Below, piece by piece: positions 1 to 39,640 of a stretch of DNA of 39,640 nucleotides. Below the pieces are notes generated by a model. It had not been told where the DNA came from. It saw nothing but the letters and a program-made list of their open reading frames with translations, and ran no database searches. Every line of letters begins with the position of its first letter. Position 1 is the stretch's first letter. The DNA comes from Leptolyngbyaceae cyanobacterium M33_DOE_097 (GTDB lineage Bacteria > Cyanobacteriota > Cyanobacteriia > Leptolyngbyales > Leptolyngbyaceae): positions 1-39,640 of the forward strand of contig DVDV01000436.1 of assembly GCA_015296075.1 (NCBI GenBank), written 5' to 3'. Position numbers and translations under genes: made by a program.

Positions 1-131
1 AGCAGGCTATACACTAATCCTTGGGCGTGTTGAACAATGGTTTCCATAACCGTTCAGTTAAATTTTGATTACGCCCTTTCTTTCAGATTTTTCCTTCTTT
101 GGCAACCCCTTGTTGAAACTGGTGCAAGATC

Positions 132-404
132 TCAGTTAACGTTTTCAGCCCCTTCTTTGATGGATTCGATTAAGCCATTATTATCGTCTGTTTTTGACCC
201 CTTCTGAGTCTCACTGTTCATTCCAGGAACCGCGCGATCGCGTACGTAGGCTTTTGTCTCAGATTTGATCGTGTCTGCCTGTGCGGGAGCCGAGAAAACG
301 CTCTGACCAATGCTAATGCCGAGGCATAGAGTTAGGGTTACAAGTAAAGTAGCGATGGCTTTTCGGAGTTGCGCGATTGGAAGAAAAGTTGTTTCGGGTT
401 TCAT
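132..404 (-). CDS. Small secreted or lipid-exposed protein, unknown function
   Basis: This is a 90-residue protein if translation begins at the ATG at 404, which I chose because a GTGAG-like ribosome site lies just upstream and because a typical signal peptide then begins at once. Residues about 15-38 form a hydrophobic core and A-Q-A at 41-43 is a good signal-peptidase site, leaving a mature peptide of about 47 charged, polar residues ending in a predicted short helix. The reading frame stays open upstream to 467, but those residues look like untranslated leader. I do not recognise the family. A run of four C at 149-152 is followed in the other frame by an open, helix-like tail, so the C terminus may be truncated by a frameshift (see findings). 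No neighbour suggests a role. Confidence 0.55.
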   Translation of the reverse strand: MKPETTFLPIAQLRKAIATLLVTLTLCLGISIGQSVFSAPAQADTIKSETKAYVRDRAVPGMNSETQKGSKTDDNNGLIESIKEGAENVN

Positions 405-543
405 AAAAAACTCACTTGAATTTACTTCCCTAGTTTTGAGTTTCTGCCTTGTTGGAACATCAATCAAACGACAGAGTGCCGAGGAGGAACTATTTTAAGA
501 AGTCTGAAAACTCTGTGGAATCGACGGTTTGAGTGAAAAGTCT

Positions 544-2181
544 TCAGGTGTCCGCTGCTTTCAAAATTCCATTGCTGGTAGCAAAGAGTCCCAACGTTTT
601 ATACCCAACTTGCTCAAATAAAACGACAATTTTATCGTCTTCGTATCGCATCACAGTGCCTGTTCCCCAAGACTTATGGATTACTTGAGAATTGAGGGGA
701 AACGGTTGATGCGAAGTTTCTGCTTGAACGACACCCGATCGACAGTTATCACAGTTGTCGCAAGGCTTTTCATACTGTTCGCCAAAGTAATTAAGCAAAA
801 ACTCACGACGGCAGTCTCGCACCTCTGCATAGTTGAGCATCATTTCTAGCCGCGATCGCGTCATTTTTTGATACTGTTCCTGAGCGGTAACTGCTTCTTC
901 TAGAGCACTTGCTAAATCTTCAGGTTGGTCTTCGGCAATCACTTTTCCAGAAGGTGAAATTTCTACCACGCCCACTTCTTCTAAGCGACTGATTGCCTGA
1001 CTCACTTTTGACTCAGATAACTGTGTTGCTTGCTTTACCTCTTTGACTGCCAACGGTTCTTCTGCTTCCTGAATTGTCTGGGCAACTTGTTCAACCTGAG
1101 CCACATCAATCTGTCCACTGCCAGCAAAAAAACGTCGCAACTTTAGATCTTCTGGATTGTAGAACAGCAGAGCCTTGGCGGATTCTCCATCCCGTCCGGC
1201 CCGACCAATCTCTTGATAGTAGGAATCGATCGAATCGCTGATGTCAGAGTGAAACACAAAGCGCACATTCGGCTTATCAACACCCATCCCAAAAGCAGTA
1301 GTAGCAACAATCACCTCAATTTCATCTTGCATAAAAGCGGTCTGGGTTTGTTCCCGATCCGATGCTTTCATGCCAGCGTGATAAGGTGCGGCTGTGATGC
1401 CTTGCTCGACCAGTGCATCGGCAATTTCTTGCGATCGCTTCCGGGTTGCCGTGTAGATAATGCCTGGTTTTTCCGCTTTTAGCACTCGTTTGAGTAGAGC
1501 CGATTGCTTTTCGTCATCGTCATCGTAGCGTTCCACAGCCAGGTGAATGTTCGGGCGGTCAAATCCTTGCACGATTACCCGTGGGTCTCGCATCGCCAAA
1601 CGTTCTAGAATCTCGGTTCGCACAAGAGGGGCTGCGGTAGCTGTCAACGCCAGAACGGTCGGATGTCCCAAAAAGTCGATGATGTTACCCAGGCGTAGAT
1701 AATCGGGGCGAAAGTCGTGCCCCCACTCACTCACACAGTGTGCTTCATCCACCACAAATAGGGATGGTTGTGCATTTTTCAGTTGCTCCAGGATCGCCTC
1801 ATTGTTGAACTGCTCAGGTGCCAAAAAGATAAACTCCAGTTCACCCGCTTCCAGTGCTTGTAAGGCTTGTTCGCGATCGCTCTGCTTCATTGTGGAGTTG
1901 ATCTGCGCGGCTGTGCCCCATTCCTGAGTCGCAATTGTTTCCACCTGGTCGTATTGCAGAGCAATCAGCGGCGAGACAACCACGGTCGCACCGGGAATTT
2001 CCAGGGCTGCCAGTTGGTAAATTGCCGACTTGCCGGAGCCAGTTGGCATCACAACCAGTGTATCTTGACCATTCAAAACAGATTGAATTGCAGCCTCTTG
2101 CCCAGGACGCAGTTGATCAAAGCCAAAATATTCCTGGGCAATCTTTTGCAACTGTTTGTTGCGTTTTCGACGCGGAGGCAT
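544..2181 (-). CDS. recQ: ATP-dependent DNA helicase RecQ
   Basis: This 545-residue protein is a superfamily-2 3'-5' DNA helicase of the RecQ family, used in recombinational repair and in restarting stalled forks. The Walker A motif T-G-S-G-K-S is at about 47-52, the DEAH box at 145-148 followed by the RecQ-specific aromatic loop ([13 protein letters not shown]), and the motif VI arginine finger stretch [10 protein letters not shown] lies near 330. Four cysteines (about 457, 474, 477, 480) form the RecQ zinc-binding subdomain. The usual C-terminal HRDC domain is absent. Instead the last ~50 residues form a small beta-rich unit (K-S-W-G-T-G-T-V...V-V-L-F-E), which resembles the short DUF3553-like tail of other RecQ proteins. 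The gene follows the DUF6335-like gene by 4 bp and its AGGAG ribosome site lies inside that gene's end, so the two are probably co-translated. Confidence 0.95.
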
Positions 2182-2185
2182 AGGT

Positions 2186-2683
2186 TTAGCGCTCCTGGCG
2201 TTCCTCGTAGTCTTCTGAGGATTTGGGTTCTAACTCCCAACGCCGCTCATCTCGGTTCTCTAGCAAGTCATTTGTCATCAAAAATGCCTTGTCATCCATT
2301 TCTAGACCGACAGCCCGCCCAAGATCATCCACAATATCCATGTCGGGAGTGGGTGCAGTCCCGCCTACGGATTCATCACCAACGGCGTTGGCTTGCTCGT
2401 AGTTCGCATCAATGTCGCCACCTGTCAACACAGCATCTGCTTCGTTGTAGTTGCGCTGGCGATCGTGAATTGTCCTGCCACCTTCGTTGTAGCCAGGAAG
2501 AGGTTGCACCCCCGTTCCATAGGATTCGGTATATTCTTGAGGTACATCACCCATATCCCCTTCGATTCCCTCTGTGGCTGGATCGTCAGTGTCAGGAATG
2601 TGGTCAGCACTGTGAAGTGATGCTTCCAGATCCACGCGGTCAGTTGGACTCTCCATCGATCGCGCATCTAATGAATCGGTCAT
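2186..2683 (-). CDS. DUF6335-like cyanobacterial acidic protein
   Basis: This is a 165-residue, strongly acidic and hydrophilic protein with no signal peptide and no membrane segment. I chose the ATG at 2683 because AGGA stands 9 nt before it; the frame is open back to 2836, but those residues are basic and unlike the rest. Recognisable blocks are the central [12 protein letters not shown], the [21 protein letters not shown] stretch and the C-terminal [17 protein letters not shown] segment, which I recall from a widespread cyanobacterial family called DUF6335. Its function is unknown. The stop lies 4 bp before recQ and carries the recQ ribosome site, which suggests a two-gene operon, but a functional link to the helicase is only inference from position. 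Confidence 0.7.
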
Positions 2684-3148
2684 GCTACTGAATCCTCTTC
2701 TTCTCGTGTTTTCAGCATAACGAGGGGAGTGTGCAGCGACATCATCCCCTTCTCCCATTTTGATCTGCCTCCATCTCTCTCTAGAGAGCGAGGTGAAAAT
2801 CTTTAGTCGCGGAATGACAATTAATTGTGAATGCAAATAGAACAGTGCTGGAAAAAGTTAAGACGGGTGCAAGCAGCGGGGATGCAGCTCCCACATTCCT
2901 TAACACCAAACTTGATGCGTAGCACTATAGCGAACGCGTGAATAGTCTAATGTTGCTACATCTATCGATTGGTGCATTACTCTAAACCTGTATCAGATTT
3001 ATGATGTTAGCGCTCTTTTAATTTGCTTTTATTTGATCTATCAGTGAATTAATCAATTCACCAATAATGTTTTATGGGTTGTAGAAATTGCTACTAGATG
3101 GCCAGATATATCTTGTAGTCAGCTAGTAGCGACATTTAAGGAATTTGC
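2684..3148. other. Divergent intergenic region between DUF6335-like gene and glucosidase
   Basis: This 465-bp gap separates divergently transcribed genes and should contain both promoters. I see no gene in it. It holds a perfect 7-4-7 inverted repeat at 3044-3061 (GTGAATT, AATC, AATTCAC), which could be an operator, and a stem-loop at 3090-3130 close to the glucosidase start, described separately. I could not place -35 and -10 elements with confidence. Confidence 0.5.
3090..3130 (+). other. Leader stem-loop before the glucosidase gene
   Basis: The perfect 8-bp arms GCTACTAG (3090-3097) and CTAGTAGC (3123-3130) enclose 25 nt. The structure ends only 18 nt before the ATG at 3149 and just upstream of the AAGGA ribosome site, so it could influence translation if it lies in the transcript. 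No T-run follows, so it is not a terminator. Confidence 0.35.
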
Positions 3149-5851
3149 ATGACTGCTGAAGAACAGAGACTACAAGCAGAACGCGATCGCACCGCTTATT
3201 GGAGCCGCTGGGGACCGTACCTTTCTGAACGGCAATGGGGTACGGTGCGCGAAGACTATTCTGCCGATGGTGATGCCTGGAACTATTTTCCCCATGATCA
3301 CGCGCGATCGCGGGCGTATCGCTGGGGTGAAGATGGCATCGCGGGAATTTCTGACAACCATCAGCGCTTGTGTTTTGCGATCGCCCTATGGAACGGGGTT
3401 GATCCCATCTTAAAAGAGCGTATGTTTGGTCTAAACAGCACTGAGGGAAATCATGGCGAAGATGTCAAAGAATATTATTTTTATTTAGACAATACTCCAT
3501 CGCATTCCTATATGAAGTGCTTGTATAAATATCCTCAACAGGCATTTCCCTATGAGCAATTGCTGGAGGAGAATCAACAACGGGGCTATCAAGATCCAGA
3601 ATTTGAGCTGCTAGAAACGGGAATTTTTGATGCCGATCAGTATTTTGATGTCTATGTAGAATATGCAAAAAACTCACCCGAAGATATTTTGATCTGGGTG
3701 CATGTTGCCAATCGAGCTGCTGAAGCAAAAACGTTGCATCTACTGCCCACACTCTGGTTTCGCAATAGTTGGTCATGGGGCTATGATGTGGAAAAACCCA
3801 GACTCGAACTCGCCCCAAGTTCCAACGCGATCGCGGCCTCCCATCCTGAGTTGGGGCAGCATTGGCTCTACTTCCAGGAGTCAGAAGCCGTTTTATTTAC
3901 TGAAAATGAAACGAACTCAGAGCGCTTGTTTAACGTGCCCAATCCATCGCCTTATGTGAAAGATGGTATACACAACTACTTGATTCATGGTCAACAAGCA
4001 GCCGTAAATCCTGAGCAGACTGGCACTAAGGCCGCGATTCATTACGTGCTGACGGTTCCAGCGGGAGAAACGCGATCGCTGCAATTGCGCTTAACAGATA
4101 TCCCCCCTGACAGTAATGGGCAGGCTCCTTTTGCCAACTTTGAAAGCATCTTTCACACACGCCAACAGGAAGCAAACGCATTCTACGATCGCGTAACACA
4201 AACGTGTCAGCTCACAGATGATGAACGCAGCGTACAGCGGCAAGCATTTGCAGGCATGTTGTGGACGAAACAGTTCTACTATTTTGTGTTAGAAGACTGG
4301 CTCAAGGGCGATCCGGCTGGACCTGCCCCCCCACCCGAACGTCAGCAGATTCGCAATCATGACTGGCTGCATCTGTTCAACGATGACATTCTCTCAATGC
4401 CCGACAAGTGGGAGTTTCCCTGGTATGCCGTGTGGGATATGGCCTTTCATGTGTTGCCGTTGGCGATGATCGATCCCCAATTTGCCAAACGGCAATTGCA
4501 ACGACTGACGCGAGAATGGTACATGCATCCAAATGGGCAACTACCCGCCTATGAGTGGTCATTTAGTGATGGTAATCCACCTTTGCTGGCCTGGTCTGCG
4601 ATGCGTGTGTATCAGATTGAGCAAGCAGTCTACGGGCGTAAGGATAGAAAATTTCTAGAGCGGGTGTTTCAAAAATTACTGCTGAACTTTACCTGGTGGA
4701 CAAATCGGGTTGACACCGAAGGGCGAAACGTCTTTCAGGGTGGTTTCTTGGGGATGGATAATATTGGCGTATTTGACCGCAACAGCACGTTGCCGGGTGG
4801 GGGTTATCTGACCCAGTCGGATGGCACCAGTTGGATGGCGATGTATGCGTTGAATATGCTCACCATTGCTCTAGAACTGGCAAAAGAAAATTCCGCTTAT
4901 GAAGATATCGCCAGTAAGTTTTTTGAGCATTTTTTGCGGATCGCGAACGCGATGAATGGAATTGGTGAAGCAGAAATGCCTCTTTGGGATGACGAAGATG
5001 GCTTCTACTACGATGCTTTGCATTTTCCTCACTGTGGTAAGTCCGTTTTGCTCAAGGTGCGATCGCTCGTGGGTCTAGTTCCACTGTTTGCGGTTACACC
5101 GATGGAGCCAGCCACGCTTGAACAGTTTCCAGACTTTAAACGCCGAACTGAATGGTTTATTCAACATCGGCCTGATCTCACCTCCGGTATTGCCTGTATG
5201 CAACGCCACGGACAGGGCGATCGCAGACTTTTGGCGATCGTCGATCAAGAGCGCTTACATCGTCTACTGACACGTCTGCTGGATGAAAACGAATTTTTGA
5301 GTGAGTATGGTATCCGTTCTATCTCCAAATACCACGCCGAGCATCCCTATGTGTTTGAGGTAGAGGGGCAACGGTATGAGGTGAACTACGAGCCAGCCGA
5401 ATCAAGAGGCAATATGTTTGGTGGTAACTCTAACTGGCGTGGCCCGATCTGGTTGCAGATGAATCTGCTGATTGTTGAAGCGTTACAAGAATTTTATATA
5501 TACTTTGGGGATGATTTTAAGGTAGAGTGCCCGACAGGTTCGGGGCGTGAAATGACATTGAGAGAAGTCGCCATCAACCTCTCCCAACGGCTGATTAAAA
5601 TCTTCACCCGTGATGGATTAGGACAGCGCCCAGTCTTTGGTAATCAGTCAAAATTTCAGACGGACCCTCACTGGCGCGACTATATCCTGTTCCACGAATA
5701 TTACAATGGTGAGACGGGCATGGGTTTAGGGGCAAGTCACCAAACGGGTTGGGCCGGGGTGATTGCTAAACTGATTCAACTGAGTAGTCTTGACGATGTA
5801 ACAAATCAAGTTCCAGAGTTACTTAAGCGCCAGACATTAAGCGTTCAATAA
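3149..5851 (+). CDS. GH63-type glucosidase (MGH1-like)
   Basis: This 900-residue protein matches the bacterial 'glucosidase' family related to glycoside hydrolase family 63, whose eukaryotic members are mannosyl-oligosaccharide glucosidases. The N-terminal third carries the family's signature opening (W-x-x-W-G-P-Y-L-S-E-R-Q-W-G-T-V-R-E-D-Y) and a beta-rich region up to about residue 330. The rest is a predicted (alpha/alpha)6 toroid containing conserved stretches such as D-K-W-E-F-P-W-Y-A-V-W-D-M-A, L-P-A-Y-E-W-S-F-S-D-G-N-P-P and, near the end, N-W-R-G-P-I-W and H-E-Y-Y-N-G-E-T-G-M-G-L-G-A-S-H-Q-T-G-W. There is no signal peptide, so it is probably cytoplasmic. The start has a good AAGGA site 6 nt upstream. 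The substrate is unknown; members are sometimes found near glycogen or compatible-solute genes, but no such neighbour is present here. Confidence 0.85.
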   Translation: MTAEEQRLQAERDRTAYWSRWGPYLSERQWGTVREDYSADGDAWNYFPHDHARSRAYRWGEDGIAGISDNHQRLCFAIALWNGVDPILKERMFGLNSTEGNHGEDVKEYYFYLDNTPSHSYMKCLYKYPQQAFPYEQLLEENQQRGYQDPEFELLETGIFDADQYFDVYVEYAKNSPEDILIWVHVANRAAEAKTLHLLPTLWFRNSWSWGYDVEKPRLELAPSSNAIAASHPELGQHWLYFQESEAVLFTENETNSERLFNVPNPSPYVKDGIHNYLIHGQQAAVNPEQTGTKAAIHYVLTVPAGETRSLQLRLTDIPPDSNGQAPFANFESIFHTRQQEANAFYDRVTQTCQLTDDERSVQRQAFAGMLWTKQFYYFVLEDWLKGDPAGPAPPPERQQIRNHDWLHLFNDDILSMPDKWEFPWYAVWDMAFHVLPLAMIDPQFAKRQLQRLTREWYMHPNGQLPAYEWSFSDGNPPLLAWSAMRVYQIEQAVYGRKDRKFLERVFQKLLLNFTWWTNRVDTEGRNVFQGGFLGMDNIGVFDRNSTLPGGGYLTQSDGTSWMAMYALNMLTIALELAKENSAYEDIASKFFEHFLRIANAMNGIGEAEMPLWDDEDGFYYDALHFPHCGKSVLLKVRSLVGLVPLFAVTPMEPATLEQFPDFKRRTEWFIQHRPDLTSGIACMQRHGQGDRRLLAIVDQERLHRLLTRLLDENEFLSEYGIRSISKYHAEHPYVFEVEGQRYEVNYEPAESRGNMFGGNSNWRGPIWLQMNLLIVEALQEFYIYFGDDFKVECPTGSGREMTLREVAINLSQRLIKIFTRDGLGQRPVFGNQSKFQTDPHWRDYILFHEYYNGETGMGLGASHQTGWAGVIAKLIQLSSLDDVTNQVPELLKRQTLSVQ

Positions 5852-5923
5852 GCTGGAGCGATCGCGCCTTACGTTTACTGCTGTGTGAAACCGATTTCAA
5901 TTCAAACAGCGGCTCCTCTTGCA

Positions 5924-6646
5924 TTAGCGGTTGCACCGTCCCCGACTCCAACCCCATTCCTCTACTCCGACAGAAACTTCAGAACCGGGTCGAACATTGC
6001 CACGGGAGAGATCAACGAGTGTGACCTTTGTTGCAGACTGGAAATCACCGCGATAGATGGGTTGCCCCTCGGCATTGCTACCGCTTCTGGTCAACGTTGT
6101 TGTTTGGGGTGCTTGTCCAGAGCGTTGCCAGCGGATCAGGGTGAATTGTCGGTCATACTCAGCGGTGTAAGACCAACCGTTATTCATACGCCCATTGCAA
6201 GAGATTTGCTGAGAAGCGGGAGGTAAAGGCTGTGTTACGTTGCCACCGCTAGAGAGACTGCAGGTTCCTGTAGAAGTTCCCCACTCCTCAGCACTGACTG
6301 TAATCTGCGAACCTGAGTTCACATTGCCACGGGATAGATCGACCAGAGTGATGGCTGTAGCGGCTTGGAAGGATCCCGTGTAGATTGGTTCTCCCTGGGG
6401 GGTGGTGCGGCTAAAGGTCAGTGCTGTAGTCTGCGGTGCTTGCCCAGTCCGCTCCCAGCGAATTTCAGTAAAGCGCCCATTTAAAAATTTAGCGGTGTAA
6501 GACCAACCGTTATTCATCTGCCCTTTGCAGAAAAGCTGTTGGGTAGCGCTGACCGATTGGTTGTCTACCACGGGTGTCCCGATCGCTGCTAGGCCAGCTA
6601 ACAAAGCGATCGCGTAGCTTTGCAGGTTTTTCAATCTGCTCCCCAT
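5924..6646 (-). CDS. Secreted two-repeat protein, unknown function
   Basis: This 240-residue protein begins with a signal peptide (hydrophobic residues about 11-24, with a likely cleavage near S-V-S-A-T at 31-35). The mature part is two copies of one ~85-residue domain, at about 38-130 and 147-239. Each copy runs C-x-G-(Q/R)-M-N-N-G-W-S-Y-T-A, then I-R-W-x-R-(T/S)-G-Q-A-P-Q-T-T, G-x-P-I-Y-x-G-x-F-Q-x-A-T, T-L-V-D-L-S-R-G-N-V and E-E-W-G-x-S-x-G-x-C, with one cysteine at each end that could form a disulfide. The domain looks all-beta. I do not recognise a named family and no catalytic residues stand out. A binding or cell-surface role would fit, but that is inference. The gene is convergent with the glucosidase gene, 72 bp away. 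Confidence 0.7.
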   Translation of the reverse strand: MGSRLKNLQSYAIALLAGLAAIGTPVVDNQSVSATQQLFCKGQMNNGWSYTAKFLNGRFTEIRWERTGQAPQTTALTFSRTTPQGEPIYTGSFQAATAITLVDLSRGNVNSGSQITVSAEEWGTSTGTCSLSSGGNVTQPLPPASQQISCNGRMNNGWSYTAEYDRQFTLIRWQRSGQAPQTTTLTRSGSNAEGQPIYRGDFQSATKVTLVDLSRGNVRPGSEVSVGVEEWGWSRGRCNR

Positions 6647-6915
6647 TGATCGTTGCCTTTTGCTAATTTGATTGATATGGATAATAAAATACAGAGTAAA
6701 TCTATGAAAGTTATAAGATTAAGGAGACAAAATTCCAATCAATTGGATACGGATAAATTTTGGTAAAACTTAACATTTCAATATTTTGGGGCGTTCTACC
6801 GCTCCTGTTAGATGACAAAGTGTTGAAACTGAGTGCTAAGAATGCAACCTAACATTGGCAGCACTTTCAGGCACGCGATTTGCCCTGGCTGAATTGAGCC
6901 GCACCACCTCAAGAC

Positions 6916-9900
6916 CTATACCGTTTCTGTCAAAACCTGCGCGATCGCCCGGATCAATGCATCTGGTTTGACTGGTTTTGGAATATGCTTTTGGAATCCA
7001 GCTGCCATTGCCTGTTGATAATCAATCTCTCCAGCGTAGGCTGTGAGTGAGATCGCGGGAACTTTCCCCCCCTGGTCAATTCGGAGCGATCGCACCTGCT
7101 GCATCAACATATATCCATCCATCTCAGGCATGCCAATGTCACTAATTAACAGATCAAACAGTGGTTTTGTTTGCAGAATGGTTCTAATCGCTTCCCGCGC
7201 AGATGCCACTGACACCACGCTAGCACCCGCTTGTTCCAGTAGAAAAACAAGCAACTCGCGAGTGTCTGTATCATCGTCAACAACTAAGATGCGTAGATTA
7301 GAAAGTGGATGGGAACTAGGGAAATTGAGGAGTGTGTCATCCAGCGATCGCCCTGCTTCATCTTCTCTCAGTAGTGGCAAGCGAACGGTGAAACTTGCTC
7401 CTAGACCCTCGCCAGGGCTGTCAGCACGAATCGTACCACCGTGTAGCTCTACTAGGTGTCTGACGATCGCGAGGCCAAGTCCTAGACCGCCAAACTTTCG
7501 GGTTGTGGCTCCATCCTCTTGTCTAAAGTAATCAAACACATGCGGCAAGAAATCAGGATCAATACCTTTCCCTGTATCATTGACGGTGATTTGAGCATAC
7601 GTGTAGGGCTGTGGAGCGCTGCTGGTCTGAACATCGGGGGGGGCACTACCTGACTCGCTGCCTGCACCACCTTCCCAACTTCTGATTTGTTCTAAGCAGA
7701 CTTCGACTCGGCCGCCAGCAGGCGTGAATTTCACGCCATTTGATACTAAATTCCACACGACTTGTTGCAGACGGGTTGAGTCGCCTAACACGAGGCCAAT
7801 CTTGGGATCAAGCTTCGTCTCAATCTGAATGGATTTAGCTTCAGCCGCTAAGCGCACGGTTTCGATCGCCGCCTGAATCGTCGCTGCTAAATTGACCGGG
7901 CCGATTGCAAGGCTCAGTTTACCCTGCAAAATGCGAGAAACGTCAAGCAAGTCTTCAATCAGTTCGGCTTGTAACTGAGCATTGCGCTCAATCGTTTCCA
8001 GGGCTTTTTGTGACTTCGCAGGGTTCAGCTTGCCTTTCTGCAAAAGTCGCGACCAGCCTAGAATGGGGTTCAACGGCGATCGCAATTCGTGGGAGAGTAC
8101 CGCCAGAAATTCGTCTTTAATGCGATTCGCTTTTTCGGCTGCTTCACGGGCCGCTTGTTCTCTGTGTAAAAGCTGTTCGCGTTCTGCTTCGGCGCGCTTT
8201 TGCTCCGTGATGTCTAAAACCGTACCTGTGAAACGCAGAGGTTTTCCAGTTGAACCAAAATAGGCTTGTCCGCGTGCTTTGATCCAGCGCTCAATGCCAT
8301 CTTGAATTCCAATGGCACGGTATTCTATATCGTAAATACCACCACTTTCCGGGTTGAGTGCGTGTTGAACTACCCGTTCCACCCGATCAACATCATCGGG
8401 ATGCAAACTTTGAAAGAAGACATCTAAATTCGTTTCAGCATCAGGTGGCAAACCAAACATCGTTTTACAGCCAATATCCCAAGTCAACTCGTTGGTGCTG
8501 GGGTTTAAATCCCAGGTGCCTAGTTGAGCCGACTCGATCGCAATTCGGAGCCGATCTTCACTTTGACGAATCGCGGCTTCAGCCCGTTTGCGATCGCTCA
8601 AATCGAGAATAAACGCGACCGCTTCCTCCATAGCTTTGCCGACCAGACTAAACCCAACTAGAACGGGCACCCGACTACCATCTTTTCGAAGATACTCTTT
8701 CTCATAAGGGGCAGAGGCTCCAGTTGTTTCACGTGCCTCAGTAATCATCTGTTCATCTATAGGAAGATATTCAGGTGGTGTAATATCCGTCCAGCGAATT
8801 CTACCTAGCTCTAAGTCTTCGCGTGTATAGCCGATGATCCTTAAAAGCTCATCATTCGCATCATGAATTCCCCCATAGACATCGCAAAATACAATGCCAA
8901 CGACATTTGCTTCAACAAAACTTCTCAGACATTCTTCACTATTTCTGAGCGCCTCTTCGATTTGCCGCTGCTCAGTAATATCGGTATTTGTGCCAAACCA
9001 GCGCGAGATTGCACCAGTGGTATCACGAATCGGTTGTGCCCGTGATAGAAACCAGCGGTAGATGCCATCTTGACCCCGTAAAGGAAAAATATCTTCCCAG
9101 GCGTGCCCTGTTTGGAGGCAGTGATTGAAGTATTGAACGACGCGATCGCGATGGTCAGGATGCAGCGTTTGTTGCCAGCCTGTGCTTTGCATTTCTTCTA
9201 GCGTCGTGCCTGTGTATTCAAACCAGCGACGGTTGTACCAAAAGACCCAGCCATCAGCATCTGCCATCCAGGCAAACTGCGAAATGTTGTCAGCCAGCAT
9301 CCGAAAGCGTGCTTCACTTTCTTGCAGAGAGGCTTCTGCCTGCTTGCGACCGTGAATATCAAAGCACGAACCGATATAGCCTAAGAATTCTCCAGTCGGC
9401 GCAAAACGGGGGACTCCTGTGCTAAAAACCCAACGATACTCGCCATCAAAGCGGCGATGTCGATATTCTATTTCAAAGGCGCGACGAGCCTCAAATGCAG
9501 CGGTGTAAGTATCCAGGTAAGTCTGGACATCTTCTGGATGAATGCCCGCGACCCATCCATTTCCCTGTTCTTGTTCGAGTGTTCGTCCTGTAAACTTTAG
9601 CCAGGTCTGATTGAAGTACGTGCAGCATTGATCCGTTCCAGACATCCAGACTAGCATCGGGGTGGTGTCAGTCATCTGGCGAAAGCGGTCTTCACTTTCA
9701 CGCAGAGCGGCCTCGGTTTGCTTGCGTTCGCTAATATCAGCTAATGCACCAGGAAAAGCGACGGGATTTCCATTTGCGTCGTATTCCACTCTACCGCGTG
9801 CAATCACCCACCGTTCTTCCCCTTTGATATTGATGATGCGGAACTCTGAGACGGCTGCATTACCCGTTCTAATCGCATGTTGAATCTCCGTTGTGACCCG

Positions 9901-11835
9901 GAACCGATCATCGGGATGAATGGCATTGAGAAATAACCCAATCGGTAAACCTGTGGTTGCTCCTTCTGGGTCAACTCCAAACAGTCGCGCAAAGTTACGA
10001 TTAGTGACGACGCGATCGCTGGGAATATTCCACTGCCAGGTGTAAATGGAGCCAGCCGCTAGCGCTGCTTCGAGTTGAATGTGAGTGTCGCGCAAATCGG
10101 TTTCAGCTTGCCTTCGTGCCGCTTCAACCTGTTTGCGATCGGTAATATCAAACAAAATTCCAATCGAGCGGATGGGTTGCCCTTGCGTATCATAAGTAAA
10201 GCTGCCTAACGTCGCAATCCAAGCAGTTTGACCATTATCAGCTCGCACGACACGATACTCACATCGGTAAGAGAGATGTTCTTGCTGTGATTGGTGCCAG
10301 ATCTGCATCACCCGTTCCACATCTTCAGGGTGAATGCGATTTCTCCACATGGTTTCTGTCGCTTCACCCGTTGCCACAGGTTGATACCCCAAAATGGTGA
10401 AGTGTAACTCTGACCAGATTGCTTTTCCAGTCGTTAAATCCAAATCCCAGGTGCCCATTTGCGCCCCTTCCATGGCTAAGCGCAAACGCGCTTCACTCTC
10501 ACTTAGGGCAATTTCAGTTTGTTTGCGATCGCTGATGTCACTGACCAGACTAAAGTAGCCCTCAATTTCGCCCTGGTCGTTAATGCGGGGAATATAGTCC
10601 GCACAGATGTAGCGGAGACTTCCATCAAAGTAAGAAATTTGGCTTTCATAAGTGACCCGTTGACTCGCGAGGGCTTGCTCTATATATGGGAGAACAGCCG
10701 CGTAAGCAGCCTCACCTAACACGTCACGCACGTGCTTGCCAGTAAACTCGCTGAGGGGTTTACCGAACCAGACCTCGTAGGCTTGATTGTTAAATCGGTA
10801 GTAGTGGTCTTTATCGACATAAGCCAGCAAAACAGGAAGTGCATCAGTAATTAGGCGAAGCTCTTCTTCACGCTGGCGCAATGCTTCTTGCATCTGCACT
10901 CTAGCGGTAATGTCGATCGCAACGCCTCCCAGCAATTTTTCTTGCGATGCTTCCTGTGTAATTGGAAATTTGTAGACTAAAAAACTGCCAATACTGCCAT
11001 CACTACGGGGTGCTGTCTCAACCGCTTCAACGACTTGGCCTGTTTCAATTACCCGCCGATTATTTTCTAAAAATGGTTCTGCAAACTCGGCGCTGTAAAC
11101 TTCGTAAATAGATTTACCAATCACCTCTTGCTGCGGCAGTTGAAACATTTGTGAGTAAGTCGGGCTGAGATAAAGAATCTTCCCATCTTGGCTTGCAACC
11201 CAGGCAGCAGCAGGGCTATAGCTCATAAATGCTTGAAACCGAGCTTCACTTTCTCGCAATGCTGCTTTTGCCTGCCGAAGCAGCGGATCGTCATCCGATC
11301 GTACCGCTGTCTGAGCCGCACTTAAAGGGCTTATTTTAGCCCGCATACCTTGATTCGCTTGACTGGTCACAAACACGCCATTGACCTGTCCGGTTTCGCT
11401 CCAAAAAGGGCTATAGCACCAAATGTAATCCCTATCTTTAGGATGATTGACGAGTTCCAGTGAGAATAGGTTGGTTTCAATTTGCAGCGGCTCACCCGTT
11501 GTAAAAACCTGTTCAACCAGCGATCGCACCTGTTGCCAGCGTTCATCCAAACAAAGCTGAATTGACTGACCAAAATCTATCAGGGCGTTGTTTTGGCTCA
11601 GTGCTTCAGAACCCGCATCATTGTAGAAAAGTGCGAGATCGTTGCCCCAGACCAATAACATTGGACAGTTCACACTCAACAGAATGTTGAGGGCCGTCTT
11701 CAGGCTAAACGATACCTCGACTCGTGCAGCATCAGTGATGTCTGAAGTGTGCGCAAAGTGCGATCGCAGGAATTCCTTGATCTCGCAATTTCCGATCAAC
11801 CAACTCTCAGAGATTGCTCTGGTGTTGTCAGTCAT
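6916..11835 (-). CDS. Multi-PAS hybrid sensor histidine kinase
   Basis: This 1639-residue soluble protein has no transmembrane segment, so it should sense a cytoplasmic signal. After a degenerate PAS-like N-terminal unit (about 45-158) come eight clear PAS/PAC units at about 195-318, 321-438, 445-568, 580-705, 711-832, 838-957, 963-1083 and 1089-1212. A short coiled coil follows, then the HisKA dimerisation domain with phospho-acceptor His1249 (L-S-H-E-L-R-S-P-L-N) and an ATPase domain with N box N-L-V-S-N-G-V-K-F, D-T-G-K-G-I and G-L-G-L-A-I. The C-terminal receiver domain (about 1515-1635) has the acidic pocket Asp1520-1522, phospho-acceptor Asp1566, Thr1598 and Lys1620, so it is complete. 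No output domain or cognate regulator is adjacent. AGGA lies 4 nt before the ATG. Signal and target are not evident from sequence; several PAS units are of the PAS_3 type with H-P-(E/D)-D motifs. Confidence 0.95.
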   Translation of the reverse strand: MTDNTRAISESWLIGNCEIKEFLRSHFAHTSDITDAARVEVSFSLKTALNILLSVNCPMLLVWGNDLALFYNDAGSEALSQNNALIDFGQSIQLCLDERWQQVRSLVEQVFTTGEPLQIETNLFSLELVNHPKDRDYIWCYSPFWSETGQVNGVFVTSQANQGMRAKISPLSAAQTAVRSDDDPLLRQAKAALRESEARFQAFMSYSPAAAWVASQDGKILYLSPTYSQMFQLPQQEVIGKSIYEVYSAEFAEPFLENNRRVIETGQVVEAVETAPRSDGSIGSFLVYKFPITQEASQEKLLGGVAIDITARVQMQEALRQREEELRLITDALPVLLAYVDKDHYYRFNNQAYEVWFGKPLSEFTGKHVRDVLGEAAYAAVLPYIEQALASQRVTYESQISYFDGSLRYICADYIPRINDQGEIEGYFSLVSDISDRKQTEIALSESEARLRLAMEGAQMGTWDLDLTTGKAIWSELHFTILGYQPVATGEATETMWRNRIHPEDVERVMQIWHQSQQEHLSYRCEYRVVRADNGQTAWIATLGSFTYDTQGQPIRSIGILFDITDRKQVEAARRQAETDLRDTHIQLEAALAAGSIYTWQWNIPSDRVVTNRNFARLFGVDPEGATTGLPIGLFLNAIHPDDRFRVTTEIQHAIRTGNAAVSEFRIINIKGEERWVIARGRVEYDANGNPVAFPGALADISERKQTEAALRESEDRFRQMTDTTPMLVWMSGTDQCCTYFNQTWLKFTGRTLEQEQGNGWVAGIHPEDVQTYLDTYTAAFEARRAFEIEYRHRRFDGEYRWVFSTGVPRFAPTGEFLGYIGSCFDIHGRKQAEASLQESEARFRMLADNISQFAWMADADGWVFWYNRRWFEYTGTTLEEMQSTGWQQTLHPDHRDRVVQYFNHCLQTGHAWEDIFPLRGQDGIYRWFLSRAQPIRDTTGAISRWFGTNTDITEQRQIEEALRNSEECLRSFVEANVVGIVFCDVYGGIHDANDELLRIIGYTREDLELGRIRWTDITPPEYLPIDEQMITEARETTGASAPYEKEYLRKDGSRVPVLVGFSLVGKAMEEAVAFILDLSDRKRAEAAIRQSEDRLRIAIESAQLGTWDLNPSTNELTWDIGCKTMFGLPPDAETNLDVFFQSLHPDDVDRVERVVQHALNPESGGIYDIEYRAIGIQDGIERWIKARGQAYFGSTGKPLRFTGTVLDITEQKRAEAEREQLLHREQAAREAAEKANRIKDEFLAVLSHELRSPLNPILGWSRLLQKGKLNPAKSQKALETIERNAQLQAELIEDLLDVSRILQGKLSLAIGPVNLAATIQAAIETVRLAAEAKSIQIETKLDPKIGLVLGDSTRLQQVVWNLVSNGVKFTPAGGRVEVCLEQIRSWEGGAGSESGSAPPDVQTSSAPQPYTYAQITVNDTGKGIDPDFLPHVFDYFRQEDGATTRKFGGLGLGLAIVRHLVELHGGTIRADSPGEGLGASFTVRLPLLREDEAGRSLDDTLLNFPSSHPLSNLRILVVDDDTDTRELLVFLLEQAGASVVSVASAREAIRTILQTKPLFDLLISDIGMPEMDGYMLMQQVRSLRIDQGGKVPAISLTAYAGEIDYQQAMAAGFQKHIPKPVKPDALIRAIAQVLTETV

Positions 11836-12011
11836 AACTTCCTGCTCTGGGTTAGAGCGATAGTGCGCTCAAGTCGTTGGCATACTATTATCCATGAAGC
11901 GGCAAAAGTAGCCTTCTACCTTTGAGCCTATTTCTAACCAGAGATACGGGAAGCTAGAAGAACTGATTGTCTAGATCCTCAAAAATTGAAAAAAGTAGCT
12001 ATTTGTTAGGT

Positions 12012-12416
12012 CTACTGCAGGATAGGACAGATCACGCGACTCGAATATTCTGGAATGACTGAATCAGAAAGTAAACCGTTTAACTCTGATTTGAGAATTT
12101 TTAACTGCTCAATTTGGAGATCGATTTCAGCTAGCTTGTCATGTAACTTAACCTGAATCGGATCACAGGGTAAATTGCCTTGGTCGTGTATCTCTAAAAA
12201 CTCTTTGATCTCCGCTAGACTTAACCCTAGACTTTGTGCCCGCTTAATAAAACTCAATCGAGTCAATACATCTGTCCCAAATAAACGATAGCCTCCCTCA
12301 GTGCGAGCGATCGCCTGTACCAAACCAATTTCTTCGTAGTAGCGGATTGTCTTGATTGGAATTCCGCTTGCTTTGGCGATCACACCAATTTGTTGGGGCC
12401 GTTCGTGAGTTAACAT
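12012..12416 (-). CDS. MerR-family metal-responsive transcriptional regulator
   Basis: This 134-residue protein has a MerR winged-helix N terminus (I-K-T-I-R-Y-Y-E-E-I-G-L at about 21-32 and G-G-Y-R-L-F near 41-46), followed by the long dimerisation helix. Cys84 precedes that helix at the position used by Zn/Cd/Pb-type sensors, while CueR has a serine there. The C terminus has a single C-P-I motif (Cys130), matching only the second metal-loop cysteine of CueR; the first is missing. Its own promoter contains a dyad with 20-bp spacing (12451-12472) that matches the dyad before the chaperone-pacS operon at 16393-16414, so it most likely controls copper genes and itself. The metal it senses cannot be read from the sequence: the operator link suggests copper, while Cys84 suggests a divalent-type site. 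Confidence 0.88.
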   Translation of the reverse strand: MLTHERPQQIGVIAKASGIPIKTIRYYEEIGLVQAIARTEGGYRLFGTDVLTRLSFIKRAQSLGLSLAEIKEFLEIHDQGNLPCDPIQVKLHDKLAEIDLQIEQLKILKSELNGLLSDSVIPEYSSRVICPILQ

Positions 12417-12443
12417 CGCTACCTCGTCCGTGCTGTAAGTATA

Positions 12444-12475
12444 ATCTTAAACTCTCTAGCTGGCTGGAGAGTATT
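12444..12475 (-). promoter_or_regulatory. MerR-type promoter and operator of the merR-like gene
   Basis: On the minus strand a -35-like AATACT (12470-12475) and a -10 TAAGAT (12444-12449) are separated by 20 bp. The 22-bp dyad 12451-12472 spans the spacer, with half-sites ACTCTC and GAGAGT. Over-long 19-20-bp spacing with a central dyad is the established architecture for MerR-family activation by DNA distortion. The dyad, its flanks and its position relative to the -10 match the site at 16393-16414. It points to autoregulation of the gene starting at 12416. Confidence 0.75.
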
Positions 12476-12612
12476 GTCGATTGGAAATTGCTAAACGCTA
12501 GAGAGCCGAAATGTTGAGCGATCGTCAGCGTTCAATTAGGCAAGAGAGAAAAATTGTTGGGCATGATGCTTTGCCAGGGAACTCTGGTTAATAGACAGTA
12601 CAGGACAATTTC

Positions 12613-13074
12613 ATGAAATTCTTAACCCTAACTCTTGGTGCATTGGTCGTGGTTCCAATTATGGCTACAGTCGTTTCAGCGGAGCCGCTCTGCTACATGC
12701 AGCGAGAAGATGGCAGCATGTTCGACCTCTCAAATATGTGCTTACGGTCAGGCAGTGAATCCGCTCCAGTGTCAGTTAGACAACCTGTTGTTACGGGTGC
12801 TGTATCCACATCAACCCAGCGAGAGCGTTCCGAAGCTTTTCTGAAAGCAATGAAACGAGGGTTTGGCGAAGAAGGTCAAAATTGGGTTGAACAAAATCCT
12901 AGAGCGGCGCTGGAGACGGGGGAACAGTACTGTACTGCGCGTAAGACTGGAATGCGTAGAATGGACTATGAAAAAAACTTAAAGAACAACCTCTACACTG
13001 AAGAAATTCACCGGGATGCGGCTTATCGAGCCATTCCTCTGGCAGGGATTTACCTCTGCCCGGAATACCGATAA
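12613..13074 (+). CDS. Secreted cysteine-containing protein, DUF732-like C terminus
   Basis: This 153-residue protein has a clear signal peptide (hydrophobic residues 3-21, likely cleavage after V-S-A at 21-23). The mature protein starts with L-C-Y-M-Q-R-E-D-G-S-M-F-D-L-S-N-M-C (Cys27, Cys43), a short cysteine-bracketed motif I recognise from many cyanobacterial secreted proteins. After a flexible linker, a helical domain contains Cys107 and Cys149 (E-Q-Y-C near 104-107, Y-L-C-P at the end), which resembles DUF732. AGGA stands 7 nt before the ATG at 12613, supporting the start. It diverges from the merR-like gene, but the MerR dyad is about 140 bp upstream and oriented the other way, so co-regulation is uncertain. 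Function unknown. Confidence 0.7.
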   Translation: MKFLTLTLGALVVVPIMATVVSAEPLCYMQREDGSMFDLSNMCLRSGSESAPVSVRQPVVTGAVSTSTQRERSEAFLKAMKRGFGEEGQNWVEQNPRAALETGEQYCTARKTGMRRMDYEKNLKNNLYTEEIHRDAAYRAIPLAGIYLCPEYR

Positions 13075-13109
13075 TTCCGTGAGGACAGGAACTGACTAAG
13101 TCGTCTGTG

Positions 13110-13138
13110 GTAGGGGGCTGGCATTGCCAAACCCCTAC
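13110..13138. repeat. Nested intergenic hairpin
   Basis: The outer arms GTAGGGG (13110-13116) and CCCCTAC (13132-13138) enclose an inner TGGCATTGCCA hairpin. No T-run follows on either strand. Hairpins of this style (GTAGGGG...CCCCTAC) are a type of dispersed intergenic repeat I recall from cyanobacterial genomes, so this is more likely a repeat element than a terminator. It lies between convergent genes. Confidence 0.4.
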
Positions 13139-13255
13139 AATGAGATAATATCCACCTACAAATTTCTGAGTAGTCAGTGAGGGCTTGTTTTCCAAAAGCA
13201 CCATCCTTAACATTCCACTAGAACAGATGGGAACAGAGGAGAGGAATCGTACTGC

Positions 13256-13864
13256 TTAGGTTTCGAGCAGGGAATGGTGTGTTGAATGCGGTTGGTTCTG
13301 GTCAGAACTGATGGGGCGTTCTTGCACCGTTTGAGCCTCGGCAGGTTGCACCTCCACTACCCCACGAAACATATTCATGCCACAGGTAAACTCGTAGCGT
13401 CCGGGTTTGTCGGGTGTAAACTCGATCGCGGTGGTTTGGTTGAGTGGCAATTCTCGTGCAATGTGGAAGTCGGGGAAACGGACTTCTTCTAAGCAACTGC
13501 TGGGGTCTTTCCGATCAAAGTTAAGCCGCACAGGCTGACCCACTTGCACAACAATCTGGCTCGGTTCATAACCGCCATCTACAGTGACTGTGACTTCCTG
13601 AACATCCCCGACTGTCGTGGCTTGGCGCGACTTTGGTTTGCTGAATAAAAACCACCAGAGTTCTAACCCAATTAAACCCAAACCACTAACTGTGACGATC
13701 GCCTTGTTGCTGAGGGGTTGCTCAACCCGCTGAAATTGTTTGGTTTGAGGGACATCATGCCCCATTTCACCCATTTTGGATTCAGCCGCGATCGCCCCAG
13801 AGATGGCTCCCAGTAAAAATCCAAAGCCTGCCAACGTTCCAAAAAATGTTGCTCTTTTTAGCAT
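13256..13864 (-). CDS. Membrane-anchored cupredoxin-domain protein
   Basis: This 202-residue protein starts at the ATG at 13864, where GAGGA lies 7 nt upstream; the frame is open further into pacS but without a ribosome site. Residues about 6-26 and 55-75 are hydrophobic, giving a signal/anchor and a membrane helix. A cupredoxin-like beta domain covers about 85-173. Candidate copper ligands are Cys161, Met163 and Met165 in C-G-M-N-M-F-R-G, with Cys124 and His134 upstream; the classical C-x-H-x-M ligand loop of plastocyanin is absent. This matches the Cupredoxin_1-type proteins often associated with copper ATPases. The tail is rich in His and polar residues (about H-S-T-H-H). It follows pacS by 28 bp on the same strand and is probably the third gene of the copper operon, perhaps delivering or buffering copper at the membrane. 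Confidence 0.8.
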   Translation of the reverse strand: MLKRATFFGTLAGFGFLLGAISGAIAAESKMGEMGHDVPQTKQFQRVEQPLSNKAIVTVSGLGLIGLELWWFLFSKPKSRQATTVGDVQEVTVTVDGGYEPSQIVVQVGQPVRLNFDRKDPSSCLEEVRFPDFHIARELPLNQTTAIEFTPDKPGRYEFTCGMNMFRGVVEVQPAEAQTVQERPISSDQNQPHSTHHSLLET

Positions 13865-13892
13865 TGCCTGATCCTCGCTGTTGATGCGTTCG

Positions 13893-16151
13893 TTATTGAA
13901 ATGTTTTGGGTTGAAAGTTCCGCAGACGCAAGGCATTACTGACCACCGAAACTGAGCTAAAAGCCATCGCACCGCCTGCAATAATCGGGCTGAGTAACCA
14001 GCCAAAGACCGGGTAAAGAATGCCTGCTGCGATTGGAATTCCGGCGACGTTGTAGATGAAAGCAAAGAAGAGGTTTTGCTTGATGTTGCGAATCGTCGCC
14101 CGACTGAGTTGAATCGCGGTAACGATGGCTTGTAAGTCTCCAGTGATCAGCGTGATGTCGCTAGCCGCGATCGCCACATCGGTTCCAGTTCCAATTGCGA
14201 TGCCAACGTCCGCTTGTGCCAAAGCTGGAGCGTCATTGATGCCATCTCCCACCATCGCCACCACTTTGCCTTCTGATTGGATGGCTGCAACCGTAGCTGC
14301 TTTTTGGTCGGGCCGCACTTCCGCTAGCACCCGTTGAATGCCAACTTCACGGGCAATCACATTCGCCGTTCGCTGGTTGTCGCCCGTCAGCATGACTACC
14401 TCTAAGCCCATTTTTTGTAACGTACGAATCGCCGTAGCAGAAGAGGGCTTGACGGCATCGGCAATACCCATAATGGCTTCTACTTGACCATCCACCGCAA
14501 CCCAAATCACAGTCTTGCCAAGATACTCCAGTCGATCCCACGCTTGTTGTAATGCACTTGTCTCGATCTCCAACTCATTCATCCAGCGGTGGGTGCCAAT
14601 TTGGATCCATTGGTCAGCGATATAGCCTTGCACGCCACTACCCGCAATCGCCTCAAAATCATGAGCGTCTGTCAGTTTTATCCCTTGAGTCTGAGCATAT
14701 TGCACGACGGCTTCAGCCAGAGGGTGTTCAGAGTTCCGTTCGAGCGATGCCGCGAGTCGTAAGAGTTTCAATTCATTCTGGTTGGCGCTGCCGTGGACGG
14801 TGACATAATCGGTCACGGTTGGCTTGCCTGCTGTGATGGTGCCTGTTTTATCGAGAACAATTGTTTGCAGTTTATGGGCTAACTCCAGGCTTTCGGCTCC
14901 TTTGATTAAAATGCCATTCTCTGCCCCTTTTCCGGTGCCAACCATGATCGAAGTCGGGGTCGCCAAACCCAACGCACAGGGACAAGCAATAATCAGCACC
15001 CCAACTGTCGTGATCAAAGCCATCGTCACATTGCCCATGACGTTGTACCACAGCACAAAGGTGAGAATCGCGATCGCAATCACCGCAGGCACAAACCATC
15101 CCGTTACCTGGTCGGCTAACCGCTGAATCGGGGCTTTGGAGCCTTGAGCTTGCTGCACCAGTTTGACAATCTGCGCCAGAAACGTATCTTTGCCGACCCG
15201 CGTTGCTCGAAACCGGAAGCTGCCCGTTTTGTTGATCGTGGCACCGATCACTTCATCCCCTGGTTGCTTCTTTACAGGCACACTTTCACCCGTCACCATG
15301 GCTTCGTCGATCGTCGAAGAACCTGCCACAATCTCGCCATCCACCGGAATTTTTTCACCCGGACGCACAACGATGATGTCGCCCAAGCCGACCTCCGCGA
15401 TCGCCACATCCACTTCCTGCCCATTGCGAATCACACGAGCAGTTTTAGCTTGTAGGCCCATCAGCTTGCGAATCGCTTCTGAGGTTTGCCCTTTAGCCCG
15501 GTTTTCGAGCAGTCGTCCGAGTAAGAGCAAGGCAATGATTACGGCAGCGGCTTCAAAATACACATCGGGTTGCAAACCCTGGCTAATAAACCATTCGGGG
15601 AAAAATGTGGGAAACAGAGAATAGAGAAAAGCGGTGCCCGTGCCAACAGCAACCAGCGTATCCATTGTGGCGGTGTGTCGCTTAAACGCTTTCCAGGCGT
15701 TGATGAAGAACCCACTGCCAGCCCAAAACAGAATAGGAGCCGTCAGCCCAAGCTGCAGCCAGGGGGCGTGTAACCACATGGGGATGAAAGGAATGGCTAA
15801 ACCTGTCATCGCTGGCAGGGAGCCAATCACCAAAAATGCGCTGATTGCACCACTGACCCAGACCTTGCGCAGCAGTTTTTGCTGTTCAGCCATGCGATCG
15901 CGGCGTTCGGCATCGTCTTCGGGAGCCAGCACATCGTCTTGCATCGGTTGCGCGGTGTAACCTGCTGCATCCACGGCGGCTTGAATCGTTGCTATATCAA
16001 CCTTCCGCGGATCGTAGCTGACGGCTGCTTGTTCAGTGCCAAAGTTCACATTACAGACCTCAACACCTGGGACTGAGCGAATTGCAGACTCAATATTGTT
16101 CGCGCACGAGGCACAACTCATGCCGCGTAGTTTAAGTGTCGTATTTTCCAT
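13893..16151 (-). CDS. pacS: Copper-transporting P1B-type ATPase PacS
   Basis: This 752-residue protein is a Cu(I) P-type ATPase that closely resembles cyanobacterial PacS, which pumps copper toward the thylakoid for plastocyanin and in detoxification. One N-terminal HMA domain carries M-S-C-A-S-C (Cys14, Cys17). The membrane domain has the P1B sequence C-P-C at Cys390-Cys392, the actuator T-G-E-S, the phosphorylation site Asp434 in D-K-T-G-T-I-T, the H-P motif (S-E-H-P-L-A-E-A) and [11 protein letters not shown]. Length and the N-terminal [16 protein letters not shown] region also match PacS rather than CtaA. A strong AGGAGG 5 nt before the ATG overlaps the stop region of the upstream chaperone gene, so translation of the two is likely coupled. 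All family-critical residues are present. Confidence 0.95.
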
Positions 16152-16160
16152 GAGAACCTC

Positions 16161-16355
16161 CTACGCAACGGTATAGCCAGCATCGGTAATCGCTTGCGTC
16201 ACAGCTGCTGCTGCTGCTTTGGTGTCAACAATGACTTGTTTCGTTTTTGGATCGGCTTGAATAGTTGCAGCCGGGTCGATCGCCCGAATCGCTTTGACAA
16301 TTGTTTCGCTACAAGCAGAGCAAGCCATGTTAGGAACTGTGAGCTGAAGTGTCAT
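16161..16355 (-). CDS. Atx1/CopZ-like copper chaperone
   Basis: This is a 64-residue single heavy-metal-associated (HMA) domain with the ferredoxin-like fold pattern and the metal-binding motif M-A-C-S-A-C at about residues 10-15. In cyanobacteria such proteins (Atx1) carry Cu(I) between the importer CtaA and PacS. It is the first gene of the operon, 9 bp ahead of pacS, and its stop codon forms part of the pacS ribosome site. The promoter just upstream carries the MerR-type dyad (16393-16414). The cyanobacterial Atx1 often has a histidine in loop 5; here that area reads D-A-G-Y-T-V, so no such histidine is apparent. Confidence 0.9.
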   Translation of the reverse strand: MTLQLTVPNMACSACSETIVKAIRAIDPAATIQADPKTKQVIVDTKAAAAAVTQAITDAGYTVA

Positions 16356-16385
16356 GATTCAAACCTCTGATGTTTGGATGCTCCT

Positions 16386-16417
16386 ATCTTGGAGTCTCTA
16401 GCCGACTGGAGAGTCAA
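16386..16417 (-). promoter_or_regulatory. MerR-type promoter and operator of the chaperone-pacS operon
   Basis: On the minus strand -35 TTGACT (16412-16417) and -10 CAAGAT (16386-16391) are separated by 20 bp. The spacer holds an imperfect dyad (16393-16414) with half-sites ACTCTCCAG and CTAGAGACT. It aligns without gaps to the site before the merR-like gene (12451-12472), differing only in the centre and one arm position. This is strong evidence that the regulator at 12012-12416 activates this operon. Confidence 0.8.
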
Positions 16418-16503
16418 GAGGTTGTTTCAAAATAGTTTGAATCATCGGGATGGAGGCACTTCACTCTGCATGGGAGTGCTGTTAATTGCCTTTTCTGTTT
16501 GAG

Positions 16504-17418
16504 TTAGCCCATTGGCAAATCCCGATCTAACTGCTGGTCTTGCCACGAAAGTGGGTCTTCAATCGGTTCTAAGTGCGTAAAGACATACGTTCCAGGGAGC
16601 GATCGCCCAAGCTCTAGTTCAACCTCTTCGCACAAGTCATGCCCCTGTTTCACCGTCCAGCTTCCCGGCACCAGGACATGCAGTGAGACAAAGCGGCGGG
16701 AGCCAGCAACCCGCGTTCTCAGCGCGTGAAACTGAATCGTTTGTGAATCGTAGCCTGCCAGAACATCGGTAACGATCTGACGCTCTGCGATCGGCATAGC
16801 AGTATCGAGCAGTCCTAATCCGGTTTCACGCAATAACCGAAACCCCGTCCAGATGATATTCGCCGCCACAATCAAGGCAATGATTGGGTCAAGCAGGAGC
16901 CAGCCAGTCATGGGCACCAAAATTAACCCCAGCACGACTCCAACAGATGTCCAAACATCGGTGAGTAGGTGATGGGCATCAGCCCGCAAAGTGATAGAAC
17001 GTAGCCGCTTACTGGCCCGCAGCATGGCTAAGGCGAGTAGCCCATTTATAACCGTGGCAATCAGCGATAAGCCCAGCCCCAGACTCAATTGTTCTAGGGG
17101 TTGGGGGTGTTGCAACCGTTCCCATGCCGCGATCGCAATGCTGACAGCCGCTACCAAGATCAGCGCACCTTCGACCCCACTGGAGAAATACTCGGCTTTG
17201 TAGTGTCCAAAAGCGTGTTCTTCATCTGGTGGTTTAGCAGCATAGGTGACGGCCCAGGTTGCAATAATTGCAGCGACTAGGTTAACCACTGACTCCGCTG
17301 CATCTGATAGCAGCCCAACCGAACCTGTGAGAAAGTACGCTCCACCTTTTAACGCGATCGTCAGCAAAGCCGCCCCAATTGAGAGAATCGTGTAGAACCG
17401 AGCCGATTTACTTTGCAT
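16504..17418 (-). CDS. Cation diffusion facilitator metal exporter
   Basis: This 304-residue protein is a CDF-family antiporter that exports divalent metals (typically Zn, Fe, Mn, Co or Cd) in exchange for protons. Six hydrophobic segments span about residues 10-200. The TM2 motif L-L-S-D-A-A-E-S-V-V-N (Asp39) and TM5 motif H-H-L-L-T-D-V-W-T-S (His150, Asp154) form the transport site, and H-A-F-G-H-Y-K-A-E-Y is the usual TM2-TM3 loop. The cytoplasmic C-terminal domain (from about 210) has the ferredoxin-like fold with H-A-L-R-T-R-x-A-G and a late His (T-H-L-E-P). FieF has a second Asp where Ser43 stands here, so metal choice cannot be predicted. It lies 93 bp after the mnx gene on the same strand and might be read from the riboswitch-controlled transcript. 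Confidence 0.92.
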   Translation of the reverse strand: MQSKSARFYTILSIGAALLTIALKGGAYFLTGSVGLLSDAAESVVNLVAAIIATWAVTYAAKPPDEEHAFGHYKAEYFSSGVEGALILVAAVSIAIAAWERLQHPQPLEQLSLGLGLSLIATVINGLLALAMLRASKRLRSITLRADAHHLLTDVWTSVGVVLGLILVPMTGWLLLDPIIALIVAANIIWTGFRLLRETGLGLLDTAMPIAERQIVTDVLAGYDSQTIQFHALRTRVAGSRRFVSLHVLVPGSWTVKQGHDLCEEVELELGRSLPGTYVFTHLEPIEDPLSWQDQQLDRDLPMG

Positions 17419-17458
17419 ATCAAACGTTGGGTGACGGGTGCTTTTGCTCGCTGGTTTC

Positions 17459-17509
17459 TAGCGGTCTGCCAAGCCAACCTTGCCAGGTAGAGAAAACGAA
17501 TAACGAATG
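17459..17509. repeat. 51-bp dispersed repeat, copy 1
   Basis: This stretch matches 22452-22502 at 45 of 51 positions by my count, without gaps. The core GTCTGCCAAGCCAAC is identical in both. It sits between the mnx and CDF genes, directly beyond the mnx stop codon. Confidence 0.75.
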
Positions 17510-17510
17510 C

Positions 17511-18128
17511 TTAAGCCCCTTCAAAAATGGCGACAACGGCAAACACCAAAAATAATACTCCACCGATCGCCGTTACAGCCCGTTCTGAAACTTTTCCGGC
17601 AATTAGACAGCCGCCCCACACCGCAATTAAGGCACAGATCGTATGGCCCAAAATCGCTCCCAGTGTGACCCCAACGGCATTGTTAGCAGCTGCCAGTGTG
17701 ATCGTGGCAATTTGGGTGCGATCGCCCCACTCAGCCAAAAAAGTCAAAATAAAGCTTTCAAATAGAATCGCCCAATGACTGCGATGGCCCTTCAGTTTTT
17801 TCTCACCCAGCTCAACCGCTTCTTTCGCTTCACCCACTACCTCATCGGTAGCTGATGCCGACATGCGACTGGCTTCGTAGAGAAGTTTTAACCCAAAGAA
17901 GAGAAATAAACTAATCGCTGCGTAATGGGTGTAGGCTTTGGGCAGAAATGAAAAAACTTGCCCAATCGCGACAGATAGCAATGTCATAGCTGCCAATGCT
18001 GCAACAACTCCCGCCAAAACCAAATGGCGTGGGTGCCGCATCGACAAAATCATCGCGATAAAGAATGTCTTATCGCCCAGTTCTGAAATTGTAATCAGTA
18101 ATAAGCCTGCGGTAAAAGCGCTTAGCAC
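17511..18128 (-). CDS. mnx: UPF0016/GDT1-family manganese exporter (Mnx-like)
   Basis: This 205-residue membrane protein belongs to the TMEM165/GDT1 (UPF0016) family. Its two symmetric halves carry the family signature E-x-G-D-(K/R)-T: E-L-G-D-K-T at residues 16-21 and E-W-G-D-R-T at 133-138. About six transmembrane segments are evident, split by a charged linker (about 90-118). Cyanobacterial homologues such as Synechocystis Mnx export Mn2+ from the cytoplasm toward the thylakoid lumen. The start is GTG at 18128 with GAGGAG 8 nt upstream. The leader contains a yybP-ykoY manganese riboswitch aptamer at about 18225-18367, which independently supports manganese as the substrate and explains the regulation. 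The CDF gene follows on the same strand. Confidence 0.92.
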   Translation of the reverse strand: MLSAFTAGLLLITISELGDKTFFIAMILSMRHPRHLVLAGVVAALAAMTLLSVAIGQVFSFLPKAYTHYAAISLFLFFGLKLLYEASRMSASATDEVVGEAKEAVELGEKKLKGHRSHWAILFESFILTFLAEWGDRTQIATITLAAANNAVGVTLGAILGHTICALIAVWGGCLIAGKVSERAVTAIGGVLFLVFAVVAIFEGA

Positions 18129-18136
18129 GGGTTAGA

Positions 18137-18167
18137 CTCCTCAGAGATTGGCAGTTAAGGATCTGAG
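18137..18167 (-). promoter_or_regulatory. mnx: Candidate expression platform of the manganese riboswitch
   Basis: CTCAGA (complement of 18162-18167) can pair with TCTGAG (complement of 18140-18145), which shares three bases with the GAGGAG ribosome site of mnx (18137-18142). This hairpin would hide part of the site, suggesting translational control in which metal binding to the upstream aptamer exposes it. No intrinsic terminator with a T-run lies between aptamer and gene. The pairing was found by eye; folding energies were not computed. Confidence 0.45.
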
Positions 18168-18224
18168 TGAGCCTGGGGCAGCGTGCAAACACTTCACCAA
18201 GCCCACATCAAATGTGAACTTTGT

Positions 18225-18367
18225 GAAGGTCTCGCTTCTCAAGCTTGAATGCTTGGCCAACGATTTAAAGACCAAGCAAAAATCAAATCTTGCTACCCAA
18301 ACCAGGCAAACGCCAGTATGTTGACTTGGGTGACTGGTTAATTCGCAACCAGCAGCTACTCCCCTTC
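18225..18367 (-). ncRNA. yybP-ykoY manganese riboswitch
   Basis: Read on the minus strand the aptamer opens with GAAGGGGAGTAGCTG (from 18367), the conserved first element of the yybP-ykoY family, and closes with GCGAGACCTTC (ending at 18225), the conserved last element. The ends GAAGG and CCTTC pair as P1. Between them are a CTGGTT/AACCAG hairpin and a longer ACCCAA/TTTGGGT arm, plus a further helix around GCTTGG. The family senses Mn2+ and controls manganese exporters, including UPF0016 genes, exactly as found downstream here. The apparent 88-residue ORF at 18141-18407 overlaps this RNA and is not credible. Confidence 0.9.
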
Positions 18368-18449
18368 GAAACACCCTCACAATACAAGAAAAAATATTGA
18401 TTTGCAACTGTTGAATACACTGCTACATAACCCTTCTAACAAAAACCTT

Positions 18450-18479
18450 TTCACTTTTAATTCACTTTCATTTCACTTT
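18450..18479. promoter_or_regulatory. Three 8-mer repeats in 11-bp phase
   Basis: TTCACTTT occurs exactly at 18450-18457, 18461-18468 and 18472-18479, separated by TAA and CAT. Three 8-mers with 3-bp spacers is the layout of the cyanobacterial Pho box and of other OmpR/PhoB-type sites, although the 8-mer itself differs from the known Pho-box consensus. It lies between the mnx leader and the b561-type gene and could serve either. The protein that binds is unknown. Confidence 0.5.
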
Positions 18480-18610
18480 TTTCTCATAATTAAATATACT
18501 TTTTCGTTAACTTATTATGCTAAGAAATGAACTGAAAACACTCAACACAAGCGATCGCTCACCTGTGTTGAGATAAGTGATACAAGCCGACTCGCACCTC
18601 AAAGCTAAAA

Positions 18611-19318
18611 ATGAAATCGACTCAACCTTACCAACCCCTCCTCCTGCGGATTTTGCATGGGCTGACAGGTCTGTTTTTGGTGGCCGCAATCCTCACTGCC
18701 TTCTGGACTTACGACACCTACGATGGACGCTGGGGAAGAATTCCACTCCCCACTTATCAAGAGATTGAAGGCATTCATGGCACGTTTGGCTTGTACACTT
18801 TGCTGATCTTTCCTGCTTTTGTGGTGTATGCCTTTCACCGGGGGCAACGGCGGTTAGTGCAGACTGACTCACTTGCGAGCCTGACCCAGGTAGGCCAACC
18901 GGCTTGGTGGTATACGCTCAACCGTGTGACAAATACCTTTGCGCTGCTTGCCCTCACCTTTGCTCTCTTTACGGGCAAGATGATGGATGAAACCTGGCTA
19001 CCTAAGGGGGAATTAAATCATGCCTGGTACTATGCGCATTTGATTGGCTGGGTGGTGATGGTTGCCGCGATCGCCCTGCATCTGCTGATGAATGCCAAAG
19101 TCGGTGGTGCGCCCCTGCTCCTCTCTATGCTGAGCTGGAAATTTCGGGCCAACGACAGTCCTAAACTCTGGATGACTCATATTTCCGCATGGTGGTCAAC
19201 GGTTCAGCAAGGGGGTTGGTCAACCTGGTTCCAGTCACCTCGCCTCCTCCTGGTACTAGAACTCTTGATTCTGCTCAGCATCGTCGCCGCTTGGATCACT
19301 CCCCTGTTCAAGTCGTAG
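18611..19318 (+). CDS. Cytochrome b561-type membrane protein
   Basis: This 235-residue protein has about five hydrophobic segments (near 11-31, 56-75, 106-122, 140-160 and 211-231). It resembles the cytochrome b/b6 domain (b561, Ni-Fe hydrogenase b-type) proteins that carry two b hemes across the membrane. Possible heme ligands are His16 (R-I-L-H-G-L-T-G), His56 (G-I-H-G-T-F-G), His143 (Y-A-H-L-I-G-W) and His157 (A-L-H-L-L-M), two on each pair of helices. An electron-transfer role at the plasma or thylakoid membrane is likely, but no partner dehydrogenase is adjacent. No clear ribosome site precedes the ATG. It lies between two metal-export units, converging with coaR only 18 bp away; whether it takes part in metal homeostasis, for example as a metal reductase, is open. 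Confidence 0.75.
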   Translation: MKSTQPYQPLLLRILHGLTGLFLVAAILTAFWTYDTYDGRWGRIPLPTYQEIEGIHGTFGLYTLLIFPAFVVYAFHRGQRRLVQTDSLASLTQVGQPAWWYTLNRVTNTFALLALTFALFTGKMMDETWLPKGELNHAWYYAHLIGWVVMVAAIALHLLMNAKVGGAPLLLSMLSWKFRANDSPKLWMTHISAWWSTVQQGGWSTWFQSPRLLLVLELLILLSIVAAWITPLFKS

Positions 19319-19336
19319 AAACTGGCAGGTACAATC

Positions 19337-20449
19337 CTAAATCTTGGTCAGATAGCAATGGCAATCTGGCTTCTCAATCAACGTCTCAACCAATGCGTTG
19401 AGCGATACAGCGGCCAACAGTCCACCGCCCAGGCTACCCTGAATCGTGATGTAGGGCGATCGCGCTTCCATGAGCCGCCGTTTTGCCGCCGGAGCGTGGC
19501 TAAACCCAATCGGCATCCCAATCACTAACGCGGGTTGCAGTCGTCCCTGCTCGATCAACTTGCAGACTGTGAGCAGCACCGAAGGCGCATAGCCAATTAC
19601 CAGGACACACCCCGGTAAAAGGTGGTGTAATCGCTGTTGCCACCGCTGCTGTTGCCAAAATGCCTGCTCAGCTTCATGAGCCGCTGTAATATGGGGGTCA
19701 TCGATTAGCACCTCAACCGAACACCCCAAATGGGCTAATCGCGTCTGGTCGATCGCCGCTGCGACCGCAGGCACATCCACAACCACAGGACAACCTGCTT
19801 GAAGCGACTCTCTGGCTGTCGCGATCGCCGTTTGACTCAACCGGACAAAATGGATCAGACTCACATCGCCACAGGCCAGCACGAGTTGGTGCAGCAGATG
19901 AATAGTGATCTCGGAGTAGGTTGACAAATCGGGCAGCAAGCGTTGCAACGACTCTTGAAAGGCTTCTGGATGGGTGGTTATCTCTGCATCTAGATTGCTC
20001 CAAAGTTGATCGAGTTGCCCTAACCCTGCTTGAGCATCGACATCTAACTGCTTCAGTTGCGCCAGCGCTTCGGCCTGTCTAATTTGGCAATCGAGATCGC
20101 GGCCCAGTAAACCTTCCAACGCTGATGCCGTTTGACGCAAACGCGTGATCTGTTGAATCACCGAACGATATTGCTGCTGTAACTGCGCCATTAACGTTGG
20201 GTCGAGGGTTGCCTCCGCGTGGCTATCCAAAAGCTGCTGGATATGCGACAACTGAAACCCCTGCTGTTTGAGCGCCATAATCCGCTGCAGGCGTTGCACA
20301 TCGTGCTGGGTGTAAAGCCGATAGTTTCCCTTTGAACGCGGTACAGGCGGCAGCAACCCCAACGTGTGATAGTGCCGCACCATGCGCGGAGTCACGCCAC
20401 CCCCAACCGCATCCGTCAATTCCTTAATCGTTAACTGCTCAGTCTTCAT
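19337..20449 (-). CDS. coaR: Cobalt-sensing regulator CoaR (MerR fused to precorrin isomerase-like domain)
   Basis: This 370-residue protein has a MerR DNA-binding domain (T-P-R-M-V-R-H-Y-H-T-L-G-L-L and N-Y-R-L-Y in the first ~45 residues) and coiled coil to about 145, fused to a domain related to precorrin-8X methylmutase (CbiC/CobH) over about 165-360, with G-M-P-I-G-F-S-H-A-P-A-A-K and the G-S-L-G-G-G-L-L-A-A-V motif. The last residues contain Cys363-His364-Cys365, the motif required for cobalt sensing in Synechocystis CoaR. In that organism CoaR activates coaT in response to cobalt, probably also sensing tetrapyrrole intermediates. Here it diverges from coaT across an 82-bp gap with the expected operator (20468-20502). 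All hallmark features and the length match. Confidence 0.95.
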   Translation of the reverse strand: MKTEQLTIKELTDAVGGGVTPRMVRHYHTLGLLPPVPRSKGNYRLYTQHDVQRLQRIMALKQQGFQLSHIQQLLDSHAEATLDPTLMAQLQQQYRSVIQQITRLRQTASALEGLLGRDLDCQIRQAEALAQLKQLDVDAQAGLGQLDQLWSNLDAEITTHPEAFQESLQRLLPDLSTYSEITIHLLHQLVLACGDVSLIHFVRLSQTAIATARESLQAGCPVVVDVPAVAAAIDQTRLAHLGCSVEVLIDDPHITAAHEAEQAFWQQQRWQQRLHHLLPGCVLVIGYAPSVLLTVCKLIEQGRLQPALVIGMPIGFSHAPAAKRRLMEARSPYITIQGSLGGGLLAAVSLNALVETLIEKPDCHCYLTKI

Positions 20450-20467
20450 CCTCCCAGCTTACTCGAA

Positions 20468-20502
20468 ACATTGACATTGACACTAATGTCAATGTTTAAG
20501 GT
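20468..20502 (+). promoter_or_regulatory. CoaR operator and coaT promoter
   Basis: The plus-strand -35 TTGACA (20471-20476) and -10 TAAGGT (20497-20502) are separated by 20 bp, as expected of MerR-family activated promoters. Two overlapping dyads are present: 10-bp arms ACATTGACAT/ATGTCAATGT (20468-20477 and 20486-20495) and a 7-4-7 dyad ATTGACA-CTAA-TGTCAAT (20476-20493). Position and spacing match the known design of the Synechocystis coaT promoter. Confidence 0.88.
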
Positions 20503-20531
20503 GAAAGAGTCCGACTTTCACACTTTCAGTT

Positions 20532-22454
20532 ATGGTTTCTGTTACGTCAGATCACCCACGTTCAACCAACCTGCTTAAGGAGCATCCTGATGCGGTAGCC
20601 GCGATCGCTTGTGCGCTGCTCGTGTTGATCGGCTGGCAATCCTTGAACCTTGGCTGGGTGGGAGCCGCGCTTTTAATTCTGACGGCTGCCTATGTCGTTG
20701 GCGGGTTTGAGAGCGCCCGCGAAGGGTTAACAACGCTGGTTCAAGAAAAAGAACTTGATGTCGATCTGCTGATGATTGTGGCGGCTTTGGGTGCGGCTTG
20801 TTTAGGACTTTGGCGGCGAGAATATCACTTGATTGTGGATGGTGCCGTTCTAATTTTGATTTTTGCTATCAGTGGGGCTTTAGAAGGCTATGCCATGCAG
20901 CGCACCGATCGCAATATTCGCAGCTTGATGAGTTTGACGGCCGATACCGCGCGTCTGGTGCGGAACGGGCAAGAACAAATCATTCCAGTTGCTCAGCTAC
21001 AGGTTGGCGATCACGTTTTGGTCAAACCGGGAGAGCTGGTTCCGGCGGATGGTTTGGTTTTTGAGGGACACAGTACCCTCAACCAGGCGTCAATCACGGG
21101 TGAATCCATTCCTGTTGAAAAGGCGATCGGGGATGAAGTCTTTGCTGGCACGCTGAATGGACAGGGGGCACTGCGCCTCAAAATTCATCAACCGCCTGAA
21201 AGCAGCTTGATTCAACGCGTGATTCGGCTGGTGCAGCAAGCCCAAACCGAGGCACCACCCTCTCAACAATTTATCGAGCGGTTTGAGCGCGGATATGCCA
21301 AGGTGATTGTGCTGACGGGGCTTTTGTTGGGCACGTTGCCCCCATTTATCTTGGGTTGGAGCTGGGAGGAGACGATTTATCGTGCCCTGATCTTTTTGGT
21401 GGTGGCGTCACCCTGTGCGTTGATGGCGTCGATTATGCCAGCCTTGCTGTCAGGAATTGCCAATGGGGCACGTCATGGCATTTTGTTTAAGAATGGGGCG
21501 CAGTTAGAGCGGATGGGGCGCGTTAGGGCGATCGCCTTTGACAAAACCGGAACCTTAACCACGGGCAAACTCGAAGTGGTCGATCTACTGTCAACGTCCA
21601 CCACCGACCAGCTGCTGCAAGTAGCGGCAGCATTAGAGCGTTTGTCTGAGCATCCCATCGGGGAGGCGATCGTGCAGGCTGCTCAACAACAGCAGTTGGC
21701 TGGAGTGTCAGCCGTCAACGGTCAGGCGCACGCAGGACAGGGCATCACAGGGGAACTCGCGGGGCAAATGGCTGTGGTGGGTAAAGCGGCTTTTGTCACG
21801 GCACAGGTAGACCAGGTTGCCGAAACCTTGCTCCAGCAGAGCCAGCAATGGGAAGCCGCAGGAAAAACGGTCGTCTGGGTTGCCTATAACCAGGAAGTAT
21901 TAGGACTGATTGCCGTTGCCGATACGGTGCGACCTGCTGCTGCTGCCGCGATCGCCCAGTTAAAAAAACTTGGTGTGGAACAGATTGTCATGCTAACAGG
22001 CGATAACACACGTACCGCACATGGTATCGCTGAACAGATTGGAGTCGATCAGGTCTATGCGGAGTTGTTGCCCGAAGATAAAGTAGAAGTAATTTGCCAG
22101 TTACAAAAGCAATATCAAATGGTGGCGATGGTGGGTGATGGGATTAATGATGCACCTGCACTCGCGCAAGCCTCGGTTGGAATTGCAATGGGATCCGCAG
22201 GCAGTGATGTGGCGCTAGAAACAGCGGATATTGTCTTAATGGGCGATCGCCTGGAGCGATTAGAACACGCGATTCGGTTAGGGCGTCGCGCTCAAGCTGT
22301 TGTCAAGCAAAATATTGTGTTTGCCCTGAGTTTTGTGATGATCCTACTTGTTCTTAATTTTGCAGGCAGCATTACTCTACCCTTCGGCGTTTTAGGGCAT
22401 GAAGGCTCAACGGTGGTTGTGACCCTAAGTGGGCTGCGCTTACTCAGAAGCTAG
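20532..22454 (+). CDS. coaT: Cobalt-exporting P1B-type ATPase CoaT
   Basis: This 640-residue P-type ATPase lacks an N-terminal HMA domain and has the S-P-C motif (Ser293-Cys295, V-A-S-P-C-A-L-M-A-S) in place of C-P-C, both marks of the P1B-4 group that exports Co2+ and related metals. The actuator T-G-E-S-I-P, phosphorylation site Asp337 in D-K-T-G-T-L-T, nucleotide-binding S-E-H-P-I-G-E-A and hinge [11 protein letters not shown] are all present. Only about six membrane segments are evident, as usual for this group. It is transcribed divergently from coaR through the promoter at 20468-20502. No clear Shine-Dalgarno lies before the ATG at 20532. The stop codon is the first triplet of the second copy of the 51-bp repeat. 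Confidence 0.95.
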   Translation: MVSVTSDHPRSTNLLKEHPDAVAAIACALLVLIGWQSLNLGWVGAALLILTAAYVVGGFESAREGLTTLVQEKELDVDLLMIVAALGAACLGLWRREYHLIVDGAVLILIFAISGALEGYAMQRTDRNIRSLMSLTADTARLVRNGQEQIIPVAQLQVGDHVLVKPGELVPADGLVFEGHSTLNQASITGESIPVEKAIGDEVFAGTLNGQGALRLKIHQPPESSLIQRVIRLVQQAQTEAPPSQQFIERFERGYAKVIVLTGLLLGTLPPFILGWSWEETIYRALIFLVVASPCALMASIMPALLSGIANGARHGILFKNGAQLERMGRVRAIAFDKTGTLTTGKLEVVDLLSTSTTDQLLQVAAALERLSEHPIGEAIVQAAQQQQLAGVSAVNGQAHAGQGITGELAGQMAVVGKAAFVTAQVDQVAETLLQQSQQWEAAGKTVVWVAYNQEVLGLIAVADTVRPAAAAAIAQLKKLGVEQIVMLTGDNTRTAHGIAEQIGVDQVYAELLPEDKVEVICQLQKQYQMVAMVGDGINDAPALAQASVGIAMGSAGSDVALETADIVLMGDRLERLEHAIRLGRRAQAVVKQNIVFALSFVMILLVLNFAGSITLPFGVLGHEGSTVVVTLSGLRLLRS

Positions 22455-22502
22455 TGGTCTGCCAAGCCAACTTCGCCAGGTAGAAAAAACAAATGACGAA
22501 TG
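22452..22502. repeat. 51-bp dispersed repeat, copy 2
   Basis: This is the partner of 17459-17509 in the same plus-strand orientation. It begins with the coaT stop codon TAG. In both copies the element abuts the end of a metal-exporter gene, although those genes run in opposite directions. Confidence 0.75.
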
Positions 22503-22741
22503 ACTCAGTCATTATCAACTCTGCAAAGTTCTTTGGGTGAACTACAATCCATAGAGCGTCGAATGCTGGGCACCTCCGGTTGGGGAAGATTGAGATCGCC
22601 ACTGCTCAATCCTTGACTTCCAGACTGAGAAAAAGTGCAGAGAGTGAGAATCCCCTGCACTTCGACTTCACAATCAAGCGATCGCAATACCATCATCTGC
22701 CAGTGATCGCCGATTGGAGTGAATGTTTCTTTTGAAAAAGC

Positions 22742-23818
22742 TCAGGCGGCTGAAATCAAAGCTCCAAAGGGGACAAATTGATTTTTAGCATAACCATAGA
22801 CGCGATCAAACGCAGTAATGCCTTGGGATAAGGTGGTTGCTTGTTGATCATCAAGAATGGGACTCTCAATCAGTTGTTGCAATTTAGTACGAAACTCAGG
22901 GTAGTGGAGCCTTGTCTCTTCTTGCAAATAAGTGACCCGATGACTTGGATCAGTCACTCCCTGGCACAAATACTCTAACGATGGAATGTCATAGGCCCAG
23001 TCTGAAGGATCATAAGCATTAATCAACAATCTCATCAACAGCAGCCGGAAGTAGCTGTCTTCGTAAGGGGCTTTATGTTGTTGAAAGCGGCGGTAGGTAC
23101 TGGTGACATGATTAAAATGAACAAATCCCCATTCCTTTTCATGCCGAGTGATCCGATTCGGTTGGGTCTGGTACTGAGTCCAAAGCATCATGTCGAATGA
23201 ATGCAGCTCTCCCAGTGCCAATTCATAGTGTGCCCGATGTTCCCAAGGCTCAAAGCTTTTAGCCCAGTTCACATCAAACATCAGTTCCCAAGTCGCAACG
23301 ATGTGGTCTACACCATTTTCTTTAAACCAAGGATCCCAGACTTCGCTGACCCCCATACACGCAACCTGTTTTTCGACACAGCTTTCGTAGTGCTTTTTCA
23401 GCAGATCAGGCTCCAGTAGAAACAGGTCAACATCGTGTAAAAGACAGTAATTTGTTCTGGATGCTTCAATTCCTCTAATTAGCTGATGCCAACAGTTATT
23501 AAATGGGTTTCTGTGATAGCGATTCAGTAGCATTTCCAGAGGTTGAAACTTGGCTACTCGCACTGGGCTGACCGAGTAATCTTTTGACCAGGTTTTAACT
23601 AACTCTGTAAATCCTCGCTTGAGCTGGCTGTCGGGTACTACAATTGTTTCTACAAGATGTTCAGAATTTTGTTTGGCACAAACATCTAACGCAATTTTTA
23701 GAAAAAAAGGCAGATCGCCAGGGGTTTGCATGATAATGCTGTAACCATCGGCGACAGCTTCGGGAGATTTTTCCCACTTAGAATAAAAGAACTTATAGAA
23801 ATCGTTGAGTTTCATCAT
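22742..23818 (-). CDS. Glycosyltransferase-like protein with DVD motif
   Basis: This 358-residue soluble protein looks like a GT-A-fold nucleotide-sugar transferase. An N-terminal segment S-I-I-M-Q-T-P-G-D-L-P-F-F-L-K-I-A-L-D-V is followed by a beta-strand and metal-binding motif H-D-V-D-L-F-L-L-E-P-D, with Asp129-Val-Asp131 as the DXD equivalent. A later W-G-F-V-H-F-N-H stretch may complete the active site. I cannot assign a CAZy family, and the substrate is unknown. It is the last gene of the leftward glycan cluster, 206 bp after a GT4 gene. No clear ribosome site precedes the ATG at 23818. The frame stays open for 78 more sense codons after the TGA stop (down to 22505), which is unusual (see findings). 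Confidence 0.6.
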   Translation of the reverse strand: MMKLNDFYKFFYSKWEKSPEAVADGYSIIMQTPGDLPFFLKIALDVCAKQNSEHLVETIVVPDSQLKRGFTELVKTWSKDYSVSPVRVAKFQPLEMLLNRYHRNPFNNCWHQLIRGIEASRTNYCLLHDVDLFLLEPDLLKKHYESCVEKQVACMGVSEVWDPWFKENGVDHIVATWELMFDVNWAKSFEPWEHRAHYELALGELHSFDMMLWTQYQTQPNRITRHEKEWGFVHFNHVTSTYRRFQQHKAPYEDSYFRLLLMRLLINAYDPSDWAYDIPSLEYLCQGVTDPSHRVTYLQEETRLHYPEFRTKLQQLIESPILDDQQATTLSQGITAFDRVYGYAKNQFVPFGALISAA

Positions 23819-23979
23819 TTTGTCTGCAAGATATTGTCTAGTGGTTTACAAGTTGACTTGAATCAGTACGAAGTGGAGACAGTTCTTATTTGGATAGCGA
23901 GATCGCGGCTCTCAGTCAGATGGGATCAAGAGACACTTGATCTAAAAGCGCAGGGTAAGCTTTTAGGGCTGCTCGACTG

Positions 23980-24001
23980 ACTTCCAGACTGCCCTGGAAG
24001 T
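23980..24001. other. Intercistronic hairpin
   Basis: The 8-bp arms ACTTCCAG (23980-23987) and CTGGAAGT (23994-24001) enclose a 6-nt loop between the GT4 gene and the DVD-type gene. There is no T-run, so it is more likely an RNA-processing or stability element than a terminator. Confidence 0.35.
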
Positions 24002-24024
24002 GGTTGAACGGAGTTGTTTTGGCT

Positions 24025-25380
24025 TCAAGCTTTTTTAGAAAATAATTTTGTGACTGTATTGGACATTGTTTGACTACTCGCGGATGTCGCCCAAAAGTCT
24101 GGTTTCTCTTGCCGTCGGCCCAAGGCCCACTCATAAATTTCTATCGTTTTTCGTGCTTTGTTTTCCCAGCTATAGTGGGTTGCTGTGAAGTCGCGACCTG
24201 CCTTGCCTAACTGTGCAATCAGACTAGGGGCTTGAACTAATGTCTCTAATTCTTGGGTGAATGATGCTGTTAACTCCTCCACATTCCCTAACGGAACTTT
24301 CACCCCACAACCGTCAGCAACACGGGTTGCAGGGCCACCATAGTTGACAGCAACACAGGCCATCCCCGACATCATTGCCAGCGTCAGCACTCCACCCCCT
24401 TGCTCGCGAATCGACGGAAACGCAAAGATCTCAGATTCACGCATTAACTGCCCGACTTGGCTTTGAGAAATCGTGCCAGTAAATTCTACGCAATCGGTTA
24501 AACCTGCTTCGGCAACGATTTGTTCCAGTCGCGATCGCTCTGGCCCATCTCCAACAATGACCAGACGGTGTTGCTGCAAAATCGGACTCGCCGCAAAGCT
24601 GCGCACCAGCACTTCTGGCATTTTGAATGGCACCAGACGACCGACAAATAAGACGGTTTGCCGCTCTTTGGCGTGGCGAACTGGCATGGTGAATACCTCT
24701 GGGTCAACCCCCCCTTCTGGAAAGTTGAAAATTTGGGGTTGGGCGATCGCGGGTAAGTCTTCACCTGTGTGCTGGTAGGCTGCAAGAATGGCTGCTGCCC
24801 GCTTATACGTTGATCGATAAAAGGGCATCCAACGATGAGCATCACGAATGAAGGTCATCCACTCTTTTTCTCTTAACAGCTCACTTGTGCATTGCTTCGG
24901 CCACTTCAACCCTCCATTTAAGGGACCGATCACAAAAGGTACAGGACACCAGCTCGCAATAGGGCTGGGAGTGGTTGGCGACATCGGGCTAACTCGATGC
25001 ACAAGGTCAAACCGTCCCGCCTTTAACTCATTCCGAAAGCGCTTCCAGGCAAGCCATTCAAATGCTAAGTAGCTGGGGTATCCCATGGCAACTTTCAAGG
25101 TCATGGCCGTATTGGGATCTCCACTCAACAAAGCTGCCAACTTGTAGAGGGGGGCTGCAATCCTTTCGGTATCTAAATAAACAACTTCTGCATTCCCCAT
25201 CCCAACTGCTTCGATGTTGGGTCGATTACGAATATGAGTAACAACCACAACATCCGCGTATTTTGATACTTGACAGATGTAGTTATAAACTAAAGCGGGT
25301 AAAGAGTGCCACTCGGGATTACAGTCATCTGCTAACATCAAAATCCGTAAGCGTTGAGCTGTTTGGTTGGGGTAAAGCAT
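24025..25380 (-). CDS. GT4-family glycosyltransferase
   Basis: With the ATG at 25380 this is 451 residues. I prefer it to the GTG at 25434 because AGGA lies 6 nt upstream. The N-terminal half (I-L-M-L-A-D-D-C-N-P) is the acceptor-binding domain, with G-P-L-N-G-G-L-K near residue 152. The C-terminal GT-B domain begins at V-L-F-V-G-R-L-V-P-F-K (about 243-253) and holds V-I-V-G-D-G-P-E-R-S and the retaining GT4 region F-P-S-I-R-E-Q-G-G-G-V-L-T-L-A-M-M-S-G. The first glutamate of the usual E-x7-E motif may be shifted here. It probably adds a sugar to a lipid-linked or surface glycan. It lies between another GT4 gene and a glycosyltransferase-like gene on the same strand. Confidence 0.9.
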   Translation of the reverse strand: MLYPNQTAQRLRILMLADDCNPEWHSLPALVYNYICQVSKYADVVVVTHIRNRPNIEAVGMGNAEVVYLDTERIAAPLYKLAALLSGDPNTAMTLKVAMGYPSYLAFEWLAWKRFRNELKAGRFDLVHRVSPMSPTTPSPIASWCPVPFVIGPLNGGLKWPKQCTSELLREKEWMTFIRDAHRWMPFYRSTYKRAAAILAAYQHTGEDLPAIAQPQIFNFPEGGVDPEVFTMPVRHAKERQTVLFVGRLVPFKMPEVLVRSFAASPILQQHRLVIVGDGPERSRLEQIVAEAGLTDCVEFTGTISQSQVGQLMRESEIFAFPSIREQGGGVLTLAMMSGMACVAVNYGGPATRVADGCGVKVPLGNVEELTASFTQELETLVQAPSLIAQLGKAGRDFTATHYSWENKARKTIEIYEWALGRRQEKPDFWATSASSQTMSNTVTKLFSKKA

Positions 25381-25621
25381 AAGGATTCCTGAATTGACTA
25401 GAGGAGTAAACAGCGTCCTGAGTTGGAGTGACACTTATCAGGCTCTAACTCAGAAAAGTACGAACATTAAAAAACACGTCTTAAATTTCAGCAAACAGTC
25501 TAAGTAAAGACTAATTTTGATTAGATAAGACGAAACAGCGAGTCAATTGAAAGAGATAGAGAATTTACGGCTGAGTCATTTGTGTGGGGCTTTGACAAAT
25601 ATTTGACTCCTCATCAAACCT

Positions 25622-26998
25622 TCAACTCAATTGGCTTTCAAAAGTTTGACTGCTAGAAAGATGTTTGGATTTAGATCTTTGTAGTAAAGTGTCCACCAAC
25701 TTTTTGATACTTGCTGCGCTGAGACGATGATGAAACTTCGCACTAATTTTTCTGCGCGCATTTTTACCCAGGTTCACAGCAAGTTCTGGGTCTAACAACA
25801 ATCTTGCGATCGCGTCTGCTATTTCTTGTGAAGATTGGGCCGCAACAAGTAACCCATCAACCCCGTCATCGATTAATTCGGATGTTGCTCCTACATTCGT
25901 CATCACAACAGGCATTGCCATTGCCATTGCTTCCATCGTTGCAACGGCTCCAGCGGTTTCATTTAAGCTACCCATTGCATAGATATGGGCTTCTTCATAA
26001 GCTTGTCGATTCCGTTCTTCAGAAACGGCTCCAAGCAATTCTACATAGTCTGTAAGGGCATTTTCTCGAATCTGTTGTTCAACAACTTGACGATAACCAC
26101 GACCTCCTAATTCATCCTCACCACTAATCTGAAGGCGGACATCAAATCCTCTTTCGCGAAGAATTTTGATTGCCTCAATCACATAAATATGTCCTTTGAC
26201 TGGGTTTAATCTTCCACAGGTATAAACTTTGCAAGGTTCTGCTTGATTCCAGGGTTGGTAAGGAGTTTGACGCTTGATTGTATCTAAATTGACGCCAACA
26301 GGGGCAACAACAATGTCATTAGGGAGATACTGGGCTAATTCAACCTGAGCTTCCTGGCAGAGCTTGTGTGATTGAAAAATACCAAAAGAGGCGTACTTCC
26401 ATTTTTGCTCTTGGTTAGGTCCATAACTTGTTAGACTGGGGCCAAGCTGAGACAGGCTGTAAGTCAGATCTCCCAGCACTGAGGCAAAGAGGGCAATATC
26501 TGCAACCTTGCCACACATCGTAACGTGGATATGCGACCAGCCTTGTTTACTGGCGCATCGAACCAACTTAGCACTAAAGGGAAGCAGTCCAATTAGATAC
26601 AGCTTTTGTTTCAGAGACATGTTTGGTGCTTTTAGTGCGATTTTTATACACTTCAGCCACTTGGCAGCTCCAGCTTTAAAGATAACGAGAGCAGCATCAA
26701 TGATGTCTTGCAAACTTAGAGGAAATAGATAAGTCGTAAGATTCTCTGCTTCTTGCGACCAGCTGTGAGACATGACATTTTTGTTGGGTTTTCGACTTGA
26801 GATTAATTCTGCGTTCATCCCAAGTTCCATAAGAGCTTGATATTCTCTCCATAGAAATATGTGGGTTTGGCCTGGAAATTCAGGGATAAAGTAACCGATT
26901 TTAGTGTTTGCCTGTGACAGGCTAGAAGATTCATGAGAAGTGATGTAAGCAGTTGATTTGGTTTGATTTTGACTATTACGTGTAATAGTATTTGTCAT
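25622..26998 (-). CDS. GT4-family glycosyltransferase (exopolysaccharide type)
   Basis: With the ATG at 26998 this is 458 residues; an upstream in-frame TTG at 27046 would add 16, and neither start has a good ribosome site. The opening I-G-Y-F-I-P-E-F-P-G-Q-T-H-I-F-L-W-R-E is characteristic of a group of polysaccharide glycosyltransferases. The nucleotide-sugar domain has C-G-R-L-N-P-V-K-G-H, then the retaining GT4 motif N-E-T-A-G-A-V-A-T-M-E-A-M-A and G-A-T-S-E-L-I-D-D-G-V-D-G. An amphipathic patch near residues 90-130 (about D-A-A-L-V-I-F-K-A-G-A-A-K-W-L-K) could associate with the membrane. It is 187-240 bp upstream of the next GT4 gene and belongs to the leftward glycan cluster. Confidence 0.88.
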   Translation of the reverse strand: MTNTITRNSQNQTKSTAYITSHESSSLSQANTKIGYFIPEFPGQTHIFLWREYQALMELGMNAELISSRKPNKNVMSHSWSQEAENLTTYLFPLSLQDIIDAALVIFKAGAAKWLKCIKIALKAPNMSLKQKLYLIGLLPFSAKLVRCASKQGWSHIHVTMCGKVADIALFASVLGDLTYSLSQLGPSLTSYGPNQEQKWKYASFGIFQSHKLCQEAQVELAQYLPNDIVVAPVGVNLDTIKRQTPYQPWNQAEPCKVYTCGRLNPVKGHIYVIEAIKILRERGFDVRLQISGEDELGGRGYRQVVEQQIRENALTDYVELLGAVSEERNRQAYEEAHIYAMGSLNETAGAVATMEAMAMAMPVVMTNVGATSELIDDGVDGLLVAAQSSQEIADAIARLLLDPELAVNLGKNARRKISAKFHHRLSAASIKKLVDTLLQRSKSKHLSSSQTFESQLS

Positions 26999-27110
26999 AA
27001 TTTTGGTGTTGATTAGGTTGTTCAAATCGAGTGTTATAGATAGCAAACCTTAAATTGATTTACTTAACTAAATTCAGCTTGGGCTGAGAATTTAACTAAC
27101 TGTTATTCTG

Positions 27111-27152
27111 ATTCAACTCATCCTAGCTTCGTAAGACTAGGATGAGTTGAAT
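27111..27152. other. Perfect 16-bp inverted repeat between aminotransferase and GT4 genes
   Basis: The arms ATTCAACTCATCCTAG (27111-27126) and its exact complement (27137-27152) enclose the 10-nt loop CTTCGTAAGA. It is the strongest hairpin I found in the window. It stands in the 324-372-bp gap (27047-27370, no gene seen) between two genes of the leftward cluster. Without a T-run on either strand it is not a classical terminator; it could stop or stabilise the transcript, or be a small repeat element. Confidence 0.6.
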
Positions 27153-27370
27153 TCAATATTTCAAACAGTTGTTAAATTGAGATCCGCTTTTAGGTGAAAT
27201 GCATTAACAAAGGCAGCAGCTGAAGCTTTATATCATTTACTTTGCTTGACTTGCTACCAATTGATAGAGCTTTGATAATCAAACAGCGCCCAGAAAATAG
27301 TTCTAACTTGACTAATCAAAGGTTGTGCAGAAGACCCAAACCCATACAAAGAAGCATTGATAGTCAATGC

Positions 27371-28591
27371 TCAAACCTCAAGTAACTTATTTTGCAAAAA
27401 TTGTCTAATCTTATGGCTCTCTTGGACAGCCACGCGAATAATTTGACAAATTTTGCTGATATCTTCTGATGTGACACCTGTGCCTGTTGGTAGAGACATT
27501 ACCTTTTCAGTGAGCGCTTCGGTTTGAGGTAGCAGCAGATTAGCATTAGGGAAGTAAGACTGATAAGGTTGCATTTTGTGACAACCAGGGTAGAAGTAGC
27601 GGCGGGCCAACACATTTTCGGCATGTAAGACCTGCACCAGTTCATTTCGGTTAATTCCAGCTTCGGTAGAATCAATCTCTAAAATGATGTACTGATAGTT
27701 GTTCTTTTCTAACTCGTTATAGGCTGTCAGCTTTACCCCATCAATATTAGCTAGCTCTGCCTGATATTGTTTGTAATTGCGGTAGTTTTGCTCAATAAAT
27801 GTATCAATGCTCTCTAACCCCGTGACACCCATAGCCGCTGAAATTTCATTCATCTTGCCATTGGTGCCAACGTAAACAACATTGTCGTAACCGGAGCCAA
27901 AACCGAAGTTTTTCATGAGACGAATTTTGGCAGCTAATTCATCATTGTTTGTTACAACTGCGCCACCTTCAAAGGCATTTAAAAACTTTGTGGCATGGAA
28001 GCTAAATACTTCTGCTTCGCCAAAATTGCCGATCATTTTGCCATTGTGAGAGCAACCTACGGCATGAGATGCATCGAACGCCAACTTAAGATTATATTGA
28101 TCTGCGATTTCAGCTAATTCTTCGACTTGACAGGGTCTTCCCCAAACGTGGACTCCCATGATGCCCGAAGTGCGAGGGGTAATTAACCGCTTGACTTGGT
28201 CAGGGTCGAGCGTATGCGTAGCAGGGTCGATGTCACAGAAAACAGGTGTGATCTCTTGCCATTGCAAAGCATGAGCTGTTGCAACAAACGTGAAGGATGG
28301 GATGATGACTTCTCCTGTGAGACCTAAAGCCCGAACTAAAATTTCTACAGCAATCGTGCCGTTACACATAGCGATGCAGTGTTTTGCACCAGTGTATTCA
28401 GAAAGCTTCTTTTCAAATTCCTGAACATAGGCTCCATTATTGGAGAACCATTTACGATCTAAAATGTCATTGACTCGCGCCATCAAGCGATCGCGATCGC
28501 CAATGTTGGGGCGACCAACGTGAAGTTTCTCTTGAAAAGCTGGAGAATTTCCAAAAATTGCTAATTCGCTAACTCGATCAGCTGTATACAT
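27371..28591 (-). CDS. DegT/DnrJ/EryC1/StrS-family sugar aminotransferase
   Basis: This 406-residue PLP enzyme belongs to the sugar aminotransferase family that converts nucleotide-linked keto-sugars to amino sugars. The PLP-binding lysine is Lys202 in F-S-F-H-A-T-K-F-L-N-A-F-E-G-G-A, and Asp173 in A-F-D-A-S-H-A should hold the pyridine nitrogen. The F-H-A-T-K form with F-E-G-G resembles the FdtB/QdtB/VioA-like subgroup, which makes 3- or 4-amino-dideoxy sugars on dTDP, but the exact position cannot be read from sequence. The ATG at 28591 has GAGG 7 nt upstream. No dehydratase or isomerase to make the keto-sugar is in the window, so the precursor must come from elsewhere. In this cluster it would supply an amino group for later N-acylation. 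Confidence 0.93.
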   Translation of the reverse strand: MYTADRVSELAIFGNSPAFQEKLHVGRPNIGDRDRLMARVNDILDRKWFSNNGAYVQEFEKKLSEYTGAKHCIAMCNGTIAVEILVRALGLTGEVIIPSFTFVATAHALQWQEITPVFCDIDPATHTLDPDQVKRLITPRTSGIMGVHVWGRPCQVEELAEIADQYNLKLAFDASHAVGCSHNGKMIGNFGEAEVFSFHATKFLNAFEGGAVVTNNDELAAKIRLMKNFGFGSGYDNVVYVGTNGKMNEISAAMGVTGLESIDTFIEQNYRNYKQYQAELANIDGVKLTAYNELEKNNYQYIILEIDSTEAGINRNELVQVLHAENVLARRYFYPGCHKMQPYQSYFPNANLLLPQTEALTEKVMSLPTGTGVTSEDISKICQIIRVAVQESHKIRQFLQNKLLEV

Positions 28592-29177
28592 AGTTAGGCC
28601 TCATCAGTAGTTCAAGGGATGGGTTTATTGATAAGTGACGGATGTGTATCCGTATAAATCAATTTATTAAAAAGTATTTGAAGATGATTCAGGCTGAACG
28701 ATTGTGGAGGTGACTCGGTGTCAATCTTGCGTGCTTTATATCGGACTAAAAGTAGAGCAAGAAATCTGTCTGTTGCACTATTGTCATGGTACGTTGAAAT
28801 TATTTTTCGCTCAAGCCATTTTGATAGGCTTTACTGTAATTTCACTGACCAAAATATTATTCTTTAGAGGCTGGAGGCGGTTTAGCTTAGCGTAATCAAC
28901 TAGAATCGACTTCACAGCCTAAGACAGTATCCGTGGAATTGATAAATCTTCGTTCTTACCGATTCAAACTAAATATAAAGAAAGATAGGCAATTGCCGTT
29001 TGGAAAAGCGAAAGTGTTCGTAGTCTGGGCTGAAATCGCTGGTCAGCGTTGGTCAATAGGTAAGATGTGACAGAGTTCTTGTTTTTGTAATAAATTGTAT
29101 TAAAAACAATTTGAGTAGGAGCATGAAATCACTGCATTTGCTGTTGATTTAGATGGGATTTATGGCTCAAGTCATGA
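28592..29177. other. 586-bp gene-poor region
   Basis: No convincing gene is visible. A small hairpin (ACGGAT-GTGT-ATCCGT, 28638-28653) lies about 50 nt before the aminotransferase start. On the plus strand the anti-Shine-Dalgarno match GGAGGTGA (28707-28714) precedes a GTG at 28718 opening a 49-codon frame to 28867; a competing frame starts at 28704 without a ribosome site. Neither product looks like a known protein. The region is A+T-rich, probably holds the aminotransferase promoter, and may be the relic of a lost gene. Confidence 0.4.
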
Positions 29178-30248
29178 TTAACCTGCTGATTCTGAATGGT
29201 GCATTTGGACGAAGACAGAACGAATAGATGAAAGTAAGACTGAGTTCTTCACAAAATCGATTAACAGATAAGGAGGGTCTGTGTCCGGTTTTTGTTGAAT
29301 CACTTGCCGACAACGCCACAAAATATACCCAGTTAACCAAGCGAGATCTGTCAACAAGGCATAGAGCCAGCCGTGATTTTTGACAAAGTAGTAGCGCCGA
29401 GAATCAAACACATACTGGGGGCAGCGCTTGGGTTCACCTTTTTTAGAGGTTACCCCCGTACTCTGACCTGAAATGTGCATGATGCGGCTTTGAGGCACAT
29501 ACCAACAAGGCCAATTGGCCCGCTTCGCCTGTAGACAAAAATCAGTTTCCTCATAATAAAGAAAGTATTGTTCATCCATGAGGCCAATGCTTTCAAATAC
29601 TTCTCGGCGAATCATCATACTGGCACCCGGTAGCCAATCAACCGCTTGTGCCGTCTCAGTCATCTGCTGAGCCACAACCCATTTCGACAACAGTTTGGTG
29701 ACGACGCCGAGCCGCAACCCACCGTCTAGCTCACTCCACAGGGAAGGAAACCGAAAGGCGATCGGCCATAACGTACCATCCTCATTTTCAATCCCACTGC
29801 CAGCGATGCCCACGGTTGGATGCTGCTCCATGAAATCAACCAGTATTTTGAGCGCATTGGTCCGCACTTCTGTATCTGGATTGAGCAGCAGGTAATAGGG
29901 TGGAGGATTGGTTGATTCTAAAAATGGTTGAATCGCGGTGTTATTGCCGTATGAAAACCCACCATTGATAGGCGAGGCTTTTACGGTTACCCAATCCCCC
30001 CATCCCTCAGTTTGAATGGCATTGGCGATCTGTTCGACCGAACCGTCGTTAGAAGCATTATCAACGACGACGACTTGTATCCCCGGTAAGGTCATAACCT
30101 CAGCAGCGAGCGATCGCAGACAGTTAATTGTGAGTTGAGCCGTTCGATAATTCACAATCGCAACTAGCAGAGGCATTGTTTGGGAAACAGGCAATTCAGT
30201 GTTGGTTGCTGTTTCAGGCACACAAGTCAGCATGGTTGAAGCATTCAT
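29178..30248 (-). CDS. GT2-family glycosyltransferase (rhamnosyltransferase-like)
   Basis: This 356-residue protein is a GT-A-fold inverting transferase of the COG1216 type (rhamnosyltransferase-like). It shows V-A-I-V-N-Y-R (about 29-35), V-V-D-N-A-S-N-D-G-S (61-70), G-G-F-S-Y-G-N-N, and the metal-binding L-N-P-D-T-E-V around Asp125. The catalytic acidic region is Y-Y-E-E-T-D-F-C-L-Q-A-K-R. A C-terminal hydrophobic stretch (about W-L-Y-A-L-L-T-D-L-A-W-L-T-G-Y-I-L) may bind the membrane. It follows the C-T-TE gene by about 50 bp on the same strand, so the two are likely one transcript. The sugar transferred is unknown. Confidence 0.9.
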   Translation of the reverse strand: MNASTMLTCVPETATNTELPVSQTMPLLVAIVNYRTAQLTINCLRSLAAEVMTLPGIQVVVVDNASNDGSVEQIANAIQTEGWGDWVTVKASPINGGFSYGNNTAIQPFLESTNPPPYYLLLNPDTEVRTNALKILVDFMEQHPTVGIAGSGIENEDGTLWPIAFRFPSLWSELDGGLRLGVVTKLLSKWVVAQQMTETAQAVDWLPGASMMIRREVFESIGLMDEQYFLYYEETDFCLQAKRANWPCWYVPQSRIMHISGQSTGVTSKKGEPKRCPQYVFDSRRYYFVKNHGWLYALLTDLAWLTGYILWRCRQVIQQKPDTDPPYLLIDFVKNSVLLSSIRSVFVQMHHSESAG

Positions 30249-30299
30249 TGGATCGACTCAGACGAATTGGAACAAGCGTGATAAAGGTCTTGCCTAAAG

Positions 30300-33005
30300 T
30301 TAGGCAGCGCGTCGTCGGGACGCTTTCAAGCCTGCGATCGCGGCTGTTTGAACACTGTTCCAATAGCTCTGAATCACAGCTGCCATGACCTGTACGTTCG
30401 GCTCTTGCAACATGCTGGAATGCCCACCTGGAATGTCATAGACTTTCACAGTTTCAGTCACGCGTTGTTCCCAACCCAGCAAGGGATCGGCATACAACTC
30501 TACATAAGGTGTATCGTCAATGGCTGTACCATCAAAGACACTGCTTTTTTCTGTGGCGCGAAATAGAAGAACTTCACCCTTTAAAGCCGTGTCAGGCACA
30601 TATTTTGATTGCGCCCACACTAGAATCGTACGCACTGGAATGTTTTGCAGCCACTTTGGAAGTGTGAGTTGCCGATCTAAACAGGTTTGAAAGAGCTTTA
30701 GTTGCACGCGATCGCGCAGGGTTTGGTAGCGCTTCTGCAACTCATAGGCAATCACATTGGTTGCCTTTTGCCGCATTTGATTCAAGATGAACAAGCTCCG
30801 GTTGACAAGTGGCAGTTGTTTGCTATCGCGCAACACTTTTGAGAAACTATCGCGCCGCTGGCTTGTAATGTAACCTGCTTGCTCTTCGGCTTCGACATCC
30901 GCCGCGTCAATAATCGCGACCATGCCAATTTCCTGACCTTGAAGCTGGAGCTGGCGAGCAATTTCAAACGCTAGCACGCCTCCTGCACATAGCCCCCCTA
31001 AAAAGTAAGGCCCTTCAGGTTGTACAGCCTGGATCTGTTCGATGTAGTAAGCCACCATTTCTGCAATTCGTGTGTGCAGAATTGGATGGCCATCGCAACG
31101 ATAAGGTTGTACCCCATAAACCGGAACATTTGCATCCAAATGGTGAGCTAGACCCTGATACAGAAGTGTCTCACCATCTCCATCATGAATCAAGAAGATG
31201 GGTGGTTTACCAGCACCCGGTTTTAACGGAACAATGCTGGCGTGGGTTTGAGTTTGGCCAGAGGGTTCAAAATAGGTGGCGAGTTGGGCGATCGTCGGTG
31301 CTGTGATTAACGTGCTGAGGGGCAATTGCTTGCCAAGCTGTTGTTCGAGTTCGTGAAAGAGACTAACGGCCAACAGCGAGTGTCCGCCCAGGTCAAAGAA
31401 ATTGTCCTGGACTCCAACGGTTTGAATCCCTAAAACCGATTCCCAAATTTGAGCCAACTGCTTCTCTAACTGATTGCGAGGAGCCACATAGGGTCTGTTA
31501 GCAACCACCTGTTTTTTGCGATCGCCCCCATTGCCAGCCGATTCTGCCGCCTCAAAGGAGGGTAACTCTGACAGTCTAATACCAGGATTTGCCACAACTT
31601 GCTCTAACAAATTCTTGTAGCGTTCTAAGAGGCAGGCGATCGTTTCGGCTTGAAAGAGATCTGTCTTATATTGCAGTGTGACTGTCAATTTGCCACCTTG
31701 CTCATTCACCGACAGAGCCAGGTCAAAGTTAGCAACCTCTCGGTTAACGAAAACAGAACTGACTGACAAACCCGCTAAATCTAATGTGGGAATCGGCGTA
31801 TTTTGCAACACGAACATCGCTCGTGTGAGTGGAGTACGCTTCAGGTTGGGCAGATCGGCCACCAGTTGCAAGGGCACATCTTGATATTGTGATCCCTCGC
31901 TAAAAGTTTCACCCACCTGTTCGAGTAGTTCGCTAAAACTGGGATTGGCTGATAAGTCCGTTCTCAATGCCACCACATTATTGAAGTAGCCTATCAAACC
32001 ACGCATCTCAGCCCGGTGTCGTCCAGCCACCGGAGAGCAAATGACGAGATCCTCTTGACCCGTATGCTGATGTAATAGCCCATTAAAGGCCGCAAATAAC
32101 GTGACGAAAAGGGACACCCCTTGCTGGGCACTCAAACTTTTTAATGCAGCCGTGAAGTCGCTCGACAAAACCTGAGACTGCACGCCTCCTTGATAGGAAG
32201 TCGCCTGCGATCGCGGGTAGTCGATCGGCAATGCGAGAGGGGGAACATCACCCTGCAAATGCTTTTGCCAATAGTTGAGTTGCAGCTCAAGCAAATCGCC
32301 CTGGAGCCACTGCCGCTGAGTCCAGGCAAAGTCAGCATATTGCACGGGCAAATCTAATAGAGGAGAGGGCTTTTGTAACACAAAAGCAGAGTAAAGTGCG
32401 CCTAATTCGCGAATAAACACACTGTGCGACATGCCATCAAAAACAATGTGATGGATGGTACGCAGTAACACGTGTTCTTGATCAGCCAGTTGTAGCAATG
32501 CAACTCGCCATAAAGGTGCCTGGCTCAGGTCAAATGGAGCTTCGGCCTGGGCGATCGCCCTTTTTTCAACTTCGATCTGTTGTTGCTCTGGGGAGATTCC
32601 ACGCAGGTCAACACAATCAATCGCGATCGCCACGTCTGGCAAGATGACCTGCACAGGTTGCCCGTTTTCAACGCCAAAAATAGTCCGTAAAACTTCGTGT
32701 CTGCGTGCAATTTCATTGACGCTCTGTTCGAGCATCGCAGTATTGAGTGGGCCAACCAGTCGAAAGGAATGCAGAATATTGTGGACGGAAGTGCCCGGTT
32801 GCAATTGTTCTAGTTTCCAAAGCCGCTCTTGATTAAATGACAACGGTAACGGCAAATCACGTGGAACTGGTCGAATGGGCGGCGACTGATGTAGTAACCG
32901 CACATTATTGCGTGCCATTTGCCAGAAACTAGGTGCTGGCTTGGTTTGGTGGGTTGTTTCTAATCTTTCTGAAGCGTTTGTAGGCAGATCGGTAGACAGC
33001 TTCAT
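30300..33005 (-). CDS. NRPS-like C-T-TE protein without adenylation domain
   Basis: With the ATG at 33005 this is 901 residues; an upstream TTG at 33059 lacks a ribosome site, whereas AGAGG stands a few nt before 33005. A condensation domain (about 50-470) has H-H-I-V-F-D-G, with catalytic His186 and Asp190. A carrier domain (about 505-575) has D-L-G-G-H-S-L-L with the phosphopantetheine Ser543. A type I thioesterase domain follows, with nucleophile Cys673 in G-G-L-C-A-G-G rather than serine, and His862 in G-G-H-S-S-M-L. Cysteine is known in this TE subgroup, so activity is expected. There is no adenylation domain, so the substrate for Ser543 must be loaded by another protein; the ligase and carrier encoded divergently at 33904-35735 are obvious candidates. 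It is the first gene of the leftward cluster. Confidence 0.9.
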   Translation of the reverse strand: MKLSTDLPTNASERLETTHQTKPAPSFWQMARNNVRLLHQSPPIRPVPRDLPLPLSFNQERLWKLEQLQPGTSVHNILHSFRLVGPLNTAMLEQSVNEIARRHEVLRTIFGVENGQPVQVILPDVAIAIDCVDLRGISPEQQQIEVEKRAIAQAEAPFDLSQAPLWRVALLQLADQEHVLLRTIHHIVFDGMSHSVFIRELGALYSAFVLQKPSPLLDLPVQYADFAWTQRQWLQGDLLELQLNYWQKHLQGDVPPLALPIDYPRSQATSYQGGVQSQVLSSDFTAALKSLSAQQGVSLFVTLFAAFNGLLHQHTGQEDLVICSPVAGRHRAEMRGLIGYFNNVVALRTDLSANPSFSELLEQVGETFSEGSQYQDVPLQLVADLPNLKRTPLTRAMFVLQNTPIPTLDLAGLSVSSVFVNREVANFDLALSVNEQGGKLTVTLQYKTDLFQAETIACLLERYKNLLEQVVANPGIRLSELPSFEAAESAGNGGDRKKQVVANRPYVAPRNQLEKQLAQIWESVLGIQTVGVQDNFFDLGGHSLLAVSLFHELEQQLGKQLPLSTLITAPTIAQLATYFEPSGQTQTHASIVPLKPGAGKPPIFLIHDGDGETLLYQGLAHHLDANVPVYGVQPYRCDGHPILHTRIAEMVAYYIEQIQAVQPEGPYFLGGLCAGGVLAFEIARQLQLQGQEIGMVAIIDAADVEAEEQAGYITSQRRDSFSKVLRDSKQLPLVNRSLFILNQMRQKATNVIAYELQKRYQTLRDRVQLKLFQTCLDRQLTLPKWLQNIPVRTILVWAQSKYVPDTALKGEVLLFRATEKSSVFDGTAIDDTPYVELYADPLLGWEQRVTETVKVYDIPGGHSSMLQEPNVQVMAAVIQSYWNSVQTAAIAGLKASRRRAA

Positions 33006-33903
33006 AAGCCTCTTTCTCAGCAATGAAATTGGATAGTCAAATAAATTTGTCAAGCGCAACGATGGAGCCTAATCTCACAAAGAATGAAAAGATAATGAGA
33101 AAAGGTTTTGTTAATTGAGTTTAAAAAAGCGAAACTTTAACACCCCGATTGTTTGGCTCAGGTTGAAGGTAGATGCATTGGGGGCTTCGGTGAAAATACG
33201 GTAGTAATATTACTGTGAGTGATTACTTCATTCCTGACAGGCTTATCGGTGTTAGGTTTCAGGGCGATCGCAGTTCTGCAAAGTTAATGGCTAAGTAGAA
33301 TCACCGTTAACCTAGGGCAACAGCAGAGTTGTATCGTCCGTTTACATTGCTAAACCCGTAAAAATAACGAATTAGGTCTATATGCTGAATTTAACCACTA
33401 AGTGTGATCTTCAAGACTATGTGAGTATTTTTTAATCAAAATTTTATATAACGATGAAAATTTGATTTTTTTACTGACACTCTCCCATCAAACGAAATGA
33501 ATGATGTCATAACAAGAGAAGTTATCTTTCGGTGAGGAAATTGATCTGCCAATCTCATGTTGCTGAGTCTCATGAGAATTAAAAAAGACAAAATAAATAA
33601 GGCCTGCTGATTTGATTATTTTTAGCCAAATAAGACAAATATCAGGTGTGCAAGAGATAGACAGACACGAAAGAGAGAAAAACTGCAAGTCAATATTCAC
33701 CTGTTCAAGTTCAAGACATTTACTTTCTCCCTTCAGGCCATTCGGTCACTCAGGTCTTATTAAGGTGTATTTCCTACTCCTATTTTTTGTTGCAGCCAAT
33801 CGCTTCTCACCCACCTTTAGAGCAGATAACGTGAGCGGGTTAAGCCCCTAGAATCCTCGCTTGCCTATATCTCGGTGTGTTCTAAGTTTTTTCAAGGAAG
33901 TTT
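33006..33903. other. Divergent control region of the biosynthetic locus
   Basis: This 898-bp, A+T-rich region separates the leftward C-T-TE cluster from the rightward carrier-ligase operon and should hold both promoters. I see no credible gene; the 79-residue frame at 33612-33851 and the 70-residue frame at 33488-33700 look random. Features noted are a 12-bp perfect palindrome AGTAATATTACT (33203-33214), a 7-bp stem TCTCATG/CATGAGA with an 11-nt loop (33553-33577), and a hairpin with T-run at 33435-33472. Its length exceeds what two promoters need, so a long leader or small RNA is possible. Confidence 0.45.
33435..33472 (+). terminator. Candidate A+T-rich terminator in the divergent region
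   Basis: Arms ATCAAAATTTT (33435-33445) and AAAATTTGAT (33457-33466) pair with one bulged A, followed by seven T (33466-33472). The stem is weak because it is almost all A-T. If real it would end a plus-strand transcript begun in 33060-33430, where I see no gene, so a small RNA is a possibility. Confidence 0.3.
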
Positions 33904-34161
33904 GTGACAATGCAAGTTCAAGCCATTCTTCGCAAGCATATTGCAGAGACAATTTTGTTTTCGCAAGAGTATCCCTATGCTGATAGCGACTCTTTTCTAG
34001 AAAATGGTGTGATTGACTCAATGAATGTGATTGAGTTGGTTCTCTTTTTAGAGCAGGAATTTGGAATTCAAGTTGCTGATCATGAGATTGTTCCAGACAA
34101 TTTTGACTCGATCGCCCAGTTGACCGCTTTTGTACAAAGTAAACAATGCGTCACAGCTTAG
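33904..34161 (+). CDS. Stand-alone acyl/peptidyl carrier protein
   Basis: This 85-residue protein is a four-helix carrier with the phosphopantetheine attachment motif G-V-I-D-S-M-N-V-I-E-L-V, where Ser39 is modified. It is not the housekeeping AcpP, which has D-S-L-D-x-V-E. The start could be GTG at 33904 (AAGGA 5 nt upstream) or ATG at 33910. Its isolation from fatty-acid genes and its place ahead of an AMP-forming ligase suggest that the ligase charges it with an acyl or aminoacyl group. It leads the rightward operon. Confidence 0.88.
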   Translation: MTMQVQAILRKHIAETILFSQEYPYADSDSFLENGVIDSMNVIELVLFLEQEFGIQVADHEIVPDNFDSIAQLTAFVQSKQCVTA

Positions 34162-34171
34162 AGTAATGGCC

Positions 34172-34192
34172 TGAGAGGTAAAAAGCCTCTCA
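34172..34192. other. Hairpin between carrier and ligase genes
   Basis: TGAGAGG (34172-34178) and CCTCTCA (34186-34192) form a perfect 7-bp stem with loop TAAAAAG. It ends just before the GGAGGA ribosome site of the ligase gene and has no T-run. It could protect the short carrier mRNA segment and so raise its level over the downstream genes. Confidence 0.4.
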
Positions 34193-34208
34193 ACACGGAG
34201 GATCTCAT

Positions 34209-35735
34209 ATGTTATTGCACCAGTTTTTGGAGTGGAGTGCCGATCTCCGCCCCGACAAAGTGGCGCTGATTTGTGATGGCCAGCGCCTAACCTATGCCGA
34301 TATTGAAACCCAAGCGAATCGGCTAGCGAATGCTTTGAAATCGCAGGGTTTGCAACGGGGCGATCGCGTCGCTTTGTATCTACCCAACTCGATTGAGTTA
34401 GTGGTGGGTATCTTTGCTGTCTTAAAAGCGGGTGGGGTGTTTGTGCCGATCAATCCCACTACAAAGTTTGACAAGTGCGCTTACATTTTGAATCACTGCG
34501 AAGCTCGTGTGCTAATCGCATCGGGTCGTCAGCCTGATGTAGTGCAACGCCTGGTGTTGGCTGTTCCCAGTCTCAAAACGGCTGTGCTAACAGCACCCAT
34601 AGCGGAGTGCGATCGCGGTCAATTTTTGAGCTATGACACGATTCAAGCTGACTACCCAGAATATCGTCCAACCAGCGTCAATATTGATGTTGATTTAGCA
34701 TGTCTGATTTATACATCTGGTAGCACGGGTGAACCCAAAGGTGTGATGTCTGACCACAGCAATGTGGTGTTTGCAGCCAGTTCCATCATGCAATATTTGG
34801 GCAACGTCGAGTCAGACATTGTCATTTGTCTCTTGCCATTGTCGTTTGACTATGGTTTGTATCAACTGCTCATGGTGTTTGCTTTTGGCGGCACGCTGGT
34901 GCTCGAAAAAGGCTTCACCTATCCAGCGGTGATTCTCAAGCGCATTGAAGAGGAGGGTGTGACGGGTTTTCCGGGCGTGCCCACGATCTTTTCAGTGTTG
35001 CTGAAGATGGATCTCAGCTCGTTTAATTTGACGAGTCTGCGTTACATGACCAACACGGCAGCCGCTCTACCGTCGTCTCATATTTTAGAGATTCGCGATC
35101 GCTTTCCCGGTGTCACGTTGTTCTCAATGTATGGTCTGACAGAAACCAAGCGCACGCTCTATCTACCGCCTGATCAGTTAGATTCTCGGCCCGATTCGGT
35201 TGGGGTTCCAATTCCCGGTACTGAAGCATGGGTCGAAGGCGAAGACGGGCAACGGCTCAACCCAGGTCAGGTGGGGGAACTCGTTGTGCGCGGTCGGCAC
35301 GTTATGCGTGGCTACTGGAACGACCCTGAAAAATCGGCACTCCGCTTTAAACCGGGATCACTTCCTGGTGAACGGCTCTGTTACACCGGAGATTTATTTC
35401 GTGTCGATGAAGCAGGCTTTTTCTACTTTGTTGCGCGTAAAGACGATGTGATTAAGAGTCGCGGCGAGAAAGTACCACCCAAAGAGGTTGAAAATGTTTT
35501 GTATGGTTTGCCTGGGGTGCGAGAAGCCGCAGTGATCGGAGTGCCTGATCCTGTCTTAGGCCAAGCAATCAAAGCGTTTGTCTCCCTGAAAGTCGCAGGG
35601 GCTTTGACGGAGGCAGAAATCATTCGCCATTGTCGAGCCAACCTGGAAGATTTTATGGTGCCACGCTTTGTTGAAGTTTGGGCTGAGTTACCCAAGAGTG
35701 CTAACGGCAAGATCAACAAACTTGAACTGCAGTAA
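34209..35735 (+). CDS. AMP-forming acyl/aminoacyl ligase
   Basis: This 508-residue protein belongs to the acyl-CoA synthetase/NRPS adenylation superfamily. The P-loop-like motif Y-T-S-G-S-T-G-E-P-K-G is at 168-178, Y-G-L-T-E-T near 310, Y-T-G-D-L-F near 395, and the catalytic lysine is Lys501 in N-G-K-I-N-K. It therefore activates a carboxylic acid as its AMP ester and passes it to a thiol, probably the carrier encoded 48 bp upstream. Sequence details such as K-S-R-G-E-K-V-P-P-K-E-V-E recall ligases found beside stand-alone carriers in polysaccharide loci. The substrate (fatty, hydroxy or amino acid) cannot be assigned. A strong GGAGGA site precedes the ATG. Confidence 0.92.
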   Translation: MLLHQFLEWSADLRPDKVALICDGQRLTYADIETQANRLANALKSQGLQRGDRVALYLPNSIELVVGIFAVLKAGGVFVPINPTTKFDKCAYILNHCEARVLIASGRQPDVVQRLVLAVPSLKTAVLTAPIAECDRGQFLSYDTIQADYPEYRPTSVNIDVDLACLIYTSGSTGEPKGVMSDHSNVVFAASSIMQYLGNVESDIVICLLPLSFDYGLYQLLMVFAFGGTLVLEKGFTYPAVILKRIEEEGVTGFPGVPTIFSVLLKMDLSSFNLTSLRYMTNTAAALPSSHILEIRDRFPGVTLFSMYGLTETKRTLYLPPDQLDSRPDSVGVPIPGTEAWVEGEDGQRLNPGQVGELVVRGRHVMRGYWNDPEKSALRFKPGSLPGERLCYTGDLFRVDEAGFFYFVARKDDVIKSRGEKVPPKEVENVLYGLPGVREAAVIGVPDPVLGQAIKAFVSLKVAGALTEAEIIRHCRANLEDFMVPRFVEVWAELPKSANGKINKLELQ

Positions 35736-35835
35736 TTACCTGCGCTTGAACATCCATCACTCCGCTTTTTTAAGTTGCATAAAAACGATTTTTAATCTGA
35801 TTTTGAAATCGCTGCTGTTAATTATGGAGTAGCCC

Positions 35836-37824
35836 ATGTGTGGAATTGTGGGTGTCTTGAATTTAAACAAGGCACAACCCATACCTGAAAGGGTATTGCG
35901 GCAGATGTTGGGAATGATTCGCCATCGCGGCCCAGATGAGTTTGGAATTTACCGCGATGAGTGGGTGAACTTAGGCAACGCTCGCTTGAGTATTGTTGAT
36001 TTGGCAGGTGGGCAACAACCCATCAGCAATGAAGACGGTACGTTATGGATTGTGTTCAACGGTGAGATTTTCAACCATCACGAGTTGCGTCCAGAGTTAG
36101 AAAAACGTGGGCACCGATTTAAGACGCACTGTGACACAGAAGTGATTTTGCATCTGTATGAGGAGCATGGCACAGATTGCCTGAATTACCTGAATGGTCA
36201 GTTTGCGATCGCGATCTGGGATACCCGCAACCAACGATTATTTATGGCGCGCGATCGACTGGGTGTGCGTCCGCTGTTTTACACGCAGTCAGATGGGCAA
36301 CTCATCTTTGGTTCTGAGATCAAGACGTTGTTGGCGCACCCGGCTGTTACGGCTGAAATGGAGCCTGCTGCCGTATCTCAAGTCTTTACCTTTTGGAGTG
36401 CCCAAACCCCTAATACAGTATTTAAGAATATCTATGTTCTCCCTCCGGGACATTATCTGATTGCCCAGAGTGGTCAGATCCGGATTCAACCTTACTGGGA
36501 ACTTGACTTTGACACTCAGCCATCTTTACATTCCTCCCCGCAGGATTACTTGGCTGAGTTCGAGCAATTATTAATTGACTCTACCCTGCTCCGGCTACGG
36601 GCTGATGTTCCGGTTGGGGCTTACCTGAGCGGCGGTTTAGACTCTTCCACAACAACCGCTATTATTCGCAAGTACACTCAAAACCCGTTAGAGACGTTCT
36701 CGATCTCCTTCTCTGACTCTGAGTTTGACGAGAGTGAGTTTCAACGCCGGATGGCGGATGTTTTGGGCACCCATCACCAGGTGGTCTACTGCACCCATGC
36801 CGACATTGGCAATGTCTTTCCTGAAGTGATCTGGCATACAGAAACGCCGATGCTGAGAACCGCTCCAGCCCCAATGATGCTGTTGTCACGCTTGGTGCGT
36901 GAACACGATTTTAAGGTGGTGATTACAGGCGAGGGCGCTGACGAGTTTCTAGGTGGCTATGACATCTTTAAGGAGATGGTTGTGCGGCGCTTTTGGGCAA
37001 AAAATCCTGATTCGGCCTGGCGACCATTGCTGCTGCGTCGTCTCTACCCTGAAATTGGTCGTTTAGGTGGCTCCAACGAACGCTTTTTAATGAGTTTCTT
37101 TAAGAAGCAACTGACTGAAACAGAGATGCCGTTTTACTCTCACCTGATTCGCTGGTCAAATGGGGCCAGGTTGCAACGACTATTGTTGAATCCACCCCAG
37201 GCCACACCGCTTGAGCAGGCTGAGCAGCTAGTTCCGATTCCTGAAAAGTTTCACCAATGGTCGCCACTGGCGCGGGCCCAATATCTCGAAATTACTACCT
37301 TTTTGTCGCCTTATTTGCTGTCTTCACAGGGCGATCGCGTGGCAATGGCAAACTCAGTTGAAGGTCGCTTTCCGTTTTTAGATTATCGGGTTGTCGAGTT
37401 TTGTAATCGTCTGCCAGCCCAGCTAAAACTACGTGGACTCAACGAAAAATGGTTGCTGCGTCAGTTAGCCAGCAAACTACTGCCGGCTGATATCTGGCAG
37501 CGGCGGAAGCGCCCTTATCGGGCACCGATTCATCGTAGCTTTTTCCACGCCCAGACCCCCGACTATGTGACGGATCTGCTCTCAGAGTGTGCGTTAAAAG
37601 AGTCTGGTTTGTTCAACCCCTTGGCGGTTGAGCAACTGGTGCGAAAAACTCAGAGTGGTCTGCAACTGAGTGAAGTGGACGATATGGCGATCGCGGGTGT
37701 GTTGTCAGCGCAACTGACTTATCACCACTTTGTCAAAGATTTCAACACCCGATTATCACCGATCACAGATTCTGATCGAGTGAAAGTTGTTACAAACAAT
37801 ATGAAAGAGGAAGTCATGGTATGA
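35836..37824 (+). CDS. Asparagine synthase-like glutamine amidotransferase
   Basis: This 662-residue protein is in the AsnB family. Cys2 is the glutaminase nucleophile (M-C-G-I-V-G), with R-H-R-G-P-D and F-N-G-E-I-F completing the class II glutaminase domain (about 1-200). The synthetase domain has the ATP pyrophosphatase loop S-G-G-L-D-S-S at 265-271 and G-E-G-A-D-E-F-L-G-G. It is about 100 residues longer than housekeeping AsnB, with extra sequence in the C-terminal domain, as in AsnB homologues from biosynthetic clusters, where they amidate a carboxylate on a sugar, peptide or lipid precursor. Its last 4 nt overlap the following nadE-like gene. Whether it makes asparagine or a pathway-specific amide is open. 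Confidence 0.9.
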   Translation: MCGIVGVLNLNKAQPIPERVLRQMLGMIRHRGPDEFGIYRDEWVNLGNARLSIVDLAGGQQPISNEDGTLWIVFNGEIFNHHELRPELEKRGHRFKTHCDTEVILHLYEEHGTDCLNYLNGQFAIAIWDTRNQRLFMARDRLGVRPLFYTQSDGQLIFGSEIKTLLAHPAVTAEMEPAAVSQVFTFWSAQTPNTVFKNIYVLPPGHYLIAQSGQIRIQPYWELDFDTQPSLHSSPQDYLAEFEQLLIDSTLLRLRADVPVGAYLSGGLDSSTTTAIIRKYTQNPLETFSISFSDSEFDESEFQRRMADVLGTHHQVVYCTHADIGNVFPEVIWHTETPMLRTAPAPMMLLSRLVREHDFKVVITGEGADEFLGGYDIFKEMVVRRFWAKNPDSAWRPLLLRRLYPEIGRLGGSNERFLMSFFKKQLTETEMPFYSHLIRWSNGARLQRLLLNPPQATPLEQAEQLVPIPEKFHQWSPLARAQYLEITTFLSPYLLSSQGDRVAMANSVEGRFPFLDYRVVEFCNRLPAQLKLRGLNEKWLLRQLASKLLPADIWQRRKRPYRAPIHRSFFHAQTPDYVTDLLSECALKESGLFNPLAVEQLVRKTQSGLQLSEVDDMAIAGVLSAQLTYHHFVKDFNTRLSPITDSDRVKVVTNNMKEEVMV

Positions 37825-38819
37825 GTCACACAACAATTAGTAAAGATAGTGTCTTTGGTCGTCATTCTTTGGATCTTGATGTCGCCCACGAGTGCGATCG
37901 CCTGGTCGAAGCGTTACGTCAACACGTACATCAAACGTTGCGTCGTCAAGGTGTTGTTCTCGGCATTAGCGGTGGAATTGATTCATCCGTTGTGCTGGCA
38001 CTGTGTGTCAAGGCCTTTGGCAGCGATCGCGTAGTGGCTTTGATGTTACCCGAAGGAGAGTCTAGCCCCGATAGCGAGATGCTCGCTCGCATGTTAGCTG
38101 ATCACTACAATGTTCAAAATGTGATCAAAGAAGATATTTCAGGTGCGTTGGAAGGATTTGGTTGCTATCGGCGGCGTAACGAAGCGATTCAACGGCTTTT
38201 CCCTGATTTTGGTCCGGGTTGGGGAGCAAAGATCGCGTTACCTGGTAACTTGCTAGAGCAAAACACGCTCAACATTTTCTATTTGACAGTGACTAATCCT
38301 GCCGGCGAAGAGTTCACCAAGCGCTTGCCTCCGGCGGAGTATTACCAGATTGTCGCCGCTTCGAACTTCAAGCAACGGGCACGCATGTCAATGCTCTACT
38401 ACCATGCTGAACTCCGCAACTATGCGGTGATTGGCACCCCCAACAAAAACGAGCACATGCTTGGCTTCTTTGTGAAACATGGGGATGGTGGTACGGATAT
38501 TAGCCCGATTGGCCACTTGTTCAAAACGCAGGTCTATCAACTGGCGCGGCATCTCGATGTGCCAGAAGAAATTCAGCGACGCACACCGACTTCTGACACC
38601 TACCCAGGTGGTAGCACTCAAGAAGAGTTCTTCTTCCGCTTGCCCTTCGACATTCTCGACACAATCTGGTTGGGCTATGAGCAAGGAGTCTCAAATGAGG
38701 AGATTGCTCAGGGGCTAAACCTGACGGTGGAGCAAGTCGAACGGGTTGTCGCCGACATTGTTCGCAAACAGCGCACAACAACTTACTTGAGAATGCACAC
38801 AATCTCTCTGGAAGCGTAA
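37821..38819 (+). CDS. NadE-like ammonia-dependent NAD synthetase paralogue
   Basis: This 332-residue protein has the NadE fold: pyrophosphatase loop S-G-G-I-D-S-S at 50-56, K-Q-R-A-R-M-S-M-L-Y-Y-H-A-E in the middle, then G-T-P-N-K-N-E-H-M-L-G-F-F-V-K-H-G-D-G-G-T-D-I-S-P and L-F-K-T-Q-V. It lacks the N-terminal glutaminase (nitrilase) domain found in the usual cyanobacterial NAD synthetase and is longer than the ~275-residue ammonia-dependent enzymes. Its ATG overlaps the upstream stop as ATGA, giving tight coupling to the asparagine-synthase-like gene. It may use ammonia from that partner to amidate an adenylated carboxylate, either deamido-NAD or a pathway intermediate. The conserved ATP site indicates activity; the substrate is unproven. 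Confidence 0.85.
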   Translation: MSHTTISKDSVFGRHSLDLDVAHECDRLVEALRQHVHQTLRRQGVVLGISGGIDSSVVLALCVKAFGSDRVVALMLPEGESSPDSEMLARMLADHYNVQNVIKEDISGALEGFGCYRRRNEAIQRLFPDFGPGWGAKIALPGNLLEQNTLNIFYLTVTNPAGEEFTKRLPPAEYYQIVAASNFKQRARMSMLYYHAELRNYAVIGTPNKNEHMLGFFVKHGDGGTDISPIGHLFKTQVYQLARHLDVPEEIQRRTPTSDTYPGGSTQEEFFFRLPFDILDTIWLGYEQGVSNEEIAQGLNLTVEQVERVVADIVRKQRTTTYLRMHTISLEA

Positions 38820-38829
38820 ACACGCTTTT
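38812..38829 (+). terminator. Possible terminator after the nadE-like gene
   Basis: AAGCGT (38812-38817) and ACGCTT (38822-38827) pair across the loop AAAC and are followed by TT and a GTGTGG stretch. The stem includes the stop codon. It is short and the T-run is poor, so only a weak terminator for the rightward operon. Confidence 0.35.
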
Positions 38830-38920
38830 GTGTGGATTGGCGATCGCCTTCTTGCTGATAGAGGGCGATCGCATGACCGCGAGATCATTTTGCTTATTTG
38901 CAGTTCTAATATCTCGATTC

Positions 38921-39388
38921 TCATTCCTCATAGGGATTGGGAGCAGGTTCTCCTGCGCCGTTCGTCCAAATGTCGTCAGGTTGCGATCGGTCACGGTAAC
39001 AAACCCGATCTAGGTCAGGGTATGTGATTGTGTCTACGGCTGCTCGCGTGCCGACAACCAGACATCGGGTTGGCTTGCTACTCCGATTCTCAAGCAAGTG
39101 ACCGACTGGCACCCCTGCCCGAAAAGTGGCGGCATCACCAGGGCGCAGTACTGTTTCCTCTTCTCCTTCAATCAGCGTGATCTCGCCTTCAAGGACATAG
39201 ATCATTTCATCCTCAGCACTGTGCCAATGCTTGATCGACGAACGAGAGCCAGGTTGTAGAACTTCGATGCATGCACCAAACTGGGTCAGCCCTCCTGCTT
39301 CACTGATCCACATCAGGCGATCGGGTTCATTCGCGATGTGAGCAGGGGTTTCCTCCACGACAAGACGTTCAGGAGTGATAACAGGCAT
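38921..39388 (-). CDS. Cupin-domain protein
   Basis: This 155-residue protein has the double-motif beta-barrel of the cupin family: motif 1 K-H-W-H-S-A-E-D-E-M-I-Y-V-L-E-G-E and motif 2 G-D-A-A-T-F-R-A-G-V-P-V-G-H-L-L-E-N. The two His and the Glu of motif 1 and the His of motif 2 form the usual metal site. AGAGGTG lies just before the ATG at 39388. Many such short cupins bind a sugar or small metabolite, and no substrate can be assigned. It converges with the nadE-like gene about 100 bp away and appears independent of the biosynthetic locus. The C-terminal tail (P-D-L-D-R-V-C-Y-R-D-R-S onward) is family-specific and unassigned. Confidence 0.85.
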   Translation of the reverse strand: MPVITPERLVVEETPAHIANEPDRLMWISEAGGLTQFGACIEVLQPGSRSSIKHWHSAEDEMIYVLEGEITLIEGEEETVLRPGDAATFRAGVPVGHLLENRSSKPTRCLVVGTRAAVDTITYPDLDRVCYRDRSQPDDIWTNGAGEPAPNPYEE

Positions 39389-39536
39389 ATTGACACCTCT
39401 GGAAATCTAGGGTGATAGTGAATCTGTCGTATTTAGCCTACCAATTGCGGCACGGCTTCTCTATATTTGCCCTAGATGCAACTGAGAGTGCGATCGCACA
39501 CAAACTAGTGCAGGCTAGCAGGAGTGACTGACCAGC

Positions 39537-39640
39537 TTAGATGACTTGATCAAACCCTTTAAACTTCCAGACAAAAGGCTTGGCAAAGGTGCGGTTGAAG
39601 TAGTCAATGAAGCTCAAGATCTGCTGCTCTAAATCAGCTG
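39537..39640 (-). CDS. IS630-like transposase, C-terminal part (runs off the window)
   Basis: The last 34 codons before the TAA at 39537-39539 are visible; the rest lies beyond the right end. The segment L-E-Q-Q-I-L-S-F-I-D-Y-F-N-R followed by A-K-P-F-V-W-K-F-K-G matches the conserved C terminus of IS630/Tc1-type DDE transposases. Whether the element is intact, and where its terminal repeat lies, cannot be decided from this window. Confidence 0.75.
   Translation of the reverse strand, partial: ADLEQQILSFIDYFNRTFAKPFVWKFKGFDQVI

Follow-up and report, generated by a model that had tools for sequence, protein, structure and literature searches.

A conserved 11-bp direct repeat upstream of a cyanobacterial cytochrome b561 gene as a candidate operator of a manganese-linked OmpR-family regulator

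Introduction

Repeats of several head-to-tail units placed one helical turn apart are the pattern of OmpR/PhoB-type binding sites. In cyanobacteria, the Pho box (SphR/PhoB) is built from 8-mers of the PyTTAAPyPy(T/A) type, and HLR1, the site of RpaB, is a repeat of the GTTACAWW type.

Regarding manganese, the OmpR-type regulator ManR represses mntCAB in Synechocystis when the metal is sufficient; knock-out arrays led to mntCAB, and later RT-qPCR added futABC, exbBD, and tonA (PMC7020235). Two articles present ManSR as the sole system so far identified for transcriptional manganese homeostasis in cyanobacteria, with mntCAB as the main target. No published letters of the ManR site were found in the literature searched. 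The CopR site of Synechocystis is TTCATN4-5TTCAT, a repeat also reported at the mntC and nrs promoters, and outside the cop genes, carriers of CopR-like repeats are reported to show no copper response (PMC4182526). Also in Synechocystis, the half-size UPF0016 proteins encoded by hmx1/2 are manganese importers, and no significant change of the hmx1/2 and mnx transcripts is reported in manganese excess (PMC11649195).

Here, we analyze a repeat array in a 39,640-nucleotide stretch of Leptolyngbyaceae cyanobacterium M33_DOE_097 (contig DVDV01000436.1, the window), which was singled out by a first-pass annotation made from the letters alone.

Results

In the window, TTCACTTT TAA TTCACTTT CAT TTCACTTT is an exact match at 18450-18479 (+), with 3-bp spacers and a period of 11 bp, and the three perfect 8-mers described by the first-pass annotation (18450-18457, 18461-18468, and 18472-18479) stand as they were read. 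With up to three mismatches allowed, this triplet is the sole match in the window and is found in none of 100 dinucleotide shuffles of the whole window. The plus strand of the window has no other exact 8-mer triplet repeated at a constant period of 9-14 bp, and when the local 91 bp were shuffled 20,000 times, no such triplet arose. At the same tolerance, the triplet is matched once in the own 6.96-Mb genome, at the array, this being the only one of the 42 genomes of the order with a match. The reversed-pattern control gives one match in the own genome, and in the window it falls on the same array (18449, one mismatch) because TTCACTTT resembles its own reversal; over the 42 genomes, it matches in one other genome (G024). 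A literature search combining TTCACTTT with cyanobacter returned nothing relevant by title.

A fourth unit, CTCATAAT (18483-18490), lies in the same 11-bp phase, its YTCAY part being CTCAT (18483-18487, +) followed by AATTAA, and each of the first three units begins with TTCAC (18450-18454, 18461-18465, and 18472-18476, +). Comparison with other loci, described below, shows that the conserved element is YTCAY-N6-YTCAY, which is shorter than TTCACTTT, and that the array is longer, with four units. The earlier definition of the unit is then kept for the three exact 8-mers and replaced for the conserved part, which is YTCAY in four copies. Where OmpR/PhoB-type sites have at least two head-to-tail copies at about one helical turn, the array has four at 11 bp. 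Three phased YTCAY units are matched twice in the own genome, both overlapping matches being the array, and the reversed control also matches twice, in the window again on the array.

The Pho box resembles the array in its 8-mers, 3-bp spacers, period of 11 bp, and three copies. Nonetheless, the letters are TTCACTTT/YTCAY and not of the PyTTAA type, as the first-pass annotation had pointed out, so the array does not classify as a Pho box; the neighboring genes are also metal linked. HLR1 is likewise a direct repeat of an OmpR-family regulator, probably with a different half-site and spacing.

The array lies between two divergent genes, in agreement with the position between a manganese exporter with its riboswitch and a b561-type gene that had been proposed initially. 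On one side, a full-length GDT1/UPF0016 transporter (Mnx-like) is encoded at 17511-18128 (-), preceded by a yybP-ykoY Mn2+ riboswitch (RF00080) at 18274-18365 (-), outside the array. The riboswitch match (18365-18274) reaches 32.4 bits (E 5.2e-7) with the UCAACAUACU core aligned, which is below the Rfam curated cut-off of 45 and missing from the default scan; the fold alone is uninformative (z -1.41). This element is an RNA, unlike the array, and precedes the divergent GDT1 here and GDT1-b561 pairs elsewhere. On the other side, a b561-type membrane cytochrome (PF01292), the proposed controlled gene, is encoded at 18611-19318 (+). The frequency of its R13, H16, H56, H137, H143, and H157 among 45 aligned sequences rounds to 1.0, and the conserved histidines would likely be heme ligands. 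A literature search for cytochrome b561, cyanobacter, and manganese returned no cyanobacterial b561 paper by title. Further metal-related genes nearby are a MerR-CbiC fusion, a P-type ATPase, a CDF transporter, and a second P-type ATPase. By their domains, the MerR-CbiC fusion and the P-type ATPase form a divergent pair (19337-22454), which presumably resembles the CoaR/CoaT cobalt system.

Conservation upstream of orthologous genes, the check suggested with the first-pass annotation, was addressed with 51 upstream regions of b561 of 300 bp each (49 loci, the window, and L078). These counts cover the fetched loci, of which those from MAGs are possibly misassembled, and the short AT-rich alignments are weak. 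For the spacing spectrum, 35 regions were used; the 16 others were omitted because the gene immediately upstream, in the same orientation, is GDT1 or a P-type ATPase. In the 35, pairs of YTCAY are found at distances of 11 bp (14 pairs), 22 bp (6), and 33 bp (3), and no other distance between 5 and 45 bp occurs more than twice. YTCAY-N6-YTCAY is present in 8/51 regions (window, L078, L003, L004, L005, L008, L022, and L024), so the 11-bp spacing is kept in part of the orthologs, which at this level goes against the refuting condition named with the first-pass annotation. The controls over the 51 regions gave none on the other strand, one with N5, none with N7, and none for the complement, and the reversed pattern matches one region, the window, on the array itself. 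Except for L003 and L008, whose upstream regions are 94% alike, the remaining pairs among the eight have 31-62% identity, and therefore the phased units outlast their background. The neighbor across the array also varies, being GDT1 in the window, atpG in L004, an ECF sigma factor gene in L005, and a MerR-type gene in L022 and L024 (in L022 by likeness to L024). The array is absent from the other 43 regions, L002 among them, where the b561 protein is 82% identical, and the sole same-genus genome compared gave no match to b561.

The CopR box shares with the array a TTCAT half-site and the head-to-tail arrangement. The array differs from it in having N6 and not N4-5, four units, and C or T as the last base; YTCAY-N5 is found in one of the 51 regions and the distance of 9 bp (N4) in no pair of the 35, which sets the array apart from a CopR box.

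The only other array with four units is that of G014 (L123, 8272-9330), where b561 is split in two overlapping frames by a frame break. In this genome, three phased YTCAY units have five matches against none for the reversed control, two of the five being at the b561 array. There is no GDT1 beside this b561, and a riboswitch-like sequence is present that cmscan did not report; the locus looks like one in decay. A second recurring association of b561 with metals is seen in L017, L018, L021, L023, and L030, where it directly follows, on the same strand, a match to a CoaT-like or other P-type metal ATPase, and in L048, where the order is ATPase, GDT1, and b561.

The same box is found at other genes. 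An hmx-type (half-size UPF0016) protein, whose correspondence to Synechocystis hmx1/2 rests on size and family, is matched in 42/42 genomes of the order, and all 30 hmx loci fetched carry a RTGAAA-N5-RTGAAA box. In 29 of them, the box precedes the farthest of the listed in-frame starts by about 10-50 bp (for L177, no start is listed), and in 26/30 a GATA precedes it and forms, together with the first unit, a GATAAT-like hexamer. Outside the order, the protein is matched in 48/117 genomes, and 16 of 28 further loci fetched have a strict RTGAR pair; by reading, L259 and L261 of this set have TTCAC-N6-TTCAT in reverse orientation. A 4-codon leader ORF (ATG..TGA) generated by the 11-bp repeat was also considered for the hmx box and rejected, since the b561 arrays lie reversed.

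A matrix trained only on 11 distinct 17-mers from hmx loci was then scored over the 51 b561 regions. Eight regions reach 11.4-18.5 bits, the window being first (18.5 bits, units 3 and 4, 18471-18487), and the other 43 remain at or below 5.9. No shuffle out of 200 reached the observed score for the window, L003, L004, L005, or L008, the corresponding numbers being 5/200 for L022 and L078 and 7/200 for L024. The 49 b561 loci, 301,539 bases in total, have 22 matches of at least 11 bits: 10 in the 320 bp before b561, 7 upstream of GDT1 (L033, L035, L037, and L048), and 5 elsewhere. One of the 10, at L011, is a single box outside the eight array regions.

In the own genome, ATGAA, which reads TTCAT on the opposite strand, recurs with the 11-bp phase upstream of an mntC-like gene. 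Among 19 close orthologs, the pair spacing peaks at 11 bp (15 pairs, the next highest being 4), and the box is present at seven loci (own genome and six others of the order) and absent from 12; none of 11 farther homologs has it. The metal of this protein is uncertain, hence the label mntC-like. It belongs to the ZnuA family, its best solved relatives are manganese-binding proteins, with cyanobacterial MntC chains among the matches listed, and two of the three other ZnuA-family members of the genome are nearest to zinc proteins. Against NCBIfam, no model passed, with 254 for AztC (zinc; cut-off 350) and 212 for MntC (cut-off 400). The resemblance to the ManS/ManR-mntCAB system consists of an 11-bp repeat of the array's half-site, which stands at the mntC-like gene in the own and six other genomes, in a metal-import context. 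It differs in that the target here is b561, with four units in the opposite orientation, and in the uncertain metal of the mntC-like protein. The architecture of OmpR/PhoB type read in the first pass is well supported by the 11-bp repeat at b561, hmx-type, and mntC-like genes. What is directly visible in the DNA is the array with its phase, the conservation at some of the b561 orthologs, and the box in common with hmx-type and mntC-like genes.

A strict form, TTTCAY-N5-TTTCAY, has 12 matches in the own genome against 8 for the reversed control, several of them inside genes. Two boxes (23.5 and 22.4 bits with the matrix) are found in the region that separates the mntC-like gene from a divergent ABC ATPase/permease pair, and another just before two half-size UPF0016/GDT1 genes. 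On contig C47 (L164 and L165), a strict box lies between the gene of an RppA-type regulator (L122, with a kinase-like gene adjacent) and a CzcB-like adaptor gene, so labeled from a weak match below cut-off, and another precedes a multicopper oxidase gene. Apart from the array, the only window match above 11 bits is TCTCATTATCTTTTCAT (33084-33100, -), which has 19.1 bits; the listed start of an ORF that reads as condensation/NRPS-like (30300-33059, -) follows after about 25 bp. This box may be background, and therefore one box of such a score is no proof alone.

Regarding which of the two neighbors the array would serve, GDT1 is matched in 42/42 genomes of the order, and 29 of 30 loci fetched have riboswitch seed strings. 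A box of at least 8 bits is present at two of these 30, the window and L210, and absent from 28. Since 29/30 GDT1 loci keep the seeds and 28/30 lack the box, the box goes along with b561, be it alone or paired, rather than with GDT1. An operator of the exporter was for this reason rejected as the main reading: the GDT1 orthologs keep the riboswitch seed strings and not the box. Of the loci in which GDT1 and b561 share a strand, 11 were examined (b561 is the first gene in L046; L040 was omitted because its tblastn coordinates and identities equal those of L039), and cmscan reports the manganese riboswitch in eight. In four, a phased RTGAR pair lies upstream of the riboswitch (L033, L037, and L048) or of a seed string that cmscan does not report (L035). 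L210, from G001, is a GDT1 ortholog without riboswitch seeds, with a box of 16.3 bits 79 bp before the start of the match; in this case, control by RNA could possibly have been swapped for control by protein.

Promoter-like sites near the array number two, against a shuffle mean of 0.8, a weak excess. A candidate -10, CATAAT (18485-18490, +), is a weak promoter-like match inside unit 4, with a -35-like TTCACT in unit 2 (18461-18466, +) at 18 bp; by reading of the listing, the last unit of other b561 arrays also is YTCAYAAW. A second candidate -10, TATACT (18495-18500, +), is 17 bp from the TTCACT of unit 3 and is unconserved among the aligned orthologs. A third, TATGCT (18516-18521, +), would, in an alignment made by reading, correspond to TATGTT in L078, L005, and L002 and to TACATT in L004, so that TATGTT or TATGCT is present in four of five sequences. 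For L003 and L008, 16 bp separate the end of the last 11-bp unit from the ATG.

The own genome has 23 matches to Trans_reg_C (PF00486), and 4 of 10 regulators tested pass the RppA cut-off (L109, L110, L113, and L122), none of them standing out as the ManR ortholog. A phased pair is present in the 300 bp upstream of 2/18 regulator genes (L122 and L114). By tblastn, response-regulator genes lie near b561 in 3/49 loci (L021, L036, and L047), and none was found near 30 mntC-like or 30 hmx loci; with so few neighbors of this kind, linkage does not name the regulator.

Discussion

The array is very probably a protein-binding switch at the b561 gene, because the repeat recurs at b561 elsewhere and at genes related to manganese uptake. 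Going further, we consider it moderately probable that it is a b561 operator for an OmpR-family regulator of the ManR/CopR/NrsR type, linked to metals, probably manganese, and perhaps blocking RNA polymerase. In this model, the four YTCAY half-sites, one per helical turn, would be on the same face of the DNA, and response regulator dimers of this family (ManR/CopR/NrsR, RppA-like group) would occupy them head to tail, ManR or its counterpart being the most likely candidate. The b561 gene would then belong to a manganese-linked regulon with the hmx-type and mntC-like genes, since the same box is present at them. We infer in this way the regulator protein, its signal, the sign of control, the promoter, the binding, and the transcription starts.

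Occupancy would most likely block RNA polymerase because the box units overlap plausible core-promoter hexamers at hmx loci, and possibly here as well, and because the last unit in L003 and L008 is near the ATG. The main alternative on this point, to which we give an appreciable chance that stays well short of even, is that the array activates b561 from upstream in the PhoB manner, with TATGCT at 18516 as the true -10 and a poor -35 abutted by the array. The alignment of TATGTT/TATGCT in four of five sequences and the orientation of the b561 arrays, opposite to that of the hmx and mntC-like boxes, would fit activation. However, L002 has TATGTT without an array, the 16 bp left in L003 and L008 give no space for a downstream promoter, and the GATA before the hmx box, making a GATAAT-like hexamer in 26/30 loci, suggests repression. 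Repression is thus put only slightly ahead of activation. Against it, b561 in some lineages accompanies GDT1, an exporter under riboswitch control, an arrangement that would suit induction by manganese better than repression.

It is unlikely, although worth keeping in view, that an operator of this same kind is read by a copper-, nickel-, or zinc-type regulator (CopR/NrsR-like) and responds to another metal or to redox stress. The strict boxes by the L122 regulator and CzcB-like genes and by the multicopper oxidase would agree with this, as would the zinc model being the top NCBIfam one for the mntC-like protein (below cut-off) and the richness of the window region in metal-transport genes. 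In addition, the Synechocystis CopR site has a similar repeat, TTCATN4-5TTCAT, but its printed spacing is N4-5 and not N6 (PMC4182526). Also against this reading, hmx-type genes have the best-conserved boxes, and several lineages couple b561 to GDT1 and a manganese riboswitch.

Another family of regulators that reads direct repeats, such as a LexA-like or a nucleoid protein, seems improbable given that a row of head-to-tail units one helical turn apart is typical of OmpR/PhoB sites. In favor of LexA, mntC and mntA rise in the Synechocystis lexA mutant and a title cited in the same article has a LexA orthologue binding direct repeats; against it, metal limitation is named there as a possible cause of this rise, and LexA binding at mntC is unlisted in the accessible part of the article (PMC4759255).

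It is very improbable that the array is an upstream element of the divergent riboswitch-GDT1 promoter, near b561 by accident. Four of the 11 same-strand loci do have the box upstream of GDT1, oriented relative to it as here. Nonetheless, the box is absent at 28 of the 29 other GDT1 loci of the order, and b561 arrays persist beside atpG, the ECF sigma factor gene, or the MerR-type gene.

Finally, chance or drift in a T-rich stretch, the low-complexity origin that had been considered at first, is hardly credible and was discarded: the region is T-rich and 2/20,000 local shuffles have three phased YTCAY units, but none of the 20,000 has the 8-mer triplet or four units, and neither the conservation at b561 nor the transfer of the matrix across genes fits such an origin.

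Returning to the manganese-linked operator, a wider reading, which we hold tentatively and at a little less than an even chance, is that YTCAY-N6-YTCAY could be a manganese box spread widely among cyanobacteria and recognized by ManR or a sister protein, controlling metal import (hmx and mntC-like genes) together with b561. If so, the b561 electron-transfer protein would join manganese homeostasis as a new component under regulation, hmx would not be purely constitutive, and candidate letters would be available for the site of a manganese-sensing regulator. The box at 30/30 hmx loci, the mntC-like gene, and b561 constitute a testable candidate regulon, which could link membrane redox chemistry to the manganese supply of photosystem II.

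Beyond these genes, three phased TTCAY units have 26 matches in the 42 genomes against 7 for the reversed control. None of the 25 outside the window lies wholly within an ORF of more than 100 aa, and because the adjacent downstream genes are varied, such units alone define no single regulator. For example, the triplets at L054 and L064 (also L065 and L066) adjoin a conserved, secreted-looking MNQK/MNQN gene, with a purM-like gene (AIRS domains) on the other side in L054 and one that looks alike in L064; the triplets at L054 and L064 are probably the site of another regulator.
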